DNA of 64,000 bases, from contig NZ_CP023344.1 of the NCBI RefSeq assembly GCF_002310495.1, positions 3,613,501 through 3,677,500 of the forward strand, in the 5' to 3' direction. The translations under genes and the position numbers were made by a program. The notes beneath the pieces were generated by a model. It searched no databases. It saw only the letters and a program-made list of their open reading frames with translations, and was not told the origin of the DNA. The DNA comes from Nibricoccus aquaticus (GTDB taxonomy: Bacteria > Verrucomicrobiota > Verrucomicrobiia > Opitutales > Opitutaceae). Shown here piece by piece: positions 1 to 64,000 of this stretch; positions within the stretch are counted from its first letter, which is position 1; each line of letters opens with the position of its first letter.

Positions 1-133
1 TTTTTGAGAAAATTTCACGAGAACGGGTGCTGGCAAGCAACCTGCTAAAATGCACCGGCTTCATACCTCGCCCCGGCTCAACCCCAGTGCGCGATGAACC
101 GCGACCCAACATCCAAACAACAACACACACACC

Positions 134-1126
134 ATGACGAAACATGTCATCCCACTCGGCGGCATCGCCGCCGCCGTGATCCTGGCCTCCTCGGCCTCTG
201 CTGAAATCAAGGTTAACGAAAACCTCTCCTTCGGTGGTTATATTGTCGGCTCCGCGACGCTCACCGACATTGATGGAGCGAGCACAACCAGCACGATGGA
301 TATCGATGCCACCAAGTTGATCACGACCGCGAAATTTGCTCCCGTCACGGGTACGCTGAGTTTTTTCGCCGGATCCGATAACGATGTGACCGTCCTCGAT
401 GCCTACGCTAGCTATGACGCGGGCAATGGTATCACCGTCACTGGCGGCAAATTCCTTAGCTGGCTCGGTTACGAAGCTTTCGATCCCGTCAACATGACGC
501 AGATCACCTACGGCTGGCAGCCGCTGGCTGGCTCCATCTCCGGTCTTATTGGCATCCCGGCCTACCATAGTGGTGTGAAGATTGAAAAATCAGGCGACGG
601 CTATACCTCGGGTTTTGCTGTCCTCGATTCCAATCGCTACGACACGACTGCCGTCAAGGGCGATGGCCGACTCGATCACGGCGCAGGCTTCGAAGCTTAC
701 ACCACTTTCAAGAGCGGCAATTTCACGACCTTCATCGGCGCCGCTTACGACAAGGATGATTGGGCCGATCTCGCCACCTACAGCGGTGACGTTTGGTTTC
801 AGTACGCTGAAGGCGCCAACACCTTCGCGCTCGAACTCTGTTACGCCAACCAAGACCCAAAAATCGGCGACAACACCGCCAGCTACTTCTGGCTGCTCTT
901 CGCGAAGCATACATTCTCCGAAAAATTTGCTCTTTCGGGTCGTGTCTCGGGCGGTAACGTCGATGGCACACCCGCCGATGCCGAATACATCAAGGGCACG
1001 ATCGCTCCCGCTTGGACGATCACGCCAAATCTCGAGATCGTCGGCGAAGTCAGCTACACGACATTCGACGGCGTCGGTTTCGATAACGGTCTGTTCGCCG
1101 GCCTCCAGGCCCGCTTCAAGTTCTAA
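134..1126 (+). CDS. Outer-membrane beta-barrel (porin-like) protein
   Basis: 330 aa. The N-terminus is a clear signal peptide (Lys near the start, Ala-rich hydrophobic core, cleavage probably after ASA before EIKVNE). The mature part alternates short polar and aromatic stretches (for example FGGYIVGS, GLQARFKF) and ends in a terminal Phe, the C-terminal signature recognised by the BAM machinery. This fits a 14-16-strand barrel of the OmpL/bbp2-like putative porin type. It lies 185 bp upstream of urtA in the same direction, so it may let urea or short amides cross the outer membrane; that substrate is an inference from context. ATG 134 is the only sensible start because it opens the signal peptide. 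It could instead be a general porin that merely neighbours the urea genes. Confidence 0.75.
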   Translation: MTKHVIPLGGIAAAVILASSASAEIKVNENLSFGGYIVGSATLTDIDGASTTSTMDIDATKLITTAKFAPVTGTLSFFAGSDNDVTVLDAYASYDAGNGITVTGGKFLSWLGYEAFDPVNMTQITYGWQPLAGSISGLIGIPAYHSGVKIEKSGDGYTSGFAVLDSNRYDTTAVKGDGRLDHGAGFEAYTTFKSGNFTTFIGAAYDKDDWADLATYSGDVWFQYAEGANTFALELCYANQDPKIGDNTASYFWLLFAKHTFSEKFALSGRVSGGNVDGTPADAEYIKGTIAPAWTITPNLEIVGEVSYTTFDGVGFDNGLFAGLQARFKF

Positions 1127-1145
1127 TCTGAACCAGGTTTCTTCC

Positions 1146-1181
1146 ACCGGCTGATCGCGCGCACTGCGAGCATCAGCCGGT
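1146..1181 (+). terminator. Hairpin between porin and urtA
   Basis: A perfect 10-bp stem (ACCGGCTGAT with ATCAGCCGGT) encloses a 16-nt loop just after the porin stop codon. No long T-run follows, so it may be a Rho-assisted terminator or an mRNA-stabilising 3' hairpin rather than a classical intrinsic terminator. Confidence 0.45.
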
Positions 1182-1311
1182 TCTCCACGCGGCGCTGCGA
1201 GGCGAGTCCCGGCTGCGTGTTTTTCCTCGGAAACGTTCCCTGCTTTTTTCGGCCGAGCCCCTCACTGGCTCGCGGCCACCTTCATCCCCGCCCCTGCAAC
1301 AATTGTCCCCT

Positions 1312-2568
1312 ATGATCACTAACGCTTCAAAATTCCTCGCGGCTGGCGCACTCGCTCTGGGTGCCACACTCGCTTCCTCCCACGCTCAGGAAACCGTCAA
1401 AGTCGGCGTGCTTCACTCGTTATCAGGCACGATGGCCATCTCGGAAACGTCCCTGCGCGACGTGCTCCTCTTCACCTTCGACGAGATCAACGCCAAAGGC
1501 GGCGTGCTCGGCAAAAAGATCGAACCGGTCGTCGTTGACGGCGCCTCGAACTGGCCTCTCTTCGCCGAAAAAGCCAAGCAGCTCCTCGAGCAGGACAAGG
1601 TCGCTGTGACCTTCGGCTGCTGGACCTCCGTGAGCCGCAAATCCGTCCTTCCCGTTTACGAGAAGAACAACGGCCTCCTCTTCTATCCCGTGCAGTACGA
1701 GGGCGAAGAAGAGTCGCAGAACGTTTTCTACACAGCCGAGGCTGTTAACCAGCAGGCTACGCCCGCCGTCGATTACCTCCTCGAGCAAGGCTACAAGAAG
1801 TTCTACCTGCTCGGTTCCGACTACGTGTATCCACAAACCACGAACCTCGTGCTCCTCGAGTATCTCCTGAGCAAGGGCGTTCCTCTCGCCAACATCGGCG
1901 GCGGTTTGAAGGAAGAAGGCGGCAAGGTCATCTCCGCCGGCAAGTACACGCCGTTCGGCCACACCGACTACCAGCAGATCGTCGCTGAAATTAAACAGTT
2001 TGCCGCAGGTGGTGGCGCTGCCGTCATCAGCACGCTCAACGGCGACACCAATGTTCCTTTCTTCAAGGAATACGCCGCCGCCGGTCTCACCGCCGACACC
2101 TGCCCGGTCGTTTCCTTCTCGATCTCGGAAGATGAATTCCGCGGTCTCCCCGCGAAGCAGCTCGTCGGCCAGCTCGGTTGCTGGACCTACTTCCAGTCGA
2201 TCGAGTCGCCCGCCAACAAGAAGTTCATCGCTGACTTCCAGGCCTGGCTCGCGAAGTCCACCGTCTCCGGCATCGTCAAAGAAGGCCGCGTGACCTGCTC
2301 CCCGATGGTTCTCAGCTACGATGGTGTTTACCTCTGGAAAGCAGCTGTAGAAAAGGCCGGCTCCTTCGATGTCGATGCCGTGCGCAAGGCCCTGCAAAGC
2401 GGTCTCTCCTTCGATGGTCCTGGCGGCAAGGTCACCACGCAGAAGAACATGCACCTGACCAAGAACGTCTTCATCGGCGAAACCAAGGCCGACGGTCAGT
2501 TCAAGATCATCAAGAGCTTCGACAACGTGGTCGGCGAGCCTTGGCTCAAAGGTAAGTACAAGAAGTAA
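1312..2568 (+). CDS. urtA: Urea ABC transporter, periplasmic urea-binding protein
   Basis: 418 aa. Periplasmic receptor that binds urea and delivers it to the UrtBC permease. The signal peptide is obvious (MITNASKF, then an Ala/Leu core, cleavage after SHA or AQE). The mature protein begins with the family hallmark [17 protein letters not shown], then has the [20 protein letters not shown] and YVYPQTTN segments typical of UrtA/AmiC-like type I binding proteins. Length matches the family (about 400-430 aa). An in-frame TTG at 1303 would add three residues; ATG 1312 is preferred. It is first of urtABCDE and separated from urtB by a hairpin, an arrangement that usually gives the receptor more transcript than the permease. 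Urt systems are commonly controlled by nitrogen status, but I see no recognisable operator. Confidence 0.96.
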
Positions 2569-2588
2569 GGGTTCCGCTCTTCTGCTCG

Positions 2589-2611
2589 TCCACGGCGGCC
2601 AATGCCGTGGT
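2589..2611 (+). promoter_or_regulatory. Intercistronic hairpin urtA-urtB
   Basis: A 7-bp perfect stem (CCACGGC with GCCGTGG) around a 7-nt loop lies 20 bp after the urtA stop, with no T-run. Such structures after binding-protein genes often protect the upstream mRNA or partly attenuate downstream transcription; here that role is inferred. Confidence 0.5.
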
Positions 2612-2728
2612 CTTCGAATCAGTTAATCTGTCGTTTGTTATTCCGGAGGGGTGGGTTCCCCAGTCTGTGAACCTGCCCCTCCGGTCTGGTTTTCCGGTGT
2701 ATCGAAAAAATTCATATCACTGTCCGCC

Positions 2729-4450
2729 GTGATCGTCCCGACTCCATTCCGTCTTTCTCTCTTCGCTCTGCTTTGCGCGCTTTTCAGCGTGAGCGCGGCA
2801 GCCGCCGATACGCCGCGCCAGATTGTCGCCAAGGCCATCCTCACGGAAAATTCCGCCGCCCGCCGCGAAGTCATCGGCACGCTCGTCGGGCAAGGCGATG
2901 AATCCGTCGCCGCTTTGTTCACCGCGTGGCGCGAGGATGCTCTCTTTATTCACTCATCTGCCGACGGAGCAAAAACCCCCGTCCAGCTGACAGGCGAAAA
3001 AGACTCCGCAGGCCGCCAGAACGCGCTGCGCGTCGATGACGGTCAGCTCTTGAATGGCCCGGACGGCAAACCGCTCCGCCTTAGCGCGAGCGAACTCACC
3101 GTCGTGCAGCACGACCGTATGCTCCGCCTCTCGATGAAGGCTGTCATCGATCTCCTCGATCTCGCGGCGTCCAGCCCCGCTAAGCGCATTCAGGCCGTGC
3201 AGACTCTCGGCTTCGCACAAGACGCGGAAAAACTCCCCGCGTTGATCAACCGGCTTTCCCTGGAGCAAGACGCCAAAGTTAAAATCGCGCTCCGTGAAGC
3301 TATCGCGCTCATCCAGCTCAAGTCCGCTGACGATGCCGTGAAGCTCGCCGCTCTCAAAGAGCTGAAAGACCTGCACACGCTCGCGAGCACCGACTTTATC
3401 AAAGCCGCGCAAAAAGAAGCCGAGGCCGCCAAAAAGCCCGAGCTGGCCGAGGCCGCCCGCATCGCACTCGGTGCGGTCGAGAATCACCGCACCGCGGTTA
3501 ATTTCTTCGGCACGCTCTTCCGCGGCCTGAGCGCAGGCAGTATCCTGCTCGTCGTAGCACTCGGCCTCGCGATCACCTTCGGCCTGATGCGCGTCATCAA
3601 TATGGCCCACGGCGAAATGATCGCGATCGGTGCGTACACGACCTACATCGTTCAAAACGTTTTCGGTTCCGGCCTGGCGCTGTCACCCTTCGGCCTCTCG
3701 TTCACGATCCCCGGCATGAACACGACCGGGCTGGCCTATGAGAGCTATTTTCTTTTCGCGCTTCCGCTTAGCTTCCTGACCGCCGCCGCCGTCGGCATCG
3801 CATTGGAGCGCACCGTCATTCAGTTCCTCTATCGTCGGCCACTCGAGAGCTTGCTCGCCACGTGGGGAGTCTCGCTCGTGTTGCAGCAGCTCCTGAAACT
3901 CATCTTCGGATCGAATAACGTGCAGGTCTCCAGCCCCAGCTACCTGAGCGGCAACTGGACAGTCTTCGATGTGGTCTTCGGCTGGAACCGCGTGTTCGTG
4001 ATCGGATTCGCCGTGGTGATCGTATTCGGCATCTGGATGATCCTGACGAAAACTCCGCTGGGTCTTCTCATGCGAGCTGTGATGCAGAATCGCGGCATGG
4101 CGTCGTGCATGGGTGTGCGCACCGAGCGGGTGAACATGATGACCTTCGGCCTCGGCAGCGGACTCGCTGGACTGGCCGGAGCGTTTGTCAGCCAGCTCGG
4201 AAACGTTGGCCCCTTCCTGGGCCAGAATTACATCGTCGATTGCTTCATGACGGTCGTCGTCGGAGGTGTCGGTAACATCGCAGGCACCGTGATCAGCGCG
4301 CTGGGCATCGGCATGGCCGACCAGTCGCTCCAGCAAATTCTGGGTAATCCCGTGCTCGGGAAAATCTGCGTGCTCATCGCCATCATCCTGTTCCTGCAAT
4401 GGCGACCGGCGGGCCTCTTCGTGACCCGCAGCCGCAGCCTCGACGAATAA
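2729..4450 (+). CDS. urtB: Urea ABC transporter permease UrtB with periplasmic N-terminal domain
   Basis: 573 aa from GTG 2729. One of the two inner-membrane permeases of the urea importer (LivH family). The first ~26 residues are a signal sequence ([18 protein letters not shown]), followed by ~220 mostly helical residues with HEAT-like character (repeated A-I-A-L-I and [10 protein letters not shown] patterns), then eight or so membrane segments beginning near [20 protein letters not shown]. The stretch [18 protein letters not shown] is the conserved LivH/UrtB motif. A long N-terminal extracytoplasmic part is known in Gram-negative UrtB. An upstream in-frame GTG at 2651 sits directly against a GGAGG and would add 26 residues; the signal peptide argues for 2729. 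It is followed 22 bp later by urtC. Confidence 0.93.
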
Positions 4451-4472
4451 ACCGCCTGATCTTTCGCCGCGC

Positions 4473-5600
4473 ATGACTTCTCCGCTCTCCGCTCCTATCA
4501 CCTCTTCCAAACGACTGAAAATCGAGATCGGCGTCGTCGCCGTCATCGCGATTTTCCTGATCGTGATTTTCCCGCTCCTGAATGCGTGGGGCATGGTGAG
4601 CAATTTCCATGTCAGCCTTTGGGGAAAATATCTTTGCTACGCTCTGCTCGCAATCTCGGTGGATCTGCTCTGGGGCTACACGGGGCTGCTCAGCCTCGGC
4701 CAGGCGCTCTTCTTCAGTCTAGGCGGCTACATGATGGGCATGCACCTCATGCTGATGATCGGAGAACTCGGCAAATATGCGGAGGCGGGGAAAAACCCCA
4801 ACGGGCTTCCCGATTTCATGATCTTCCTCGGGTACACGACGCTGCCCGATTTCTGGAAACCGTTTTTCTCCTTCGGATTTTCGATGGCGATGGTCGTGTT
4901 GATACCCGGACTGGTCGCGTACGTGTTTGGATTCCTCGCGTTTCGCTCCCGCATCAAGGGCGTGTACTTCTCGATCCTCACGCAGGCGCTGACCTACTGC
5001 GCGTCGCTCATGTTTTTTCAGAACAACCTGCTCATGGGCGGCAACAACGGGTTCACCGATTTCAAGCGCATCCTCGGTCACACCTTCGCCGATCCCGCGA
5101 CCTACCGCTGGCTCTACATCGCGACGGCGATCACGCTCGTGCTCGTCTACGTGGGATGCCGCGTGCTGAGCCGCACGAAGTTCGGCATGGTGCAGCAAGC
5201 AATCCGCGACGGCGAGAACCGCGTGCTCTTCAGCGGCTACGCGGCCGCGCATTTCAAGCTCTTCGTTTTCGTCCTGGCGGCGTTGATCGCCTCGGTGGCT
5301 GGTGCGCTGTTTGTGCCTCAAGCGGGCATCATCAATCCTGAGGAGATGAAGCCCGAGAAATCCCTCGAAGCGGTCGTGTGGGTCGCAGTCGGCGGACGCG
5401 CCACGCTGGCGGGCCCGATCATCGGTGCGATCAGCATCAACGCGCTGAAGAGCTGGGCCACCCGCGCGTTTCCCGATTCATGGCTGCTTATCCTCGGCGG
5501 CCTTTTCATCATCGTGGTGCTCTTCCTGCCAGGCGGCATCGTGAGCATTCCCGGCAAAATCTCCGCCTTCTACAAAGCGCGCTTCAGCAAAAAATCCTGA
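4473..5600 (+). CDS. urtC: Urea ABC transporter permease UrtC
   Basis: 375 aa inner-membrane protein, the second permease (LivM family) of the urea importer. It has about ten hydrophobic segments, the family motif [23 protein letters not shown] near residues 65-90, and the cytoplasmic-loop signature [13 protein letters not shown], which resembles the EAA-type loop that docks on the ATPases. It ends [23 protein letters not shown], a basic tail typical of LivM/UrtC. Length is normal. It lies 22 bp after urtB and 3 bp before urtD, so translation is probably coupled. Confidence 0.95.
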
Positions 5601-5603
5601 GCC

Positions 5604-6359
5604 ATGCCCAGTCCCATTCTCGCAGTCGAAGACGTCTCCAAGACGTACGATGGCTTCAAAGCCATCACCAACCTCAACTTCTACCTCGATCAAGGCGAGC
5701 TGCGCACCGTCATCGGCCCCAACGGCGCGGGCAAATCCACCTTCTTCGATCTCATCAGCGGCCGCGCCAAACCGAATCCCGGTGGCAAGATCACGTTTGG
5801 CGACATCGACGTGACTCAGCGGAACGAATACGAGATCAACCGCATCGGCATCGGCCGGAAATTCCAGACGCCGAGCGTTTATTCCGAGCACACTGTCTTC
5901 GATAATCTCGTCCTCTCGCTCAAGGGACCGCGCGGTGTTTTCTCCTCGTTGTTCAAGCGCCTCAACTCGGGCGACCGCGACCGTCTCGACGACTTGCTCA
6001 AGCTCATCCGGCTCGACGATAAGCGTAGTTGGAAAGCCGGACAGCTTGCCCACGGCGAGAAACAATGGCTCGAAATCGGCATGTTGCTCGCCTCCGAGCC
6101 GAAGCTGCTGCTCATCGACGAACCCGCCGCCGGCATGACCGATGCCGAGACGCATCGCACGGGCGAACTCCTGCTTTCGCTTGCGGGTAAACACAGCCTG
6201 ATCGTCGTCGAGCACGACATGGGTTTTGTGCGACAGATTGCCAGCAACGGGAAAGTCACGGTGCTTCACCAGGGTTCCGTCCTGTGCGAAGGAAAATTCG
6301 ACGAAGTGCAAAACAACCAGAAGGTCCGCGAGGTTTACCTCGGTCGCGGCAAACACTGA
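5604..6359 (+). CDS. urtD: Urea ABC transporter ATPase UrtD
   Basis: 251 aa LivG-type ATPase powering urea import. Walker A is GPNGAGKST (residues ~39-47), the signature region is LAHGEKQWLEIGMLLA (the LSGGQ position reads AHGEK, as is usual in UrtD), Walker B is LLLIDEPAAGM, and the switch His lies in IVVEHDMGFVR. Length and order (after urtC, before urtE) are canonical. Only 3 bp separate it from urtC and 6 bp from urtE. Confidence 0.96.
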   Translation: MPSPILAVEDVSKTYDGFKAITNLNFYLDQGELRTVIGPNGAGKSTFFDLISGRAKPNPGGKITFGDIDVTQRNEYEINRIGIGRKFQTPSVYSEHTVFDNLVLSLKGPRGVFSSLFKRLNSGDRDRLDDLLKLIRLDDKRSWKAGQLAHGEKQWLEIGMLLASEPKLLLIDEPAAGMTDAETHRTGELLLSLAGKHSLIVVEHDMGFVRQIASNGKVTVLHQGSVLCEGKFDEVQNNQKVREVYLGRGKH

Positions 6360-6365
6360 TCGCCC

Positions 6366-7136
6366 ATGCCTGCTCTGCTCCAACTCTCCCAAGTCGAAAC
6401 CTACATCGGCGGCTCGCGCATCCTTCGCGGCGTTGATCTCGAAATCAACGCAGGCGAAGTCGTCGCGCTCATGGGCCGCAACGGCGTCGGCAAGACGACC
6501 ACGCTCAAGTCGATCACCGGGATGCTCTCGATTCGCTCGGGCTCGATTCTTTTCGACGGCCAACGGCTCGACAAGATGACGCCCGACGCACGTGCCCGCG
6601 CGGGCATCGGCTCGGTGCCGCAAGGCCGCGATATTTTCCCTCACCTCACCGTCGAGGAAAATCTCCACGTCGGCCTCGTCGTCCATGGACGCAAAGGCAA
6701 AGAGGCGAGGAACGCGCTCGATTACGTGTACACGCTTTTCCCCGTGCTGAAGGAAATGCTCTCGCGCAAAGGCGGCGTGCTCTCTGGTGGACAACAACAA
6801 CAGCTGGCCATCGGTCGCGCGTTACTCACAGATCCGAAATTATTGATCCTCGATGAACCGACCGAAGGCATCCAACCCTCGATCATCGATCACATCGGCG
6901 ACACGTTGAAGAAGCTCAAAAAGGAAGGCATTCCTGACGACGAAGTCGCCGTAGAAAACGCGATCAAGACCATCGCGAAGGAAGGCCGGCTCGCGATCCT
7001 GCTCGTGGAGCAATACGTCGATTTTTGCCGCGATGTCTCGGACCGGTTCTATGCGATGGATCGTGGCGTGGTCGTCATTTCCGGTGAGATTGCGACGCTC
7101 ACCGATGAGGTTGTGAAGAAACATTTGCAGGTCTGA
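6366..7136 (+). CDS. urtE: Urea ABC transporter ATPase UrtE
   Basis: 256 aa LivF-type ATPase, partner of UrtD. Walker A GRNGVGKTT (near residue 38), signature LSGGQQQQLAIGRALL, Walker B LLILDEPTEGIQPSI, H-loop region LLVEQYVDFC. There is an insertion of roughly 20 residues between Walker B and the H-loop (KKEGIPDDEVAVENAIKTIA) compared with the shortest LivF proteins. Last gene of the transporter; the urease genes follow after about 100 bp in the same direction. Confidence 0.96.
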   Translation: MPALLQLSQVETYIGGSRILRGVDLEINAGEVVALMGRNGVGKTTTLKSITGMLSIRSGSILFDGQRLDKMTPDARARAGIGSVPQGRDIFPHLTVEENLHVGLVVHGRKGKEARNALDYVYTLFPVLKEMLSRKGGVLSGGQQQQLAIGRALLTDPKLLILDEPTEGIQPSIIDHIGDTLKKLKKEGIPDDEVAVENAIKTIAKEGRLAILLVEQYVDFCRDVSDRFYAMDRGVVVISGEIATLTDEVVKKHLQV

Positions 7137-7238
7137 GAACTTTAGAATGCAGAATGAAGAATTATGAAGTCAGCGCTTAACGCTTTTGCTTAGGATTTTG
7201 TTTCTACATTCATGATTCCCCATTCTTAATTTCATCCG

Positions 7239-7541
7239 ATGCATCTCACGCCTCGAGAACGCGAAAAACTCCTCGTTGTCACCGCCGCCGATCTCGCCCG
7301 CCGCCGTCAGGCACGCGGCCTGAAGCTCAACTACCCTGAGACGATCGCGATCATCACCTACGAGATCATGGAGGGCGCGCGCGACGGGAAGTCTGTCGCC
7401 GAACTCATGAGCTACGGAGCGACGTTGTTGAAGCGCGAAGACGTGATGGAAGGCATTCCCGAGATGATCCACGACGTGCAGGTCGAAGCCACGTTCCCCG
7501 ACGGCACCAAGCTCGTCACCGTTCATAACCCTGTCCGCTAA
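7239..7541 (+). CDS. ureA: Urease subunit gamma
   Basis: 100 aa, the exact family length. Opens with [23 protein letters not shown], the conserved UreA N-terminus, and contains [21 protein letters not shown]. Structural subunit of the (UreABC)3 urease that hydrolyses urea to ammonia and carbamate in the cytoplasm. It is 102 bp from urtE and 5 bp from ureB. Substrate uptake and breakdown are therefore encoded side by side. Confidence 0.97.
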
Positions 7542-7546
7542 GCGCC

Positions 7547-7858
7547 ATGATTCCCGGAGAAATCATCACCGCAGCCGACGCGGCCAAACTCGACGCCAAC
7601 GTCGGCCTCGAAACGAAAACCATCGAGGTCTCCAACATAGGCGATCGTCCGATTCAGGTCGGCTCGCACTTTCATTTTTTCGAGACCAACGAGGCGTTGA
7701 TCTTCGATCGCGCGGCATCTCGCGGATGCCGTCTGAATATCCCGGCAGGCACCGCTGTTCGTTTCGAGGCTGGAGACAAAAAAATCGTCGAGCTCGTCGC
7801 GCTCGCAGGCACCCGCGAAGTCTGGGGCCTCAACGCTAAGATTAACGGCAAGCTCTGA
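7547..7858 (+). CDS. ureB: Urease subunit beta
   Basis: 103 aa. Starts [20 protein letters not shown] and carries the family core [15 protein letters not shown] and [16 protein letters not shown]. Length is normal for a separate beta subunit. 5 bp gaps on either side (ureA, ureC) indicate one transcript. Confidence 0.97.
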
Positions 7859-7863
7859 TTCTC

Positions 7864-9630
<1,767 letters not shown>

Positions 9631-9635
9631 GGTTC

Positions 9636-9739
9636 GAGGTGGAGCGGGCTCTCCGCGCGCGCTGAAAGACGGAGAAGGCGAATTTCGGCCGGAAAGCGGA
9701 TGACCGCGAGTAACGCGCACGGAGTGCGCGTTCCACCTC
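9636..9739. repeat. REP-like element C (inverted hairpin pair)
   Basis: Two arms of about 30 bp are inverted relative to each other: the left begins GAGGTGGAGCG and the right ends GCGTTCCACCTC. Each arm can also fold on itself; the right arm forms ACGCGCA-CGGAG-TGCGCGT (9713-9731). Read on the minus strand, GTGG directly precedes that hairpin, matching the GTRG header of REP sequences. The element fills the gap between convergent ureC and queA and includes the first base pairs of the queA stop codon. Confidence 0.65.
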
Positions 9740-10823
9740 AAACGATCAGCATCGCGTCGCCGTAACTGAAGAACCGATACTCGCGGGCAATGGCTTCGGC
9801 GTAGATCTTTTTCAGCCAGGCGATGCCGTCGGTCGAACCGGGCGTGAGAAACGCCGAGACGAGGCAGAGCAGAGTGGAGCGCGGTTGATGGAAGTTGGTG
9901 ATCAGTGCGTCGACTCCACGGAACGTGCGCGGCGGATAGATGAAGATGTCGGCCTCGGCTAGGAATGGATTTGTGAGTGGCGAAGTGTGGCGGCTGAGAA
10001 AATCTTCGAGCGTGCGGACGCTAGTCGTGCCGACGGCGATGCGGCGGCCGGTCGGGGCGAAGAGGGCGCGCTGGGTGGCGACGGGAAGTTCGTAGAGTTC
10101 GCGGTGGATGGCGTGCTCTTCGACGGTCTCGGTCATGATCGGTTTGAACGTACCGAGGCCGACGTGGAGCGTGACATCGGTCGCAGTCACTCCACTCGCG
10201 GAGAGTTGAGTGAGAAGCTCGGGGGTGAAGTGGAGGCCGGCGGTGGGCGCGGCGACGGCGACCTGGCGGTCGCGGTTGGCGTAAACGGTCTGGTAGCGTT
10301 CGAGATCGTGAGCGCGTTTGGAGATGAGTTCGGATTCGTCGCGCGTGATGTAGGGCGGCAGCGGGACCTCGCCGAGGCGGTTGGCGAGCGCAGTGACGGA
10401 TTCGCCAGAGGGAATCGTGAAGCGGATGAGCGCGCCGCCCTCGGCGTTTTTTTCGAGTACTTCGCCGGTGAAATTGTTTTCGTGCGCGAAAGTCGCGCCG
10501 CCCGGGAGTTTTTTCCCGGGGCGGACGAGGCACCACCAGACGTTTTCGCCGCGCGCGGGTTCGGGGCGGGTGAGGAAGCATTCGACGGCGCCACCGGTGG
10601 GACGTTGGGCGAAGAGGCGGGCAGGGAGTACGGCGGCGTTGTTGCGGAAGAGCGTGTCTCCAGCGCGCAGAAATTGCGGGAGGTCGCTGAAGTGGTGGTG
10701 CGCGATGGTCCGCGAGGCGCGATCGACGACGAGTAAGCGCGAAGCATCGCGGCGGGCAGCGGGCGTTTGCGCGATCAGATGCGCGGGCAGGTCGTAGTCG
10801 AATAGAGCGGTCGGTAGTGTCAC
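9738..10823 (-). CDS. queA: S-adenosylmethionine:tRNA ribosyltransferase-isomerase
   Basis: 361 aa from GTG 10823. Transfers and rearranges the ribosyl group of SAM onto preQ1 in tRNA to give epoxyqueuosine. Family blocks visible: FDYDLPAHLIAQTPAARRDASRLLV at the start, FRNNAAVLPARLF, YITRDESEL, RYQTVYANRDRQVAVAAPTAGLHFT, VGTTSVRTLE and ITNFHQPRSTLLCLVSAF. The frame stays open for 80 more codons upstream, but that stretch is low-complexity, overlaps the divergent galactanase gene, and is not needed by the family (about 345-365 aa). Stand-alone gene, convergent with the urease operon; its stop codon falls in a REP-like element. Confidence 0.95.
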   Translation of the reverse strand: MTLPTALFDYDLPAHLIAQTPAARRDASRLLVVDRASRTIAHHHFSDLPQFLRAGDTLFRNNAAVLPARLFAQRPTGGAVECFLTRPEPARGENVWWCLVRPGKKLPGGATFAHENNFTGEVLEKNAEGGALIRFTIPSGESVTALANRLGEVPLPPYITRDESELISKRAHDLERYQTVYANRDRQVAVAAPTAGLHFTPELLTQLSASGVTATDVTLHVGLGTFKPIMTETVEEHAIHRELYELPVATQRALFAPTGRRIAVGTTSVRTLEDFLSRHTSPLTNPFLAEADIFIYPPRTFRGVDALITNFHQPRSTLLCLVSAFLTPGSTDGIAWLKKIYAEAIAREYRFFSYGDAMLIV

Positions 10824-10901
10824 GGAACCGGTACGCAAAGGCGCGCTTGGGAGGGCCGCAAGGGGAATGGCGGTTGCTGAAGGGGTGGGAAAAATAACGT
10901 T

Positions 10902-10914
10902 TAAAACTGTTTTA
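10902..10914. promoter_or_regulatory. AT-rich palindrome upstream of the galactanase gene
   Basis: TAAAAC-T-GTTTTA is a perfect 6-bp palindrome with a 1-nt centre, lying in a 45-bp AT-rich island (about 10890-10935) between divergent queA and the GH53 gene. Position and symmetry suit a repressor or activator operator, for example of a LacI-type sugar regulator; no regulator gene is adjacent, so this is only suggestive. Confidence 0.35.
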
Positions 10915-11008
10915 TTAAAAATTGAACAAATTGCTTTGGCTTGGCGGGCCTGAGGGGCTCGACTCTGGGCGCGTTGTTTCCCCGCGCGCTCGTTTCTCTC
11001 GTTACCCC

Positions 11009-12547
11009 ATGAAGATTCCCCGCATTGTGGCGGCCTGTGTGGCTGCGTTTTTCTCATTCTCACTGACGGCGTCGCTTGAAGCGGCGCTTTGGATCAAAGG
11101 CGTTGATGTCTCGTCGTTGAAGAAGAGCGAGGATCTGGGCGGGGTTTATTCGTCCACGGCGGGCGTGCCGGGCGATGCGCTGGCGATTCTCAAACAGGGC
11201 GGGTTGAATGCGATCCGGCTGCGCGTGTGGCTGAATCCGGCGGACGGGTACAACAACAGGGCGACGACGCTGGCGATGGCGGCGCGGGCGAAGGCGCAGG
11301 GGCTGGTGGTGTTGATCGACTTTCACTATTCGGACCGCTGGGCGGATCCGGGGCAGCAGAACAAACCGGCGGCGTGGAGCGGGCATTCGTTGGAGCAGCT
11401 CAAGCAGGACGTCTATGACGCGACGTACGATCTTTGCGCGGCACTCGTGGCGCAGGGAACGCCGCCGGAGTACGTGCAGGTCGGCAATGAGATCAACGAC
11501 GGGATGCTCTGGCCGGAGGGACGGATTTCGACGAATGGGAACAGCTTCGCGAATCTGGGGGAGTTGTTGAAGCGGGGGATTGCTGCGGTGCGCGCGGCGT
11601 CGCCCCAGACGGCGGTGGTGCTGCACATCGCGCGCGGCGCGGAGTGGGGCGTGGTGCAGTGGTGGTTCGACGGCGTGCAGGCGCAGGGCGTGACGTGGGA
11701 TTATACGGGCATCTCGTATTACCCGTACTGGCACGGGACGCTCAGCGCGTTTCAGACGACGATCAATAATGTGGCGAGCCATTATGGGAAGCCGGTGATC
11801 GTGTGCGAGACGGCCTACCCGTTCACGCTGTCGGTCGGCGACAGCCAGGCGAACAACATCGGGCTGAGCTCGCAGTTGGTTTCCGGGTACGACGCGACGG
11901 AGGAGGGGCAGCGGGCGATGATGAAAGCGATCATGGACATCGTGAACGCGGTGCCCAACGGGCGCGGCGCGGGGATCTTTTATTGGGAAGGGACGTGGAC
12001 TCCCGTTACCGGAAATGGTTGGGACAACACGAATCCGGCGAGTGGAAATAGCTGGGAGAATCAGGCGTTGTTCGACTTCACGGGGAAGGCGCTCGGCTCG
12101 ATGTCGGTGTTTGCCGAATACCCGGCGTGGCAGGCGGCGGCATTTACGGCGTTGGAGCTGGCGGACCCGGCGGTTAGCGGTGATGAGGCGGACCCTGATC
12201 GGGACGGGCTCAAGAACGTGCTGGAGTTTGGCTTTGGGACGAATCCGAAGTCGGCGGATTTGTCGGCATCGGCCGCATCGTTGCCTGCGCCGGTCGTGAA
12301 AGCGGTGGATGGCGGACGTTATCTGACGGTTTCGTTTCGCCGGCCGGTGCCGGCGGTGGGGCTGAGTTATGTGGTGTTCACGGCGGATTCCCCGGCGGGG
12401 CCGTGGACGGCGGATGCGGTGCAGTCGGGCGTGGCGGTGGCGAATGGCGACGTGACGGAGACGGTGGTGTTTCGCGACGCGTTGCCGTCGGACGAGCCGG
12501 GGCGCGTGCGGCGGTTTATGAAGGTGGAGGTGACGCGTTCGCCGTGA
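11009..12547 (+). CDS. Secreted GH53 arabinogalactan endo-beta-1,4-galactanase
   Basis: 512 aa. Hydrolyses beta-1,4-galactan side chains of pectin outside the cytoplasm. Signal peptide MKIPRIVAACVAAFFSF with cleavage near SLEA. The TIM-barrel catalytic domain (about 28-395) shows GVDVSSL, NAIRLRVWLNP, LIDFHYSDRWADPG, the acid/base Glu E161 in QVGNEINDGMLWP and the nucleophile E268 in VIVCETAYPF, plus the GAGIFYWEGTW strand. The last ~110 residues start with DPDRDGLKNVLEFGFGTNP, a calcium-loop-like motif common in secreted Verrucomicrobia proteins, followed by a beta-rich domain. The frame extends upstream to 10922, but the signal peptide fixes ATG 11009. A candidate operator lies about 95 bp upstream. 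The neighbouring CE7-type esterase could act on similar plant material. Confidence 0.92.
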   Translation: MKIPRIVAACVAAFFSFSLTASLEAALWIKGVDVSSLKKSEDLGGVYSSTAGVPGDALAILKQGGLNAIRLRVWLNPADGYNNRATTLAMAARAKAQGLVVLIDFHYSDRWADPGQQNKPAAWSGHSLEQLKQDVYDATYDLCAALVAQGTPPEYVQVGNEINDGMLWPEGRISTNGNSFANLGELLKRGIAAVRAASPQTAVVLHIARGAEWGVVQWWFDGVQAQGVTWDYTGISYYPYWHGTLSAFQTTINNVASHYGKPVIVCETAYPFTLSVGDSQANNIGLSSQLVSGYDATEEGQRAMMKAIMDIVNAVPNGRGAGIFYWEGTWTPVTGNGWDNTNPASGNSWENQALFDFTGKALGSMSVFAEYPAWQAAAFTALELADPAVSGDEADPDRDGLKNVLEFGFGTNPKSADLSASAASLPAPVVKAVDGGRYLTVSFRRPVPAVGLSYVVFTADSPAGPWTADAVQSGVAVANGDVTETVVFRDALPSDEPGRVRRFMKVEVTRSP

Positions 12548-12628
12548 CGGTGAACGTGAGCGATGGAGAGAGGATTTGGGGCTTGCTCCGGCGGACGGGG
12601 CGCGTTTCTTCCGCTGTTCCCACCAGAC

Positions 12629-12703
12629 GCCGAAGTAGCTCAGTGGTAGAGCAGCGGTATCGTAAACCGCTGGTCGCCGGTTCGATCCCGGCCTTCGGCT
12701 CCA
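12629..12703 (+). tRNA. tRNA-Thr (anticodon CGT)
   Basis: A full cloverleaf can be drawn: acceptor GCCGAAG/CTTCGGC, D-arm GCTC...GAGC, anticodon stem GCGGT/ACCGC around loop ATCGTAA, T-arm GCCGG/CCGGC with loop TTCGATC, discriminator T and an encoded CCA. The anticodon CGT reads ACG, giving threonine. 75 nt. Confidence 0.96.
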
Positions 12704-12710
12704 GTTTTAG

Positions 12711-12748
12711 AAAACCCGTCGTGTGGCGAAATGCCCCGGCGGGTTTTT
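12711..12748 (+). terminator. Terminator after tRNA-Thr
   Basis: An 8-bp stem AAAACCCG/CGGGTTTT with a 21-nt loop, followed by TTTTTG and TTTTT, 8 bp after the tRNA end. The stem also carries an A-run on the opposite side and may serve the convergent LON-domain gene. Confidence 0.7.
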
Positions 12749-12772
12749 GTTTTTGCGCTCCGGACGAGTGGC

Positions 12773-13456
12773 TTAGTTGTCGCCGATGTGGTCGTCGGTG
12801 AGCCGGCCTTGGAGTTTGCGGCGCAGTTTGATCGTTTCGATTTCGACGCGGAGCTGGTCGGTGAACAGCTGCAGGCGGCGATGCACATCGAGGGTTTCGA
12901 GGAGCTGCTGTTTCATCGAAGCGTTTTCGCAGAGACTGAAGGCGGCCAGGTCGACGAAAGTCTCGGGGTCCTCGATGGTTTTGAGGAATTTCGCGAAGTC
13001 GGCCGGGACTTTGCCGCCGAGGCGTTGTTTGGTGATGATGAGTTTCGCGAGGTCGGTGCGGAGGCGGCTGTTTTCGGGATCGGCGGCGCCGGGCTCGCTG
13101 GTGAGGGCGCGGATGCGGGCGATGCGATAAGGTTCTTCGCGGAGGATTGCGGTGAACTCGATGCGGGCGAGGCCTTGGAGGAGGAGATTGGAGGTGCCGT
13201 TATCGGCTTTCTGACAGGCGCGGACGATGCCGACGGTGGCGATTCGGTGGGCGGGCTCGAACTGCGTGGCGTCTTCGGCGCGCTTGGGGTCGATCCCGGC
13301 GACGGCGAAGAGGCGGTGCGTGGCTAGAGATTCTTTGAGCATCTGGCGGTAGCGCGGCTCGAAGATGTGCAGCGGCATCAGGGCTTGGGGAAAAAACGCG
13401 ACGTTAGGCAGGGTCATCACCGAGATCTGACCTGGCAGCACGATTTCCATTTCCAT
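12773..13456 (-). CDS. LON substrate-binding domain protein
   Basis: 227 aa. A stand-alone version of the N-terminal domain of Lon protease, without AAA+ or peptidase parts. Visible signature: LPNVAFFPQALMPLHIFEPRYRQMLKESL at the start, then VGIVRACQKADNGTSNLLLQGLARIEF, and a C-terminal helical half rich in Leu/Glu (SMKQQLLETLDVHRRLQLFTDQL). Such proteins occur widely and their role (adaptor, substrate recognition) is not settled. It is transcribed away from dnaK across a 255-bp divergent region, so shared stress regulation is possible. Confidence 0.88.
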   Translation of the reverse strand: MEMEIVLPGQISVMTLPNVAFFPQALMPLHIFEPRYRQMLKESLATHRLFAVAGIDPKRAEDATQFEPAHRIATVGIVRACQKADNGTSNLLLQGLARIEFTAILREEPYRIARIRALTSEPGAADPENSRLRTDLAKLIITKQRLGGKVPADFAKFLKTIEDPETFVDLAAFSLCENASMKQQLLETLDVHRRLQLFTDQLRVEIETIKLRRKLQGRLTDDHIGDN

Positions 13457-13620
13457 AGTCGGGACGGTAAGCGCGGGAAGATGGAATTCAACAGGACGTT
13501 GGCGGCTTTTCGTGAGAAGCGGGTGGTCGGTCGAAGGCGTGACACAGGTGCGCGCCCGTTTTTCAAAGACGCGACAGGAGTGTGACAGGGCGGCTCAAAA
13601 TGGTGGGTGCCGGAATGGAC

Positions 13621-13670
13621 ATTTAAGTGCGCGAAAATTTTTAAGTCGTTGGTGGGCTACTTCTAAGTGG
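13621..13670. promoter_or_regulatory. Three TTAAGT-like direct repeats upstream of dnaK
   Basis: TTAAGTGC (13623), TTAAGTCG (13641) and CTAAGTGG (13663) are spaced 18 and 22 bp apart, 40-90 bp before the dnaK start, in an otherwise GC-rich divergent promoter region. They could be operator copies for a heat-shock regulator or overlapping promoter elements. No CIRCE inverted repeat (TTAGCACTC-N9-GAGTGCTAA) is present. Confidence 0.35.
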
Positions 13671-13711
13671 TGATCGGGAAGCGAGGGCACATGCATTGCT
13701 AAAAGGCGGGC

Positions 13712-15670
13712 ATGAGCCGTATTTTAGGAATCGATCTAGGTACCACCAACTCGTGTATGTCGGTCATGGAGGGCGGCGAGCCTGTCGTCATCCCGAACGC
13801 CGAAGGTGCGCGTACAACTCCGTCGGTCGTTGCTTTCACCAAGACTGGTGAACGTCTCGTTGGCCAAGCCGCCAAGCGCCAGGCAGTGACCAATCCTCGC
13901 AACACCATTTTCTCCGCGAAGCGCCTGATCGGCCGCAAGTTTTCGGAGATCCAAAAGGAGATCGCCAGCTTCCCGTTCAAGGTCGTCGAAGGCAAAGGCG
14001 GCGATGCTTACATCGAAGCGCAGGTCGGCGATAAGACCGAGCAGTTCGCTCCTCAGCAGATCGCGTCGTTCGTCCTCGCGAAGCTGAAAGCCGATGCCGA
14101 AGCCTATCTCGGCGAGAAGATTTCCCAGGCGGTCATTACCGTTCCTGCTTACTTTAACGACGCCCAGCGTCAGGCCACAAAAGACGCGGGCAAGATCGCC
14201 GGTCTCGAAGTGATGCGTATTATCAACGAGCCGACCGCTGCCTCGCTTGCGTACGGTCTCGATAAGAAGAAGGACGAGAAGATCGCGGTGTTCGATTTGG
14301 GCGGCGGCACGTTCGACGTTTCCGTGCTCGAAATCGGCGACGGTGTCTTCGAGGTCAAAGCCACGAACGGCGACACGCACCTCGGCGGCGATAACTGGGA
14401 CGAAGCTCTCATCAACTGGCTCGTCGATACTTTCAAAAAGGAAAACGGCATCGATCTCCGCAAAGATCCGATGGCTCTCCAGCGTCTCAAAGAAGAGGCC
14501 GAGAAAGCCAAGATCGCGCTCTCTTCGACGCAGTCGGTGGACATCAATCTCCCGTTTATCACGGCAGACGCCTCCGGCCCGAAGCATCTCAACATCGCGC
14601 TCACTCGCGCCAAGATGGAGCAGATCTGTGAAGATCTCTTCCAGCGCTGTCTGCCTCCGTTCAAGAGCTGCTTGAAGGATGCTGGTCTCGACTCGTCGAA
14701 GATCGATGAACTCGTGCTCGTCGGCGGTATGACTCGCATGCCTCGCGTGGTCGAACTCGCGAAGGGCCTCGGCGGAAAACCGCCGCATCAAGGCGTGAAT
14801 CCCGACGAAGTCGTTGCCATCGGCGCGGCTGTTCAGGGTGGCGTGCTCAAGGGCGAAGTCCGCGACGTTCTCCTGCTCGACGTGACTCCGCTCACGCTCG
14901 GCATCGAGACCGCTGGCAATGTTGCCACGCCGATGATCTCCCGCAACACGACGATCCCATCGAAGAAGACGCAGGTTTTCTCCACTTACGCGGACAATCA
15001 GCCAGGCGTTGAAATCGTGGTTCTTCAAGGCGAGCGTCCGATGTCTCGCGACAATAAAACCATTGGCAATTTCAAGCTCGATGGCATCGCTCCCGCACCA
15101 CGCGGCACGCCACAGATCGAGGTCACTTTCGACATCGACGCGAACGGTATTCTCCACGTCTCCGCGAAGGATCTCGGCACCGGCAAAGACCAGAAGATCA
15201 CCATCTCGAACTCTTCCGGTCTGTCGAAGGAAGAGGTCGAGAAGATGACCAAGGAAGCCGAGCTCCACGCGACCGAAGACAAGAAACGTCGTGACGCCGT
15301 CGAGGCGAAGAACCAGCTCGATAGCTCGATCTACCAACTCGAGAAAGCCATCAAGGACGCGGGCGACAAGTTCCCCGCCGACAAGAAGGCCCCGCTCGAA
15401 GCGGCGATCGCTGAAGCGAAGAAGGATCTCGAGTCCAACGACGCCGACAAGATCAAGGCTGCGTCCGAGAACCTCACCAAGCTCGGTGCCGAACTTTACG
15501 CCCAAGCTCAGCAAGCTGGCGCGGCTGGCGGCCCAGAAGGAGCGCCCGGTGCTGATGCTGGTCCATCCGCTTCCTCTTCTGAAAGCGGCCCGTCAAAGAA
15601 GACCGAGAAGAAAGCCGACGTCGTGGACGCGGACTTCGAGGTCGTCGATGACGACAAGAACAAGAAATAA
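13712..15670 (+). CDS. dnaK: Chaperone Hsp70 (DnaK)
   Basis: 652 aa ATP-dependent cytosolic chaperone. Nucleotide-binding domain motifs: [17 protein letters not shown] at the N-terminus, [35 protein letters not shown], and [11 protein letters not shown]. Substrate-binding domain starts around [17 protein letters not shown], followed by the Glu/Lys-rich helical lid and an acidic tail ending [14 protein letters not shown], close to the canonical EEVxD-type end. It is followed by groES and groEL, not by dnaJ or grpE. Codons are strongly C-ending, unlike most neighbours, consistent with high expression. Confidence 0.98.
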
Positions 15671-15681
15671 CTTTCGGAAAC

Positions 15682-15719
15682 CCACACGCGCCGCCCGGCT
15701 TCAACCGGCGGCGTGTGTT
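15682..15719 (+). promoter_or_regulatory. Hairpin between dnaK and groES
   Basis: CACACGC...GCCGCCCGG pairs imperfectly with CCGGCGGCGTGTG around CTTCAA, starting 12 bp after the dnaK stop. No T-run follows (TTGTTCC), so it looks more like a processing or stabilising hairpin, or a weak attenuator, than a full terminator. No independent promoter for groES is obvious in the remaining ~45 bp. Confidence 0.45.
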
Positions 15720-15765
15720 GTTCCTAAAACCAACAACCTTCCTCAAACCCAAATCCACAACCTAT

Positions 15766-16065
15766 ATGGCAAAAGTTAAAATCAAGCCCATCGGCGATCG
15801 CGTCCTCGTGAAGCATCTCGAAGACAACAAAGAGCAAGTCCGCGGCGGCATCATCATCCCGGACTCCGCCAAGGAAAAGCCGCAGGAGGCTGAAGTCATC
15901 GCCATCGGCACCGGCAAGAAGGACGAAAACGGCAAGTCCGTCGCGTTCGAAGTCAAAGTCGGCGACAAGGTCCTCATCAGCAAATACGGCGGCACCGAAG
16001 TGAAGATCGACGACGTGAAGTACACGATCGTTCGCGAAGACGACATCCTCGGCGTCGTTGGCTAA
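15766..16065 (+). CDS. groES: Co-chaperonin GroES
   Basis: 99 aa heptameric lid of the GroEL chamber. Starts [20 protein letters not shown]; the mobile loop is [24 protein letters not shown] and the C-terminus EDDILGVVG is the family ending. The frame is open 17 codons upstream, but ATG 15766 matches the family start. Placed 95 bp after dnaK and 48 bp before groEL. Confidence 0.98.
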
Positions 16066-16095
16066 GCGCGTGCCCGGAATTTACCTACAACTTAA

Positions 16096-17751
<1,656 letters not shown>

Positions 17752-17809
17752 GTCCACGCAGCTCCAACGCTGACGAACGAGCGTTTTCAACTGCTCCTAA
17801 GAACTTCAA

Positions 17810-17839
17810 GGCGCGCTCCGAATGGAGCGCGCCTTTTTT
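17810..17839 (+). terminator. Intrinsic terminator of the chaperone cluster
   Basis: Perfect 10-bp stem GGCGCGCTCC/GGAGCGCGCC with a GAAT tetraloop followed by six T, 59 bp after the groEL stop. Confidence 0.93.
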
Positions 17840-17873
17840 GTGGGCGACTGAAAACGAGGCTGACTGCTTTATT

Positions 17874-17955
17874 GGAGGTTAAGCGCGGTGCCCTCACCGC
17901 GCTTAAGCATCGAAAGCGGAATCAGCGTCATGCGCGGTGAGGGCACCGCGCCTCC
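17874..17955. repeat. REP-like element A (paired palindromes)
   Basis: Left arm GGAGG-TTAA-GCGCGGTG-CCCT-CACCGCGC (stem 17881-17904, 10 bp) and right arm GCGCGGTG-AGGG-CACCGCGC-CTCC (17932-17955) are inverted copies separated by about 27 bp. The spacer contains CATCGAAAGCGGAATCAGCGT, which recurs with three differences in element B. It sits between convergent groEL and the esterase gene. It could also act as a bidirectional terminator-like structure, but the second copy elsewhere marks it as a dispersed repeat. Confidence 0.75.
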
Positions 17956-17984
17956 AACGAGATTTCCGCGTATTTCGCCGCCGC

Positions 17985-19346
17985 TTACTTCGTGAGTTTC
18001 AGAAAGCCTCCGATCCACTTCGCGACTGCTTCCGTCTGCTCGGGGATGATCGGGTGGTTGGCTTCGAGCGCGAGGACGAGTTCCTTGGGCGCGTTGATCT
18101 GATTGAACGCGGCGTACATCGAAGTCGGGGGACAGGTTTCGTCGTTGTAGCCCCAGGTGTAGTGGCCGGGGACTTTCACGCGTTTGGCGAAGTTGACGGT
18201 GTCGTAGTAGGAGGTCGTCGCGATCTTCGCGGGCGTGGCGTGGAAGTTTTCGCCGGTCTTCGCGTCCGGGCGGAACATGTGCGGCCAGCCGCCAGCGCGA
18301 CCGTTGAGATAGCCGGTGACGTCGCAGTACGCGGGGAATTGTGGGGCGAGGCCTTTCACGCGTGGATCGAGCGCGGTCGTCACGATCGTGAGCTGGCCAC
18401 CCTGGCTGCCACCGGTGACGACGAGGTTCTGGCCGTCGTACATCTCGCGCGAGACGAGGAAGTCATTTGCGCGCACGCAGCTCAGGTAAACGCGGCGGTA
18501 GTAGTAGAGGTCTTTGTTATCGAGGTTGTAGAGGTGATAGCCGCTGAGAGCGCCGGTGCGGAGTTGGTCGTAGAGGCCGGGGGCGAGGTTGACGGGGATG
18601 CCGTGGATGCCGATGTCGAGCGTGATGACGCCGCGGGCGGACAGCTCTTTGCTACCGGTGTAGGGACGCACGCCGGCGCCGGGGACGCGCAGCACGGCCG
18701 GGTATTTCCCGGGGGCTTTGGGTTCGCAGAGGATGCCATAGATGCGGGAAACGTACTGGCCGGAGGAGCCGACGGTGCGGAAGCTGACGTGATAAACATT
18801 CACTGCGGGGGTGCAGGCTTCCGGCATGAGCGTGATCTCGGGCTCCAACGGCACCTTCGCGAGTTCGGCTTTGCCTGCGTCCCAGAAAGCATCGAAGTCG
18901 GCGGGCTCGGTTTGCGTGGGCTGGATTTTCTCGGGGGCGAAGGCGGCGGTCGCTAGGCCGCGGTAAGTTTTCCCGCCGAATTCGGCGGTGACGATGCAGC
19001 GGATGAAACCCGGGACTTTCAGCGTGCCGCCATCGATGGTGACGATGCCGTCGGCTGAGGCGGTGGCGGTTTTCTCGTCCATCGGGAGCATCTCGGGGCC
19101 GACCTTGTAGGTGATGTTTGCGCCAGCGAGCGGCTCGTTGTCGGCGGTGACGGCGACGGTAAATTTGACGTTTTCGCCGGGCTGGTACGTCCAGTCGCGG
19201 TGATCGGGCGAGACGCGGAGCTGCACGGTTGCCAAGCGTCCGGCGGCGTGGGCCGGGACCGGGGTGATGGGCGTCGGGGCGGCGAAAGCCGGGAACGCGG
19301 TGGAGAGAGTGAGGCAGGCGGCGAGGAGGAGGCGGGTTGTTCTCAT
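17985..19346 (-). CDS. Secreted acetyl xylan esterase-like alpha/beta hydrolase (CE7/AXE1 family)
   Basis: 453 aa. Removes acetyl groups from xylan or oligosaccharides, probably in the periplasm. Signal peptide MRTTRLLLAACLTLSTAFPAFA. Residues 35-140 form a beta-rich N-terminal domain (FTVAVTADNEPLAGANITYKV), then the AXE1 fold with nucleophile S314 in GGSQGGQ, Asp D402 in GYNDETCPPTS and His H431 in LEANHP. The Cys-Pro-Pro after the Asp is typical of CE7. Upstream in-frame codons to 19598 are not used because the signal peptide sits at ATG 19346. Divergent from the three-repeat protein gene. Confidence 0.87.
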   Translation of the reverse strand: MRTTRLLLAACLTLSTAFPAFAAPTPITPVPAHAAGRLATVQLRVSPDHRDWTYQPGENVKFTVAVTADNEPLAGANITYKVGPEMLPMDEKTATASADGIVTIDGGTLKVPGFIRCIVTAEFGGKTYRGLATAAFAPEKIQPTQTEPADFDAFWDAGKAELAKVPLEPEITLMPEACTPAVNVYHVSFRTVGSSGQYVSRIYGILCEPKAPGKYPAVLRVPGAGVRPYTGSKELSARGVITLDIGIHGIPVNLAPGLYDQLRTGALSGYHLYNLDNKDLYYYRRVYLSCVRANDFLVSREMYDGQNLVVTGGSQGGQLTIVTTALDPRVKGLAPQFPAYCDVTGYLNGRAGGWPHMFRPDAKTGENFHATPAKIATTSYYDTVNFAKRVKVPGHYTWGYNDETCPPTSMYAAFNQINAPKELVLALEANHPIIPEQTEAVAKWIGGFLKLTK

Positions 19347-19488
19347 AGGGAGTGATTGCGCGGGAGAGCCGGTGTGGCGGTGCGGGGGCGGTGTACTTTG
19401 CGGAGTTATACTGACTTGCCAGAGATTAGGCTGGGCAAGGCGGGCGCGATTTGGGATGCCTTGCCGCCTACCCGCAACACTACGCTTT

Positions 19489-21372
19489 ATGGCACTTTGG
19501 GAATACAAAGTCATCACCAGCGGCCTGCATGGATTCGCATCGCCGGCCCTGATGGAGACGCACCTCAACACACTCGGCAAAGACGAGTGGGAGATCATCC
19601 ACTTTCAGACGTTACCTAACAATCCGCTCGCGTTTAACGGCCTCGCCCGCCGTTCGACGATGCGCGATTGGGTACCGCCGGAAGTCGCCGCCGTGGCTTC
19701 GCCGCCACGACCATCGGCTTACGAACCGGCTCACGCGCCCGCGAAATCAGCCGCTGCGCACGTCGAGGAGAAACCCGAGTTGCCTGCCGCGATCGCGGCG
19801 GAGGCCGAGTCGTCGAAAAATGCCCCCGGCTCCTCGCTGCGCGCATTCCGCGACACCGAGCGCGACCAAGATCCGCAGGCGCAGGACGAGGCCGAAGATT
19901 GGGATAACTGGGAAGATAATCAGGACGAGCTCCCGACCTTCTTTGAAGCGATCAAGCCGCTCCTCCGCCGGAATCAAAAAGGCCCGGGCAACTCTGCGGG
20001 TATCGATCAACTCGCCCGCCGCTGGGAGCAGCGTGAGTCCGATGTCGTCGGCGCACTCAAGGAGTGCGGCCTGACTGTTCCCGAGACCGAGGATGAAGAT
20101 CCGGAGTATTTTGAATTTGAAGGCGATCTGTTCTGGGTGAACCGCAACAATCGCGGCCAGCTCTTCATCAACAGCCGCGAGAAACCGCGCCCCGCGTTTC
20201 GCACCGCAAAGGCCATAAAACTTGCAGCCGAAGATCCCGCCGCTGTCGAACTGGTCGCCGAGCGCACGGCCGAGAAGGCCGAGATCGAGAAACAAAAGGC
20301 CGAGCGCCTCGCGCGTCAGGCTGCCTCCGACGCCGCGCGTGAAGCCGCCCGCCTCGCTCGCGAGAAACGCGACGCTGAACAAGCCGCCCGCGCTGCTGAA
20401 CGTGCAGCAAATGCCGCCACCGCAGGAACCTCGGGCTCCAGTGGGGATAAAGAGTCTTCCTCGTCTGAGGAGACGACAAAGGTGTTGTCCGGTCCCCTCC
20501 CGCCGGAAGCGGAGCTTTTGGAGAAGATCCGTCCGCAGATGCGCCGCAACCGTCGTGGTCCGGGCTACTCGGGCAGTTTCCCGTTCCTCGCGCGTGCTCT
20601 CAACATGAGCGAAGCCGATCTCGTGGCGGCTTTCACCGTGCTCGGTTTGAACGTGCCCGAGAACGCGAACGACAAACCGGTGTACGTCGAAATCGACGGC
20701 GCTGTGTATTGGATCAACAAAGACGGCCGTGGCGGTGTCTGGATCAACGGACGCGAGAAGCGCGACGGCGAACGCCAGCCCAGCGCCAGCAGTGGCGGCC
20801 ATGGTAACGGAAGCGGCGAAGAGGCGGCTCCCGCCGTGCCGTCTTACGAGTCGGCGCCCGGCCCGGCATCGACCGGTCCGCTCGATCAGGACAAACCGGC
20901 GCAGGAATCCGCGGCAGCCGTCGAGCCTGCTCAGGCGGACGTCGCAGCCGTGGCGTTGCCAGTGTCCGAGGAATCCCCGGCTAAACCGGCGGAGTCGTCA
21001 GATGCTCCAGTGGCTGTCTCGGGTGAGAATCCTGTGCTCACAGCGGTGCGTTTGCTGCTCAAGCCTAACAAGCGCGGCAGCGGTGTTTCCGGCGAAGTCG
21101 GTTTCCTCGCACGCACTTTGGAGAAGAGCGAAGACGTGTTCCTTGGCACGTTGACTGGCGCGGGACTTGTCGTCCCGGCGGACAGCGATGCTAAGCCGGT
21201 TTTCGTCGAGCAGGCCGGGGAGATTTTCTGGCTGAATAAAAACTCCACCGACGGTTCGCTCTGGCTCAATGCCAAGGCGGCGAAGTCTGCGGCGAAGAAA
21301 TCGTCTTCGGCCGCGTCTGGTGCGAGCCGGCCGCGCAGTCGGAAGCCGAAGGCGGGAGATAAAGATTCCTGA
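19489..21372 (+). CDS. Three-repeat protein with DUF4177-like N-terminus, function unknown
   Basis: 627 aa, no signal peptide. Residues 1-50 (MALWEYKVIT...GKDEWEIIHFQ) resemble the small DUF4177 domain. After a linker come three copies of an ~83-residue unit at about 150-232, 340-424 and 513-597. Each has a basic helix start (LLRRNQKGPGNSAG, MRRNRRGPGYSGS, LLKPNKRGSGVSGE), a helix-turn-helix-like middle (QLARRWEQRESDVVGAL, FLARALNMSEADLVAAF, FLARTLEKSEDVFLGTL), a GL-V-P turn, and a beta wing (DLFWVNRNNRGQLFIN, AVYWINKDGRGGVWIN, EIFWLNKNSTDGSLWLN). This suggests tandem winged-helix-like, possibly nucleic-acid-binding modules. An Ala/Glu/Lys coiled coil spans 250-310 and the tail is Lys/Ser-rich. 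It ends at a strong terminator. I do not recognise a named family for the repeat. Confidence 0.85.
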   Translation: MALWEYKVITSGLHGFASPALMETHLNTLGKDEWEIIHFQTLPNNPLAFNGLARRSTMRDWVPPEVAAVASPPRPSAYEPAHAPAKSAAAHVEEKPELPAAIAAEAESSKNAPGSSLRAFRDTERDQDPQAQDEAEDWDNWEDNQDELPTFFEAIKPLLRRNQKGPGNSAGIDQLARRWEQRESDVVGALKECGLTVPETEDEDPEYFEFEGDLFWVNRNNRGQLFINSREKPRPAFRTAKAIKLAAEDPAAVELVAERTAEKAEIEKQKAERLARQAASDAAREAARLAREKRDAEQAARAAERAANAATAGTSGSSGDKESSSSEETTKVLSGPLPPEAELLEKIRPQMRRNRRGPGYSGSFPFLARALNMSEADLVAAFTVLGLNVPENANDKPVYVEIDGAVYWINKDGRGGVWINGREKRDGERQPSASSGGHGNGSGEEAAPAVPSYESAPGPASTGPLDQDKPAQESAAAVEPAQADVAAVALPVSEESPAKPAESSDAPVAVSGENPVLTAVRLLLKPNKRGSGVSGEVGFLARTLEKSEDVFLGTLTGAGLVVPADSDAKPVFVEQAGEIFWLNKNSTDGSLWLNAKAAKSAAKKSSSAASGASRPRSRKPKAGDKDS

Positions 21373-21380
21373 GCCTAAAA

Positions 21381-21406
21381 GGCGCTGCTGCGGCAGCGCC
21401 TTTTTT
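21381..21406 (+). terminator. Intrinsic terminator
   Basis: Perfect 8-bp stem GGCGCTGC/GCAGCGCC with loop TGCG followed by six T, 8 bp after the three-repeat protein gene. Confidence 0.93.
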
Positions 21407-21421
21407 GTTTTTGTGTCCGAT

Positions 21422-21500
21422 GGGGGGAGCGGTGCCCTCACCGCGCTTTTGCCATCGAAGGGGTAATCAGCGTTGAGCGGGGTGGGGGCACCCCGCCTAC
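21422..21500. repeat. REP-like element B (paired palindromes)
   Basis: Left arm GCGGTG-CCCT-CACCGC (21429-21444) and right arm GCGGGGTG-GGGG-CACCCCGC (21477-21496), with CTAC directly after the right hairpin (GTAG on the minus strand, the REP header). The spacer CATCGAAGGGGTAATCAGCGT is 18/21 identical to that of element A, 3.5 kb away, in the same orientation. Confidence 0.72.
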
Positions 21501-21623
21501 ATCGGGACGACGAGCGTGTTTTCGGTTTCGCGGAGAGGAATCGCGTAAAGGGCGCGTTAAAGTCCGGGGAAAATCGAGGGTGGGTTTTACCTTCGATAAA
21601 CATGCTCCGATGTTCGCTACACC

Positions 21624-22481
21624 ATGACTGTTGCCCAAGGTCTACCTCGCGAGAAGTTACTTAAAATTGCCCAGCAGATGCCGGCATCGGCCGGTGTGCT
21701 GGCGCAGCTGGGGCAGTTGTTGATGGATGTGAATTCCGGGCTCGAAGAGATCGCCCGCCTGCTGAAGCGCGACACGGCGCTGGCGGCGCGTGTGATCCGG
21801 ATCAGCAACAGCGCGGCGTATGGCTCGGGCGGTGGCATCGCGTCGATTGAGGACGCGGTCGGTCGCGTGGGCTTTGCCGAGGTTTACCGGCTGACGGGAT
21901 TCGCGTCGGCGGCGCAGGTTTTCGATCACGATCTGCCTTCTTACGGAATCACGGGTTCTATTCTTCGCTCGAACACGCTGCTGACGGCGCTCGCGGTCGA
22001 ATCACTGGCGAAACGCGCGGCGGTGGATTCGCGCGCGGCGTACACGGCCGGGTTGATGCGTTCGGTGGGCAAAGTTGTCCTCGATAAACTCGGGAAGCAG
22101 TCGCTCGGTTATGGGCAGGATTTTATGCGGTCGGGGCAGGGTTCGGTGCTGGAGTGGGAGCTGGCGGTTTTCGGCGCGAGTAACGCGCAGGCGGCCGAAG
22201 CGGTGCTGGCTTCGTGGAATTTCCCGGCGTCGGTTTTCATCCCGGTGCGCGAGCAGCATCTGGCGGTCAAAGTGCCGGATGCGCATTTGCGCACGGCGAC
22301 GTTAGTCAATCTGGCTGCAGGCATCGCCGCCGAGTCGGGTTATGTGCTGCCCGGTGAGTCCGGTGCCTGGGAAACGACACCGGAGAAGCTGAAGGTGGCG
22401 GGCATATCGATGTCGCTGTTACAGGATTGCGCCGAAGAGGCGCGCGAGGCGTTTGCGCAGATCAAAGACTCGCTGGAGTGA
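21624..22481 (+). CDS. HDOD domain protein
   Basis: 285 aa cytoplasmic protein consisting of one HDOD domain, a non-catalytic relative of HD phosphohydrolases used in signalling. Typical stretches: LKRDTALAARVIRISNSAAYG near residues 48-68, IASIEDAVGRVGFAEVYRL, and YTAGLMRSVGKVVLDKLG at the position of the HD motif. No receiver, kinase or GGDEF partner is fused or adjacent. Conserved N-terminal pattern LPxxLL is replaced by REKLLKIAQQMPASAGVLAQL. Confidence 0.85.
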   Translation: MTVAQGLPREKLLKIAQQMPASAGVLAQLGQLLMDVNSGLEEIARLLKRDTALAARVIRISNSAAYGSGGGIASIEDAVGRVGFAEVYRLTGFASAAQVFDHDLPSYGITGSILRSNTLLTALAVESLAKRAAVDSRAAYTAGLMRSVGKVVLDKLGKQSLGYGQDFMRSGQGSVLEWELAVFGASNAQAAEAVLASWNFPASVFIPVREQHLAVKVPDAHLRTATLVNLAAGIAAESGYVLPGESGAWETTPEKLKVAGISMSLLQDCAEEAREAFAQIKDSLE

Positions 22482-22727
22482 TCGGGCGGCGAGAGCCAGT
22501 TGCGCTGAGCGGACGCCGTTAATGCGGTGCGGGCGAAGCGCAGGGCTGGCGTGTATTCGCGCGGCGAATCCGGGTGGTTTTGGGGCGGATTCCAGTTTTC
22601 GTGTGAGGGGCCGATGTTGAGGCAACCTGTTACAAAAATGCGGTTTACGTTTTCAATGACCTGTCGCGCGCTGGCAAAGGGTTTGCTTGCAAGAGCGTGC
22701 TGGTTAGCGTGACCGCCCTTATTCGCG

Positions 22728-24059
22728 ATGTCCGAAATTTCCACCGAGCTATTCATTCTTTTCCTGCTGTTGATCGCCAATGGTGTGTTCGCCATGGCCG
22801 AGATTGCGGTCGTCTCGTCGCGCAAGGCCCGGCTCAGGCAGCTTGCGGATGAAGGGCACGAAAGCGCCAAGGCGGCGCTGGCGCTGGCGAATGAGCCGAC
22901 GCGCTTTTTATCGGCGGTGCAGGTGGCGATCTCGTTGCTGACCGTCATGCAGGGCGCGTACACGGGGGCGAGTTTTGCGGCTAAATTGACGCCGCTGTTT
23001 GCCCAGCTGTCGTGGTTGAGCGCGGAGAATGCGTCGAAAGTGGCGCTGATCATCTCTGTGATGGCGGTGACTTTTGCCTCTGTGGTGGTGGGCGAGCTGA
23101 TCCCTAAGCGGCTCGGTCTGGCGAACCCGGAGCGGACGGCGATGATTTTGGGCCCGCTGGTGAGCAAGCTGACGTGGATTTTTTATCCGGTGGTCGCGCT
23201 GCTCACGCTGGCCACGGAGACGTTGCTCAAGCTGCTTGGCGTGAAGCCGCAGAAGGAGACGCCGGTGTCGGAAGAAGAGGTAAACATCTTGATCGAACAA
23301 GGGCTGCACGCGGGCGTGTTTAACAAGACGGAGACGGACATGGTCGCAGGCGTGCTGGAGCTCGATCAGCTGCCGGTGACGGCGCTGATGACGCCGAGGC
23401 CCAAGATTGTTTTTATCAATCTCGACGATCCGGAAGAGGCGAGCTGGCGGAAGATCGTGGCGAGCGGGCATTCGTATTTCCCGGTTTTCCAGGGGAGCCG
23501 TGATCAGGTGGTCGGCATGGTTTCGGTGAAGTCGCTCTGGGCGCATTCGGCGATCGGGCTCACCACGAATTTGAAAAACCTGCTAGTGCAGCCGCTGATC
23601 GTGCCGGAGACGATGAACGCGATCCAACTGCTCGAAGCCTTCAAGAAATCGAGCAAACACATCGCGCTGGTGAGTGACGAGTTTGGCGCGATCCAAGGTT
23701 TGGTGACGTTGATCGATGTGCTCGAAGCCATCGTAGGCGATCTGCCTGCGCAGGGTCGGCGGCAGGCGGCGGCGATGAAGCAGCGCGAAGACGGCTCCTG
23801 GCTAGTCGATGCGACGCTCAGCATCGATGAGCTCAAGACGCTTGTACAGATGGAGGAGCTTCCGCACGAGGATGAGGCGGATTTCCAGACGCTGGGCGGT
23901 TTCGTGATGACGCATTTCGGGCGGATTCCGGCTGCGGGCGATTATTTCGACCACGGCGGCTGGCGGTTTGAGGTCATGGATATGGACCGGCACCGCGTGG
24001 ACAAAATGTTGGTTGGGAAAACGCCGGCTCCGGCCGCGCTGCAAAAGGCGGCGGGGTGA
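22728..24059 (+). CDS. CNNM/CorC-type membrane protein (hemolysin C family)
   Basis: 443 aa. Order: DUF21/CNNM transmembrane domain (residues 1-190, three to four hydrophobic segments, start LFILFLLLIANGVFAMAEIAVVSS), a CBS pair (about 205-330, with MTPRPKIVFINLDDPEE and LVSDEFGAIQGLVTLIDVLEAIVGDLP), and a C-terminal CorC_HlyC transporter-associated domain (from WLVDATLSIDELKTL). Members are implicated in Mg2+/Na+ transport; the hemolysin label is historical. No partner genes nearby. Confidence 0.92.
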   Translation: MSEISTELFILFLLLIANGVFAMAEIAVVSSRKARLRQLADEGHESAKAALALANEPTRFLSAVQVAISLLTVMQGAYTGASFAAKLTPLFAQLSWLSAENASKVALIISVMAVTFASVVVGELIPKRLGLANPERTAMILGPLVSKLTWIFYPVVALLTLATETLLKLLGVKPQKETPVSEEEVNILIEQGLHAGVFNKTETDMVAGVLELDQLPVTALMTPRPKIVFINLDDPEEASWRKIVASGHSYFPVFQGSRDQVVGMVSVKSLWAHSAIGLTTNLKNLLVQPLIVPETMNAIQLLEAFKKSSKHIALVSDEFGAIQGLVTLIDVLEAIVGDLPAQGRRQAAAMKQREDGSWLVDATLSIDELKTLVQMEELPHEDEADFQTLGGFVMTHFGRIPAAGDYFDHGGWRFEVMDMDRHRVDKMLVGKTPAPAALQKAAG

Positions 24060-24101
24060 GCGGGTGGCTTGACGGGTTTTGATCAGAACTAACTTTGCCG
24101 C

Positions 24102-24305
24102 ATGACCGCCGTCGCGATTCTTGATTTGAAGCAAAAGCTTTCAAAGCTATCGGCTCAGGAGAGGCGGGAAGTGACGTCGTATCTGTTGCGGCTAAAATAT
24201 GAGTCGGCGGAGGGGCGGAGAGAAACCTCGCGCCGGATGCGTGAGATGGATCAGGGCAAAAAGACCCGACTTGTTGATCTTAAGAAGACCCTGAGACATG
24301 CCTAA
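24102..24305 (+). CDS. Antitoxin-like protein of a RelE/ParE-type module
   Basis: 67 aa, highly charged and helical (LSAQERREVTSYLLRLKYES, RRMREMDQGKKTRLVDL). This resembles the short antitoxins paired with RelE/ParE toxins in many bacteria. Its last 8 bp overlap the next gene, the usual antitoxin-toxin coupling. Starts 42 bp after the CNNM gene but with its own ATG. No DNA-binding fold can be named from the sequence. Confidence 0.65.
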   Translation: MTAVAILDLKQKLSKLSAQERREVTSYLLRLKYESAEGRRETSRRMREMDQGKKTRLVDLKKTLRHA

Positions 24306-24618
24306 GCCGGCTTACGAGCCGGTATTGTCAGCTGCTGCGACGACGATACTGGTCGGGCTTTCACGAGCGAAGCAGCGGAGCGTGATTGGGTTGATCGAAA
24401 AACTGGCGGAGCACCCGCAGCAGGACGGTGATTATTCCTCGGTCGATGATGCGGGGCGTGCGGTGCAGCACGTGTTACTCGGTGAGTGGCATCTTTCGTA
24501 TTGGGCTGATCACGCGGCGGTCAGCCTGGTTCCCGCGCTCGTGAATAATTTGTCGGCAATTTCCAGCAACTTCGGGTTGATTAGCGGGCGACTCGCCGCG
24601 ACGGTTCGCGCGTCATGA
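24298..24618 (+). CDS. RelE/ParE-like toxin with atypical C-terminus
   Basis: 106 aa. The first ~80 residues match the pattern of small RelE/ParE-type toxins: AKQRSVIGLIEKLAEHPQQDGDYSSVDDAGRAVQHVLLGEWHLSYWADHAA. In relatives the strand after WADHA reads like (S/K)E(L/V)RIV(D/E); here it is VSLVPALVNNLSAISS, so the last strand looks replaced. No simple +1 or -1 shift restores it. The toxin may be inactive or divergent. Overlaps the antitoxin by 8 bp and ends 7 bp before the kinase-like gene. Confidence 0.6.
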   Translation: MPKPAYEPVLSAAATTILVGLSRAKQRSVIGLIEKLAEHPQQDGDYSSVDDAGRAVQHVLLGEWHLSYWADHAAVSLVPALVNNLSAISSNFGLISGRLAATVRAS

Positions 24619-24625
24619 CCGACCC

Positions 24626-25555
24626 ATGCAAGAAGACCCCTTCTCCGGCTCCCCGTCCTGCATCCAAGGCCGGCAGCTCCCAAGCCCGTCCGAAAGAAGC
24701 CGTCTTCAACACGATCACGAGCGCCGATTGGAAGCACTCGATCGCCTTGGGCAGGCAGCGGAAAACTGCGGGCTTAGAGCAGATTCGGACGGCAATCTCG
24801 TCCTCTACGCCGAAGACGAAGTAAGCCTGCTCGAAGCGGCTGGGCATCCGTGGACTGATCTGGGGGACGCGATAAGGGCGTTCCGTGTGTGTCTGCCGTT
24901 GATGCCGCTGGAGACGTTTGGGTTTCCGGCAGATTCGGAGAATCCGTTGGAGGAGCCGAATGCACTAATGCGCCGTATCGGCGGCGGGGTGGAGGCGTGG
25001 GCGTTTGCAGCGGAGAGCGATGGCTCGGTGTATAAATTTTTCCGTCCACGCGAGGGCGACACGATTGGCAGCGCGTTTGGGTTTCGCCGTGGCGAGGAGG
25101 CGTGGTTCAACGCGGAGGCACGACTCGGGACGTACCGGCAGTTACTGGAGAAACTCCTCCTCATCCACGCGCTCGGCGGCATGGCCTGCGAGGTGGTCGC
25201 GGTGACGTACGAGGGAATCCTCGTGGCGAAACAAGTGCTCGGCGATCCGCTGCCACAGGGCGACGATGTGTCGCGTGTGCTGCCGACAGATCTGATCGAA
25301 ATCCCGTCGCGGTTCCTACGCGCGAATCGCGATCACCCGCGGCTTTTCTGGCAGGGCGGGCGTGCGTGGCTGGTCGGGGATTTGCACGCGCGCAATTTTG
25401 TCCGGGGCATCGATGGCGGGCTGCATGTGATCGATCTGGTCGCGGCGCGATGGCCGGAAGAGGCGGGAAATCCGTTGATTGCAGACTGGCTGGAGCGGGT
25501 GCGGAGCGATCCTCATGCGTCGCTTTTGCGCGAGGGAAATGACGATGAACTGTAG
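24626..25555 (+). CDS. Putative kinase-fold protein, function unknown
   Basis: 309 aa, no signal or membrane segment. The C-terminal ~190 residues show a protein-kinase/aminoglycoside-kinase-like pattern: possible beta-3 Lys K137 in GSVYKFFRP after a Gly-rich turn (RRIGGGVEAWAF, 117-127), a helix with E164, hinge-like YEGILVAKQVL, the catalytic-loop-like GDLHARNF (D252, N257), and a metal-binding-like D270 in LHVIDL. Residues 1-60 are polar and helical. It begins 7 bp after the toxin-like gene, so the three genes may form one transcript. I cannot name the family; substrate and activity are unknown. If the catalytic residues are correctly aligned, it should be an active phosphotransferase. Confidence 0.6.
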   Translation: MQEDPFSGSPSCIQGRQLPSPSERSRLQHDHERRLEALDRLGQAAENCGLRADSDGNLVLYAEDEVSLLEAAGHPWTDLGDAIRAFRVCLPLMPLETFGFPADSENPLEEPNALMRRIGGGVEAWAFAAESDGSVYKFFRPREGDTIGSAFGFRRGEEAWFNAEARLGTYRQLLEKLLLIHALGGMACEVVAVTYEGILVAKQVLGDPLPQGDDVSRVLPTDLIEIPSRFLRANRDHPRLFWQGGRAWLVGDLHARNFVRGIDGGLHVIDLVAARWPEEAGNPLIADWLERVRSDPHASLLREGNDDEL

Positions 25556-25645
25556 GCTTTTCGCGGAACGGCGGGGCGGGGGTTTTACCGGTTCTGAAAA
25601 CGAAGATTGATTTGTCGCGTGGTGCGGACAGGCAGGAGCGTTCTG

Positions 25646-26287
25646 ATGAAGTACAAGTTGGTGATCTTCGATTTCGACGGGACCCTCGCGGATTCGTTCG
25701 AGTGGTTTTTAGGGGTGGTCGATGAGCTGGCGGCGAAGCATAAGTTCAAAATGTTTGAGCGAGCGGAGCTCGATGAACTGCGTGGCAGCTCGGCGGTGAA
25801 GGTGCTCGAGCACCTCGGCGTGTCGCGCTGGCGGCTGCCCGCGATCGGACGGCATCTGCAAAAGCTGGCGGCGCGGGATACAGGGAAGATTTCGTTGTTC
25901 GAGGGTGTTGAGAAAATGCTCGCGGAGCTGGCGGCCAGCGGGGTGACGGTGGCGATCGTGAGCTCTAGCGTAGAGAGCAACATCCGGAAAATTTTGGGGC
26001 CGAAAAATGTGGCGCGGGTGGCGCACTTCGAGTGCGGGGCGTCGCTTTTTGGCAAGCGCACGAAGCTGCGGAAGGTGTTGCGCAAATGCGGCGTGAGCGC
26101 GAGTGAAACGCTGTGCGTCGGCGACGAGGTGCGCGACATCGAGGCGGCGAAGGCGGAGGGGATTCCTTTCGGCGCGGTGGGGTGGGGGTTCACGCATCTG
26201 CACGCGTTGCGGGAGTGCGAACCCGAGGAAGTTTTTGCGACGGTGGGCGAGATCGCCACGTGCGTTGCAGGACGCCGGGTGAAGTAA
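25646..26287 (+). CDS. HAD-superfamily phosphatase (phosphoglycolate phosphatase-like)
   Basis: 213 aa. HAD motif I is FDFDGTLADS (nucleophile D9, D11), motif II VAIVSSSVESN, motif III Lys in the region around GASLFGKRTKL, and motif IV GDEVRDIEAAKAEG. A small helical cap lies between motifs I and II, as in Gph-like enzymes. ATG 25646 is preceded by CAGGAG at a good distance; an upstream GTG/ATG-frame extension to 25607 is not needed. Substrate unknown. Confidence 0.88.
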   Translation: MKYKLVIFDFDGTLADSFEWFLGVVDELAAKHKFKMFERAELDELRGSSAVKVLEHLGVSRWRLPAIGRHLQKLAARDTGKISLFEGVEKMLAELAASGVTVAIVSSSVESNIRKILGPKNVARVAHFECGASLFGKRTKLRKVLRKCGVSASETLCVGDEVRDIEAAKAEGIPFGAVGWGFTHLHALRECEPEEVFATVGEIATCVAGRRVK

Positions 26288-26299
26288 GGCTGACGTGAG

Positions 26300-27211
26300 T
26301 TAGCGGCCCAAGGCGGCGGTCGCGGCGGTGCGCATCGCTTCGACGGGGACGGGGCCGCCGGTCCAGATTTCCAAGGCGCGGGCACCTTGGTGGATGAGCA
26401 TCGAAAGGCCGTTGGCAGCGGGCAGGCCGAGTGTACGCGCTTGCGCGAGGAGGCGCGTTTCGGGCGGGTTGTAGATCATGTCGAACACGCCGGCGGGCTT
26501 GGGGAGCTGCGTGAGATCGATCGGCTGTGCGTCGGCGGGTTTCATGCCGGCGGAGGTGGCGTTGATGACGAGCGCGTCGGCGGGAAGATCGGCGGGAGGA
26601 TTTTGCGGGTCGAAACCGTGGAGAGGGATTTTTCCGGCGATGGGCGCGAGGTCGATGAGGAGGGCGTCGAGGTTGAAGCGGGTGCGGTTGGCGATCCAAA
26701 GGGAGGCGCATGTGCGCTGGAGGCATTCGACGGCCGCGCCGCGGGCCGCGCCGCCTGCGCCGAGAAGGATGAGGGGGGAATCGGTGAGTTCGCGGCCGAG
26801 CGTTTCTTTGATCGCCGTGGCCAGGCCGTAGCCGTCGGTGTTGTAACCGCGCCAGCCGGACGGCGTGCGGAGCAGGGTGTTCACGGCGCCGATGGGTTGG
26901 GCGGCTTTGTCGATCTCGCCGACGTGGCCGAAGGCAATGACCTTGTGCGGGACGGTGAGGTTGAGGCCGGTGAAGTCTTCGTCGTGGAGGCGCGCGAGTG
27001 CGGTGGGGAGATCGTCGGGCGGGACGTCGAAGCGGAAATATTTCCAGTCGAGGAAACGCGTGTCGGTTTTCGCCAGCTCGGTGAGCGCGGCGTTGTGCAT
27101 GGCCGGGCTAATGGAGTGTTTGATGGGGTGCCCGAGGACGGCGAGTTTGTGGCCTTCGTGTTTCCAGTGGCCGAGGCGATCGAGCGTGAGGACGGTGTCG
27201 GGCGAATCCAT
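26300..27211 (-). CDS. aroE: Shikimate dehydrogenase
   Basis: 303 aa. NADPH-dependent reduction of 3-dehydroshikimate in aromatic amino acid synthesis. Motifs: GHPIKHSISPAMHNAAL (substrate binding), GLNLTVPHK with the catalytic Lys, GYNTDGYGL, the nucleotide loop LLGAGGAARGAAVECL and the NRT-type signature IANRTRFN. Start at ATG 27211 (MDSPDTVLTL) gives family-like length with a ~25-residue N-terminal addition; the further upstream open frame is non-conserved. Monocistronic, divergent from the next gene. Confidence 0.93.
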   Translation of the reverse strand: MDSPDTVLTLDRLGHWKHEGHKLAVLGHPIKHSISPAMHNAALTELAKTDTRFLDWKYFRFDVPPDDLPTALARLHDEDFTGLNLTVPHKVIAFGHVGEIDKAAQPIGAVNTLLRTPSGWRGYNTDGYGLATAIKETLGRELTDSPLILLGAGGAARGAAVECLQRTCASLWIANRTRFNLDALLIDLAPIAGKIPLHGFDPQNPPADLPADALVINATSAGMKPADAQPIDLTQLPKPAGVFDMIYNPPETRLLAQARTLGLPAANGLSMLIHQGARALEIWTGGPVPVEAMRTAATAALGR

Positions 27212-27428
27212 GAGCGGGTGAGTGGCAGCGTTCGCGTCCACGCGGGAAAGGAAACGACAAAAATTAAACCGTCCGCCTAAGCGTGATGCGGTGGCGGACG
27301 GGTTGGTAAGGGGCCGTGGTCTGGCCGGAAGATTGTGTGATGCTGCGATCTTTGAACACGGGCGCGGCGGGAAAAGTTTCAGGTGTCGGGGATTGTCCGC
27401 GGAGGGAGAAGGCGTTGCTGTTTCCGGC

Positions 27429-28328
27429 GTGGTCGAAACAGGAACAACTCTCACCGAGGCCGTGTGGCGCGAGCGGCAGCGCGCGCATGAGGCGCGGGTC
27501 GCGGTGTGGACGGATCCGCATCAGGCGCGGCGGTCGCTCGGGGAGAAGCATCCGGTCTTCGATTTTTTATTCGACTACTACTCGTTTCGGCCGAGCTGGC
27601 TGAAGCGCTGGCATCCGGGCGTGGGAGTGACGCTTGAAGGCGCGGGTGCGCGGGAATTTTTGCGCTGGCCGGGGTATCGGGAAAGTGTGGACGGCGGGGT
27701 GACGGTCGAGGCTGCGGATTTCCCGGAGCGGCGGCGGGAGACGCTGGTGTGGTTGCGGGAGATGTTGACCGGGACGCGGGACCGGCCGGCGTTCTTCGGG
27801 TGCTTCGGTCTGCACGAGTGGGCGATGGTTTACCGGCAGAGCGCAGAGGAGGTAAGGCACAACGCGTGGCCGCTGCGTTTTCCGCCGGAGGAGCTGGCGA
27901 GGATCGTCGAGGGGCAGCCGGTGTGTTGCTCGCACTACGATGCGTTTCGTTTTTTTACGGAGCCGGCGCGGGCGTTGAACAAACTCCAGCCGACGCGGCC
28001 GGAGACGGCGCGTTTCGAGCAGCGAGGGTGTCTGCACGCGAACATGGATCTGTACAAGTGGGCGTTCAAATTCGCGCCGTTCACGCCGTCGGAGCTGGTG
28101 GCGGATTGTTTCGCGCTGGCGCGGGAGATCCGGGAGATCGACATGCGGGCGAGTCCGTACGATCTGCGGGCGCTGGGTTTCGAGCCGGTGAGGATCGAGA
28201 CGGCGGAAGGGCGCGCGGAGTACGAGCGCCATCAGCGCGGTTTTGCGGCGCGGGGCGAGCCGCTGCGGGAGCGGTTGCTGGCGGTGTGCGGGCAGTTGCT
28301 CGCGGGCTCAATCGGTCCGCGTGGATGA
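27429..28328 (+). CDS. Conserved protein often annotated 3-methyladenine DNA glycosylase
   Basis: 299 aa from GTG 27429. Characteristic segments: WRERQRAHEARVAVWTDPH, GEKHPVFDFLFDYYSFRPSWLKRWHPG, GCFGLHEWAMVYRQ, CCSHYDAFRFFTEPARALN and MDLYKWAFKFAPFTPSELV. These match a family in Actinobacteria and Verrucomicrobia carried in databases as 3-methyladenine DNA glycosylase. I do not see the helix-hairpin-helix plus Asp of AlkA/Tag or the known AlkC/AlkD repeats, so the label should be treated with caution. The many conserved His, Trp and Tyr suggest a metal or nucleotide site. It overlaps the 3' end of the convergent Sel1-TonB gene by 21 bp. Confidence 0.7.
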   Translation: MVETGTTLTEAVWRERQRAHEARVAVWTDPHQARRSLGEKHPVFDFLFDYYSFRPSWLKRWHPGVGVTLEGAGAREFLRWPGYRESVDGGVTVEAADFPERRRETLVWLREMLTGTRDRPAFFGCFGLHEWAMVYRQSAEEVRHNAWPLRFPPEELARIVEGQPVCCSHYDAFRFFTEPARALNKLQPTRPETARFEQRGCLHANMDLYKWAFKFAPFTPSELVADCFALAREIREIDMRASPYDLRALGFEPVRIETAEGRAEYERHQRGFAARGEPLRERLLAVCGQLLAGSIGPRG

Positions 28329-29627
28329 GCGGGTGACGGGGACTTTCAGCTGGAAATAAATTGGTAATTGCATGCGCGTGGACACGACGCGGCCGTCTTT
28401 AATTCCAGGCTCAAAACGGAACTGGCGGATTGCCTGAATCGCGGAGTCGGCGAAAGCGGGATGGGTGGTGCTGACGATGACGGGCTCCTGGACAAAGCCC
28501 TTGGTATCGACGACGAAGCGGATCACGGCGGTGCCTTCCTGTTTGGCGAGACTCAGTGTCGCGGGATAAACAGGGCTGACTGCTTTCACAAATTTGGGCG
28601 GCCGGTTTCCGGCGGTGCTTTGGGCCTCAATCCAACGGGCGGAGCGAGCCACGTAGCGGACTTCCATTGGGACTGTCGCCACGTGGCGCAGCGAGTCGCG
28701 AAGGGGGCGGCCGGATTTTTCGAGTTCGAGGACTTCGGATGCTTCCAGGCAGCCGAGCGCGACGGCGCGTTCGAGGAAAGCGCGGGCGCGTGTTTCTGCC
28801 GGTGGAGTCAAGCCATCGGGAGAGGTGAACTCGTAAACGGCGAGGAGAAAGCCCGCTTCGGAGCTTTGGTTTTCGAGGGCAAGCTCAAGCCAGCGCCGGC
28901 CGTTGGCGCGGTCGTCGTCGGTGGCGCCTCGTTTCAGGAAGGTCGAGGCCATGGCGAGCATGGCGGTGGTGTATTCCTGTTCGGCGGACATCTGGTACCA
29001 CTGCCTCGCGAGCCTTATGTCTCGCCGCATGTTCTGGTCGCGCATGACAATAGCCCCGATGGTAAGCTGGGCGTCTTTGTCGTCGTAGGCCGCGGCGCGC
29101 TCGGCCCAGGCGAGGGCGTGCTGGTTGTTTTTCGCAACGCCGATGCCGGCGATGTACATGCCGGAAAGCACATTCATGGCAGGGACGTAGCCTGACTCGG
29201 CGGCGCGGGTGACGAGCGCGAGGGTTCTTTCTCGATCCGATTTCACGCCCCAGCCTTCGAGGTAGAAAAGGCCGAGCCGCATGGCAGCCGCTTCAATCCC
29301 GCGGGCGAGGGCGCGCTCGTAGCAGGCACGGGCTTGATCGTAGCTTTGCTCCACGCCTTCGCCGGTCTCGTACAACATACCGAGATGCCAGTCGGCCATG
29401 CCGGAGCCTGCGTCCGAAGCGCGGCGGTACCAGCGCGCGGCGGTGGCGTAGTCGGGTTTCGTTTCGTTGTCTTCGGCGGCGATGCCGAGGGCGAGTTGGG
29501 AGGCGGTGTCGCCTGCTTCCGCTTTTTCGATCAACAGAGGACTGGCCGACGTTTCCTCTGTCCATGCGAACGGTGCGCAAAAGCACGATGCCGCCGCGAG
29601 AATCCACACGCCAAGTTTCGGGGTCAT
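28308..29627 (-). CDS. Sel1-repeat protein with TonB-type C-terminal domain
   Basis: 439 aa. Signal peptide MTPKLGVWILAAASCFCAPFA. Residues ~30-300 contain about seven Sel1-like repeats (for example YATAARWYRRASDAGSGMADWHLGMLYETGEGV). The C-terminus from about 345 is a TonB_C domain (PPKFVKAVSPVYPATLSLAKQEGTAVIRFVVDTKGFVQEPVIV, then AIQAIRQFRFEPGIKDGRVVSTRMQLPIYF). No membrane anchor or Pro-rich spacer links it to ExbBD, so it is likely a periplasmic protein that borrows the TonB fold for contacts rather than a true energy transducer. Ends within the convergent gene (21 bp overlap). Confidence 0.85.
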   Translation of the reverse strand: MTPKLGVWILAAASCFCAPFAWTEETSASPLLIEKAEAGDTASQLALGIAAEDNETKPDYATAARWYRRASDAGSGMADWHLGMLYETGEGVEQSYDQARACYERALARGIEAAAMRLGLFYLEGWGVKSDRERTLALVTRAAESGYVPAMNVLSGMYIAGIGVAKNNQHALAWAERAAAYDDKDAQLTIGAIVMRDQNMRRDIRLARQWYQMSAEQEYTTAMLAMASTFLKRGATDDDRANGRRWLELALENQSSEAGFLLAVYEFTSPDGLTPPAETRARAFLERAVALGCLEASEVLELEKSGRPLRDSLRHVATVPMEVRYVARSARWIEAQSTAGNRPPKFVKAVSPVYPATLSLAKQEGTAVIRFVVDTKGFVQEPVIVSTTHPAFADSAIQAIRQFRFEPGIKDGRVVSTRMQLPIYFQLKVPVTRSSTRTD

Positions 29628-29688
29628 GCCGGTGACGCTGCGTTTGCCGGCAGGCACGTGCAAGCCCCGGGGTGGCGACCTGTTGCTA

Positions 29689-31653
29689 TCAGCGGACGTC
29701 GAAGGAGTGCGAGTTGAGCGGGAAGAGCGGGTGGCCGAGGCGCTGGGAACTGATCTCTTCGAGCTGCAATCCGACGAGGGGATTATGCGTCATGAAGCGG
29801 AGGAAATCGGCTTTGCTGAAGACGAGGCAGCGGACGTTTTCCTTGGTGCGCACATCGGCGATGGCGGAGCTGTTTTGAAGCAGGCCGATCTCGCCGAAGA
29901 AGCCGCCGGGGCCGAGGCGCGAGAGGATTCTTTTGCCGCGGCTGACGATGACGCGGCCTTCGTACACGACGTAGAATTGGTGGCTGTCCTGGCGTTCGGC
30001 GACGATGGTTTCTTCCTCGTTGTAGGCGATGACCGAGGAGATTTGAGCGAAGCGCGCGACGGCTTGCGGGTGCCAGCTGCGGCAGAAGGAGAGGCGGCGC
30101 AGGAAGGGGACTTTGTGGACGAGGTCGTTGGCGAGGGGAACGCCGAGCTTGGCGACGACGCGTTGCTGGAATTCTTCGAGCGGCAGGATCAGCGCGATCA
30201 CGGGTGTGAGGGCGCGGACCTGGGCTTCGGGGCGGCCGGTGTCGAGGAGGGCGTGAGCGCCGAAGACATCGCCCTCGCCGAGCTCGAGGACGCGTTCGGC
30301 GCGGCCGGATTTCATGCGGCGGTAAACGGCGACGCCGCCGGAGAGGATGATGCCGACCTCGTTGGATTTGTCGGAAAATTTGCGGATGAGGCTCCAGGCT
30401 TTGAATACCTGAGGCTTGGCGCGTTTGACGAGTTCGGCGCGCTCGGCGGGCGGGAGGCGGCGGAAGATGAGGGAGTCGGCGAGCAGGCGGGCGATGGCGT
30501 CGGGGTTGCTAACCTCTTCGGGCTTCGCGCCCCAGCGGTGGAGCATCTGGACGATTTCGCGGTAGCGGGCGCGGGAGCGGACCCAGAGGCTGCGGGCGAC
30601 GGGGCGGCCGATGAAGACGAGGAGCGAACCGATGGCGGCCATGGCAAAGTACTGGCCGGCTTCGCGCCAGTATTCGCCACTGCCGAGAACTTCGCGGACC
30701 TTGCGGTCGGTGGCGTTGAGGACGACGGAAAGCAGGAGGAAGCACCAGGCGGCGCCCCAGACGAGGCGGGCGGCAACGTAGACAGCCTTGACGCGGGCGA
30801 CGCCGAACTTGAGCCGGATTTTCCAGCGGCGGTTCGGGCTGAAGGACATGTTTTTATGCGTGTCCAGAATCTGGCCGCGGAAGAGCACGGAGAGGATTGG
30901 CGTGATGACGCCGCCGGCGCCGGGGCGCAGGATCACGAGGACGGCGATCACGTGGAGCAGGCCCCAGGCGGGTTGATACCACCACAGGAGCGCGGCGGTG
31001 AGGGTGACGGGCATGAACTTGGCGCTCCAGACGCCGACCTGCGTGAGGCGGCTGGTCATGCAGGCGTCTTCGAGATTCACGCCGAAGTAAGGCGTGGGGC
31101 GGATCAGATTGAGTTTCGGGTCGTAGATCTCGCCGCCGCCCCAGACGAGGGTCGAGGCCGCGAGCGCGGAGCCGGCGCTGAGGCCAAGGCAGAGGAGTGC
31201 CCAGCCGATGAATACATCGAGCGCACCGGCGGGGAATGGCGCGGGCCAGGTGAAGGGGCGCGTGATGAGCAGGGTGACGGCGGCGATGAGCGAGAGCCAT
31301 CCGAAGATGATCGGCACCCAGGCGTTGAGCGGGACGGCCCAGCGGCGGGCGCGTTCATCGGGCTCGGTCTGGCGCTCGAGGCGGAGGACGCCGGCGCGCT
31401 GGGCTTTCAAGATGAGTTCGTAATACTCGCGCAGCGGGACGCAGCTGCGGTTGAGGATCACGGCGCGGAGGACGTCGGGGACGGTGGCGGGCGTGGCGAA
31501 GTTGCGCAGCAGATTCCACTGGTCGAGCGTGACAGTGAGGTAGCGTCGTGCAGGGACGTTTTTCAGCACGGAGACGCCGCCGGACATGTCGGCCCGCTGG
31601 ACGTTGGGGTTAAGCCTGAGGGTCTGTGCCGTTAGGACAAGTTGCTCATCCAT
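29689..31653 (-). CDS. Membrane protein with PqqD-like N-terminus, M50-like pseudo-protease core and two cNMP-binding domains
   Basis: 654 aa. Residues 1-95 resemble the winged-helix PqqD-like head of membrane M50 peptidases (YLTVTLDQWNLLRNFATPATVPDVLRAV). Residues ~105-355 hold about six membrane segments. Where M50 proteases have HELGHALAA, this protein reads LSAGSALAA (158-166), and the NPLxxxDGYY-like motif is replaced by RPGAGGVITPILS (243-255), so zinc ligands are missing. Two cyclic-nucleotide-binding domains follow (about 395-495 and 520-635), the second with the typical GGFFGEIGLLQNSSAIADVRT. Such a protein could sense cAMP/cGMP or another ligand at the membrane. The alignment to M50 is by eye. 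Confidence 0.7.
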   Translation of the reverse strand: MDEQLVLTAQTLRLNPNVQRADMSGGVSVLKNVPARRYLTVTLDQWNLLRNFATPATVPDVLRAVILNRSCVPLREYYELILKAQRAGVLRLERQTEPDERARRWAVPLNAWVPIIFGWLSLIAAVTLLITRPFTWPAPFPAGALDVFIGWALLCLGLSAGSALAASTLVWGGGEIYDPKLNLIRPTPYFGVNLEDACMTSRLTQVGVWSAKFMPVTLTAALLWWYQPAWGLLHVIAVLVILRPGAGGVITPILSVLFRGQILDTHKNMSFSPNRRWKIRLKFGVARVKAVYVAARLVWGAAWCFLLLSVVLNATDRKVREVLGSGEYWREAGQYFAMAAIGSLLVFIGRPVARSLWVRSRARYREIVQMLHRWGAKPEEVSNPDAIARLLADSLIFRRLPPAERAELVKRAKPQVFKAWSLIRKFSDKSNEVGIILSGGVAVYRRMKSGRAERVLELGEGDVFGAHALLDTGRPEAQVRALTPVIALILPLEEFQQRVVAKLGVPLANDLVHKVPFLRRLSFCRSWHPQAVARFAQISSVIAYNEEETIVAERQDSHQFYVVYEGRVIVSRGKRILSRLGPGGFFGEIGLLQNSSAIADVRTKENVRCLVFSKADFLRFMTHNPLVGLQLEEISSQRLGHPLFPLNSHSFDVR

Positions 31654-31725
31654 GCTGGTATAGGTCGGCTGCGAGGAAGGGGGAGTTGTGAAGCGCGGGC
31701 GAGAGGAAACTGCCTGCGGGTGGGA

Positions 31726-32199
31726 TCAGGTGGAAGCGTCGGCGGGCGGGGTGGGGGCCGGGCCGATGAGGTCCACGATGATGTCCTGGAGATCTTGAAG
31801 GCGGTAGGGTTTCATCAAATACCTCATGCGGGCGTTGCCTTCGGCCCAGAGATCTTCTTCGAGGACATGACCGCTGAGCAGGAGGATGGGCAGGGCGGAA
31901 TCGAGTTTGTGAAGACGGGCGGAGAGGCCGAGGCCGTCGAGGTTGGGCATGAGGACGTCGGTGACGACGAGGCCGATCTCGGCGCTGCGCTTTTCGAAGA
32001 TGTCGAGGGCTTTGGCACCGTCCTCGGCTTCGATGAGGGTGTAGCCGAGGGGTTCGAGGGAGAGGCGGGCGATGGAGCGGACCTCGGGTTCGTCATCGAC
32101 GAAGAGGATGGTGCCGAGCTTGTAGCCGGGCTGGCCGGGGCGCAGGCGGGAAGCGGTGGAGGGCTTGGCGCCAAAGAGTTTTTTCAGCTGATCGAACAT
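31726..32199 (-). CDS. Single-domain response regulator
   Basis: 157 aa. A receiver domain occupies residues 30-145: acidic pair in ILFVDDEPE, phosphoacceptor Asp in VVTDVLMPNLDG, Thr/Ser switch in LLLSGH and Lys in YLMKPY. Only a short N-terminal extension (MFDQLKKLFGAK) and no output domain, so it is probably a CheY-like or phosphorelay intermediate. The closest kinase in the window is the ethylene-receptor-like hybrid kinase 3 kb away; pairing is speculative. Confidence 0.9.
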   Translation of the reverse strand: MFDQLKKLFGAKPSTASRLRPGQPGYKLGTILFVDDEPEVRSIARLSLEPLGYTLIEAEDGAKALDIFEKRSAEIGLVVTDVLMPNLDGLGLSARLHKLDSALPILLLSGHVLEEDLWAEGNARMRYLMKPYRLQDLQDIIVDLIGPAPTPPADAST

Positions 32200-32383
32200 C
32201 GGAGTGACAGGATAAGTGGAGGGAGTAGCGGCGTTCTAAAAAAGTAGGGCACGTTAACTGATCGGGAAGGAAAAATCGGGCGCGAAGGCTCATAATTGCC
32301 TCATAAAGGCTATTTTGCCGAAAGTTTTACGCCGTCGATGTGCAGGAAGGCACGTGCGCGGATGCCCGGGGGAAATCCTCAGG

Positions 32384-33718
32384 TCAGAAGACACCGGCCT
32401 GGCGGCGTGGGGATTTGAGTGAAGCGCGAGAGGTGCGCGAGGAGCGGGCGTTTTGGATGTCAGCGGGGGTGGCGAGGAGTTCGTCGTCGGTCTCGCCGCC
32501 TTCGAGGGCGACATCGGGGATGCGATTAAAGGCGATGCGGATGGGAGCGTAGTGGAGCGCGCCGAGAGCGCCGCCGTAGACGACGGTGTTTTTGCCGAGC
32601 TTGCGATTGAGGCGGTCGATGGCGGCGTTGAGGCCGGTGCGGGCGTCGCCGGTTTCGAAGAGCGTGGCGGTGTGATTGTGCGCGGGCGAGAGGTGGAAGA
32701 GCGTGACGCCGACGCCGATGGGCTGGGCGCGGGCGGAGGTGGGGCGGCGGTCCCAGAGCTGGTTGAAGACGCGGATGAGTTCGCGCGTGTCCTGAGTTTC
32801 GAGAAAGGTGAGCGCATCGCTCCAGCGGTCGCGGCCGACGTAGCGGAGGCTGAGGTGGAGGCCGCCGGCGTAGGACGCGGAGTGGCGCAGGCGCATGGCG
32901 GCTTTTTGGAGGAGGCGGTGAAGCGTCGCGAGTGCGCTCGACTCGTTGCGCATGTCGGGCGGGAGCACGTGCGAGTGACCGATGGTGCTGCCGGTTTGGG
33001 TGGCGGGACGGTAGACGACAGCGCCGTGGAGGCCGTCGTAGAAGCGCTCGCCCTCGATGCCGCCCCAGATGCGACGAAGATCGGCGCGGGAGGCGGCGCA
33101 GAGTTTTTCGACGGAGTCGAAGCCGGCGGCGAGGAGGCGTTGCTCCATGTTGTGGCCGATGCCGGGGAGGTCGCGCAGGGAGAGTTCGTAGAGGCAGCCG
33201 GGGAGATCGGGGTCGTCGAAGAGGACGAGGCCATCGGGCTTCACGAGGTCGGAGGCGACTTTGGCGAGGAAGGCGTTGGGGGCGATGCCGATGCTGCTGG
33301 TGAGGCACGGGCCGGCTTCGTGCGTGATGGTGCGTTTGATTTGTTGGGCGATGGCCTGGGCTTTTTCGCGGCGGGAAAAATCGCCTGGGAGATCGCAGCG
33401 GACTTCGTCGATGGAGAGGACTTCGGTGACGGGGACGCAGCGCTCGATCATGGCGACGAGGCGGTGATGATATTGCACATACAGCTCGGAGCGCGCTTCG
33501 ATGACGACAAGGCCGGGGCACATCTGGCGGGCCTCGGCGACGGGCGTGCCGGTTTTCACGCCGTGGCGTTTGGCGTCGAGACTGGCGGCGATGCAGGAGG
33601 TGCGTTCGGTCATCACGGGGACGATGGCGACGGGGCGGCCGCGCAGCTCGGGGCGCTCCTGCTGTTCGACGGAGGCGAAGTAACTGTTGAAATCGACGAT
33701 GAGCGTGTGGAGCGGCAC
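32384..33718 (-). CDS. Y-family DNA polymerase (DinB-like)
   Basis: 444 aa translesion polymerase. Catalytic acids are D9 (LIVDFNSYFASVEQQ) and the D104/E105 pair (VLSIDEVRCDL), followed by SSIGIAPNAFLAKVASDLVKPDGL and the helix-hairpin-helix LRDLPGIGHNMEQRLLAAGF. The little-finger region is divergent (GLHLSLRYVGRDRWSD). The last ~45 residues are polar and include no clear beta-clamp motif. The shape is nearer to DinB/UmuC than to inactive ImuB because all catalytic acids are kept. Stand-alone, with no imuA, dnaE2 or lexA nearby. Confidence 0.88.
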   Translation of the reverse strand: MPLHTLIVDFNSYFASVEQQERPELRGRPVAIVPVMTERTSCIAASLDAKRHGVKTGTPVAEARQMCPGLVVIEARSELYVQYHHRLVAMIERCVPVTEVLSIDEVRCDLPGDFSRREKAQAIAQQIKRTITHEAGPCLTSSIGIAPNAFLAKVASDLVKPDGLVLFDDPDLPGCLYELSLRDLPGIGHNMEQRLLAAGFDSVEKLCAASRADLRRIWGGIEGERFYDGLHGAVVYRPATQTGSTIGHSHVLPPDMRNESSALATLHRLLQKAAMRLRHSASYAGGLHLSLRYVGRDRWSDALTFLETQDTRELIRVFNQLWDRRPTSARAQPIGVGVTLFHLSPAHNHTATLFETGDARTGLNAAIDRLNRKLGKNTVVYGGALGALHYAPIRIAFNRIPDVALEGGETDDELLATPADIQNARSSRTSRASLKSPRRQAGVF

Positions 33719-33821
33719 GGCGGGAAAATCGTCCGCGAGAAAAGGGTGTCAAACCGTGCGCGCAGTCGGAGGCACCGATTGTCAGACGGCGCGGAATCTG
33801 CGTGCTTGGCGCGCATCCGCC

Positions 33822-34259
33822 ATGCGCATCGCCGTAATCGCAGACACGCACAATCACCATCCGGCCAGACTGCCGGGGCTGCTCGCGGGCGCAGACGAGC
33901 TGTGGCATCTGGGCGATGTGTGCGAGCCGGAGACGCTGGAGAAATTTGAGCGGTTGGGGCCGCCGTTGCGGGTGGTGCTGGGGAATAACGATTTTTATCC
34001 GGGCTGGCCGCTGACGTTGCGGCTGGAGCGGGAAGGGGTGCGGTTTCATCTGGAGCATATCCCGCCGTCGCGCGCGCCGGTGGGGTGCGAGGTGGTGTTG
34101 CACGGGCACACGCATGTGCCGCGTGACGAGATGTTGCACGGGGTGCGGTGGTTGAACCCAGGGTGCGTGTCGTATGCGAATCGCGGGGCGCCGCCGAGTT
34201 TCGCGTGGTTGACGGTGGAAAAAGGGAAGCCGCTGGGGTGGCGGGTGGTGCGGCTTTGA
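33822..34259 (+). CDS. YfcE/MJ0936-like metallophosphoesterase
   Basis: 145 aa. Calcineurin-like phosphodiesterase: MRIAVIADTHNHHPARL (metal ligands D, H), HLGDVCEPE, LGNND and HGHTHVPRDE followed by LNPGCVS. This is the short MJ0936/YfcE form. Starts at ATG 33822, which begins the conserved motif; earlier codons are outside the family. Divergent from the polymerase gene and 82 bp before the YgjP-like gene. Confidence 0.9.
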   Translation: MRIAVIADTHNHHPARLPGLLAGADELWHLGDVCEPETLEKFERLGPPLRVVLGNNDFYPGWPLTLRLEREGVRFHLEHIPPSRAPVGCEVVLHGHTHVPRDEMLHGVRWLNPGCVSYANRGAPPSFAWLTVEKGKPLGWRVVRL

Positions 34260-34341
34260 GCGGGGCAAACGCGGGCGGAAAAGCGAATATCGCGCTGGCG
34301 TCGCGGAGGTGCGGGCGTTTACTCGCGGGCATCATCAGCAC

Positions 34342-35133
34342 GTGAGCGACGACGCGATCCAACAAAGTTTATTCGATGCATTCACGCCGGAGCCGGGCGT
34401 GCATAAAGGGCCGCCGGCGTCGGGCGGGAATCAGGCGGGGCAGGACGGGATCGTTTTCGAGCGGAGTCATCGGGCGACTAACTACCGGCTGACGTTGCGG
34501 CGTGACGGTGTCGCCGTAGCGACGATACCGGCTCAGGGGACGGAGCGGGATGCGCGGCGTTTCGTGGAGCAGCATCAGGACTGGCTGGAGCGGGCGCGGG
34601 CGCGGCAGAAGTTGAAGCCGCGCGGTGCGGTGGTGTGGACGCTGGGCGCGCATGTGCTGTGGCGCGGGGAGATGATGGAGATCCGCAAGGCGGGAGAAAA
34701 GCAGGTGACGCGCGAGGGGATTTTCGAGGAGCGGCCGATGGTGTCGCTCGGGGCGGATGTGTTTCGCGTGAGCGGTTTCACGGGAGATCTGCGGGCGACG
34801 CTGGAGTCGCACTTTTTGCACAAGGCGAAGATCGAGCTGCCGGGGCGCACGTGGGAGCTGGCGGCGGAGACGGGCGTGGAAGTGAAGGAAGTTTCGGTGC
34901 GCAATCAGCGCACGCGCTGGGGCTCCTGCACGACGGGCGGGGTGATTTCGCTGAATTGGCGGCTGATCCAGACGCCGGCGGCGGTGCGCGATTACATCAT
35001 TTATCACGAGCTGATGCATCTGAAGGAAATGAATCACTCGGCGCGGTTTTGGGCGCGGGTGGAGGAAGTTTGCCCGGGCTGGCGCGAGGCGGAGAAGTGG
35101 ATCAAGCAGAACGGATCGTTGCTGGGGTTGTGA
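34342..35133 (+). CDS. YgjP-like metallopeptidase (M48-related)
   Basis: 263 aa from GTG 34342 (a further GTG at 34309 is possible). The C-terminal half contains the family hallmark RWGSCTTGGVISLNWRLIQTP and the zinc site YHELMHLKEMNHSARFW (HExxH plus a third ligand His). Residues 40-150 form the beta-rich N-terminal half (NYRLTLRRDGVAVATIPAQGTERDARRFVEQHQDWL). Cytoplasmic; biological substrate unknown. Followed by a REP-like hairpin and then the convergent histidine kinase. Confidence 0.88.
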   Translation: MSDDAIQQSLFDAFTPEPGVHKGPPASGGNQAGQDGIVFERSHRATNYRLTLRRDGVAVATIPAQGTERDARRFVEQHQDWLERARARQKLKPRGAVVWTLGAHVLWRGEMMEIRKAGEKQVTREGIFEERPMVSLGADVFRVSGFTGDLRATLESHFLHKAKIELPGRTWELAAETGVEVKEVSVRNQRTRWGSCTTGGVISLNWRLIQTPAAVRDYIIYHELMHLKEMNHSARFWARVEEVCPGWREAEKWIKQNGSLLGL

Positions 35134-35169
35134 ATGGGCGTGGCGTGTGGGCGGAGGCGGAATCGGAAA

Positions 35170-35198
35170 GGCGGGGTCAAGGCTACCCCGCCCTACCT
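35170..35198. repeat. REP-like element E
   Basis: 8-bp stem GGCGGGGT/ACCCCGCC with loop CAAGGCT, then CTACCT. On the minus strand GTAG directly precedes the hairpin. It lies between the stops of the convergent YgjP-like and histidine kinase genes. Confidence 0.6.
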
Positions 35199-35217
35199 CT
35201 GAAGCGGAGGCGGTGCG

Positions 35218-37314
35218 CTAATGGCCGAGGACTTCGCGGACTTTTTCGAGGACCTGGGAGGCGGTGAAGGGTTTGGCGAGGAAGCCGGCGATGCTCTGGC
35301 CGGAGAAGCGGCTGAGGGTCTCTTGTTCGCTGTAGCCGCTCATGAGGATGACGCGGAGGCGGGGATCGATTTCGCGGAGAGCGCGGTAGGTGGCTTCGCC
35401 GTCGAGGCCGGGCATGGTGAGGTCGAGGAGGACGAGGTCGAATTTCTGGCCGGGCTGGCGGGCGAGAGCGAGGGCGGCGTGACCGTCGGAGGCCTCGGCG
35501 ACGGTTTTGCCGGAGCCGCTGAGGACGCGGGCGGCGACGGTGCGGACGGTTTCCTCGTCGTCGACGACGAGGAGCGCGCCACTGGCGGCGGGTGACGGCG
35601 GAGGAAGGCCGGCGTGGGTATCCGGAGTTTTAGGACTGAGGTGGGCGGGGAAGATAATGGACAGAACGGAGCCGTGGCCGGGGATGCTGCGGACGGCGAT
35701 GCCGCCCTTGTGGCCGCGCACGATGCCGAGGACGGCGGCTAGGCCGAGACCGCGGCCGGTGAATTTGGTGGTGAAGAAGGGGTCGAAGATTTTGGCGCAG
35801 GTGGCGTCGTCCATGCCGGAGCCGTTGTCGGAGACTTCGATGCAGACGTGTTCGCCGGGGGTGAGCTGGCCGCGGTGAACGGTGGTGGCGAGCCCGGCGG
35901 CGTCGATGTGGCGGGTTGTGGTTGAGATGGTGATACGGCCGGGTTTGTCGCCGATGGCTTCGGCGGAGTTGCTGACGAGGTTGACGAGGATCTGGCGCAT
36001 CTGGGCGGCGTCGGCCTGGATGGCGGGGAGCTCGGGGGCGAGTGAGTAGTCGAGGGAGTTGTCCTTGCCGGCGCTGACGGTGAGGAGCGCGCGGGCATCC
36101 TCGATGAGGCGGTTGAAGTCGAGGGGGCGAACGACGAAGCGGCCTTTGCCAGCGAAGGCGAGCATCTGGCGGCAGAGGTCGGCGGCGCGGAGGGCGGCCT
36201 GTTCCTGGCGGTTGAGGAGTTCGTGGACGTTGAGGTGCTCGGGCGGGAGTTCCATGCGGGCGAGGCTGGCGTTGCCGAGGATGCCGGTGAGCAGGTTGTT
36301 GAAATCGTGGGCTATGCCGCCGGCGAGGACGCCGAGGCTTTCGAGTTTACGGGTTTCCTGGAGGCGGCGTTCGAACTCGAGGCGGTCGCGTTCGGAGCGG
36401 CGTTGGGCGGTGACGTCGAGGAAGGCGGCAACGCAGCCGCGGGACTGGCCTGTGGTGTCGCGGAGGGGAACGGCGGTGGAGATGAGTTCGAGTTTCTGGC
36501 CGTCGGCGCGGATGAGGACTTCCTCGAAGTTGTGGATGGCGAGGTTTTCGCGGGCGGCGCGCTGCATGGGCAGTTCATGCGGAAGGAGTTCGCGGCCGTC
36601 GTGGAAAACTTTGAAGGTGACGGGGCGGGAGTCGGGCGGGGCGGTGAGTGAGCCGTTGGCGTTTTTGGCGAGGCCGAGGATGCGGGCGAAGGCTTCGTTG
36701 ATGCGGATGTCGCGGCATTCGGCATCTTGGGCGAGGCCGATGGCGACGGGGGCGAGATCGAAAACGGTCTGGAGTTCGGCGACGCGGTTTTGGAGGGACT
36801 GATTCAGGCGGCGGACCTCGGCCTCGGCTTGTTCGCGTTGGGAGATTTCGCGGGAGAGGTGTTCGTTGGCGGCGGCGAGGTCGGCGGTGCGGTTGCGGAC
36901 GCGTTCCTCGAGGGAGTCGTTGAGTTTTTTGAGCTCGGCGGGGCTGGGAAGATCAAGCGCCTGCGGGACGATGCGGATCATGGCGACGGCGGTGATCAGC
37001 GAGATGAGCGCGGTGGCGGCTTTGACCCAGCCGGAGAGCCAGTAGTGGGGATTCCAGATGCTGGAGACTTCGAGGAGGTGGGTGGTGCCGCAGGCGACGA
37101 TGAACGCGCCGAACATCAGGAAGATCACCGGAAACGGGAGATCGCGGCGTTTCCGGACGAACGAAAAAATGATGAGCGGAATGGAGAAGTAGGCGAGGGC
37201 GATGAGGCCGTCGGCGATGGCGTGGAGCGCGATGAGCTCGTGCTGCCAGAAGTAGCATTGTCCGTGCGGCATCAATACAGCGCTGCACAAGCCGGGCGTG
37301 ATGGGTGGAAGCAT
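35218..37314 (-). CDS. Hybrid histidine kinase with ethylene-receptor-type sensor domain
   Basis: 698 aa. Residues ~25-115 form three membrane helices closely matching plant ETR1 and cyanobacterial Etr1: D35, Y42, I45, P46 (ADGLIALAYFSIP), F68, I72, C75 and H79 (FGAFIVACGTTHL) match ETR1 D25, Y32, I35, P36, F58, I62, C65 and H69 at a constant offset of ten. C65/H69 bind Cu(I), the ethylene cofactor. Then a coiled coil (130-185), a PAS domain (185-305), the phospho-acceptor H336 (GGIAHDFNNLLTGILG), an HATPase domain (430-555, NGSGMDD, GRGLGLA) and a receiver domain with D631 (LLLDLTMPGLDG) and a conserved Lys in FLAKPF. No GAF domain, unlike ETR1. ATG 37314 is chosen; Met15 is an alternative start. 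Confidence 0.9.
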   Translation of the reverse strand: MLPPITPGLCSAVLMPHGQCYFWQHELIALHAIADGLIALAYFSIPLIIFSFVRKRRDLPFPVIFLMFGAFIVACGTTHLLEVSSIWNPHYWLSGWVKAATALISLITAVAMIRIVPQALDLPSPAELKKLNDSLEERVRNRTADLAAANEHLSREISQREQAEAEVRRLNQSLQNRVAELQTVFDLAPVAIGLAQDAECRDIRINEAFARILGLAKNANGSLTAPPDSRPVTFKVFHDGRELLPHELPMQRAARENLAIHNFEEVLIRADGQKLELISTAVPLRDTTGQSRGCVAAFLDVTAQRRSERDRLEFERRLQETRKLESLGVLAGGIAHDFNNLLTGILGNASLARMELPPEHLNVHELLNRQEQAALRAADLCRQMLAFAGKGRFVVRPLDFNRLIEDARALLTVSAGKDNSLDYSLAPELPAIQADAAQMRQILVNLVSNSAEAIGDKPGRITISTTTRHIDAAGLATTVHRGQLTPGEHVCIEVSDNGSGMDDATCAKIFDPFFTTKFTGRGLGLAAVLGIVRGHKGGIAVRSIPGHGSVLSIIFPAHLSPKTPDTHAGLPPPSPAASGALLVVDDEETVRTVAARVLSGSGKTVAEASDGHAALALARQPGQKFDLVLLDLTMPGLDGEATYRALREIDPRLRVILMSGYSEQETLSRFSGQSIAGFLAKPFTASQVLEKVREVLGH

Positions 37315-37421
37315 GGCTTGGCTGGATTGGGGCGGAGGCTAGGGGCGCGCCAAACCTGCTGCAAGCGGCGAGCTATGAAAAACCGAGTCGAGGCGGGTAC
37401 AAACCGACCGGCCTGGGGCGA

Positions 37422-37955
37422 TTATTTCGCGTCGCCGTCGATGCCGAGGAGTTCGACTTCGAAGAGGAGGGTGGCGCGGGCGGGGATTTTGCCGCGGCCT
37501 TTTTCGCCGTAGCCGAGCCAGTAGGGGACGATGAGGGTGCGTTTTTCGCCTTTCTTCATCGAGCCGAAGGCTTCGTCCCAGCCGATGATGACGCGGCCAA
37601 AGCCAACCTGGAAATTAAACGGGGCACCGCGGTCGTGGGAGGAGTCGAATTTTTGGCCGTTGAGAAATGTGCCGGTGTAGTGGACGGAGACGATCTGGCC
37701 TTTGAAGGGAGTGGGGCCTTCGCCGGGGGCGTGGACGACGTAGAGCAGGCCGCTCTCGGTTTTGCGGGCGTTGGGATAACGCTGCGCAATGATCATCGCA
37801 TCTTCGGTGGAGAACTGAGGCGTTTCGAGGGCGGCGCGCATGGCGGCGTTGATGGGCTTGCCGGGGTCTTTACGCGCGAAGAGGCCGGAGCGGACGCCAA
37901 TGGCGATGGTGGCGAGAACGACGGCGAGGAGGGCGAGGATGAAGATGCTGCGCAT
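37422..37955 (-). CDS. FKBP-type peptidyl-prolyl isomerase
   Basis: 177 aa. N-terminal membrane anchor or signal sequence (IFILALLAVVLATIAIGV), then an FKBP domain from residue 65: VSVHYTGTFLNGQKFDSSHDRGAPFNFQVGFGRVIIGWDEAFGSMKKGEKRTLIVPYWLGYG. Probably periplasmic, assisting folding of exported proteins. It is slightly unusual in having an Ile-Ile-Gly-Trp where many have VIxGW, which preserves the Trp of the active pocket. Confidence 0.92.
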   Translation of the reverse strand: MRSIFILALLAVVLATIAIGVRSGLFARKDPGKPINAAMRAALETPQFSTEDAMIIAQRYPNARKTESGLLYVVHAPGEGPTPFKGQIVSVHYTGTFLNGQKFDSSHDRGAPFNFQVGFGRVIIGWDEAFGSMKKGEKRTLIVPYWLGYGEKGRGKIPARATLLFEVELLGIDGDAK

Positions 37956-38035
37956 GAGGTCGGAGTGGAGAGAGGTGGGTAGCGAGGGCGGAAGGAGTGG
38001 GGGCGCGAGGAGGGATGAAATCGGGCGGTCGTGGA

Positions 38036-38063
38036 TAACGCGCCGGGACGGCGCGTTCCACCT
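38036..38063. repeat. REP-like element D
   Basis: TAACGCGC-CGGGACG-GCGCGTTCCACCT: an 8-bp stem (AACGCGCC/GGCGCGTT) followed by CCACCT, i.e. GTGG header on the minus strand. It matches the right arm of element C at all outer positions; the differing central bases keep pairing. It runs into the first base of the moaA stop codon. Confidence 0.6.
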
Positions 38064-39079
38064 TAGCCGCCGAGGTAGCTCATCTCGGCTTTGGGGACGA
38101 GATCGCCGCGGGCAAGGCGTTCGGCGCGTTCGTCGGAGTAGCGGTCGGTGCGGGCGCCCCAGATGCGGGCGATGCGGTCGTGGAGTTGTTCATCGGTCGC
38201 GCCGGTGCGGAGGGGGGAGAGGAGGTCGTGGCCGAGGGCGGTGAAGAGGCAGGTGTGGAGTTTGCCGTCGGCGGAGAGGCGGGCGCGGTTGCAGTCGCGG
38301 CAGAAGGGCTCGGTGACGGCACTGATGAGGCCGATTTCCCCGGAGCCGTCGAGGTAGCGGTAGCGGGCGGCGACTTCGCCGCGGTAGGCGGGGCCGACAG
38401 GGGCGAGGGGCCAGCGGGCGGAGAGTGTATCCACGATTTCCTGCGCGGGGATGACTTCGCTGCGCTGCCAGGCGTTGTGATTGCCGGCGTCCATGAACTC
38501 GATGAAGCGCAGGGTGAGGCGGCGCTGGCGGGCCCAGTCGGCGAGGGGGACGATGTCGTGGTCGTTGACGCCGCGCTGGACGACCATGTTGAGCTTCACG
38601 GGGAAACCGGCGGCGGTGGCGGCGTCGATGCCCCGGATGACGCGTTCGGGGGAGAAGCCCTGGCCGTTCATGCGGCCGAAGGTTTTCGGGTCGAGGCTGT
38701 CGAGGGAGACGTTGAGGCGGTCTAGTCCGGCGGAGCGGAGGGCGGGCGCGTGTTTTTCGAGGAGCCAGCCGTTGGTGGTGAGGGCGACGTCGGGGACGCG
38801 GAGCTCGGTTTTGATGAAGCGGATGAGTTCGGGGACGTCGGCGCGCAGGAGCGGTTCGCCGCCGGTGAGGCGGATTTTTTCGACGCCGAGGGAGACGAAC
38901 GCGCGGAGGATGCGCGTCAGTTCGGCGAACGACATGAGCTGCGGATCTTTCAGGAAGGCGTGACCGGGGCCGAAGATCTCGGCGGGCATGCAGTAGGTGC
39001 AGCGGAAGTTACAGCGGTCGGTGACCGAGATGCGCAGGTCGCGCAGCGGGCGGCTGAGCTGGTCGCGGATGTCGGTCAT
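38063..39079 (-). CDS. moaA: GTP 3',8-cyclase (molybdenum cofactor biosynthesis protein A)
   Basis: 338 aa radical-SAM enzyme making the first pterin intermediate of molybdenum cofactor. N-terminal cluster site CNFRCTYCMP, conserved RLTGGEPLLR and SLDSLDP, C-terminal cluster CRDCNRARLSADGKLHTCLF, and the essential C-terminal di-glycine (SYLGG). No other moa or moe genes are in the window, so the pathway must be encoded elsewhere. 29 bp separate it from the TlpA-like gene on the same strand. Confidence 0.96.
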   Translation of the reverse strand: MTDIRDQLSRPLRDLRISVTDRCNFRCTYCMPAEIFGPGHAFLKDPQLMSFAELTRILRAFVSLGVEKIRLTGGEPLLRADVPELIRFIKTELRVPDVALTTNGWLLEKHAPALRSAGLDRLNVSLDSLDPKTFGRMNGQGFSPERVIRGIDAATAAGFPVKLNMVVQRGVNDHDIVPLADWARQRRLTLRFIEFMDAGNHNAWQRSEVIPAQEIVDTLSARWPLAPVGPAYRGEVAARYRYLDGSGEIGLISAVTEPFCRDCNRARLSADGKLHTCLFTALGHDLLSPLRTGATDEQLHDRIARIWGARTDRYSDERAERLARGDLVPKAEMSYLGG

Positions 39080-39108
39080 GGCGCGAGCGTGAGCGGAGGT
39101 CCGCGCGC

Positions 39109-39666
39109 TCAGAGGAGGCCGGCGACGGTTTTCTCCAGATCTTCGATGGGAGCGGAGCCGACTTTCATGAAGCGGAGTTTGCCGTCGCGATCGACGATGA
39201 AGGTGGCGGGAATGCCTTCGACGGAGGCGAATTGGGCGAGGAGTTCCTGCGGGGCGATGGCGACGGGGTAGTTGATGCCTTTGGCGGTCGCGAATTTCTT
39301 CACGTCGGCAGCGGGGATTTCGTCGAGGGAGAGGCCGACGAGGGCGATTTTTTCGGTGCCGTGTTTTTTGACGAAGTCGATGTAGCCGGGGATTTCATGC
39401 ACGCAGGGCGGGCACCAGGTGGCCCAGAAGTCGACGACGAGGATTTTGCCTTTGAAGTCGGCGGAGTTGAGCGTCTTGCCGTCGAGATCGGTGAGGGCCC
39501 AGACGGGCGCGGGGTTCGCGGCGGGGAGGGCTTTGTAGGCGGAGGGACGCGACGGGGTCGAGGGCGTGGCGTCGGAGCGGTTGCACGCGGTGACGACGAA
39601 GCCGAGCAGGGCGCCCAGGGCTACGAAGAGGAAGGCGCGGAGGGAGTTTTTGTTCATGCTCGTCAT
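39109..39666 (-). CDS. TlpA-like thioredoxin lipoprotein
   Basis: 185 aa. N-terminus ALGALLGFVVTACNRS is a lipobox (VTAC), so it is probably a lipid-anchored periplasmic protein. The thioredoxin domain (from ~50) contains the redox motif WATWCPPCVHE and cis-Pro region GIPATFIVDRDG. Likely a reductant for periplasmic or cytochrome c-type cysteines. Start ATG 39666 has GAGG about 12 nt upstream; ATG 39657 is an alternative. Confidence 0.92.
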   Translation of the reverse strand: MTSMNKNSLRAFLFVALGALLGFVVTACNRSDATPSTPSRPSAYKALPAANPAPVWALTDLDGKTLNSADFKGKILVVDFWATWCPPCVHEIPGYIDFVKKHGTEKIALVGLSLDEIPAADVKKFATAKGINYPVAIAPQELLAQFASVEGIPATFIVDRDGKLRFMKVGSAPIEDLEKTVAGLL

Positions 39667-39705
39667 ACGTACACGAGCCTCAAGGCACGCGGATTATTCC
39701 CTTGG

Positions 39706-41190
39706 TCAAGCGGCAGCTGCGGTGCGCTGACGTGGGAAGAGGTCGGGGATGGACATAGCGGCGATGCCGAGGAAGCCGGCGGATTTGATGAAGAGGGTGA
39801 TCGCGATGTCGGTCTCGTGGTGGCGGGCGAAGTAGATCGCGCCGAAGAGCATGACGAGGCCCAGGAGCACTTCCACGGTGGTAACGACAGCGAAAAGCAT
39901 GCGGCTGCGGAGTTTTTTCATGACGCCGCCGACGCTGGCCTCTCGACCGCCTTTGGGTGTGCGGACGAATTCGCCGCCCATGGTGAACATGCCTTCGATG
40001 ACGGCGACGCAGCAGGTGACGCTCATCGCGAGGCCGAATGCGAGCAGGAGCGGCGAGGAGACGAGCCAGAGAAGTCCATCGGTCCACTGACGGTCGCGGA
40101 AATACTGGCTGGTGATGTAGAGGATCACGGTGGTGCCGCCGACGAGGAGGACCGAGAGCGGATTGAGCACGAACCAGATGCCGGTCATTTCGACCTGCTC
40201 GGCGAAGTAGAGATAGGGAACGAACAGGATCGCGAAAGTGACGAGCAGCGGATGAACGAAGCCGGTCGTGAGGTGGAAAAAGGCTTCGCGCTTCACGCGT
40301 GAGGGAAGATCGCTGGCGAAGATTTCGCCGAGTTGTTTGCGGGCGACCTGGATGCCGCCCTTGGTCCAGCGGTATTGCTGGGTTTTGAAGGCGGTGAGTT
40401 TTTCGGGGAGTTCGGAGAGGACGGTGTACTCGCTGAGATAGATGAATTTCCAGCCGCGGCGCTGGGCGCGGTAGGAGGCGTCGAGATCCTCGGTGACGGT
40501 ATCGGCGGACCAGCTACCAGCGTCTTCGAGAGAGATGCGGCGCCAGACGCCGGCGGTGCCGTTGAAGTTGAAGAAGAGGCCGGAGCCGAAGCGGGCGGCT
40601 TGTTCGACGACGAAGTGGGCGTCGAGGAAGATGCCCTGGAAGCGGGTGAGCAGGCTGGCGCGGCGGTTGGAGAATTCCCAGCGGGCCTGGACGACGCCGA
40701 CCTTGGGGTCGCTGAAGTAGGGCATCGTTTTTTCCAGGAAGTCGGAGGCGGGGCGGAAGTCGGCGTCGAAGACGGCGCAGAATTCGGCGTCGGTGAGAGT
40801 CATGCCATAAGCGAGCGCGCCGGCCTTGTAGCCGCCGCGATGCGGGCGGCGGATGTGTTTCACGCACCCGGCGAGTGAGGGATTTTTTTCGAGCCAGCGC
40901 GTGATGATGGCGGGAGTGTCGTCGTTGGAGTCGTCGAGAATTTGGATTTCGAGAAGTTCCTTGGGCCAGCGGAGAGCGGTGACGGAGTTGAGCAGGCCCT
41001 CGATCATGAGGGACTCGTTGTAGAGGGGGCATTGGACGCAGACGCGGGGTTGCGGGCCTTTCCACTGGGCGGGGGCGGCGGGCTTGCGCGCGTGGCGGGC
41101 GTACATCCAGAGGACTTTGAGGCGGTGAACGGCGAAGCCGATCATACCTGCGAGGGTGATTGCGTAGAGAGTGAGCACTAATGCCGACAT
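39706..41190 (-). CDS. Cellulose-synthase-like GT2 glycosyltransferase resembling plant CslA/CslC
   Basis: 494 aa inner-membrane processive beta-glycosyltransferase. One N-terminal TM helix, then the GT2 domain with LDDSNDD, the DxD in AVFDADFRPASDF, GRW-like VVQARWEFSNRRASLLTRFQ, the FNGTAGVWRR block, TEDLD (catalytic Asp) and QQYRWTKGG, followed by four or so TM helices. The stretches NGTAGVWR, SELPEKLTAFKTQQYRW and GYKAGALAYGM are strikingly like plant CslA (mannan) and CslC (xyloglucan backbone) synthases. There is no PilZ domain and no BcsB, BcsZ or BcsC neighbour, so the product is probably a mannan- or glucan-type polymer rather than cellulose made by a Bcs complex. Confidence 0.88.
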   Translation of the reverse strand: MSALVLTLYAITLAGMIGFAVHRLKVLWMYARHARKPAAPAQWKGPQPRVCVQCPLYNESLMIEGLLNSVTALRWPKELLEIQILDDSNDDTPAIITRWLEKNPSLAGCVKHIRRPHRGGYKAGALAYGMTLTDAEFCAVFDADFRPASDFLEKTMPYFSDPKVGVVQARWEFSNRRASLLTRFQGIFLDAHFVVEQAARFGSGLFFNFNGTAGVWRRISLEDAGSWSADTVTEDLDASYRAQRRGWKFIYLSEYTVLSELPEKLTAFKTQQYRWTKGGIQVARKQLGEIFASDLPSRVKREAFFHLTTGFVHPLLVTFAILFVPYLYFAEQVEMTGIWFVLNPLSVLLVGGTTVILYITSQYFRDRQWTDGLLWLVSSPLLLAFGLAMSVTCCVAVIEGMFTMGGEFVRTPKGGREASVGGVMKKLRSRMLFAVVTTVEVLLGLVMLFGAIYFARHHETDIAITLFIKSAGFLGIAAMSIPDLFPRQRTAAAA

Positions 41191-41284
41191 GGTTGTAATA
41201 AGGCTTCTATGCCGCGCCGGGCCGTCAAGGCCGCGCAGTCTGAATCATTTGTCCGGGAGGCGGAACCGTTTGGCCGAGTGGCGA

Positions 41285-42184
41285 TCAAGCTCCGGCCGCG
41301 CCGGTCATGTCCATGTTGAGGACTTCGATGAACTTTTTCATCGCGGGCGTGAGCACCCGGCCCTTGCGGTGGAGGATAGCGAGGGGGCGGGAGAATTCTT
41401 TGCCTTTGAAAGGCACGATGCAGAGGGAGCCCTGTTTCGATTCCTGAAGGACGGTGGCCTGCGGGACGATGGCGATGCCGTGGTCGATCTCGACGGCGCG
41501 TTTCACGGTCTCGATGTTGTCGAACTCCATGACGGGCTCGATCTCGAGTTTGTTGTCGCGAAAGATCTGGTCGACGGCTTTGCGGGTGGGGATGTCGGGG
41601 TCGAAGCCGATGAATTTCTGACCGGCGAGGGTCTTCATATCGACCTCGCCCGCTTTCGCGAGTTCGTGAGACGGATGCGTGATGAGGACGAGGCGGTCGT
41701 CGCGGAAAGGGAGTTGTTCGATCTGCCGGACTTTGACGGGGAAGGCGACGAGGCCGAAGTCCACGGAGTTATGGAGGATGTCTTCGTAAACGAGATTTGA
41801 GCGGCGGTACTCGACGCGGACGTTGACCGAGGGGAAATCGTGGAGGAAGCGCTTGATGTAGGGCGGCAGCTCGTGGAGGCCGATGGAGTAAATGGTCGAG
41901 ATGCGGATGGTGCCGCTGATGACCTTCTTCATCTCCTGGAGCTCGCTGAGGAGCTTCTCGTACTGGTGAAGCACTTCCTTCGAGGCTTCGTACACGCGCT
42001 GGCCTTCGCGGGTGAGCTGGAATTGTTTCTGGCTGCGATCGATCAGCAGCGTCTTGAAGTGGCGCTCCATCGCCCGTGCTTGCTGGCTCACGGCGGATTG
42101 CGTGATGCCGTTTATTTTGGCGGATTTTGAAAAGCTCTTCGTCTCGACGAGGTCGGCGAAGATTTTGAAATTCTCAATTTGCAT
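41285..42184 (-). CDS. LysR-family transcriptional regulator
   Basis: 299 aa. N-terminal helix-turn-helix (KIFADLVETKSFSKSAKINGITQSAVSQQARAMERHF) and a C-terminal periplasmic-binding-like effector domain (GTIRISTIYSIGLHELPPYIKRF onward). The overall pattern is close to CysL/CbbR-type regulators. Divergent from yggS with a 68-bp gap, but the target genes are unknown; the upstream neighbour on the same strand is the GT2 synthase. Confidence 0.9.
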   Translation of the reverse strand: MQIENFKIFADLVETKSFSKSAKINGITQSAVSQQARAMERHFKTLLIDRSQKQFQLTREGQRVYEASKEVLHQYEKLLSELQEMKKVISGTIRISTIYSIGLHELPPYIKRFLHDFPSVNVRVEYRRSNLVYEDILHNSVDFGLVAFPVKVRQIEQLPFRDDRLVLITHPSHELAKAGEVDMKTLAGQKFIGFDPDIPTRKAVDQIFRDNKLEIEPVMEFDNIETVKRAVEIDHGIAIVPQATVLQESKQGSLCIVPFKGKEFSRPLAILHRKGRVLTPAMKKFIEVLNMDMTGAAGA

Positions 42185-42252
42185 GGTGCGATCAGACTGG
42201 GCTCAGCATAAATTTCTCTAATCACCCTGCAATCTCTTAAACGGCCTGCTGC

Positions 42253-42966
42253 ATGATCACCTACGAAGACTTTCTAATCCGCGTCGCCGAAGTGCGCGCG
42301 AAAATCGCCGAAGCGTGTCGCGTGGCGGGGCGCGATCCAGCAGAGGTGGCCTTGCTGGCGGTGACAAAAACGCATCCGGCGGTGGCGGCTGAGTATGCGG
42401 CGCGCTGCGGGCTGGCGGCGGTCGGCGAGAACCGTGTGCAGGAGGCCGTGGAGAAGCGGCCGCTGGTGTCGGCAAGTGCGCCGGGGCTGCGGTGGGAGCT
42501 GATCGGGCACTTGCAGTCGAACAAGGCGAAGCTGGCGGTGCAGACGTTTGACCGGGTGCAGAGCGTGGACAGCGAGAAGCTGCTCAATCATCTCGACCGG
42601 GCGGCGGGGGAAAGCGGGAAGACGCTGGGGGTGCTGCTTCAGATCAACGCGGGGAACGATCCGGCGAAGTTTGGGGCGGAGCCGGGGGATGCGTCGAAGT
42701 TGTTGGAAGTGGCGCTGGCGAAGACGCATTTGCGTATCGAGGGATTGATGACGATCGCGCCGCTCGGGGCGAATCCGGCGGAGGGTGCGGAACTGGCTGT
42801 TCGGACGTTTGGAAATTTGCGGACGATCCGGGATGAGCTGGCGGGGCGTTTCGGAGTGCCGTTGCGCGAGCTGTCCATGGGGATGAGCGGTGATCTGGCG
42901 GCGGCAGTGGCGGCCGGGAGCACGGTGGTGCGGGTGGGAACGGCGCTGTTTGGGGGAAGGAGCTGA
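42253..42966 (+). CDS. yggS: Pyridoxal phosphate homeostasis protein (YggS/PLPBP)
   Basis: 237 aa PLP-binding barrel protein, not an alanine racemase. PLP Lys is K39 in LLAVTKTHP. Other family blocks: GLAAVGENRVQEAVEK, WELIGHLQSNKAK, LLQINAGNDPAKFGAEP, GLMTIAP and LSMGMSGDLAAAVAAGSTVVRVGTALFG. Known to buffer free PLP and influence amino-acid metabolism. Monocistronic here. Confidence 0.95.
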   Translation: MITYEDFLIRVAEVRAKIAEACRVAGRDPAEVALLAVTKTHPAVAAEYAARCGLAAVGENRVQEAVEKRPLVSASAPGLRWELIGHLQSNKAKLAVQTFDRVQSVDSEKLLNHLDRAAGESGKTLGVLLQINAGNDPAKFGAEPGDASKLLEVALAKTHLRIEGLMTIAPLGANPAEGAELAVRTFGNLRTIRDELAGRFGVPLRELSMGMSGDLAAAVAAGSTVVRVGTALFGGRS

Positions 42967-42993
42967 GTTGAGAGTTTAGAGACGGAGTGAGCG

Positions 42994-45039
42994 TCAGCGG
43001 GCGGCGGTTTTAACCGTGGCGGCGGGCAAGGCGGGCTGCTCGGCTTTTTTGTCGAAGTATTTTTGGAGCATCGCGCCGGCGATCGGGGCGGCCAGGTCAC
43101 CGCCGCCGATTTCATCACCGGGGCCGCCTTCGAGGATGACGGCTACGGCGATCTCGGGGTTGTCGTAGGGGGCAAAGCCGATGAACCAGGCGTAGTTGAT
43201 ACGCGCTCTGACGCCGTTTTCGTAATAGTCTTTCTGGGCGGTGCCGGTTTTTCCGGCGATCTTGGCATATTGTAAGTTGAAGAGTTTCGGGTTGCTGAGT
43301 TTGCGTCCGCTTCCTGTTTCCACGCAGCGGCGCATGCCTTCGATAAGTCCGTTGTATTGTCTTGGCGTGAGGCCGATCGGCTCGGTTTTTTGACGCGGGC
43401 GTTTGGGATCGTGAAGCAGTGTGGGGTGAGTGACGGTTTCGCCGCGGGCGACGGAAGCCACGAAGCAGGCCATCTGAAGGGGCGTGAGAATGAGCGCGCT
43501 TTGGCCGATGGCGTAGTTGGCGGTTTCGCCTTCGGGCCAGCGTTCGCCGCGAACGCGTTGCAGCCAGGCGGGGTCGGGAACGACCATGCGTCGGGTTTCG
43601 CCAGGGAGTTCGATGCCGGTGTTCTGATCCAGATGAAAGCGGCGTGCTTCGGCTGCGATCGCGTCAGGGCCCATTTTTCGACCGCAGTCGTAGAAGAAAA
43701 TGTTGCAGCTTTTCTCCAGCGAGGTCGCGAGGGTCATCTCGCCGGGCGTGCTTCGATGATTGTGGCAGACGAAGGTGCGGTTGCCGATCTGGTAGGTGCC
43801 GTTGCATTCGACGTGGGTTGTTGCTGGGTCGATGACGCCGGCGCGAAGCCCGGCGATGGACGTGAGAACTTTGAACGTAGAGCCGGGCTGATAGAGGCCG
43901 TTGAGCGCGCGGTTGAGCCAGGCGCCTGTGTCGCTCATCGCCTCGAAGTCGTCGCTGGAGAGGCGTGGCATGAAGTTGTTGAGGTCATAGGTGGGGGCGC
44001 TGACGACGGCGAGGACTTCGCCGGTGCGGACATCGATGGCGACGGCGGCGCCGGCCTGGGGTTTGGCCTTCATGATTTTTTGGCCGTTGGCGTCGGTTTC
44101 GCCGGTTTCCTCGGGTTCGCCGTCGAGTGTTTTGATGGCTTCTTCGGCGGCGATTTGGAGGTCGATGTCGAGGCTGGTTTTGATGCTCTGGCCTTGGACG
44201 GGGAGGCGGCGGTCGAGGGGGGCGTCCACACGGTATCCGGTGGGGTCGACGCGGTAGGTGGCGACGCCGGGTTTGCCTTGGAGGATGTTATTAAAGCGAC
44301 CCTCGATGCCGTCTTTGCCGATGGTGCCGCGCATTTTCACGGTCCATACGCCGTCTTCGGGGAGGTCGGCGTTGAGTTCGTCATAAGGGCGGACGTAGCC
44401 GAGGGCGTGGGCGGCGACGTTTTTGTAGGGATACTCTCGGGTGCTGGCGGCCAGGATCTGGACGGGGTCGGTGACGGGGAGTTGTTCGGAGAGGCGGGCG
44501 TATTCCTCCGGGGTAAGCTCGTCGGCAATGATGTAGGGGAGGAGGAGCTGGGTTTCGAAGTGGCGCTTGAGATTGTCGGCGTCGATTTTGATGGAGCGGC
44601 CGGTGATGCGGTTGATGTCGTCGGCGTGTTTTTGGAGGACGCTGTAGCGGGCGATAGAGCGAAGCTGAGAATAGGAGGGGAGGTCCTTGTCGTCGTTCGC
44701 GAGGTAGTTTTTTCGAATGGTGCGGACGGCGTTGTTGAACTCGGTGCGGAGCTCGTCGAGGTTGACGGCGGCGTAGAAGCGGGCGCGGTTTTTGACGAGG
44801 AGGCGGCCTTCGCGGTCGTAAATGTTTCCGCGGGGGCCGGGGGTGAGGATGCGGCGCTGGTTTTGTTGTTTTTCGCGCGAGTGGTATTCGTCGGTTTTGA
44901 TGAGCTGCTGGTAGGCGAGGCCGCCGATGAGGATGAGGAGGAGGGCGGCGATGGCGGGGTAGAAAAACAGGATGCGCAGGTCGTAGCCCTTGTGGGACTC
45001 CATGAGGCTGCTGGAACGGTCTGAAGTGCGGTCGGCCAT
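42994..45039 (-). CDS. mrdA: Penicillin-binding protein 2
   Basis: 681 aa inner-membrane transpeptidase of rod elongation. TM helix at residues ~22-42, PBP dimerisation domain, then the transpeptidase domain: SxxK at S387-K390 (QPGSTFKVL), SxN at 444-446 (SCN), KTG at 597-599 (GKTGTAQ). Last gene of mreB-mreC-mreD-mrdA. rodA, often the next gene, is absent; yggS follows on the other strand. Confidence 0.95.
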   Translation of the reverse strand: MADRTSDRSSSLMESHKGYDLRILFFYPAIAALLLILIGGLAYQQLIKTDEYHSREKQQNQRRILTPGPRGNIYDREGRLLVKNRARFYAAVNLDELRTEFNNAVRTIRKNYLANDDKDLPSYSQLRSIARYSVLQKHADDINRITGRSIKIDADNLKRHFETQLLLPYIIADELTPEEYARLSEQLPVTDPVQILAASTREYPYKNVAAHALGYVRPYDELNADLPEDGVWTVKMRGTIGKDGIEGRFNNILQGKPGVATYRVDPTGYRVDAPLDRRLPVQGQSIKTSLDIDLQIAAEEAIKTLDGEPEETGETDANGQKIMKAKPQAGAAVAIDVRTGEVLAVVSAPTYDLNNFMPRLSSDDFEAMSDTGAWLNRALNGLYQPGSTFKVLTSIAGLRAGVIDPATTHVECNGTYQIGNRTFVCHNHRSTPGEMTLATSLEKSCNIFFYDCGRKMGPDAIAAEARRFHLDQNTGIELPGETRRMVVPDPAWLQRVRGERWPEGETANYAIGQSALILTPLQMACFVASVARGETVTHPTLLHDPKRPRQKTEPIGLTPRQYNGLIEGMRRCVETGSGRKLSNPKLFNLQYAKIAGKTGTAQKDYYENGVRARINYAWFIGFAPYDNPEIAVAVILEGGPGDEIGGGDLAAPIAGAMLQKYFDKKAEQPALPAATVKTAAR

Positions 45040-45054
45040 CGGATGTGCGTGCCG

Positions 45055-45585
45055 TTACAGCAATCCGCGGCGTTCGTGGCGCAAGCTGAAGCCGGCGATT
45101 TCGAGGGCATGTTCCTGAAGTGAGAAGAACCAGCCGGCGGCGAGGGCGACGAAGAGTTCGGAGATGAACAGATCGAGGAAGATCGCGGGGAGCGCGCCGA
45201 GGGGCGCGGGGTGGCGGACGATCAGGCCGAGGGTAAGGACGAGGAAGATGGCGGCGTTAGCGATGAGGGCGACGAGAATGCCGAAGTAGGTTTCTTCGCG
45301 GGGAAAACGGGCGCGTAAATTGAAGATGAACGTGTGGGCGGCGAGGAAGAGGACGGCGTGGAGGCCGAAGCGGACGGGGGCGGTGGCGTCGAACCAGAGG
45401 CCGAGGAGAACGACGATTTTCCAGCCGTCGCGGTAGTTGAGGCGGAGGGCAGGGAAGACGACGAGGAGGCCGCCGATGAAGAGGCTGACGTGCCAGCTGG
45501 AGAGGTAGTGATTGAGCTGGGCGAAGACAGTCCAGAGCACGATGCCGCAGACTGAGGCGACGAGGATGAGCCGCCGCGAGGTCAT
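45055..45585 (-). CDS. mreD: Rod-shape-determining protein MreD
   Basis: 176 aa with five to six membrane segments (LILVASVCGIVLWTVFA, WHVSLFIGGLLVVFPAL, IVVLLGLWFDA, GILVALIANAAIFLVLTLGLIV, LFVALAAGWFF), the normal pattern for MreD, which is poorly conserved in sequence. It overlaps mreC by 4 bp and precedes mrdA by 15 bp. Confidence 0.85.
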   Translation of the reverse strand: MTSRRLILVASVCGIVLWTVFAQLNHYLSSWHVSLFIGGLLVVFPALRLNYRDGWKIVVLLGLWFDATAPVRFGLHAVLFLAAHTFIFNLRARFPREETYFGILVALIANAAIFLVLTLGLIVRHPAPLGALPAIFLDLFISELFVALAAGWFFSLQEHALEIAGFSLRHERRGLL

Positions 45586-46412
45586 GGCTTTTTCAGCGGG
45601 ACGAGGACGGTGACTTCGGTGACATCGGCCAAGCGCGGGTCGAGTTCGACGGAGCCGGATTTGAAGAGGCCATCGGGGCTGGGTTCGAGTTTGTTGATTT
45701 TGCCGATGACGAGGCCGGAAGGAAATGTGCCGCCAAGGCCGGAGGTGACGACGCGGCGTGGGGTGGCGGAGTTGGCAAAAATATCGAGCGGGACGAAATC
45801 AATGAGTCCACCGAAAGGGCCGAAGGCTTCTTTGCTTGCGCCTTGGTAGCTGATGGGCCGGGTATCGCCCTCGAGGGTGGCGGCGAGGCGGAGGCCGGGG
45901 GTGCTGATCAGATCGACCTCGGATGTGTAGAGGCCGACTTTGGCGACGCGGCCGACGACTCCGCCGACGAAGATGACGGGGGCGTTTTCGGTGATGCCGT
46001 GCGCGGAGCCTTTGCGGATGGTGAGGCGTTGCCACCATGTGCCGAAGCTGCGGCGGACGACGCGGGCGGTCTCGGGTTTGTAGTCCTGGAAGACGGGGAG
46101 ATTGAGCAGGTCTTCGAGGCGGTGGATCTCGCCTTCGAGCGCGGCGTTTTTCTGGATAGCGAGTTCGTAGGAGGCGTTGAGGCGGGAGAGTTGTTTCCCG
46201 GATTCGATGAGGTCGTCTTTGGAGCGCGTGCGCAACGCCCAGTAGGATTGGAGATCCCGGACAGCGGAGGCGGAGACGTCGATGGGTGCCTGGAACTCGA
46301 AGAAGGAAGCGCGGCCGAAACGTTTGACGATAGCGGGGACGACCAGCCAGGCGGCGATGATGAGGCCGAGGACGAAGAAGGGTCTGGCTTGGTCGATGCG
46401 TTTAGCGGGCAC
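45582..46412 (-). CDS. mreC: Rod-shape-determining protein MreC
   Basis: 276 aa. One N-terminal TM helix (FFVLGLIIAAWLVVPAIV), a coiled coil (residues ~50-95, SRLNASYELAIQKNAALEGEIHRLEDLL) and the periplasmic beta domain with the conserved GVVGRVAKVG and VVTSGLGGTFPSGLVIGKI motifs. Scaffold linking MreB to the synthases PBP2 and RodA. Confidence 0.93.
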   Translation of the reverse strand: MPAKRIDQARPFFVLGLIIAAWLVVPAIVKRFGRASFFEFQAPIDVSASAVRDLQSYWALRTRSKDDLIESGKQLSRLNASYELAIQKNAALEGEIHRLEDLLNLPVFQDYKPETARVVRRSFGTWWQRLTIRKGSAHGITENAPVIFVGGVVGRVAKVGLYTSEVDLISTPGLRLAATLEGDTRPISYQGASKEAFGPFGGLIDFVPLDIFANSATPRRVVTSGLGGTFPSGLVIGKINKLEPSPDGLFKSGSVELDPRLADVTEVTVLVPLKKP

Positions 46413-46524
46413 GAGGGGCGGAGCGGGTTTTCAGCCCGGGAGAGACGCGGGAAAGGCGAAGTGGTTCGGAGCCGATAGCGAGATCGTGAAAATCGATCCG
46501 ATGCGCGACGTGTCGCGATTTAAC

Positions 46525-47541
<1,017 letters not shown>

Positions 47542-47741
47542 GGTGCTGGTGATGCGGGGAAAAAGCGGCGGTTCCGCCGACGGGAGACAATGAGTGCGTT
47601 TCTGCTCTGTCAAAGGGGAAAGCGGGCATTTCTCCTCTGAAAACGTGCGCGGAGCGCGGGGCGAGCAGGCGGCCTGCCGTGAGGAGATGTGACGCACGGC
47701 TTGACGGATACGCTTGCGGGGCGTGCTGTCTGGAAACGTTC

Positions 47742-50030
47742 ATGGAGCACGGCATCAACTTTATCCAGGACTTCGCGGTGGTGCTGCTGGTGGCAGGCGC
47801 GGTGGGGTGGTTTTGTCAGCGGGTGGGGCTTTCGGTGGTGGTGGGTTATCTGGTCGCCGGGGTGTTGGTGGGGCCATTCACGCCACCGTTCTCGCTGGTG
47901 AAGGAAGGGGGGAGCATCGAGACGCTGGCGCAGGTGGGGCTGGTTTTTTTGATGTTTTCCATCGGGTTGAAGTTGAGTGTGAGGAGGCTGAGGCGGTTGG
48001 GGTTTTTGCTGCTGGCGGGGGTGTTCGCGAGTGCGGCGGTGGTGTACTGCCTGACGCGCGCGGGCGGGCTGATGCTGGGGTGGAGCGGGACGGAGAGTTT
48101 GTTTTTGGCGGCGATGCTCATGGTGTCGTCGTCGTCGATCATCGGGAAAATTTTGCACGACACGGGTTGCACGCATGAGAAGGCGGGGCAGCTGGCGATG
48201 GGGGTGTCGGTGCTGGAGGACGTGGTGGCGGTGGTGATGCTGACGTTGCTGAATTCGCTGGTGCAGTTTGGCGGGGTGGGGCAGGGCGTGGATCTGGGGC
48301 AGACGCTCGGGATGTTCGGGGCGTTTGTGGTACTGGCGGGTATCGGCGGGTTGCTGATCGTGCCGTGGCTGCTGAAGAAGCTGAGCATCTCGGCGGGGGA
48401 GGAGTTGCAGACGGTGACGCTTGCGGGGCTGTTGTTCGGGCTGGCGTTGATCGCGCAGAAGGCGGGTTACTCGCTGGCGCTCGGGGCATTTTTGCTGGGG
48501 ACGATCGTGGCGGAGACGCCGCACCGGACGCAGGTGGAGCGGACGTTTGAGGGGATGCGCGAGGTGTTCACGGCGGTGTTTTTCGTGGCGATCGGGATGC
48601 AGATCGATGTGCGACTGGTGGGTGAGTGGTGGTGGTTGATCGTGGGCGTGGCGGCGTTCACGGTGGTGGTGCGGGCGCTGGCGACGACCATCGGGCTGTC
48701 GCTGATCGGGACTTCGGTGAAGGACTCGATGCAGGTAGGGTTGATGGCTACGCCGATCGGGGAGTTTTCGTTCATCATTGCGCAGCTGGGCGTGGCGGCG
48801 AAGGTGGTGCCGGAGCGGTTTTATCCGATGGCGGTCGGGGTGTCGCTGCTGACGACGCTGGGCGCGCCGTCACTGACGAAACATTCGGAGAAGATCAGTG
48901 TATGGGCTTTGTCGCGACGGCCGGGGTGGTTGCGGGCGTGGCATGGTTATTACTACACATGGATCGAGCGGCTGCGGGCGCGGCAGAAGCGAAATATGCT
49001 CTGGCAGCTGAGCAAGAAGCGGTTGATCCAGATAAGCGTGGAGGTGTTGCTGGTGACTGGGCTGCTGGTGTTTTCGGAGCCGCTGTTTGCGATGGTTGAG
49101 AGTTGGCTGGGGCATAACTGGCTGTTTCCGCATGGGCCGACGGTGCTGTTTGTCGCGGGCATGACGCTGGTCGTGCTGGCGCCGCTGGTGGCGATCTGGA
49201 GGAATATTTCGGCTCTGTGCCTGCTTTACGCGCAGGTGTCGGTGTCGGGGCATCCACAGGCGCGAAAGATGGCACCTGTTGTGGAGTGGGCGTTCCGGGC
49301 GGTGGCGGGAGCGGCGCTGGCGTTGTGGATTTTTTCGCTGTTGCCGGCGGGTGTGGGGATGAAGTGGCTGTTGCTGGCGAGTGTGTTGCTGGCGGGCGTG
49401 GGCATCCTGATTTTGCGGCGGAGGCTGGTTTACTGGCACAGCGAGCTGGAGGTGGAGCTCCAGGGGGCGCTCGCGGGGGCGGGGAGCGCGGCGATGGAGA
49501 CGAATGCGCCGTGGCTGAATCCGCATCGCGAGTGGAAGCTGAGTGTGAGCGATTGTGTGCTGCCGGATCTGGCGGATTGCACGGGGAAGAGGATCTCGGA
49601 GCTGGCGCTGAGGCCGCAGTTTGGAGCGACGATTGTGGGCATTGACCGGCAGGGCTGCCTGATCCCGCTGCCGGGACCGGAGACGGTGCTTTATCCGCGG
49701 GACAAGGTTTTGTTGATCGGCACGGCGGAGCAGATGGCGGCTGGCAAGGCATTCCTGCAAAGAGTGACGGGCAATCCGTCGGGATCGGAGTTCGAGGATG
49801 TGCGCATGGAAACCATCCTGGTTCCGACGGGCAGTCCGGGGGCGGGGAAGGATTTGAGGACGTTGATCCCGTCGCAGGGAAACCATGTGCAGATCGCGGG
49901 TATCCGGCGCGGGGAGACGCGGGTGCTCAATCCGGCGGGCGATGAAGTGGTGGGGGCGGGTGACGAGCTGCTGGTGCTCGGAACGCCGGACCAGATCCAC
50001 GGGTTTCGCGAGTGGCTGGAGGCGGTCTGA
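47742..50030 (+). CDS. Kef-type monovalent cation/proton antiporter with two RCK_C (TrkA-C) domains
   Basis: 762 aa. About 12 membrane segments of the CPA2 family (residues 1-~390), including MVSSSSIIGKILHDTG and MGVSVLEDVVAVVMLTLL (ion-site Asp). A second block of three to four hydrophobic segments (about 440-580) is an unusual addition. The C-terminus has two TrkA-C domains: about 600-680 (ISELALRPQFGATIVGIDRQ...VLYPRDKVLLIG) and 690-760 (DLRTLIPSQGNHVQIAGIRRGE...VVGAGDELLVLG). No TrkA-N (NAD-binding) domain. RCK_C domains of other bacterial K+ transporters bind c-di-AMP; a diadenylate cyclase gene lies 6 kb downstream. Start ATG 47742; divergent from mreB. Confidence 0.9.
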   Translation: MEHGINFIQDFAVVLLVAGAVGWFCQRVGLSVVVGYLVAGVLVGPFTPPFSLVKEGGSIETLAQVGLVFLMFSIGLKLSVRRLRRLGFLLLAGVFASAAVVYCLTRAGGLMLGWSGTESLFLAAMLMVSSSSIIGKILHDTGCTHEKAGQLAMGVSVLEDVVAVVMLTLLNSLVQFGGVGQGVDLGQTLGMFGAFVVLAGIGGLLIVPWLLKKLSISAGEELQTVTLAGLLFGLALIAQKAGYSLALGAFLLGTIVAETPHRTQVERTFEGMREVFTAVFFVAIGMQIDVRLVGEWWWLIVGVAAFTVVVRALATTIGLSLIGTSVKDSMQVGLMATPIGEFSFIIAQLGVAAKVVPERFYPMAVGVSLLTTLGAPSLTKHSEKISVWALSRRPGWLRAWHGYYYTWIERLRARQKRNMLWQLSKKRLIQISVEVLLVTGLLVFSEPLFAMVESWLGHNWLFPHGPTVLFVAGMTLVVLAPLVAIWRNISALCLLYAQVSVSGHPQARKMAPVVEWAFRAVAGAALALWIFSLLPAGVGMKWLLLASVLLAGVGILILRRRLVYWHSELEVELQGALAGAGSAAMETNAPWLNPHREWKLSVSDCVLPDLADCTGKRISELALRPQFGATIVGIDRQGCLIPLPGPETVLYPRDKVLLIGTAEQMAAGKAFLQRVTGNPSGSEFEDVRMETILVPTGSPGAGKDLRTLIPSQGNHVQIAGIRRGETRVLNPAGDEVVGAGDELLVLGTPDQIHGFREWLEAV

Positions 50031-50106
50031 GCGGCGGGTGATAGGCTTAGGGCGGATGTGGACGTGGCGGTGGTTGCGGGCGGGAGTGAGGGGGGATTTT
50101 GGACAC

Positions 50107-50135
50107 AAAAAAAGCGCACCGGAGAGGGGGCGCTT
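50107..50135 (-). terminator. Terminator after tatA
   Basis: On the minus strand, stem AAGCGC/GCGCTT with a 12-nt loop (extra CC/GG pairing possible) followed by seven T, 24 bp after the tatA stop. Confidence 0.8.
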
Positions 50136-50158
50136 GGAAGAGAGAAAAGGCGTGGTGC

Positions 50159-50410
50159 TTAGTTGGCGCCGTGCGTCTTGGTGGTCTCAGCTTTTTTTGA
50201 AGTCTCGGTGGCCGTGGATTGGGCGGCCGGTTCTTCGTCTTCGCCCTTGGAGGCTTTTTTGAATTCCTTGATGGACTGGCCGAGACCGCGGGCGAGGCTC
50301 GGGAGCTTGGCGCCGCCGAAGAGGAGGAGCACAATGAGGAGGAGGACGATCAATTCCGTGCTGCCCATGCCCATGAGGGCGAGAGGAGCGTTGAGGAGTG
50401 GGCTGTTCAT
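50159..50410 (-). CDS. tatA: Twin-arginine translocase subunit TatA/TatE
   Basis: 83 aa. Short N-terminus, one TM helix ([23 protein letters not shown]), the hinge and amphipathic helix [19 protein letters not shown], and a polar tail. The FG-x-x-LP motif is intact. No tatB or tatC nearby. Followed on its strand by a terminator. Confidence 0.94.
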
Positions 50411-50492
50411 GATGTTCGGCAGGCTATGTTACTCCGAGGGGGAGTAAAGGTGTTATACCGGTTTGGTGGGAGACGCAGGCGGAGTGGTGAGG

Positions 50493-52307
50493 TTACCGGA
50501 CGGGCAGTGGTGGCGTGGTACCGTCGGGCTTCTTCATGGAGACCTGCTTGAGCAGGTTCTGTGCATTGTCGATCTGCTCGGCGTCGAAAAAGCCGTGGAG
50601 CTGACGAATGCGCGTCGGGTGGCGCATTTTGCGGAGGGCTTTGGCCTCGATCTGACGGATGCGCTCGCGGGTGACTTTGAACTGTTTGCCCACCTCTTCG
50701 AGGGTGCGGCTGTAGCCGTCGATGAGACCGAAGCGGAGAGAGAGAACACGGCGTTCGCGGTCGGTGAGAGAGTCGAGGACGTCGATGATTTTTTCGCGCA
50801 GGAGCGAGAAGGCGGTCATGTCGTACGGGTTTTCCGCGGACTTGTCTTCGATGAAGTCGCCGAAGCTGGTGTCGTCGCCGTCGCCGACGGGGGACTGTAG
50901 CGAGATGGGTTGTTGTGCCATCTTCATGATCTGCTGCACGCGCTCGACGGGGAGATTCATCTCGTCGGCGACTTCCTCGGGCGTCGGTTCGTGGCCGAAT
51001 TCCTGGAGGAGTTGCTTCTGGACCTGCATGACTTTGTTCAGCGTCTCGATCATGTGGACCGGGATGCGGATGGTGCGGGCCTGATCGGCGATGGAACGGG
51101 TGATTGCCTGACGGATCCACCAGGTGGCGTAGGTGGAGAACTTGTAGCCACGGCGGTACTCGAATTTTTCGACGGCCTTCATGAGGCCCATGTTGCCCTC
51201 CTGGATGAGATCGAGGAAGGAGAGGCCGCGGTTGGTGTACTTCTTAGCGATTGAGATCACGAGACGAAGATTGGCCTCGACCATCTCGGTCTTGGCTTTG
51301 TGGGCTTCGCGGACGTGGACGCCAGTCTTTTTGACGATCTCGAGGAGTTCGGCGGCAGTGAGACGCTGTTCGGCCTCGATCTGACGGAGACGGGCGTTGA
51401 GCGGCTTGGTGTCGATCGCGGCGTCTTTCTTGGTCTTCGGGTGCTTGGCGCGGTCGATCTGCGCGAAAATCTGTTCGATCTCGGCCAGCAGCGGGTTGAT
51501 CTGCTCGAGGTACTCTTCGTAGACCTTGAGCTTGAAGAAGAATTTGCCGAAGTGGGCCTTGTAGGCGCTTTCGCGTTTTTTGAACTTGGCGTGGACTTTC
51601 TTTTTGCCCGCTTCGTCCTTGGTTTTCAGATACTCTTCCCAGGCGTCGGCGACGTTGGCTTCGCCGTCCTGGGTGCCCTCGACGAGTTTGGGGAGGTTTT
51701 TGAAATAGGCTTCGCGGCTTTCGATTTTCTTATCGATGACGATGCGGTCGAAACGCTCTTCGCGGTTGAGGAGTTTGGCTCCGAGGGTGCCGATGTAACG
51801 GCCGACGATGGCGGACTCGAAGAGGGCTTCCTGAGCCTTGAGCTCGGCGTTTTCGATGCGCTTGGAGATTTCGACTTCCTGCTCGCGGGTTAGCAGCGGG
51901 ACCTGGCCCATCTGCTTGAGGTACATGCGGACGGGATCGTCCAAAATGTCGTTCTGCGAGGTGCGGGATTCTTCCTCTTCGGCCTCTTCCTGGCGCTGTT
52001 TATAGTCTTCGACCTGATCGGGCTCGAGGATCTCGATCTCGAGGTTCTGGAGAATGGAGAGGACGTTATCGATTTCCTCTTGGTTTTCGACGGACTCGGG
52101 GAGGGCTTCGTTGATATCGTCGAAGGTGAGGTAGCCTTGTTCCTTCGAGAGGCGGATCAGGTTACGAATCTTGTCGTTAATACCGCCGGGGGCAAGGTCA
52201 GCGCCGGGAGTGCCGCCTTCCGGAGTGGCGTTCTGGGTGCGTTCGATAGCGGTTTCAACGGCTTCTGAGTGCGTGTCGGATTCGGCTGACTTGGCTTTGC
52301 GCGGCAT
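50493..52307 (-). CDS. rpoD: Primary sigma factor RpoD (sigma-70)
   Basis: 604 aa. Region 1.1-like acidic N-terminus, region 1.2 with [29 protein letters not shown], a large non-conserved spacer (about 190-310), region 2 [60 protein letters not shown], region 3, and region 4 [12 protein letters not shown]...[30 protein letters not shown]. Directly downstream of dnaG, the usual macromolecular-synthesis pairing, here without rpsU. Confidence 0.97.
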
Positions 52308-52329
52308 GGTGTGGATCTAGGAAATGCAA

Positions 52330-54204
52330 TCAGACAGCGGCGGGCAGACCAAAGGGCGCTCGCAGCTGTCGCTGGATATCGGTGCGTTGTTTTATGAGAG
52401 AAAGTGCGTCAAAGTTACTGTCCGGACCGTGTGTAGCTAGAGCAAGTTCTATTTGGCGGAGCTGAGGCTCCAGGAAACGGGTGCGGATTTGAACGAGGGC
52501 TTGGTTGATGGCGCGAACGGGTTCTTCTGTACGCGGAGGATCGAAAAGAAGCGAGGCGACGAGCGTCTTTTCTTCGGGATTTTCGAGCAGGCCGTCGAGG
52601 TGATCGCGGCCGGGCCAGGCGTCGTGCTCGAACTCGGCGAGAAAGCGGTTGAGGAGTGAGCCGGGGAGGTGGGAGGCGTCGATCCAGTCGTGGGGGAGTA
52701 CGGTGCTGAGGGGTTTGCCGAGTTGCTCGAAGTGCAGGCACATGAGCAGGAGGTGGTACTCGGGCGTGTTGGCAGTGTTGATTGTTTTTGTGGCGACAGG
52801 GGAGGATAGGGCGTCGTGGGATTGAGGCGGAGCGGCGGGAGCGAGCTTACTGTGCTGGCGTCGTTTATATGCGTCGAAATCGCGGTGGACGGCGGACGAG
52901 GGGAGGCGGAGGCTGGCGGCGATCTCGTCCAAAAACTGGGCGCGGGTGGTCTCGGATTCGGTGGCGGAGATGATCTCGAAGAGGCTCTGGCTGGCGCGGG
53001 TTTTGTGTTCGGCGGAAGCGGTTTCGGGCGCGGGTAAAATGCTGCGGCTGGCGAAGGTCATGGCGCTGAGGGCGCCGCGTTTGACTTCGTCGTAGGCGGC
53101 GAGACCGCGTTCGAGGAAGAGCACGTCGGGGTCGATTTTGCCGTCGCCGGGGGCGGCGAGGAAACGGATTTCGAGGCCGGCTTTGAGCGCCATCGGGAGG
53201 AAGCGGAGGGCGGCTTTTTGACCAGCGCTGTCGCTATCGAAGAAGCACTCCACCTGCGGATGGTAGCGGCGCATGAGCACGAGCTGGCCTTCGGTGATGG
53301 AAGTGCCTTGGGGGGCGATGGCGGTTTTGAGGCCGACTTGCCAGCAGCGGAGCGCATCCAGTTGACCTTCGACCATGACGAAGGGTTTGCCTTCGCCGGC
53401 GGCCGTGCGGGCGCGGTCGAGGTTGAAGAGGAGATTTCCCTTCGTGAAGATCGGGGTCTCCGGGGAGTTGACGTACTTGGCTTCGCGCGCGGGGTCGTCT
53501 TGCGGGGTGAGATCGGTCTGGCGGGCGGTGAAGGCGACGACGCGGCCTTGGTGGTCGCGGATGGGAATCATTAAGCGGCCGCGAAAACGGGGTTTGAGAG
53601 AACCGAGGCCCAAGAGCGCGCCCTCGCGGACGAAGAAGAGGCCGCATTGGCGGAGGGCGTCTTCGGAGAATTTTTTCTTGAGCAACGCGGCGGCGAGCGA
53701 GTTGTCGGTGGGGTCGGCGGAACCGATTTTGAATTCGTCGGCGATCTCCATCGGGAAGCGGCGTCTGGTCTGCCAGTAGTCCCGCATGTAGTCGCCAGAG
53801 TTGCCGGGGTTTTTGAAGACTTGGTGGAAGTGCTCGGCGGCGACTTCGTGGAGATCGAAGATCTCCTGGCGCAGTGAGCGTTCTTCGCGGGTGGGGCCGG
53901 AGCCTTCTTCGTACTCGATGGGAACGCCGAAGCGTTGTCCGAGCGCCTCGATGGATTCGACGAAATTGAGCTGCTCGGTTTCCTGGACAAAGGCGATGAT
54001 GTCGCCCGCTTTTCCACAGCCGAAGCACTTGTAGGAGCCGCGGTCGGGGTTGACGTGAAAGGACGGCGATTTCTCCTGATGAAAAGGGCAGAGGCCTTTG
54101 AATTGGGCGCCGGCTTTTTTCAACGTGGCGACCCGGGCGACGACATCCACGATGTTCACGCGAAACTTCAGGTCGCGGATACAGGTGGGTTTGATGGCGG
54201 GCAT
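52330..54204 (-). CDS. dnaG: DNA primase
   Basis: 624 aa. N-terminal zinc-binding domain CPFHQEKSPSFHVNPDRGSYKCFGCGKAGDI, RNA polymerase core with EGQLDALR and DSDSAGQKAALR (Toprim acidic motifs), and a C-terminal DnaB-interacting part. Makes RNA primers for replication. Only 22 bp separate its stop from the rpoD start on the minus strand, giving a dnaG-rpoD operon. Divergent from the DUF362-like gene. Confidence 0.96.
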   Translation of the reverse strand: MPAIKPTCIRDLKFRVNIVDVVARVATLKKAGAQFKGLCPFHQEKSPSFHVNPDRGSYKCFGCGKAGDIIAFVQETEQLNFVESIEALGQRFGVPIEYEEGSGPTREERSLRQEIFDLHEVAAEHFHQVFKNPGNSGDYMRDYWQTRRRFPMEIADEFKIGSADPTDNSLAAALLKKKFSEDALRQCGLFFVREGALLGLGSLKPRFRGRLMIPIRDHQGRVVAFTARQTDLTPQDDPAREAKYVNSPETPIFTKGNLLFNLDRARTAAGEGKPFVMVEGQLDALRCWQVGLKTAIAPQGTSITEGQLVLMRRYHPQVECFFDSDSAGQKAALRFLPMALKAGLEIRFLAAPGDGKIDPDVLFLERGLAAYDEVKRGALSAMTFASRSILPAPETASAEHKTRASQSLFEIISATESETTRAQFLDEIAASLRLPSSAVHRDFDAYKRRQHSKLAPAAPPQSHDALSSPVATKTINTANTPEYHLLLMCLHFEQLGKPLSTVLPHDWIDASHLPGSLLNRFLAEFEHDAWPGRDHLDGLLENPEEKTLVASLLFDPPRTEEPVRAINQALVQIRTRFLEPQLRQIELALATHGPDSNFDALSLIKQRTDIQRQLRAPFGLPAAV

Positions 54205-54321
54205 GGAAGGCGTTTCGGGCGCGACAGGCGCAGTGAAGTTTGCACTTTTAACCGGGTGGGGGTTCTGTCAAGTACCGCGCTTTTGGGAAACTTTTTGCCG
54301 CGCTTGGCTACACACTTACTC

Positions 54322-55365
54322 ATGCAATTTCTGAAATCGGGGTCTCTTTTCTCCCTTTGGATCGCGGCTGTCGCGATGATCTCACCGCTTGGTCATGCAC
54401 AGACCGTCGCGGTTGAACCGCTGCCGGTTTGGGAGGCGACGCTTCCGGCTTATGATGACGGCGCGTATGCGGCGAAAGTGGAGATGTTGATCGCTAAATA
54501 TGAAGCCGCTGGCGGCCGGAAGCTGGCGCCAGGCGAAAAGAAAAAGGTGGGATTGAAAATTTATACGGACTCTGGTCCGGGCATGGCGACGCCGGTGCCG
54601 CTGGTGAAAGCGGTGATTGGTGCGCTGGAGCGTCGTGGCTTTTCGAAAGAGCAAATCTTCCTTGTTGGGCTGAACCAGCTTCGACTGCGCATGACGGGTT
54701 ATTTGCCGTCGCTCGTCACGGGGCAGTCGCCATTCAAGGGGCATCCGTTCTACGTGCTGGAGTCGGGACGCTTTTATGATCCGGTGTGGTTTTACGACAG
54801 TCCGCTGCCGTCGCGTTTTGACCCGATCTTCGCCGAGAAGAGCGTGGAGGGCATCGAGGCCAACACCACGAAAGAGCAGGATCGTAAGAGCTTCCTGGCG
54901 ACGCCGCTGTTTCTCGATGCGGATTTCTGGATCAACCTGCCGGTCTATACCGATCACCAGTATCTTGGCGTTAATGGCGCGCTGGTGAATGCCACGCTCT
55001 GGAATGCCAGTAATACGGCGCGGTTTTTCCGCAGTCCGGCGAATGCGCCCGCGGCGGTGGCGGAGATGAGCGCGATTCCTGAGCTGCGCCAGACTTGGGC
55101 GTTCACGATTGCGAGCCTGGAGCACTATCAGTTTATCGGCGGTCCGTATTTTAACTCTCTGTACACAGTGTCTGAGCCGCTTGTGTGGCTGAGCGCAGAT
55201 CCGGTGGCGCTGGATTCGTTCATGCTTACGCGCATCAATCGCTGGCGTGAGCGGGCGGGCTTCAAGCCGGTGTCGGAGGAGATCCGCACGCTGGATTTCG
55301 CAGAGACGCTAGGCGTGGGTTCCTCGAAGGCTACGCCGGGACGGGTGATCCGTGTGGGTGATTGA
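54322..55365 (+). CDS. Secreted DUF362-like protein
   Basis: 347 aa. Signal peptide MQFLKSGSLFSLWIAAVAMISPLGHA. The body has the DUF362 flavour: VGLKIYTDSGPGMATPVPLVKAVIGALERRGFSKEQIFLVG near the start and LWLSADPVALDSFMLTRINRWRERAG near the end. No Cys-rich ferredoxin part is present. Function of the family is unknown. ATG 54322 is fixed by the signal peptide; earlier in-frame codons overlap dnaG. Precedes nuoA in the same direction by 70 bp. Confidence 0.68.
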   Translation: MQFLKSGSLFSLWIAAVAMISPLGHAQTVAVEPLPVWEATLPAYDDGAYAAKVEMLIAKYEAAGGRKLAPGEKKKVGLKIYTDSGPGMATPVPLVKAVIGALERRGFSKEQIFLVGLNQLRLRMTGYLPSLVTGQSPFKGHPFYVLESGRFYDPVWFYDSPLPSRFDPIFAEKSVEGIEANTTKEQDRKSFLATPLFLDADFWINLPVYTDHQYLGVNGALVNATLWNASNTARFFRSPANAPAAVAEMSAIPELRQTWAFTIASLEHYQFIGGPYFNSLYTVSEPLVWLSADPVALDSFMLTRINRWRERAGFKPVSEEIRTLDFAETLGVGSSKATPGRVIRVGD

Positions 55366-55435
55366 GCAGACAGGCGGATTTCCCCGGAAAATCCCCTTGT
55401 CACTGCTGAAAGAGTGCGGCCATTTCTAGCGCGTC

Positions 55436-55810
55436 ATGTCTCAAGCTGATTATCTCCCGATCCTGATTCAAATCTGCCTCGCCGCGGGCGTGGCCATCAC
55501 GGTCATAGGAGCGAGTCATCTGATCGGTCAGCGCGCAGCGAAAAACGCAATCAAGGATTCGGCTTACGAGTGCGGAGTGAAAGGCGATGGCAACGTTCAC
55601 ACGCGCTTCTCGGTGAAATTCTACGTCACAGCGATGCTCTTCATCCTCTTTGATATTGAAGTGGTTTTTCTGATTCCATGGGCATTCATCTACCGGGATT
55701 TTCTAGCCAACCATATCGCGATCCTGGGGCCGATCATGTTTTTCATCGGTGTGCTCGTGCTCGGGCTTTTCTACGAAGTGAAAAAGGGCGCGCTCGATTG
55801 GGAGAAGTGA
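55436..55810 (+). CDS. nuoA: NADH-quinone oxidoreductase subunit A
   Basis: 124 aa with three TM helices. Conserved block DSAYECGVKGDGNVHTRFSVKFYVTAMLFILFDIEVVFLIPWAF is diagnostic for NuoA/ND3, including the Cys of loop 1-2 and the Asp-Ile-Glu of helix 2. A small membrane subunit at the quinone-site entry of complex I. Unusually, nuoB and the rest do not follow; a diadenylate cyclase fusion starts 22 bp downstream. Confidence 0.95.
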   Translation: MSQADYLPILIQICLAAGVAITVIGASHLIGQRAAKNAIKDSAYECGVKGDGNVHTRFSVKFYVTAMLFILFDIEVVFLIPWAFIYRDFLANHIAILGPIMFFIGVLVLGLFYEVKKGALDWEK

Positions 55811-55832
55811 GCGGCTGAGTTACTGAATTACC

Positions 55833-57188
55833 ATGCGGCTGGAGAAAATCATCGCGCGCAGCCGCATCATCGATCTGCGCAGTACGGATCTTAAAGGCGC
55901 GCTGGAGGAGTTGCTGGATGTTTCGATCACGCGTTCGCCGGAGTTAAAGCGCGATGTGCTGCTCCGCGGTTTGCTGCAACGTGAGAGCACGATGACGACT
56001 TACCTCGGTGCGGGCGTGGCATTGCCGCACGTTCGCGTGAAAATGAAGCGCCGTTACATCCTCGCGATCGGGCGCAGCCGGGGTGGTGTCCGCCACGAGC
56101 GAACGAAGACGGATGAGCCGGTGAAGTTGATTTTGATGCTGCTCGCCGATGAAAAGGCGCGCGATTACCTGCAGGTACTGGCCTCGATCGCGCGGCTGGT
56201 GCAGGATCAAGAGACGGTTAAAAGCCTCATGGAGGCGCCATCGCTTGATGATCTGGATGAGCGGCTCACAGCGGCGTTGAGCGGCATCACGGCACGACCG
56301 GTGCAGGCGCAGCAAAGCCGTATCAATCGCATGATGATCCGGCAGGCCGACAACGTAGCGAAGGGTACGGACTGCTCGGCGATCATGGTTTTCGGCGACA
56401 CGTTCACGGGCGGGATCGAGCCGGGGAGCTGGCGTTCGGTGGCGAAGGCATTGCTGGTCACACGCAATCTAGTGGATGGCGACAATGAGGGCAGTGGATT
56501 TGCCGAGACGATCCAGGTGAGATCTTTTTCAACGCAGCGGCTGGCGCAGCTGCGCAGTGCTATGCTGGTGGCGCTGACGCGCGGAGTGATTTCGTTCAAC
56601 GACCGCATTTGCTGCATCGGGGGAATCGCGGGGAGTAATCAGTTCGACACGATGGTGGTGGTTGATGTGGAGCGGGAGTTCCAGACGCTGCTCACCGGGC
56701 ACACCGATCTGTTGCCCGAGGATGTGAAGCCCGAGGTGCTGGAGCGCGTGATCGCGGTGGCGACTGAGCTGGCGGTCGAAGGCCGCGAGGGCCGGCCGGT
56801 GGGGTGTCTTTTCGTGATCGGCGACACAGGCAAGGTGGAGAAGCTGACCAAGCCGCTCGTGCTGAATCCGTTTTATGGTTACAAGGAGGAGGATCGCAAT
56901 ATCCTCAATCCGTTCATGGACGAGACGGTGAAGGAGTTTTCCTCCATCGACGGAGCGTTCGTGATTCGCGGCGATGGCGTGGTGGTTTCCGCGGGCAGCC
57001 TGATCCAGGCTACGGATAACGATCACGCGCTGCCGAGCGGGCTGGGCAGCCGCCATGCGGCGGGCGCGGCGGTGTCGGTGGCGACGCAGGCGATCGCGAT
57101 CGTGGTTTCTTCGAGCACGGGGCAGGTGACGCTGTTTCGTCGGGGCGTGATGCTGCCGCTTATGGAAAAAGGCATGGGGCTCAAGTGA
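55833..57188 (+). CDS. PTS EIIA-like domain fused to a diadenylate cyclase (c-di-AMP synthase)
   Basis: 451 aa. Residues 1-150 are an EIIA-Ntr/fructose-type PTS domain; GVALPHVRVK keeps the phosphorylatable His (H66). Residues 160-330 resemble the N-terminal part of archaeal DacZ-type cyclases. The DAC domain follows (345-440): NPFYGYKEEDRNILNP, the catalytic DGA (373-375, SIDGAFVIRGDGVV), and the RH motif (R407-H408, GLGSRHAAGAAVSVATQAIAIVVSSSTGQVTLFRRG). It should make c-di-AMP from two ATP, perhaps gated by PTS phosphorylation. It has no TM helix (unlike CdaA) and no helix-hairpin-helix (unlike DisA). Starts 22 bp after nuoA and overlaps the acyltransferase gene by 4 bp, indicating one transcript. 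Confidence 0.88.
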   Translation: MRLEKIIARSRIIDLRSTDLKGALEELLDVSITRSPELKRDVLLRGLLQRESTMTTYLGAGVALPHVRVKMKRRYILAIGRSRGGVRHERTKTDEPVKLILMLLADEKARDYLQVLASIARLVQDQETVKSLMEAPSLDDLDERLTAALSGITARPVQAQQSRINRMMIRQADNVAKGTDCSAIMVFGDTFTGGIEPGSWRSVAKALLVTRNLVDGDNEGSGFAETIQVRSFSTQRLAQLRSAMLVALTRGVISFNDRICCIGGIAGSNQFDTMVVVDVEREFQTLLTGHTDLLPEDVKPEVLERVIAVATELAVEGREGRPVGCLFVIGDTGKVEKLTKPLVLNPFYGYKEEDRNILNPFMDETVKEFSSIDGAFVIRGDGVVVSAGSLIQATDNDHALPSGLGSRHAAGAAVSVATQAIAIVVSSSTGQVTLFRRGVMLPLMEKGMGLK

Positions 57189-58300
57189 GCGGCTCCAGCA
57201 AGCCGAGCATGACACGCGCGACTTCGCTCTTTCTGGATGTGCTGAGGTTGGCGGCGGCGCTGGTGGTTTTTTTCGCGCACACGACGAACTATTGGAATCC
57301 CGCGATGATGGGGCCGATGCAGGTGTGGGCGCATGATGCGGTGATCGTTTTTTTTGTGCTGTCGGGGTATGTGATCGCGCACACGACGCGCGATGGGGCA
57401 AGGGACGCGCGGCAGTACACGGTGGCTCGGTTGTCTAGGCTCTACTCGGTGGTGGCTCCGGCGTTGGTGCTGACTTGTTTCCTTTGGCTCGCGGGGCGCG
57501 GGTTGGAAGCGGAGTTTTATGCGGGTTACGAGCGGGCTTATCCTTGGGTGCGATTCGCCGCCTCGTCGGTGTTTTTGAATGAAGTCTGGATGCTGGAGCT
57601 TTCGCCGCCGACGAACACGCCGTTTTGGTCGCTCGGTTACGAGGCGTGGTACTACTTGTTTTTCGGGGTGGCGCTGTACGTGAAATCGAAGCGGGCGAGG
57701 TGGGGATGGCTGATTGTCGGCGCGTTGCTAGCTGGGCCCAATGTGTTGATGTTGCTGCCGGTGTGGCTGGTGGGAGTTGCGGCTTACAACTGGAGGGATC
57801 GAGGATCACTTTTGCGCGGTTGGGCGATGTCGGGCCTAGTCGGGGCGGTGGCTGCGACGTGGGCGGTGCTGCGGTATTTGCCGGACTGGCCGGGGACGGC
57901 CGGTGAGCATCCGTGGTATTTCGCGGGTGCGGCGGTGAGCGATTTGATCGGCGGATTGGGATGGGCTGCGATCATTTGGTTTTTCAACCGGGCTTTCGTG
58001 GGAGTGAATGTGATAACGGTGGTTTACCGCCCGGTGCGCTGGCTGGCGGGGCACACATTCTCACTATACCTGTATCATGCGCCGCTGGTGATTTTGGCGT
58101 CGGCAATGTTTCCTCCTTTCACCGTGAAGGGAGCTGAGTGGGTACCGATCATGGTGATCTTGATCGTGGTGTATATTATGGGTGCGGTGACTGAGTCGCA
58201 GCGTCATCGCTGGGAGGCGTTGTTTGGGTGGATTTGGGATCGGTTGATTAAGCGGGGCTCGAGTATTTCGCAGCCTGTCGATCAACCGCTGACTGGCTGA
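57185..58300 (+). CDS. Acyltransferase-3 family membrane protein
   Basis: 371 aa with about ten TM helices. N-terminus SLFLDVLRLAAALVVFFAHT carries the family Arg and His (RLAAALVVFFAH), and FFVLSGYVIAHTTRD is the second conserved motif. Members O-acetylate exported glycans. GTG 57185 overlaps the cyclase stop (GTGA); ATG 57209 is an alternative start. Translationally coupled to the c-di-AMP cyclase gene. Confidence 0.9.
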   Translation: MSGSSKPSMTRATSLFLDVLRLAAALVVFFAHTTNYWNPAMMGPMQVWAHDAVIVFFVLSGYVIAHTTRDGARDARQYTVARLSRLYSVVAPALVLTCFLWLAGRGLEAEFYAGYERAYPWVRFAASSVFLNEVWMLELSPPTNTPFWSLGYEAWYYLFFGVALYVKSKRARWGWLIVGALLAGPNVLMLLPVWLVGVAAYNWRDRGSLLRGWAMSGLVGAVAATWAVLRYLPDWPGTAGEHPWYFAGAAVSDLIGGLGWAAIIWFFNRAFVGVNVITVVYRPVRWLAGHTFSLYLYHAPLVILASAMFPPFTVKGAEWVPIMVILIVVYIMGAVTESQRHRWEALFGWIWDRLIKRGSSISQPVDQPLTG

Positions 58301-58361
58301 AGTTTAGAGTTGCGCGAGGCGATGGCGGGAGGTTTCTTCGACCTTTCAACCTTTTATAACC

Positions 58362-58526
58362 ATGCAAGAAGTCGTCACCCTGGAATGCACCGAAGCCAAG
58401 AAAGAGGGTAAGCCTGTTTCGCGCTACCTCACCAAGCGCAACAAGAAGACCGTCACGGAGCGCATCGAGAAGAAGAAGTACAATCCCTTCCTCAAGCGCC
58501 ACACGCTGCACAAAGAGATCAAGTAA
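58362..58526 (+). CDS. rpmG: 50S ribosomal protein L33
   Basis: 54 aa: [46 protein letters not shown]. The C-terminal [15 protein letters not shown] pattern is diagnostic. It has a single Cys (position 9) and no CxxC pairs, so it is the zinc-independent form. Followed by a strong terminator. Confidence 0.95.
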
Positions 58527-58550
58527 TCACCTGACCTCGCGTCACTTTCA

Positions 58551-58581
58551 AAGCCCGTCTGCTAAGCAGCCGGGCTTTTTT
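58551..58581 (+). terminator. Terminator after rpmG
   Basis: Stem AAGCCCG/CGGGCTT with an inner CTGCT/AGCAG pairing, then T6, 24 bp after the rpmG stop. Confidence 0.9.
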
Positions 58582-58592
58582 ATGGCCGCAAC

Positions 58593-58847
58593 CTAGGGTT
58601 TGGCGGGAGAGGAAGGCGGAGTTGCGGGCGTACTCTGAGAGCGGCGGGCGGAGCGCCACGCCTCGCGGTGCTTGCGAATCCAATCGAGAAGTGCGCGCTC
58701 GAAACCGATGTCATGTCCGAGGCGTTCGGACTCGATCCATTTGTGACGGAGGATCTCTTCCCGCTCGGCGAGGAATTCTTGATAAAGGCTGGATTGCTTT
58801 ACGAAGTCCCGGGACGGTTCGGACGGTTTGAGGGAAGTGTCGGTCAT
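58593..58847 (-). CDS. Small charged protein, function unknown
   Basis: 84 aa, no signal or TM segment. Central core YQEFLAEREEILRHKWIESERLGHDIGFERALLDWIRKHREAWRS looks helical and conserved-like; I have a faint sense of similar motifs in other bacterial small proteins but cannot name the family. The C-terminus is Pro/Ser-rich. ATG 58847 chosen over an upstream GTG at 58856. Its stop lies 12 bp beyond the rpmG terminator, with which it converges. Confidence 0.7.
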   Translation of the reverse strand: MTDTSLKPSEPSRDFVKQSSLYQEFLAEREEILRHKWIESERLGHDIGFERALLDWIRKHREAWRSARRSQSTPATPPSSPAKP

Positions 58848-58856
58848 GGCTACCAC

Positions 58857-59231
58857 GGCGATGGCTTAGGTTAAGTGGATGCTAGAATCGGGTTGTGGCG
58901 ACTGCCGGCGGGCATTTTCGCCAATTTATAAAACGATCCCCGCTGCATAGGGGAATTACCGGGAGTGACTGACTTCGAAAACGCTGTGCGAGCGGATGCG
59001 AAGTGGAGTGTAGCAAAAGAGGGCATGCTTGCGTTCGTAGTGTCTGCTTGCGGACAGGAATCCGCCAGGACAGTTGCCGAGGTAAGCGTCATGTTTCTGA
59101 CACGAAACGTAGGTTCGTGATAATGCCTGTCAACCCCGCGAAAAGCGCCGGGGGATTTATCGGAAAACGGCTGGCTAATTACAGCCAATCTGGAAGCCGC
59201 CGGGTGAGGCGAAATCCTCAGCGGTGTTTCA
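58857..59231. other. 375-bp gap without an identified gene
   Basis: Between two minus-strand genes (the 84-aa protein and mrp). Both strands have only short, composition-driven open frames. There are short hairpins (GGCTG...CAGCC near 59170) and a less GC-rich composition than the flanks, but no tRNA, riboswitch or REP element that I can recognise. It should hold the promoter of the 84-aa protein gene; a small RNA is possible. Confidence 0.5.
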
Positions 59232-60314
59232 TCAGCCGTTCGTGACTGGCGCAGGTTTGCGGAGGCGGGCGAGCAACGTTTCGCCGATATCGCGGAATGT
59301 CCGGGCGGCAGGGCTGTCTGGCTGGCTGACGACGATCGGGATGCCGGTGTCGCCGCCCGCGCGGATCTCGGGGATGAGCGGCACCTGGCCGAGCAGGGAT
59401 GTGCCGAGAGTATCGGCGGTCTTCGCTCCGCCGCCTTCGCCGAAGAGCGCGTGGCGATTGCCGGCGGGATCGACGAAGTAGCTCATGTTTTCCGCGACGC
59501 CGAGGATGGGGACGTTGACCTTTTGGAACATGAGTCCGCCTTTGCGCGCGATCTGGGTGGCGGCAAGTTGTGGCGTGGTGACAAGCACGGCGCCGTCGAG
59601 CGGGAGCGTTTGAACGAGCGAAAGTTGAGCGTCGCCGGTGCCGGGCGGGAGATCGACGAGGAGGACATCGAGTTCGCCCCACTTCACGTTTTGGACGAAT
59701 TGCTGGATGGTCTTCATGATCATCGGGCCGCGCCAGACGACGGGGGTGTTGTCGTCCACGAGGAAGCCCATGCTCATGACTTTCACGCCGTGGTTTTCGA
59801 GTGGTATGATGGAGTCGCCCTCGACTGTGGGGCGGCCATTGATGCCGATCATCAGTGGCACGGACGGACCGTAGATGTCGCAATCCATCAGGCCAACACG
59901 ACCGGGGCGGCCTTGCGCGGTGAGAAGTTGAGCGAGGGCGCAGGCGAGGTTGACGGAGAAGGTGGATTTGCCGACGCCGCCTTTGCCGGAGGCGATGGCG
60001 ACGGAGTTGGTGATGCCGGCGGGTTTGCCTCCGGCGAGATTGCCGCCACCTGCGGCGGGTGTGGCGGGCTTCGGTGCGGTGACGGCGACGTCGATCAAGG
60101 TCGCGTTGATGCCGGGCTGGGCGCGCAGGCATTTGTCGACTTCGTTTTTGAGATGAAGCGGGATCTTCGGATCGGCGGTATTGAGCGCGAGCGAGACTTT
60201 GGCGACGCCGTCCGCGAAGGCGGCTGAGCGGACGAGTCCGAACGACACGATGTCACGGCTGAAGCCGGGATACTTCACTTGCTTGAGAATCTCTTTGATC
60301 GAGTCGGGAGTCAC
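59232..60314 (-). CDS. mrp: Mrp/ApbC-family P-loop ATPase (Fe-S carrier type)
   Basis: 360 aa. N-terminal MIP18-like domain (residues 1-80), deviant Walker A GKGGVGKSTFSVNLACAL (110-127), GLMDCDIYGPSVPLM, and LVDLPPGTGDAQLSL. At the position where many Mrp/ApbC proteins have the CxxC iron-sulfur ligands after ENMSYF, this one reads VDPAGNRHALFGEGGG, with no Cys. Some Bacteroidetes homologues also lack it. It may still be a scaffold, or it may carry clusters differently. Confidence 0.92.
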   Translation of the reverse strand: MTPDSIKEILKQVKYPGFSRDIVSFGLVRSAAFADGVAKVSLALNTADPKIPLHLKNEVDKCLRAQPGINATLIDVAVTAPKPATPAAGGGNLAGGKPAGITNSVAIASGKGGVGKSTFSVNLACALAQLLTAQGRPGRVGLMDCDIYGPSVPLMIGINGRPTVEGDSIIPLENHGVKVMSMGFLVDDNTPVVWRGPMIMKTIQQFVQNVKWGELDVLLVDLPPGTGDAQLSLVQTLPLDGAVLVTTPQLAATQIARKGGLMFQKVNVPILGVAENMSYFVDPAGNRHALFGEGGGAKTADTLGTSLLGQVPLIPEIRAGGDTGIPIVVSQPDSPAARTFRDIGETLLARLRKPAPVTNG

Positions 60315-60433
60315 GTTGTTCAGGTGTCGCTGGAGTTTTTGAAGACGATGGAAGTTTTGACGTTGTTATGACTCGCGCGGCTGTAAATAGAAATGCCGGA
60401 ACCTCACTCACTGTTTAGCATCCCTTTCTTTCC

Positions 60434-61612
60434 ATGCAAAAATTCCTCACTGTTTTCGCCGCGCTCATCGGGCTGGTGGTGGCGTCAGCAACTTCACGTG
60501 CGCAAGGCGCTCCGGATATTGGCCCGATCAATGTGGCTGGTGCCAATACCATCGCCGTCTCGATTTCCGGGGAAGGCGAATTGGCGTCGCTGGCGCGCAA
60601 GGCATTCGATGTTCACGGCCGGTACCGCGTGGTCGCCAGCGGTGGTGCGTTCGACATCGGATTTGCGAGTGTTTCTCCCACGCAGGTGCGTGTGGATATA
60701 CGCAAAGGTGGCGCGGTGGCACTGAGTCAGACAGTGAGTGGCGCGAACACGCGTAATGCGCTTTACCGCGCGGCTGATGTGGCGGTGAAGGCGACGAGTG
60801 GCGGGCTGAATGGTTTTTTCGCCTCGAAGCTGGCCTTCGTGAGCAATCGCAGCGGCTCGGACGAAATTTACGTGAGCGATCTCTTTCTCGGTGATGCGAC
60901 GGCGGTAACTCAGCAGAAGTCGAATGTGCTGTCGCCACGTTGGTCGCCCGATGGCACGCGTTTGGTCTACACCAGTTTTTTTAAGTCGGGCTTTCCGGAC
61001 ATCTTCGTCATCGATCTGGCAGCGCGGCGTTGGAATGTGTTCGTGAGTATGAAGGGGACCAACAGCGGCGCGCGTTTCAGCCCTGACGGTTCTCAAGTGG
61101 CCATGGTGCTGAGCGGGGGTGGAAATCCCGACATCTACGTGAGCAACTCTCAGGGCAAAGGGATTTCCAAGCGCACGAACTCTGCGGGCGTGAAGTCATC
61201 GCCATGTTTCTCGCCGGATGGTTCTCGCATCGTTTATGCAGGCGAGCCTGGTCCGCAGCTTTATGTGATGCCGGCCTCGGGTGGCACGGCTCAGCGTGTG
61301 ACCAATGGCGGCAGCACGTACTGCGCGGAGCCGGATTGGAGCCGCGCTGATCCCAACAAGATTGTGTTCACGATGCGTGATGGGAAACGTTTCCAGATTG
61401 GGGTGCTCGATCTCCGCACCGGACAGAGCAAAAAGGTGTCGGCTGCACCATTCGATGCCGTCGAGCCGTCGTGGCTGGATGATGGACGGCATGTGGTTTA
61501 CACGGCTCGCTCGGCGAACAACCGGCGTCTCTGCATTCTCGATACCGAGACGGGGAAATCGACGCCTATCGCTTCAGTCTCGTCGGAGAAGGGCAGTCCG
61601 TGGCTGCAATGA
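60434..61612 (+). CDS. TolB-like periplasmic beta-propeller protein
   Basis: 392 aa. Signal peptide MQKFLTVFAALIGLVVASATSRAQ. The first ~130 residues resemble the TolB N-terminal domain; the rest has at least five PD40/WD40-like repeats, visible as SPRWSPDGTRLVYTSF, GARFSPDGSQVAMVL, SPCFSPDGSRIVYAG, EPDWSRADPNKIVFT and EPSWLDDGRHVVYTA. Cell-envelope function with Pal/TolA partners would be expected, but tolQRA and pal are not adjacent. Ends at a good terminator. Could be a TolB paralogue. Confidence 0.85.
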   Translation: MQKFLTVFAALIGLVVASATSRAQGAPDIGPINVAGANTIAVSISGEGELASLARKAFDVHGRYRVVASGGAFDIGFASVSPTQVRVDIRKGGAVALSQTVSGANTRNALYRAADVAVKATSGGLNGFFASKLAFVSNRSGSDEIYVSDLFLGDATAVTQQKSNVLSPRWSPDGTRLVYTSFFKSGFPDIFVIDLAARRWNVFVSMKGTNSGARFSPDGSQVAMVLSGGGNPDIYVSNSQGKGISKRTNSAGVKSSPCFSPDGSRIVYAGEPGPQLYVMPASGGTAQRVTNGGSTYCAEPDWSRADPNKIVFTMRDGKRFQIGVLDLRTGQSKKVSAAPFDAVEPSWLDDGRHVVYTARSANNRRLCILDTETGKSTPIASVSSEKGSPWLQ

Positions 61613-61641
61613 TCTTTCTGATCGGCGGCAGGGTTTAAGTG

Positions 61642-61670
61642 AAACGCGGTCCAAGTGACCGCGTTTTTTT
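61642..61670 (+). terminator. Terminator after the TolB-like gene
   Basis: Perfect 10-bp stem AAACGCGGTC/GACCGCGTTT, 5-nt loop, then T-run to 61670. Confidence 0.92.
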
Positions 61671-61677
61671 GTGCATG

Positions 61678-61708
61678 AAAAAGCCGCGCCGGAATCAGGC
61701 GCGGCTTT
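61678..61708 (-). terminator. Terminator after sodB
   Basis: 11-bp stem AAAGCCGCGCC/GGCGCGGCTTT with a 7-nt loop; on the minus strand a T5 run follows. It faces the TolB-like terminator in this convergent gap. Confidence 0.88.
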
Positions 61709-61752
61709 GAAGATAAGGTCCGGCGCATTTAGCCGGAAGCCCTGTGATTCGT

Positions 61753-62388
61753 TCAGGCCGAGGCGGCGACGAAGTTTTTCTCGGCGGCGTCCCAATCGAC
61801 GACGTTCCAGAAGGCGGCGATGTAGTCGGGGCGGCGGTTCTGGAAGTTCAGGTAGTAAGCGTGCTCCCAGACATCGAGGCCGATGACAGGTTTACCCTCG
61901 ATCGTGGTGGTGACGGCTTTGCCCATGAGCGGGCTGTCCTGATTGGCGGTGGAGCCGACAGCGAGTTTCTTGTCTGTGCCGACGTAGAGCCAGGCCCAGC
62001 CGGAGCCGAAGCGGGTCGTAGCGGCTTTGGTGAACTCTTCTTTGAATTTATCGAAGCTGCCGAAAGTGGCGTTGATCGCATCGGCAAGTTTGCCTTTCGG
62101 AGCGCCGCCTTTGCCTGGACCGAGGATGGTCCAGAAGAAGGCGTGGTTGCTGTGGCCACCGGCGTTATTGCGGATACCGCCGCGGATGGCGTCAGGAACT
62201 TTGCTCAGGTCAGCGATGAGCGCATTGACGTCGAGCGCGGCGAGAGCGGGGTGATCCTTGAGGAGATTGTTGGCGTTGGTGATGTATGCCTGGTGGTGCT
62301 TGCCGTGATGGATTTCCATCGTCTTCGCATCGATGTGCGGAGCGAGAGCGTCGAGGGCGTAAGGCAGTTTCGGGAGTTCGTAGGCCAT
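61753..62388 (-). CDS. sodB: Fe/Mn superoxide dismutase
   Basis: 211 aa. Metal ligands H27 (MEIHHGKHH), the second His in [10 protein letters not shown], and Asp/His in [18 protein letters not shown]. The Trp-rich GSGWAWLYV stretch is canonical. Fe versus Mn preference cannot be decided safely from the sequence. No signal peptide, so cytoplasmic. ATG 62388 ([10 protein letters not shown]) is the family start; upstream codons are not conserved. Own terminator downstream. Confidence 0.95.
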
Positions 62389-62514
62389 GATGATGAGGAG
62401 GAGTGTGGTGGTTTTGTTGAGATGCTGGTGAACGAGTAAGTGTGGATACGGCTGCGTCAACTGGTGCGGGAAGAAAGCTTTTCGCGCGGCTGATCGCCGT
62501 GTGGGAAAATCCGA

Positions 62515-63618
62515 TTAGTTATTAAAGCGGAAGAGCGTCACGTCGCCGTCCTGGAAGACATACTCTTTTCCTTCGATGCGGTATTTGCCCGCTTCGCGTG
62601 CGGCGGCGGTGCTGCCGAGGCGCGTGAGGTCGGCGTAGGAGACGACTTCGGCTTTGATGAAACCTTTTTCGAAGTCAGTGTGGATCACGCCGGCGGCTTG
62701 AGGAGCCTTCCAGCCCTTCTTGATCGTCCACGCGCGGACTTCTTTTTCGCCGGCGGTGAAATAGGTCTGCAAACCGAGCAGCGTATAGGTGGCGCGGATG
62801 AGCGTCGAAACACCCGAATCGTCGACGCCGAGATCTTTGAGGAAGCCCTTGGCCTCTTCGGGCGAGAGGTCGATGAGCTCGGCTTCGATGCGCGCACTAA
62901 TAGGAACGTAAGCGGCTTCGTGGTGGGCTTTGACGAACTCGGCGACTTTTTGGACGAAGGGATTTTGCTCGGCCGTGGCGAGATCGCTTTCGGCGACGTT
63001 GCACGCGTAGATGACGGGTTTGGCGCTGAGGAGTTGGAAAAGGTTGAGCAGCTTTTTCTCGTCGTCGGTGGCGGGGAGAATGTTGGCCGGCTTGTTTTCG
63101 TTAAGGTGCGGCTTGAGGCGCTCGAGCAGCGCGATCTCGATGATCGCCTCTTTGTCGCCGGACTTGGCCTTCTTCTGGGTTTTGTCGATGCGCTTGGTGA
63201 CGGCATCGAGGTCGGCGAGGATGAGCTCTGTAGTGATAACCTCGATATCACGCACGGGGTCGACGTTGCCCATCGTGTGGAGGATGTCGCCGTCTTCGAA
63301 GCAGCGCACGACGTGGACGATAGCGTCGGTCTCGCGGATGTTTGCGAGGAACTGATTGCCGAGACCTTCGCCCTGGCTCGCACCTTTGACGAGGCCGGCG
63401 ATATCCACGAATTCCATGGCGGCGGGAATCACGACGTTGGTCTTGGCGATCTTTTGGAGAACGTAGGCGCGCTCGTCGGGCACGGTGACGACGCCCACAT
63501 TGGGATCGATCGTGCAGAACGGATAGTTCGCGGCCTCGGCCTTGCGGGAGCGGGTGAGGGCGTTGAAGAGAGTGGACTTGCCTACGTTGGGGAGGCCGAC
63601 GATGCCTGCTTTGAGCAT
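62515..63618 (-). CDS. ychF: Redox-regulated ATPase YchF (OLA1 family)
   Basis: 367 aa. P-loop GLPNVGKST (G1), DPNVGVV switch region, FVDIAGLVKGASQGEGLGNQFL (G3), NVAES (G4-like) and a C-terminal TGS domain ending FEKGFIKAEVVSYADL...EGKEYVFQDGDVTLFRFNN. Binds ATP in preference to GTP in this family. ATG 63618 begins MLKAGIVGLPNVGKS; the upstream open frame is not conserved. Divergent from rpsP. Confidence 0.96.
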   Translation of the reverse strand: MLKAGIVGLPNVGKSTLFNALTRSRKAEAANYPFCTIDPNVGVVTVPDERAYVLQKIAKTNVVIPAAMEFVDIAGLVKGASQGEGLGNQFLANIRETDAIVHVVRCFEDGDILHTMGNVDPVRDIEVITTELILADLDAVTKRIDKTQKKAKSGDKEAIIEIALLERLKPHLNENKPANILPATDDEKKLLNLFQLLSAKPVIYACNVAESDLATAEQNPFVQKVAEFVKAHHEAAYVPISARIEAELIDLSPEEAKGFLKDLGVDDSGVSTLIRATYTLLGLQTYFTAGEKEVRAWTIKKGWKAPQAAGVIHTDFEKGFIKAEVVSYADLTRLGSTAAAREAGKYRIEGKEYVFQDGDVTLFRFNN

Positions 63619-63755
63619 AAGGCGCGGACGTTCGCGGTGCTCATGAAACCGGTCAAGCCCGCAACAAAGCCCATGTCGGCTCTTGACAAGGGTAGGGCAC
63701 GCCGGTGAATTCCTCGGCTTTTCCAAAAACGTAACCGTCTCGAAAACCATTTCAC

Positions 63756-64000
63756 ATGGCCCTCAAAATCCGTCTCTCGCGCATCGGCGCCGTCCATAAA
63801 CCCATCTACCACGTCGTTGTGGCTGAAGCCCGTTCCCGCCGTGATGGTTCACCTGTCGAGCTTCTCGGCACCTACACTCCCCAGTCCAAGAGTCAGCCGC
63901 TCATCCTTGACCTCGCTCGCGCTGAGTACTGGTTGAGCAAGGGTGCAGTCGCCACCGATACCGCTCGTGGCCTGATCAACAAAGCCAAGAAGGCCGCTCC
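63756..64000 (+). CDS. rpsP: 30S ribosomal protein S16 (truncated by window end)
   Basis: 81 complete codons: MALKIRLSRIGAVHKPIYHVVVAEARSRRDG, then VELLGTYTPQ and AEYWLSKGAVATDTARGLINKAKKA. This is the typical N-terminal three-quarters of S16. rimM, trmD and rplS, which usually follow, would lie beyond the window. Confidence 0.95.
   Translation, partial: MALKIRLSRIGAVHKPIYHVVVAEARSRRDGSPVELLGTYTPQSKSQPLILDLARAEYWLSKGAVATDTARGLINKAKKAA

Follow-up and report, generated by a model that had tools for sequence, protein, structure and literature searches.

A probable diadenylate cyclase with a phosphotransferase EIIA domain, encoded beside nuoA, in Nibricoccus aquaticus and its order

The window analysed here, a stretch of 64,000 nucleotides of the Nibricoccus aquaticus genome, contains an open reading frame, dacD, that starts with ATG and brings together, in one frame of 451 codons, three curated Pfam domains, each of them above its cut-off (Table 1): a phosphotransferase system (PTS) EIIA domain (PTS_EIIA_2, residues 14-145, E 6.4e-20, 72 bits against a cut-off of 27), a DacZ_P domain (E 1.3e-23, 83.5 bits against 27.4) and a diadenylate cyclase (DAC) domain (PF02457, E 4.8e-21, 75 bits against 27). 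An earlier note, made from the letters of the DNA, had proposed this frame with exactly these coordinates, as well as the fusion of an EIIA domain to a DAC domain, and both proposals agree with the Pfam profiles, the predicted fold and the conservation among relatives, the catalytic and phospho-acceptor residues being kept where the two profiles match. The same note had named an N-terminus without an EIIA profile match as a result that would speak against it, which is not what was found. The NCBIfam models agree in kind, all of them below their cut-offs: the best is DacZ (E 3.3e-37, 128.3 bits against 430 for the equivalog), followed by fructose EIIA and PtsN (46 bits for the PtsN equivalog, under its cut-off of 138.7). 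Among solved sequences, the N-terminus is nearest to IIA-Ntr proteins and the C-terminus to diadenylate cyclases of the CdaA type.

An AlphaFold2 model of DacD, for which the window protein and 80 relatives were the input, reached a mean pLDDT of 81 and a pTM of 0.57, so that each domain is modelled more reliably than the way the three are arranged relative to one another. In this model the N-terminal part matches IIA-Ntr from E. coli (1a6j, Z 21.5, 147 residues, rmsd 1.8), the middle part (model residues 160-283) matches residues 346-471, in the C-terminal domain, of the M. tuberculosis pyruvate kinase (5ws9, Z 14.2, 120 residues, rmsd 2.8; the search took this domain within the whole model, and other folds are possible), and the C-terminal part matches both CdaA with AMP (8c4n, Z 15.7) and DisA (9y4s, Z 15.5), in line with the domains that had been proposed from the letters. 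A chance or antisense reading frame is excluded by the three curated profiles in a single frame together with the confidence of this model, and a fusion of two genes during assembly is excluded by BLAST matches that run full length from residue 1 in all 59 loci of the order and also in other phyla. The start codon is consistent with those relatives whose open reading frames align from residue 1.

Table 1. Features of the dacD locus and of a candidate target gene in the window (window positions)
Feature	Position	Strand	Basis
nuoA, NADH dehydrogenase chain 3, 124 aa	55436..55810	+	Pfam Oxidored_q4, E 2.2e-30
dacD, EIIA - DacZ_P - DAC fusion, probable diadenylate cyclase	55833..57188	+	ORF and Pfam
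PTS_EIIA_2 / IIA-Ntr-like phospho-acceptor domain, residues 1-150	55833..56282	+	Pfam, fold
Arg50, aligned with IIA-Mtl Arg49 (1a3a)	55980..55982	+	Alignment; invariant in 81 rows
His66, predicted phospho-acceptor, aligned with IIA-Mtl His65 (1a3a)	56028..56030	+	Alignment, conservation
Tyr112, at the site of the second active-site His of IIA-Mtl (His111)	56166..56168	+	Alignment with 1a3a
DacZ_P probable sensor domain, pyruvate-kinase C-terminal fold, residues 165-285	56325..56687	+	Pfam, fold
DAC diadenylate cyclase domain, residues 314-439	56772..57149	+	Pfam, fold
DGA motif, residues 373-375	56949..56957	+	D373 and G374 in 68/68, A375 in 62/68
RH of the RHx motif, residues 407-408	57051..57056	+	68/68
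Cation/proton antiporter with two TrkA_C (RCK_C) stretches, candidate c-di-AMP target	47679..50030	+	Pfam Na_H_Exchanger and TrkA_C

The EIIA domain extends to about residue 150, where its end had been placed before, and the motif GVALPHVRVK does retain the phospho-histidine that had been read in it, namely His66. The IIA-Mtl residues to which Arg50, His66 and Tyr112 align are presumably all active-site residues there. The domain thus resembles IIA-Ntr (PtsN) and IIA-Mtl/Fru in its fold and in having the phospho-His with its neighbouring Arg, and differs from them in being fused to a cyclase and in carrying Tyr112 instead of the second active-site His. With the rows grouped by record label, His occupies position 112 in 31 of the 39 rows from outside Verrucomicrobiota sensu stricto; of the 42 other rows, 41 have Tyr or Phe there.

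Two sets of relatives describe the conservation of the phospho-site. The phylum-sample alignment holds 68 ORFs, and His66 is present in 60 of its 64 EIIA-bearing relatives (a count that omits L043 and L070, which have no EIIA domain, L072, which is cut by the start of its contig, and L058). In the second set, of 81 rows, it is present in 79 of the 80 collection loci (80 of 81 rows with the window included), these being the best 80 of 518 loci for the full-length query, a choice that favours EIIA-bearing proteins. The two sets share some contigs (L075 and L060, for example, are 100% identical), so that the counts taken from them are not independent. When the 150 EIIA columns are ranked by conservation in the 81 rows, Arg50, Pro65 and His66 fall within the top six, as is expected if the phospho-site of the domain is in use. 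In the family, His66 occurs in 36 of 36 genomes, and the mean pairwise identity is lower in the EIIA domain (0.65) than in the DAC domain (0.82).

The four exceptions of the order have Tyr (L067), Ser (L068 and L071) or Cys (L073) in place of His66, and all of them retain the DAC motifs, which indicates that the DAC domain can be kept without the phospho-site. Three of them (L068, L071 and L073) belong to a single genus, their genomes (G146, G172 and G301) measuring 1.6-2.1 Mb, and L067 comes from another genome (G363); in a Pfam scan of L068 and L073, the EIIA score of the former was below the cut-off and the latter had no EIIA match. The four genomes still encode HPr and EI, and among them the loss of His66 is therefore not associated with the loss of either. 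As a side observation, three sampled genomes of the same family (G099, G295 and G381) are without any DAC match, which makes a natural loss series.

The segment that follows the EIIA domain had been described as a DacZ-like linker, of which the likeness to DacZ holds and the linker does not, the segment being a folded domain, DacZ_P, with the fold of the pyruvate-kinase C-terminal domain. The DAC domain does lie at the C-terminus, although it begins at about residues 300-314 and not at residue 345 as formerly supposed, and the DGA and RH motifs attributed to it are in place. Asn345, Pro346 and Gly349 are found in 68 of the 68 relatives, as are Asp373, Gly374, Arg407 and His408; in the 81-row set the invariance of the DAC domain is in part the result of selection, since the patterns used to scan the collection lie within that domain. 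The third position of the RHx motif is Ala, not Arg, in DacD and in 59 of the 68 aligned rows. This was considered as a cause of inactivity and rejected, because an archaeal DacZ (L167) reads RHH at the same motif. With a DAC domain that has both its DGA and RH motifs, DacD probably makes c-di-AMP from two ATP.

The architectures of DAC proteins are reportedly catalogued by Galperin 2023 (All DACs in a row) and by Corrigan and Gruendling 2013, and we take the definition of the DacD class to include an EIIA domain. The earlier note was right in setting the protein apart from DisA, CdaA, CdaS and CdaM, though the class is not new: it has already been named DacD in Braun 2019 (PMC6741144), where the DAC classes come from Commichau 2018 and from Corrigan and Gruendling 2013, and where five DacD representatives are listed (Lacunisphaera limnophila, Puniceicoccaceae, Coraliomargarita, a Verrucomicrobia and an Opitutae bacterium). 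Compared by the names of these representatives, their lineage is that of the window protein and no difference was found, and a Lacunisphaera sp. locus (L142) has the same fusion at full length. Since nearly all the DACs sampled in the order are of the fused type (in 59 of its 63 genomes, the other four having no DAC match), the window protein most likely belongs to the DacD class. A limited literature search found no functional study of DacD or of an EIIA-fused cyclase, and c-di-AMP is absent from the main text of a 2026 review of the nitrogen PTS (PMC13104625).

A close layout is that of the archaeal DacZ and CdaZ (DacY), in which an N-terminal pyruvate-kinase-like domain precedes the DAC domain and both of which are active (PMC6741144). 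This is the order of the last two domains of DacD, and the invariant DAC residues are common to DacD and archaeal DacZ. Nevertheless, the archaeal protein compared (268 aa, DACZ_N and DAC) has no EIIA domain, DacD stays below the DacZ equivalog cut-off, and the DacZ/CdaZ branch is called distinct from the other bacterial classes compared in Braun 2019 (PMC6741144), DacD included, so that "DacZ-like" refers here to the layout and the best profile and not to membership. CdaA (DacA) shares the DAC fold (8c4n) and differs in its N-terminal membrane domain, in whose place residues 1-150 of DacD form the EIIA domain; the Pfam family of that CdaA N-terminus gave no match in DacD at E up to 10, which places DacD outside CdaA. 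DisA has its DAC domain at the N-terminus, followed by a linker and a DNA-binding domain, unlike DacD, whose DAC domain is C-terminal and ends at residue 439 of 451, and DacD is not a DisA either.

How widespread is this type of cyclase? In the phylum sample of 387 genomes (Kiritimatiellota being counted within the phylum of the window), DAC was found in 371 and DacZ_P in 67, of which 65 are above the family cut-off. In the order, 59 of the 63 sampled genomes have a DacZ_P-type DAC, full length by BLAST, and the other four are without any DAC match. A single DAC match was found in 56 of these 59, with a second DAC in G169, G220 and G307, and the genome of N. aquaticus itself yielded no DAC other than DacD. 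Outside the order, most of the DAC matches listed sit in frames some 270-350 aa long and score much higher against DAC, which is expected of CdaA, and the eight genomes there that bear DacZ_P have two DAC matches each. This pattern of presence and absence suggests that DacD has replaced CdaA across the order.

Full-length relatives, among the best 80 of the 518 loci, occur in Spirochaetota, Planctomycetota, Fibrobacterota, Kiritimatiellota and other Verrucomicrobiota, and one protein of each group (L077, L080, L116, L075 and L111, the last labelled Methylacidiphilum) was found by Pfam to have all three domains. A tree of 92 rows, made by a quick method, rooted at the midpoint and with long branches meeting, places the EIIA-bearing rows of the order in one group of 43 rows with a support of 100; the rows from Kiritimatiellota, Planctomycetota, Spirochaetota and Fibrobacterota fall elsewhere in the tree and are interleaved, and the named rows nearest to DacD are Opitutaceae. 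The phylum also contains DacZ_P-DAC proteins of about 300-320 aa that lack the EIIA domain (L070 in G169 and L043 in G347), G169 holding a full DacD as well.

The gene that precedes dacD is nuoA, whose end lies 22 bp upstream. By tblastn, nuoA is directly upstream of dacD in 54 of the 59 genomes of the order, with no match at the order loci L045, L047, L049, L050 and L067. Wherever it was found, it is on the same strand and directly upstream (90 of 90 loci, among which the place of the window counts three times and some other contigs count twice), with a gap of 9-522 bp and a median of 53.5 bp. The spacing makes co-transcription of nuoA and dacD likely, and their pairing is apparently new. The wider block is partly syntenic, with a DUF362-like gene upstream matched in 58 loci and an ApbC/Mrp gene downstream, on the opposite strand, in 40 loci, and therefore part of the pairing may be due to shared ancestry; it persists, at the same time, in families whose DacD is only about 37-55% identical to that of the window. 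None of the 40 largest neighbour clusters listed has one fixed place beside dacD across more than one phylum, and in two small clusters of mixed phyla (5 and 4 loci) the position is not constant. The acyltransferase gene at 57185-58300, which overlaps the dacD stop codon, had no tblastn match among the loci searched apart from the three that represent the window itself (L001, L019 and L034), and many of the loci searched extend only about 1 kb downstream. No sigma-70-like promoter was found between 55200 and 57400, where terminator-like matches are at chance level, and Rfam lists no c-di-AMP riboswitch within the 64-kb window.

The genome has one HPr, with the sequences GIHARPA and NGKSIMG, which we take to be the usual sites of phosphorylation by the PTS and by HPr kinase, as well as one HPr kinase and one EI of 594 aa, whose Pfam matches are the three EI domains. 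These genes do not establish a specifically nitrogen-type PTS; Pfam, at E up to 1e-5, lists no GAF domain in this EI. A second PEP-utilising enzyme lies in a frame of 975 aa, a size by which it is identified as pyruvate phosphate dikinase, and the EIIA_2 domains of the genome are two, that of DacD and a stand-alone EIIA with a PH motif. Of the order genomes that bear DacZ_P, 26 were also present in the HPr and EI samples, and HPr and EI were found in 26 of 26 (the four without His66 included), compared with 73 of 87 for HPr and 69 of 87 for EI in the whole samples; both proteins are common in the order anyway, so this co-occurrence is weak evidence. Besides separate HPr and EI, eight genomes (G010, G045, G039, G048, G128, G333, G422 and G433) encode fused PTS proteins of 825-1004 aa with HPr and EI N-terminal profiles.

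On the side of the messenger, a single 7TMR-HDED/7TM/HD protein (PgpH-like) and one DHH-DHHA1 protein, closest to NrnA and below the NrnA cut-off, are the candidates for c-di-AMP removal. TrkA_C (RCK_C) gives seven matches in four frames of the genome, which include the antiporter at 47679-50030 of the window, a K+/H+ antiporter above an NCBIfam cut-off and a CitMHS-type transporter. Another DHHA1 match (L165, G000:C1:356908-357171) falls in an open frame of 1039 aa with one internal TGA, perhaps, as a guess, an alanyl-tRNA synthetase-like gene that carries a frame error.

What, then, could an EIIA domain do in a cyclase? We think it rather probable that DacD is the diadenylate cyclase of the cell and is controlled by a regulatory phosphotransferase relay. 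With PEP as the source of phosphate, EI and then HPr would pass it on to His66 in the EIIA domain of DacD itself; the phospho-state, probably together with a small metabolite at the pyruvate-kinase-like domain, would alter the pairing of the DAC domains and hence the amount of c-di-AMP made from ATP; c-di-AMP would in turn have as its targets the cation/proton antiporters that bear RCK_C (TrkA_C) domains, and the PgpH-like HD hydrolase would remove it. That PTS phosphorylation sets c-di-AMP synthesis is plausible, and the complete route, from PEP through EI, HPr and DacD to c-di-AMP and potassium, is possible on paper. The domains, with their key residues and conservation, and the partner genes are observed; the steps that connect them are inferred, namely that His66 is phosphorylated, that this affects DAC activity, and with what sign, that the middle domain binds a ligand and that potassium is the target. 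The potassium end rests on two precedents: in E. coli, the K+/H+ antiporter YcgO is bound and inhibited by unphosphorylated PtsN (PMC11808508), and among the listed c-di-AMP receptors is the TrkA_C domain of KtrA (PMC7288161).

The decay of the EIIA domain beside intact DAC motifs, seen in three genomes of one genus and in one other, and the DacZ_P-DAC proteins of the phylum that do without it (L043 and L070) would also suit an active cyclase in which the EIIA domain serves for docking or oligomerisation, and in which either phosphorylation of that domain leaves the activity unchanged or the domain only binds HPr or another partner. This is rather unlikely, however, because docking alone would not need Arg50, Pro65 and His66 to rank among the most conserved EIIA columns, and because the family has kept the histidine throughout. 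It is also conceivable that DacD is mainly an EIIA protein that passes or stores phosphate for some other regulation, with the DAC side controlling the EIIA domain and c-di-AMP synthesis fed back on the relay, given that the stand-alone EIIA leaves the relay with at least two possible acceptors and that the direction of a signal between fused domains is unreadable from sequence. We regard this as improbable, since in fused signalling enzymes it is the receiver domain that usually controls the output enzyme, and since the c-di-AMP supply would depend on DacD, no other DAC having been found in this genome. Very improbable is, lastly, a sensor of c-di-AMP or ATP with an inactive DAC domain, which the altered RHR motif, with its widespread Ala, might suggest, but the residues kept in 68 of 68 relatives, the lack of the same Arg in archaeal DacZ, the DacZ of H. 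volcanii being active (PMC6741144), and a genome that would have a PgpH-like hydrolase and no cyclase found all speak against it.

A broader and quite tentative idea would make of DacD a gauge of energy with two inputs, the EIIA domain reading the PEP/pyruvate ratio through EI and HPr and the pyruvate-kinase-like domain reading a metabolite. In such a design c-di-AMP would set the potassium and proton flux, co-expression with nuoA would match the machinery of the proton-motive force to potassium control, and the link from PTS to potassium, which in E. coli consists of PtsN touching an antiporter, would be recast as a diffusible messenger, with DacD in the place of CdaA.

For most cyclases, the inputs that set c-di-AMP synthesis are poorly known. 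DacD offers a candidate input that is built into the cyclase itself, and three purified proteins and PEP suffice to test it. Its interest lies in this direct link from the PTS to c-di-AMP, in its being the usual sole cyclase found in an order of Verrucomicrobiota, with related fusions in Spirochaetota, Planctomycetota, Fibrobacterota and Kiritimatiellota, and in its pairing with nuoA. Were the link true, the energy and carbon state of the cell would be tied directly to a signal that controls potassium elsewhere, and two regulators tied to potassium, the PTS (as PtsN on YcgO, PMC11808508) and c-di-AMP, would be joined.

Elsewhere in the window, Rfam matches 5_ureB_sRNA at 8028-8359 on the reverse strand (81.1 bits against a gathering threshold of 40), which is perhaps, at a guess, the antisense of a urease gene.
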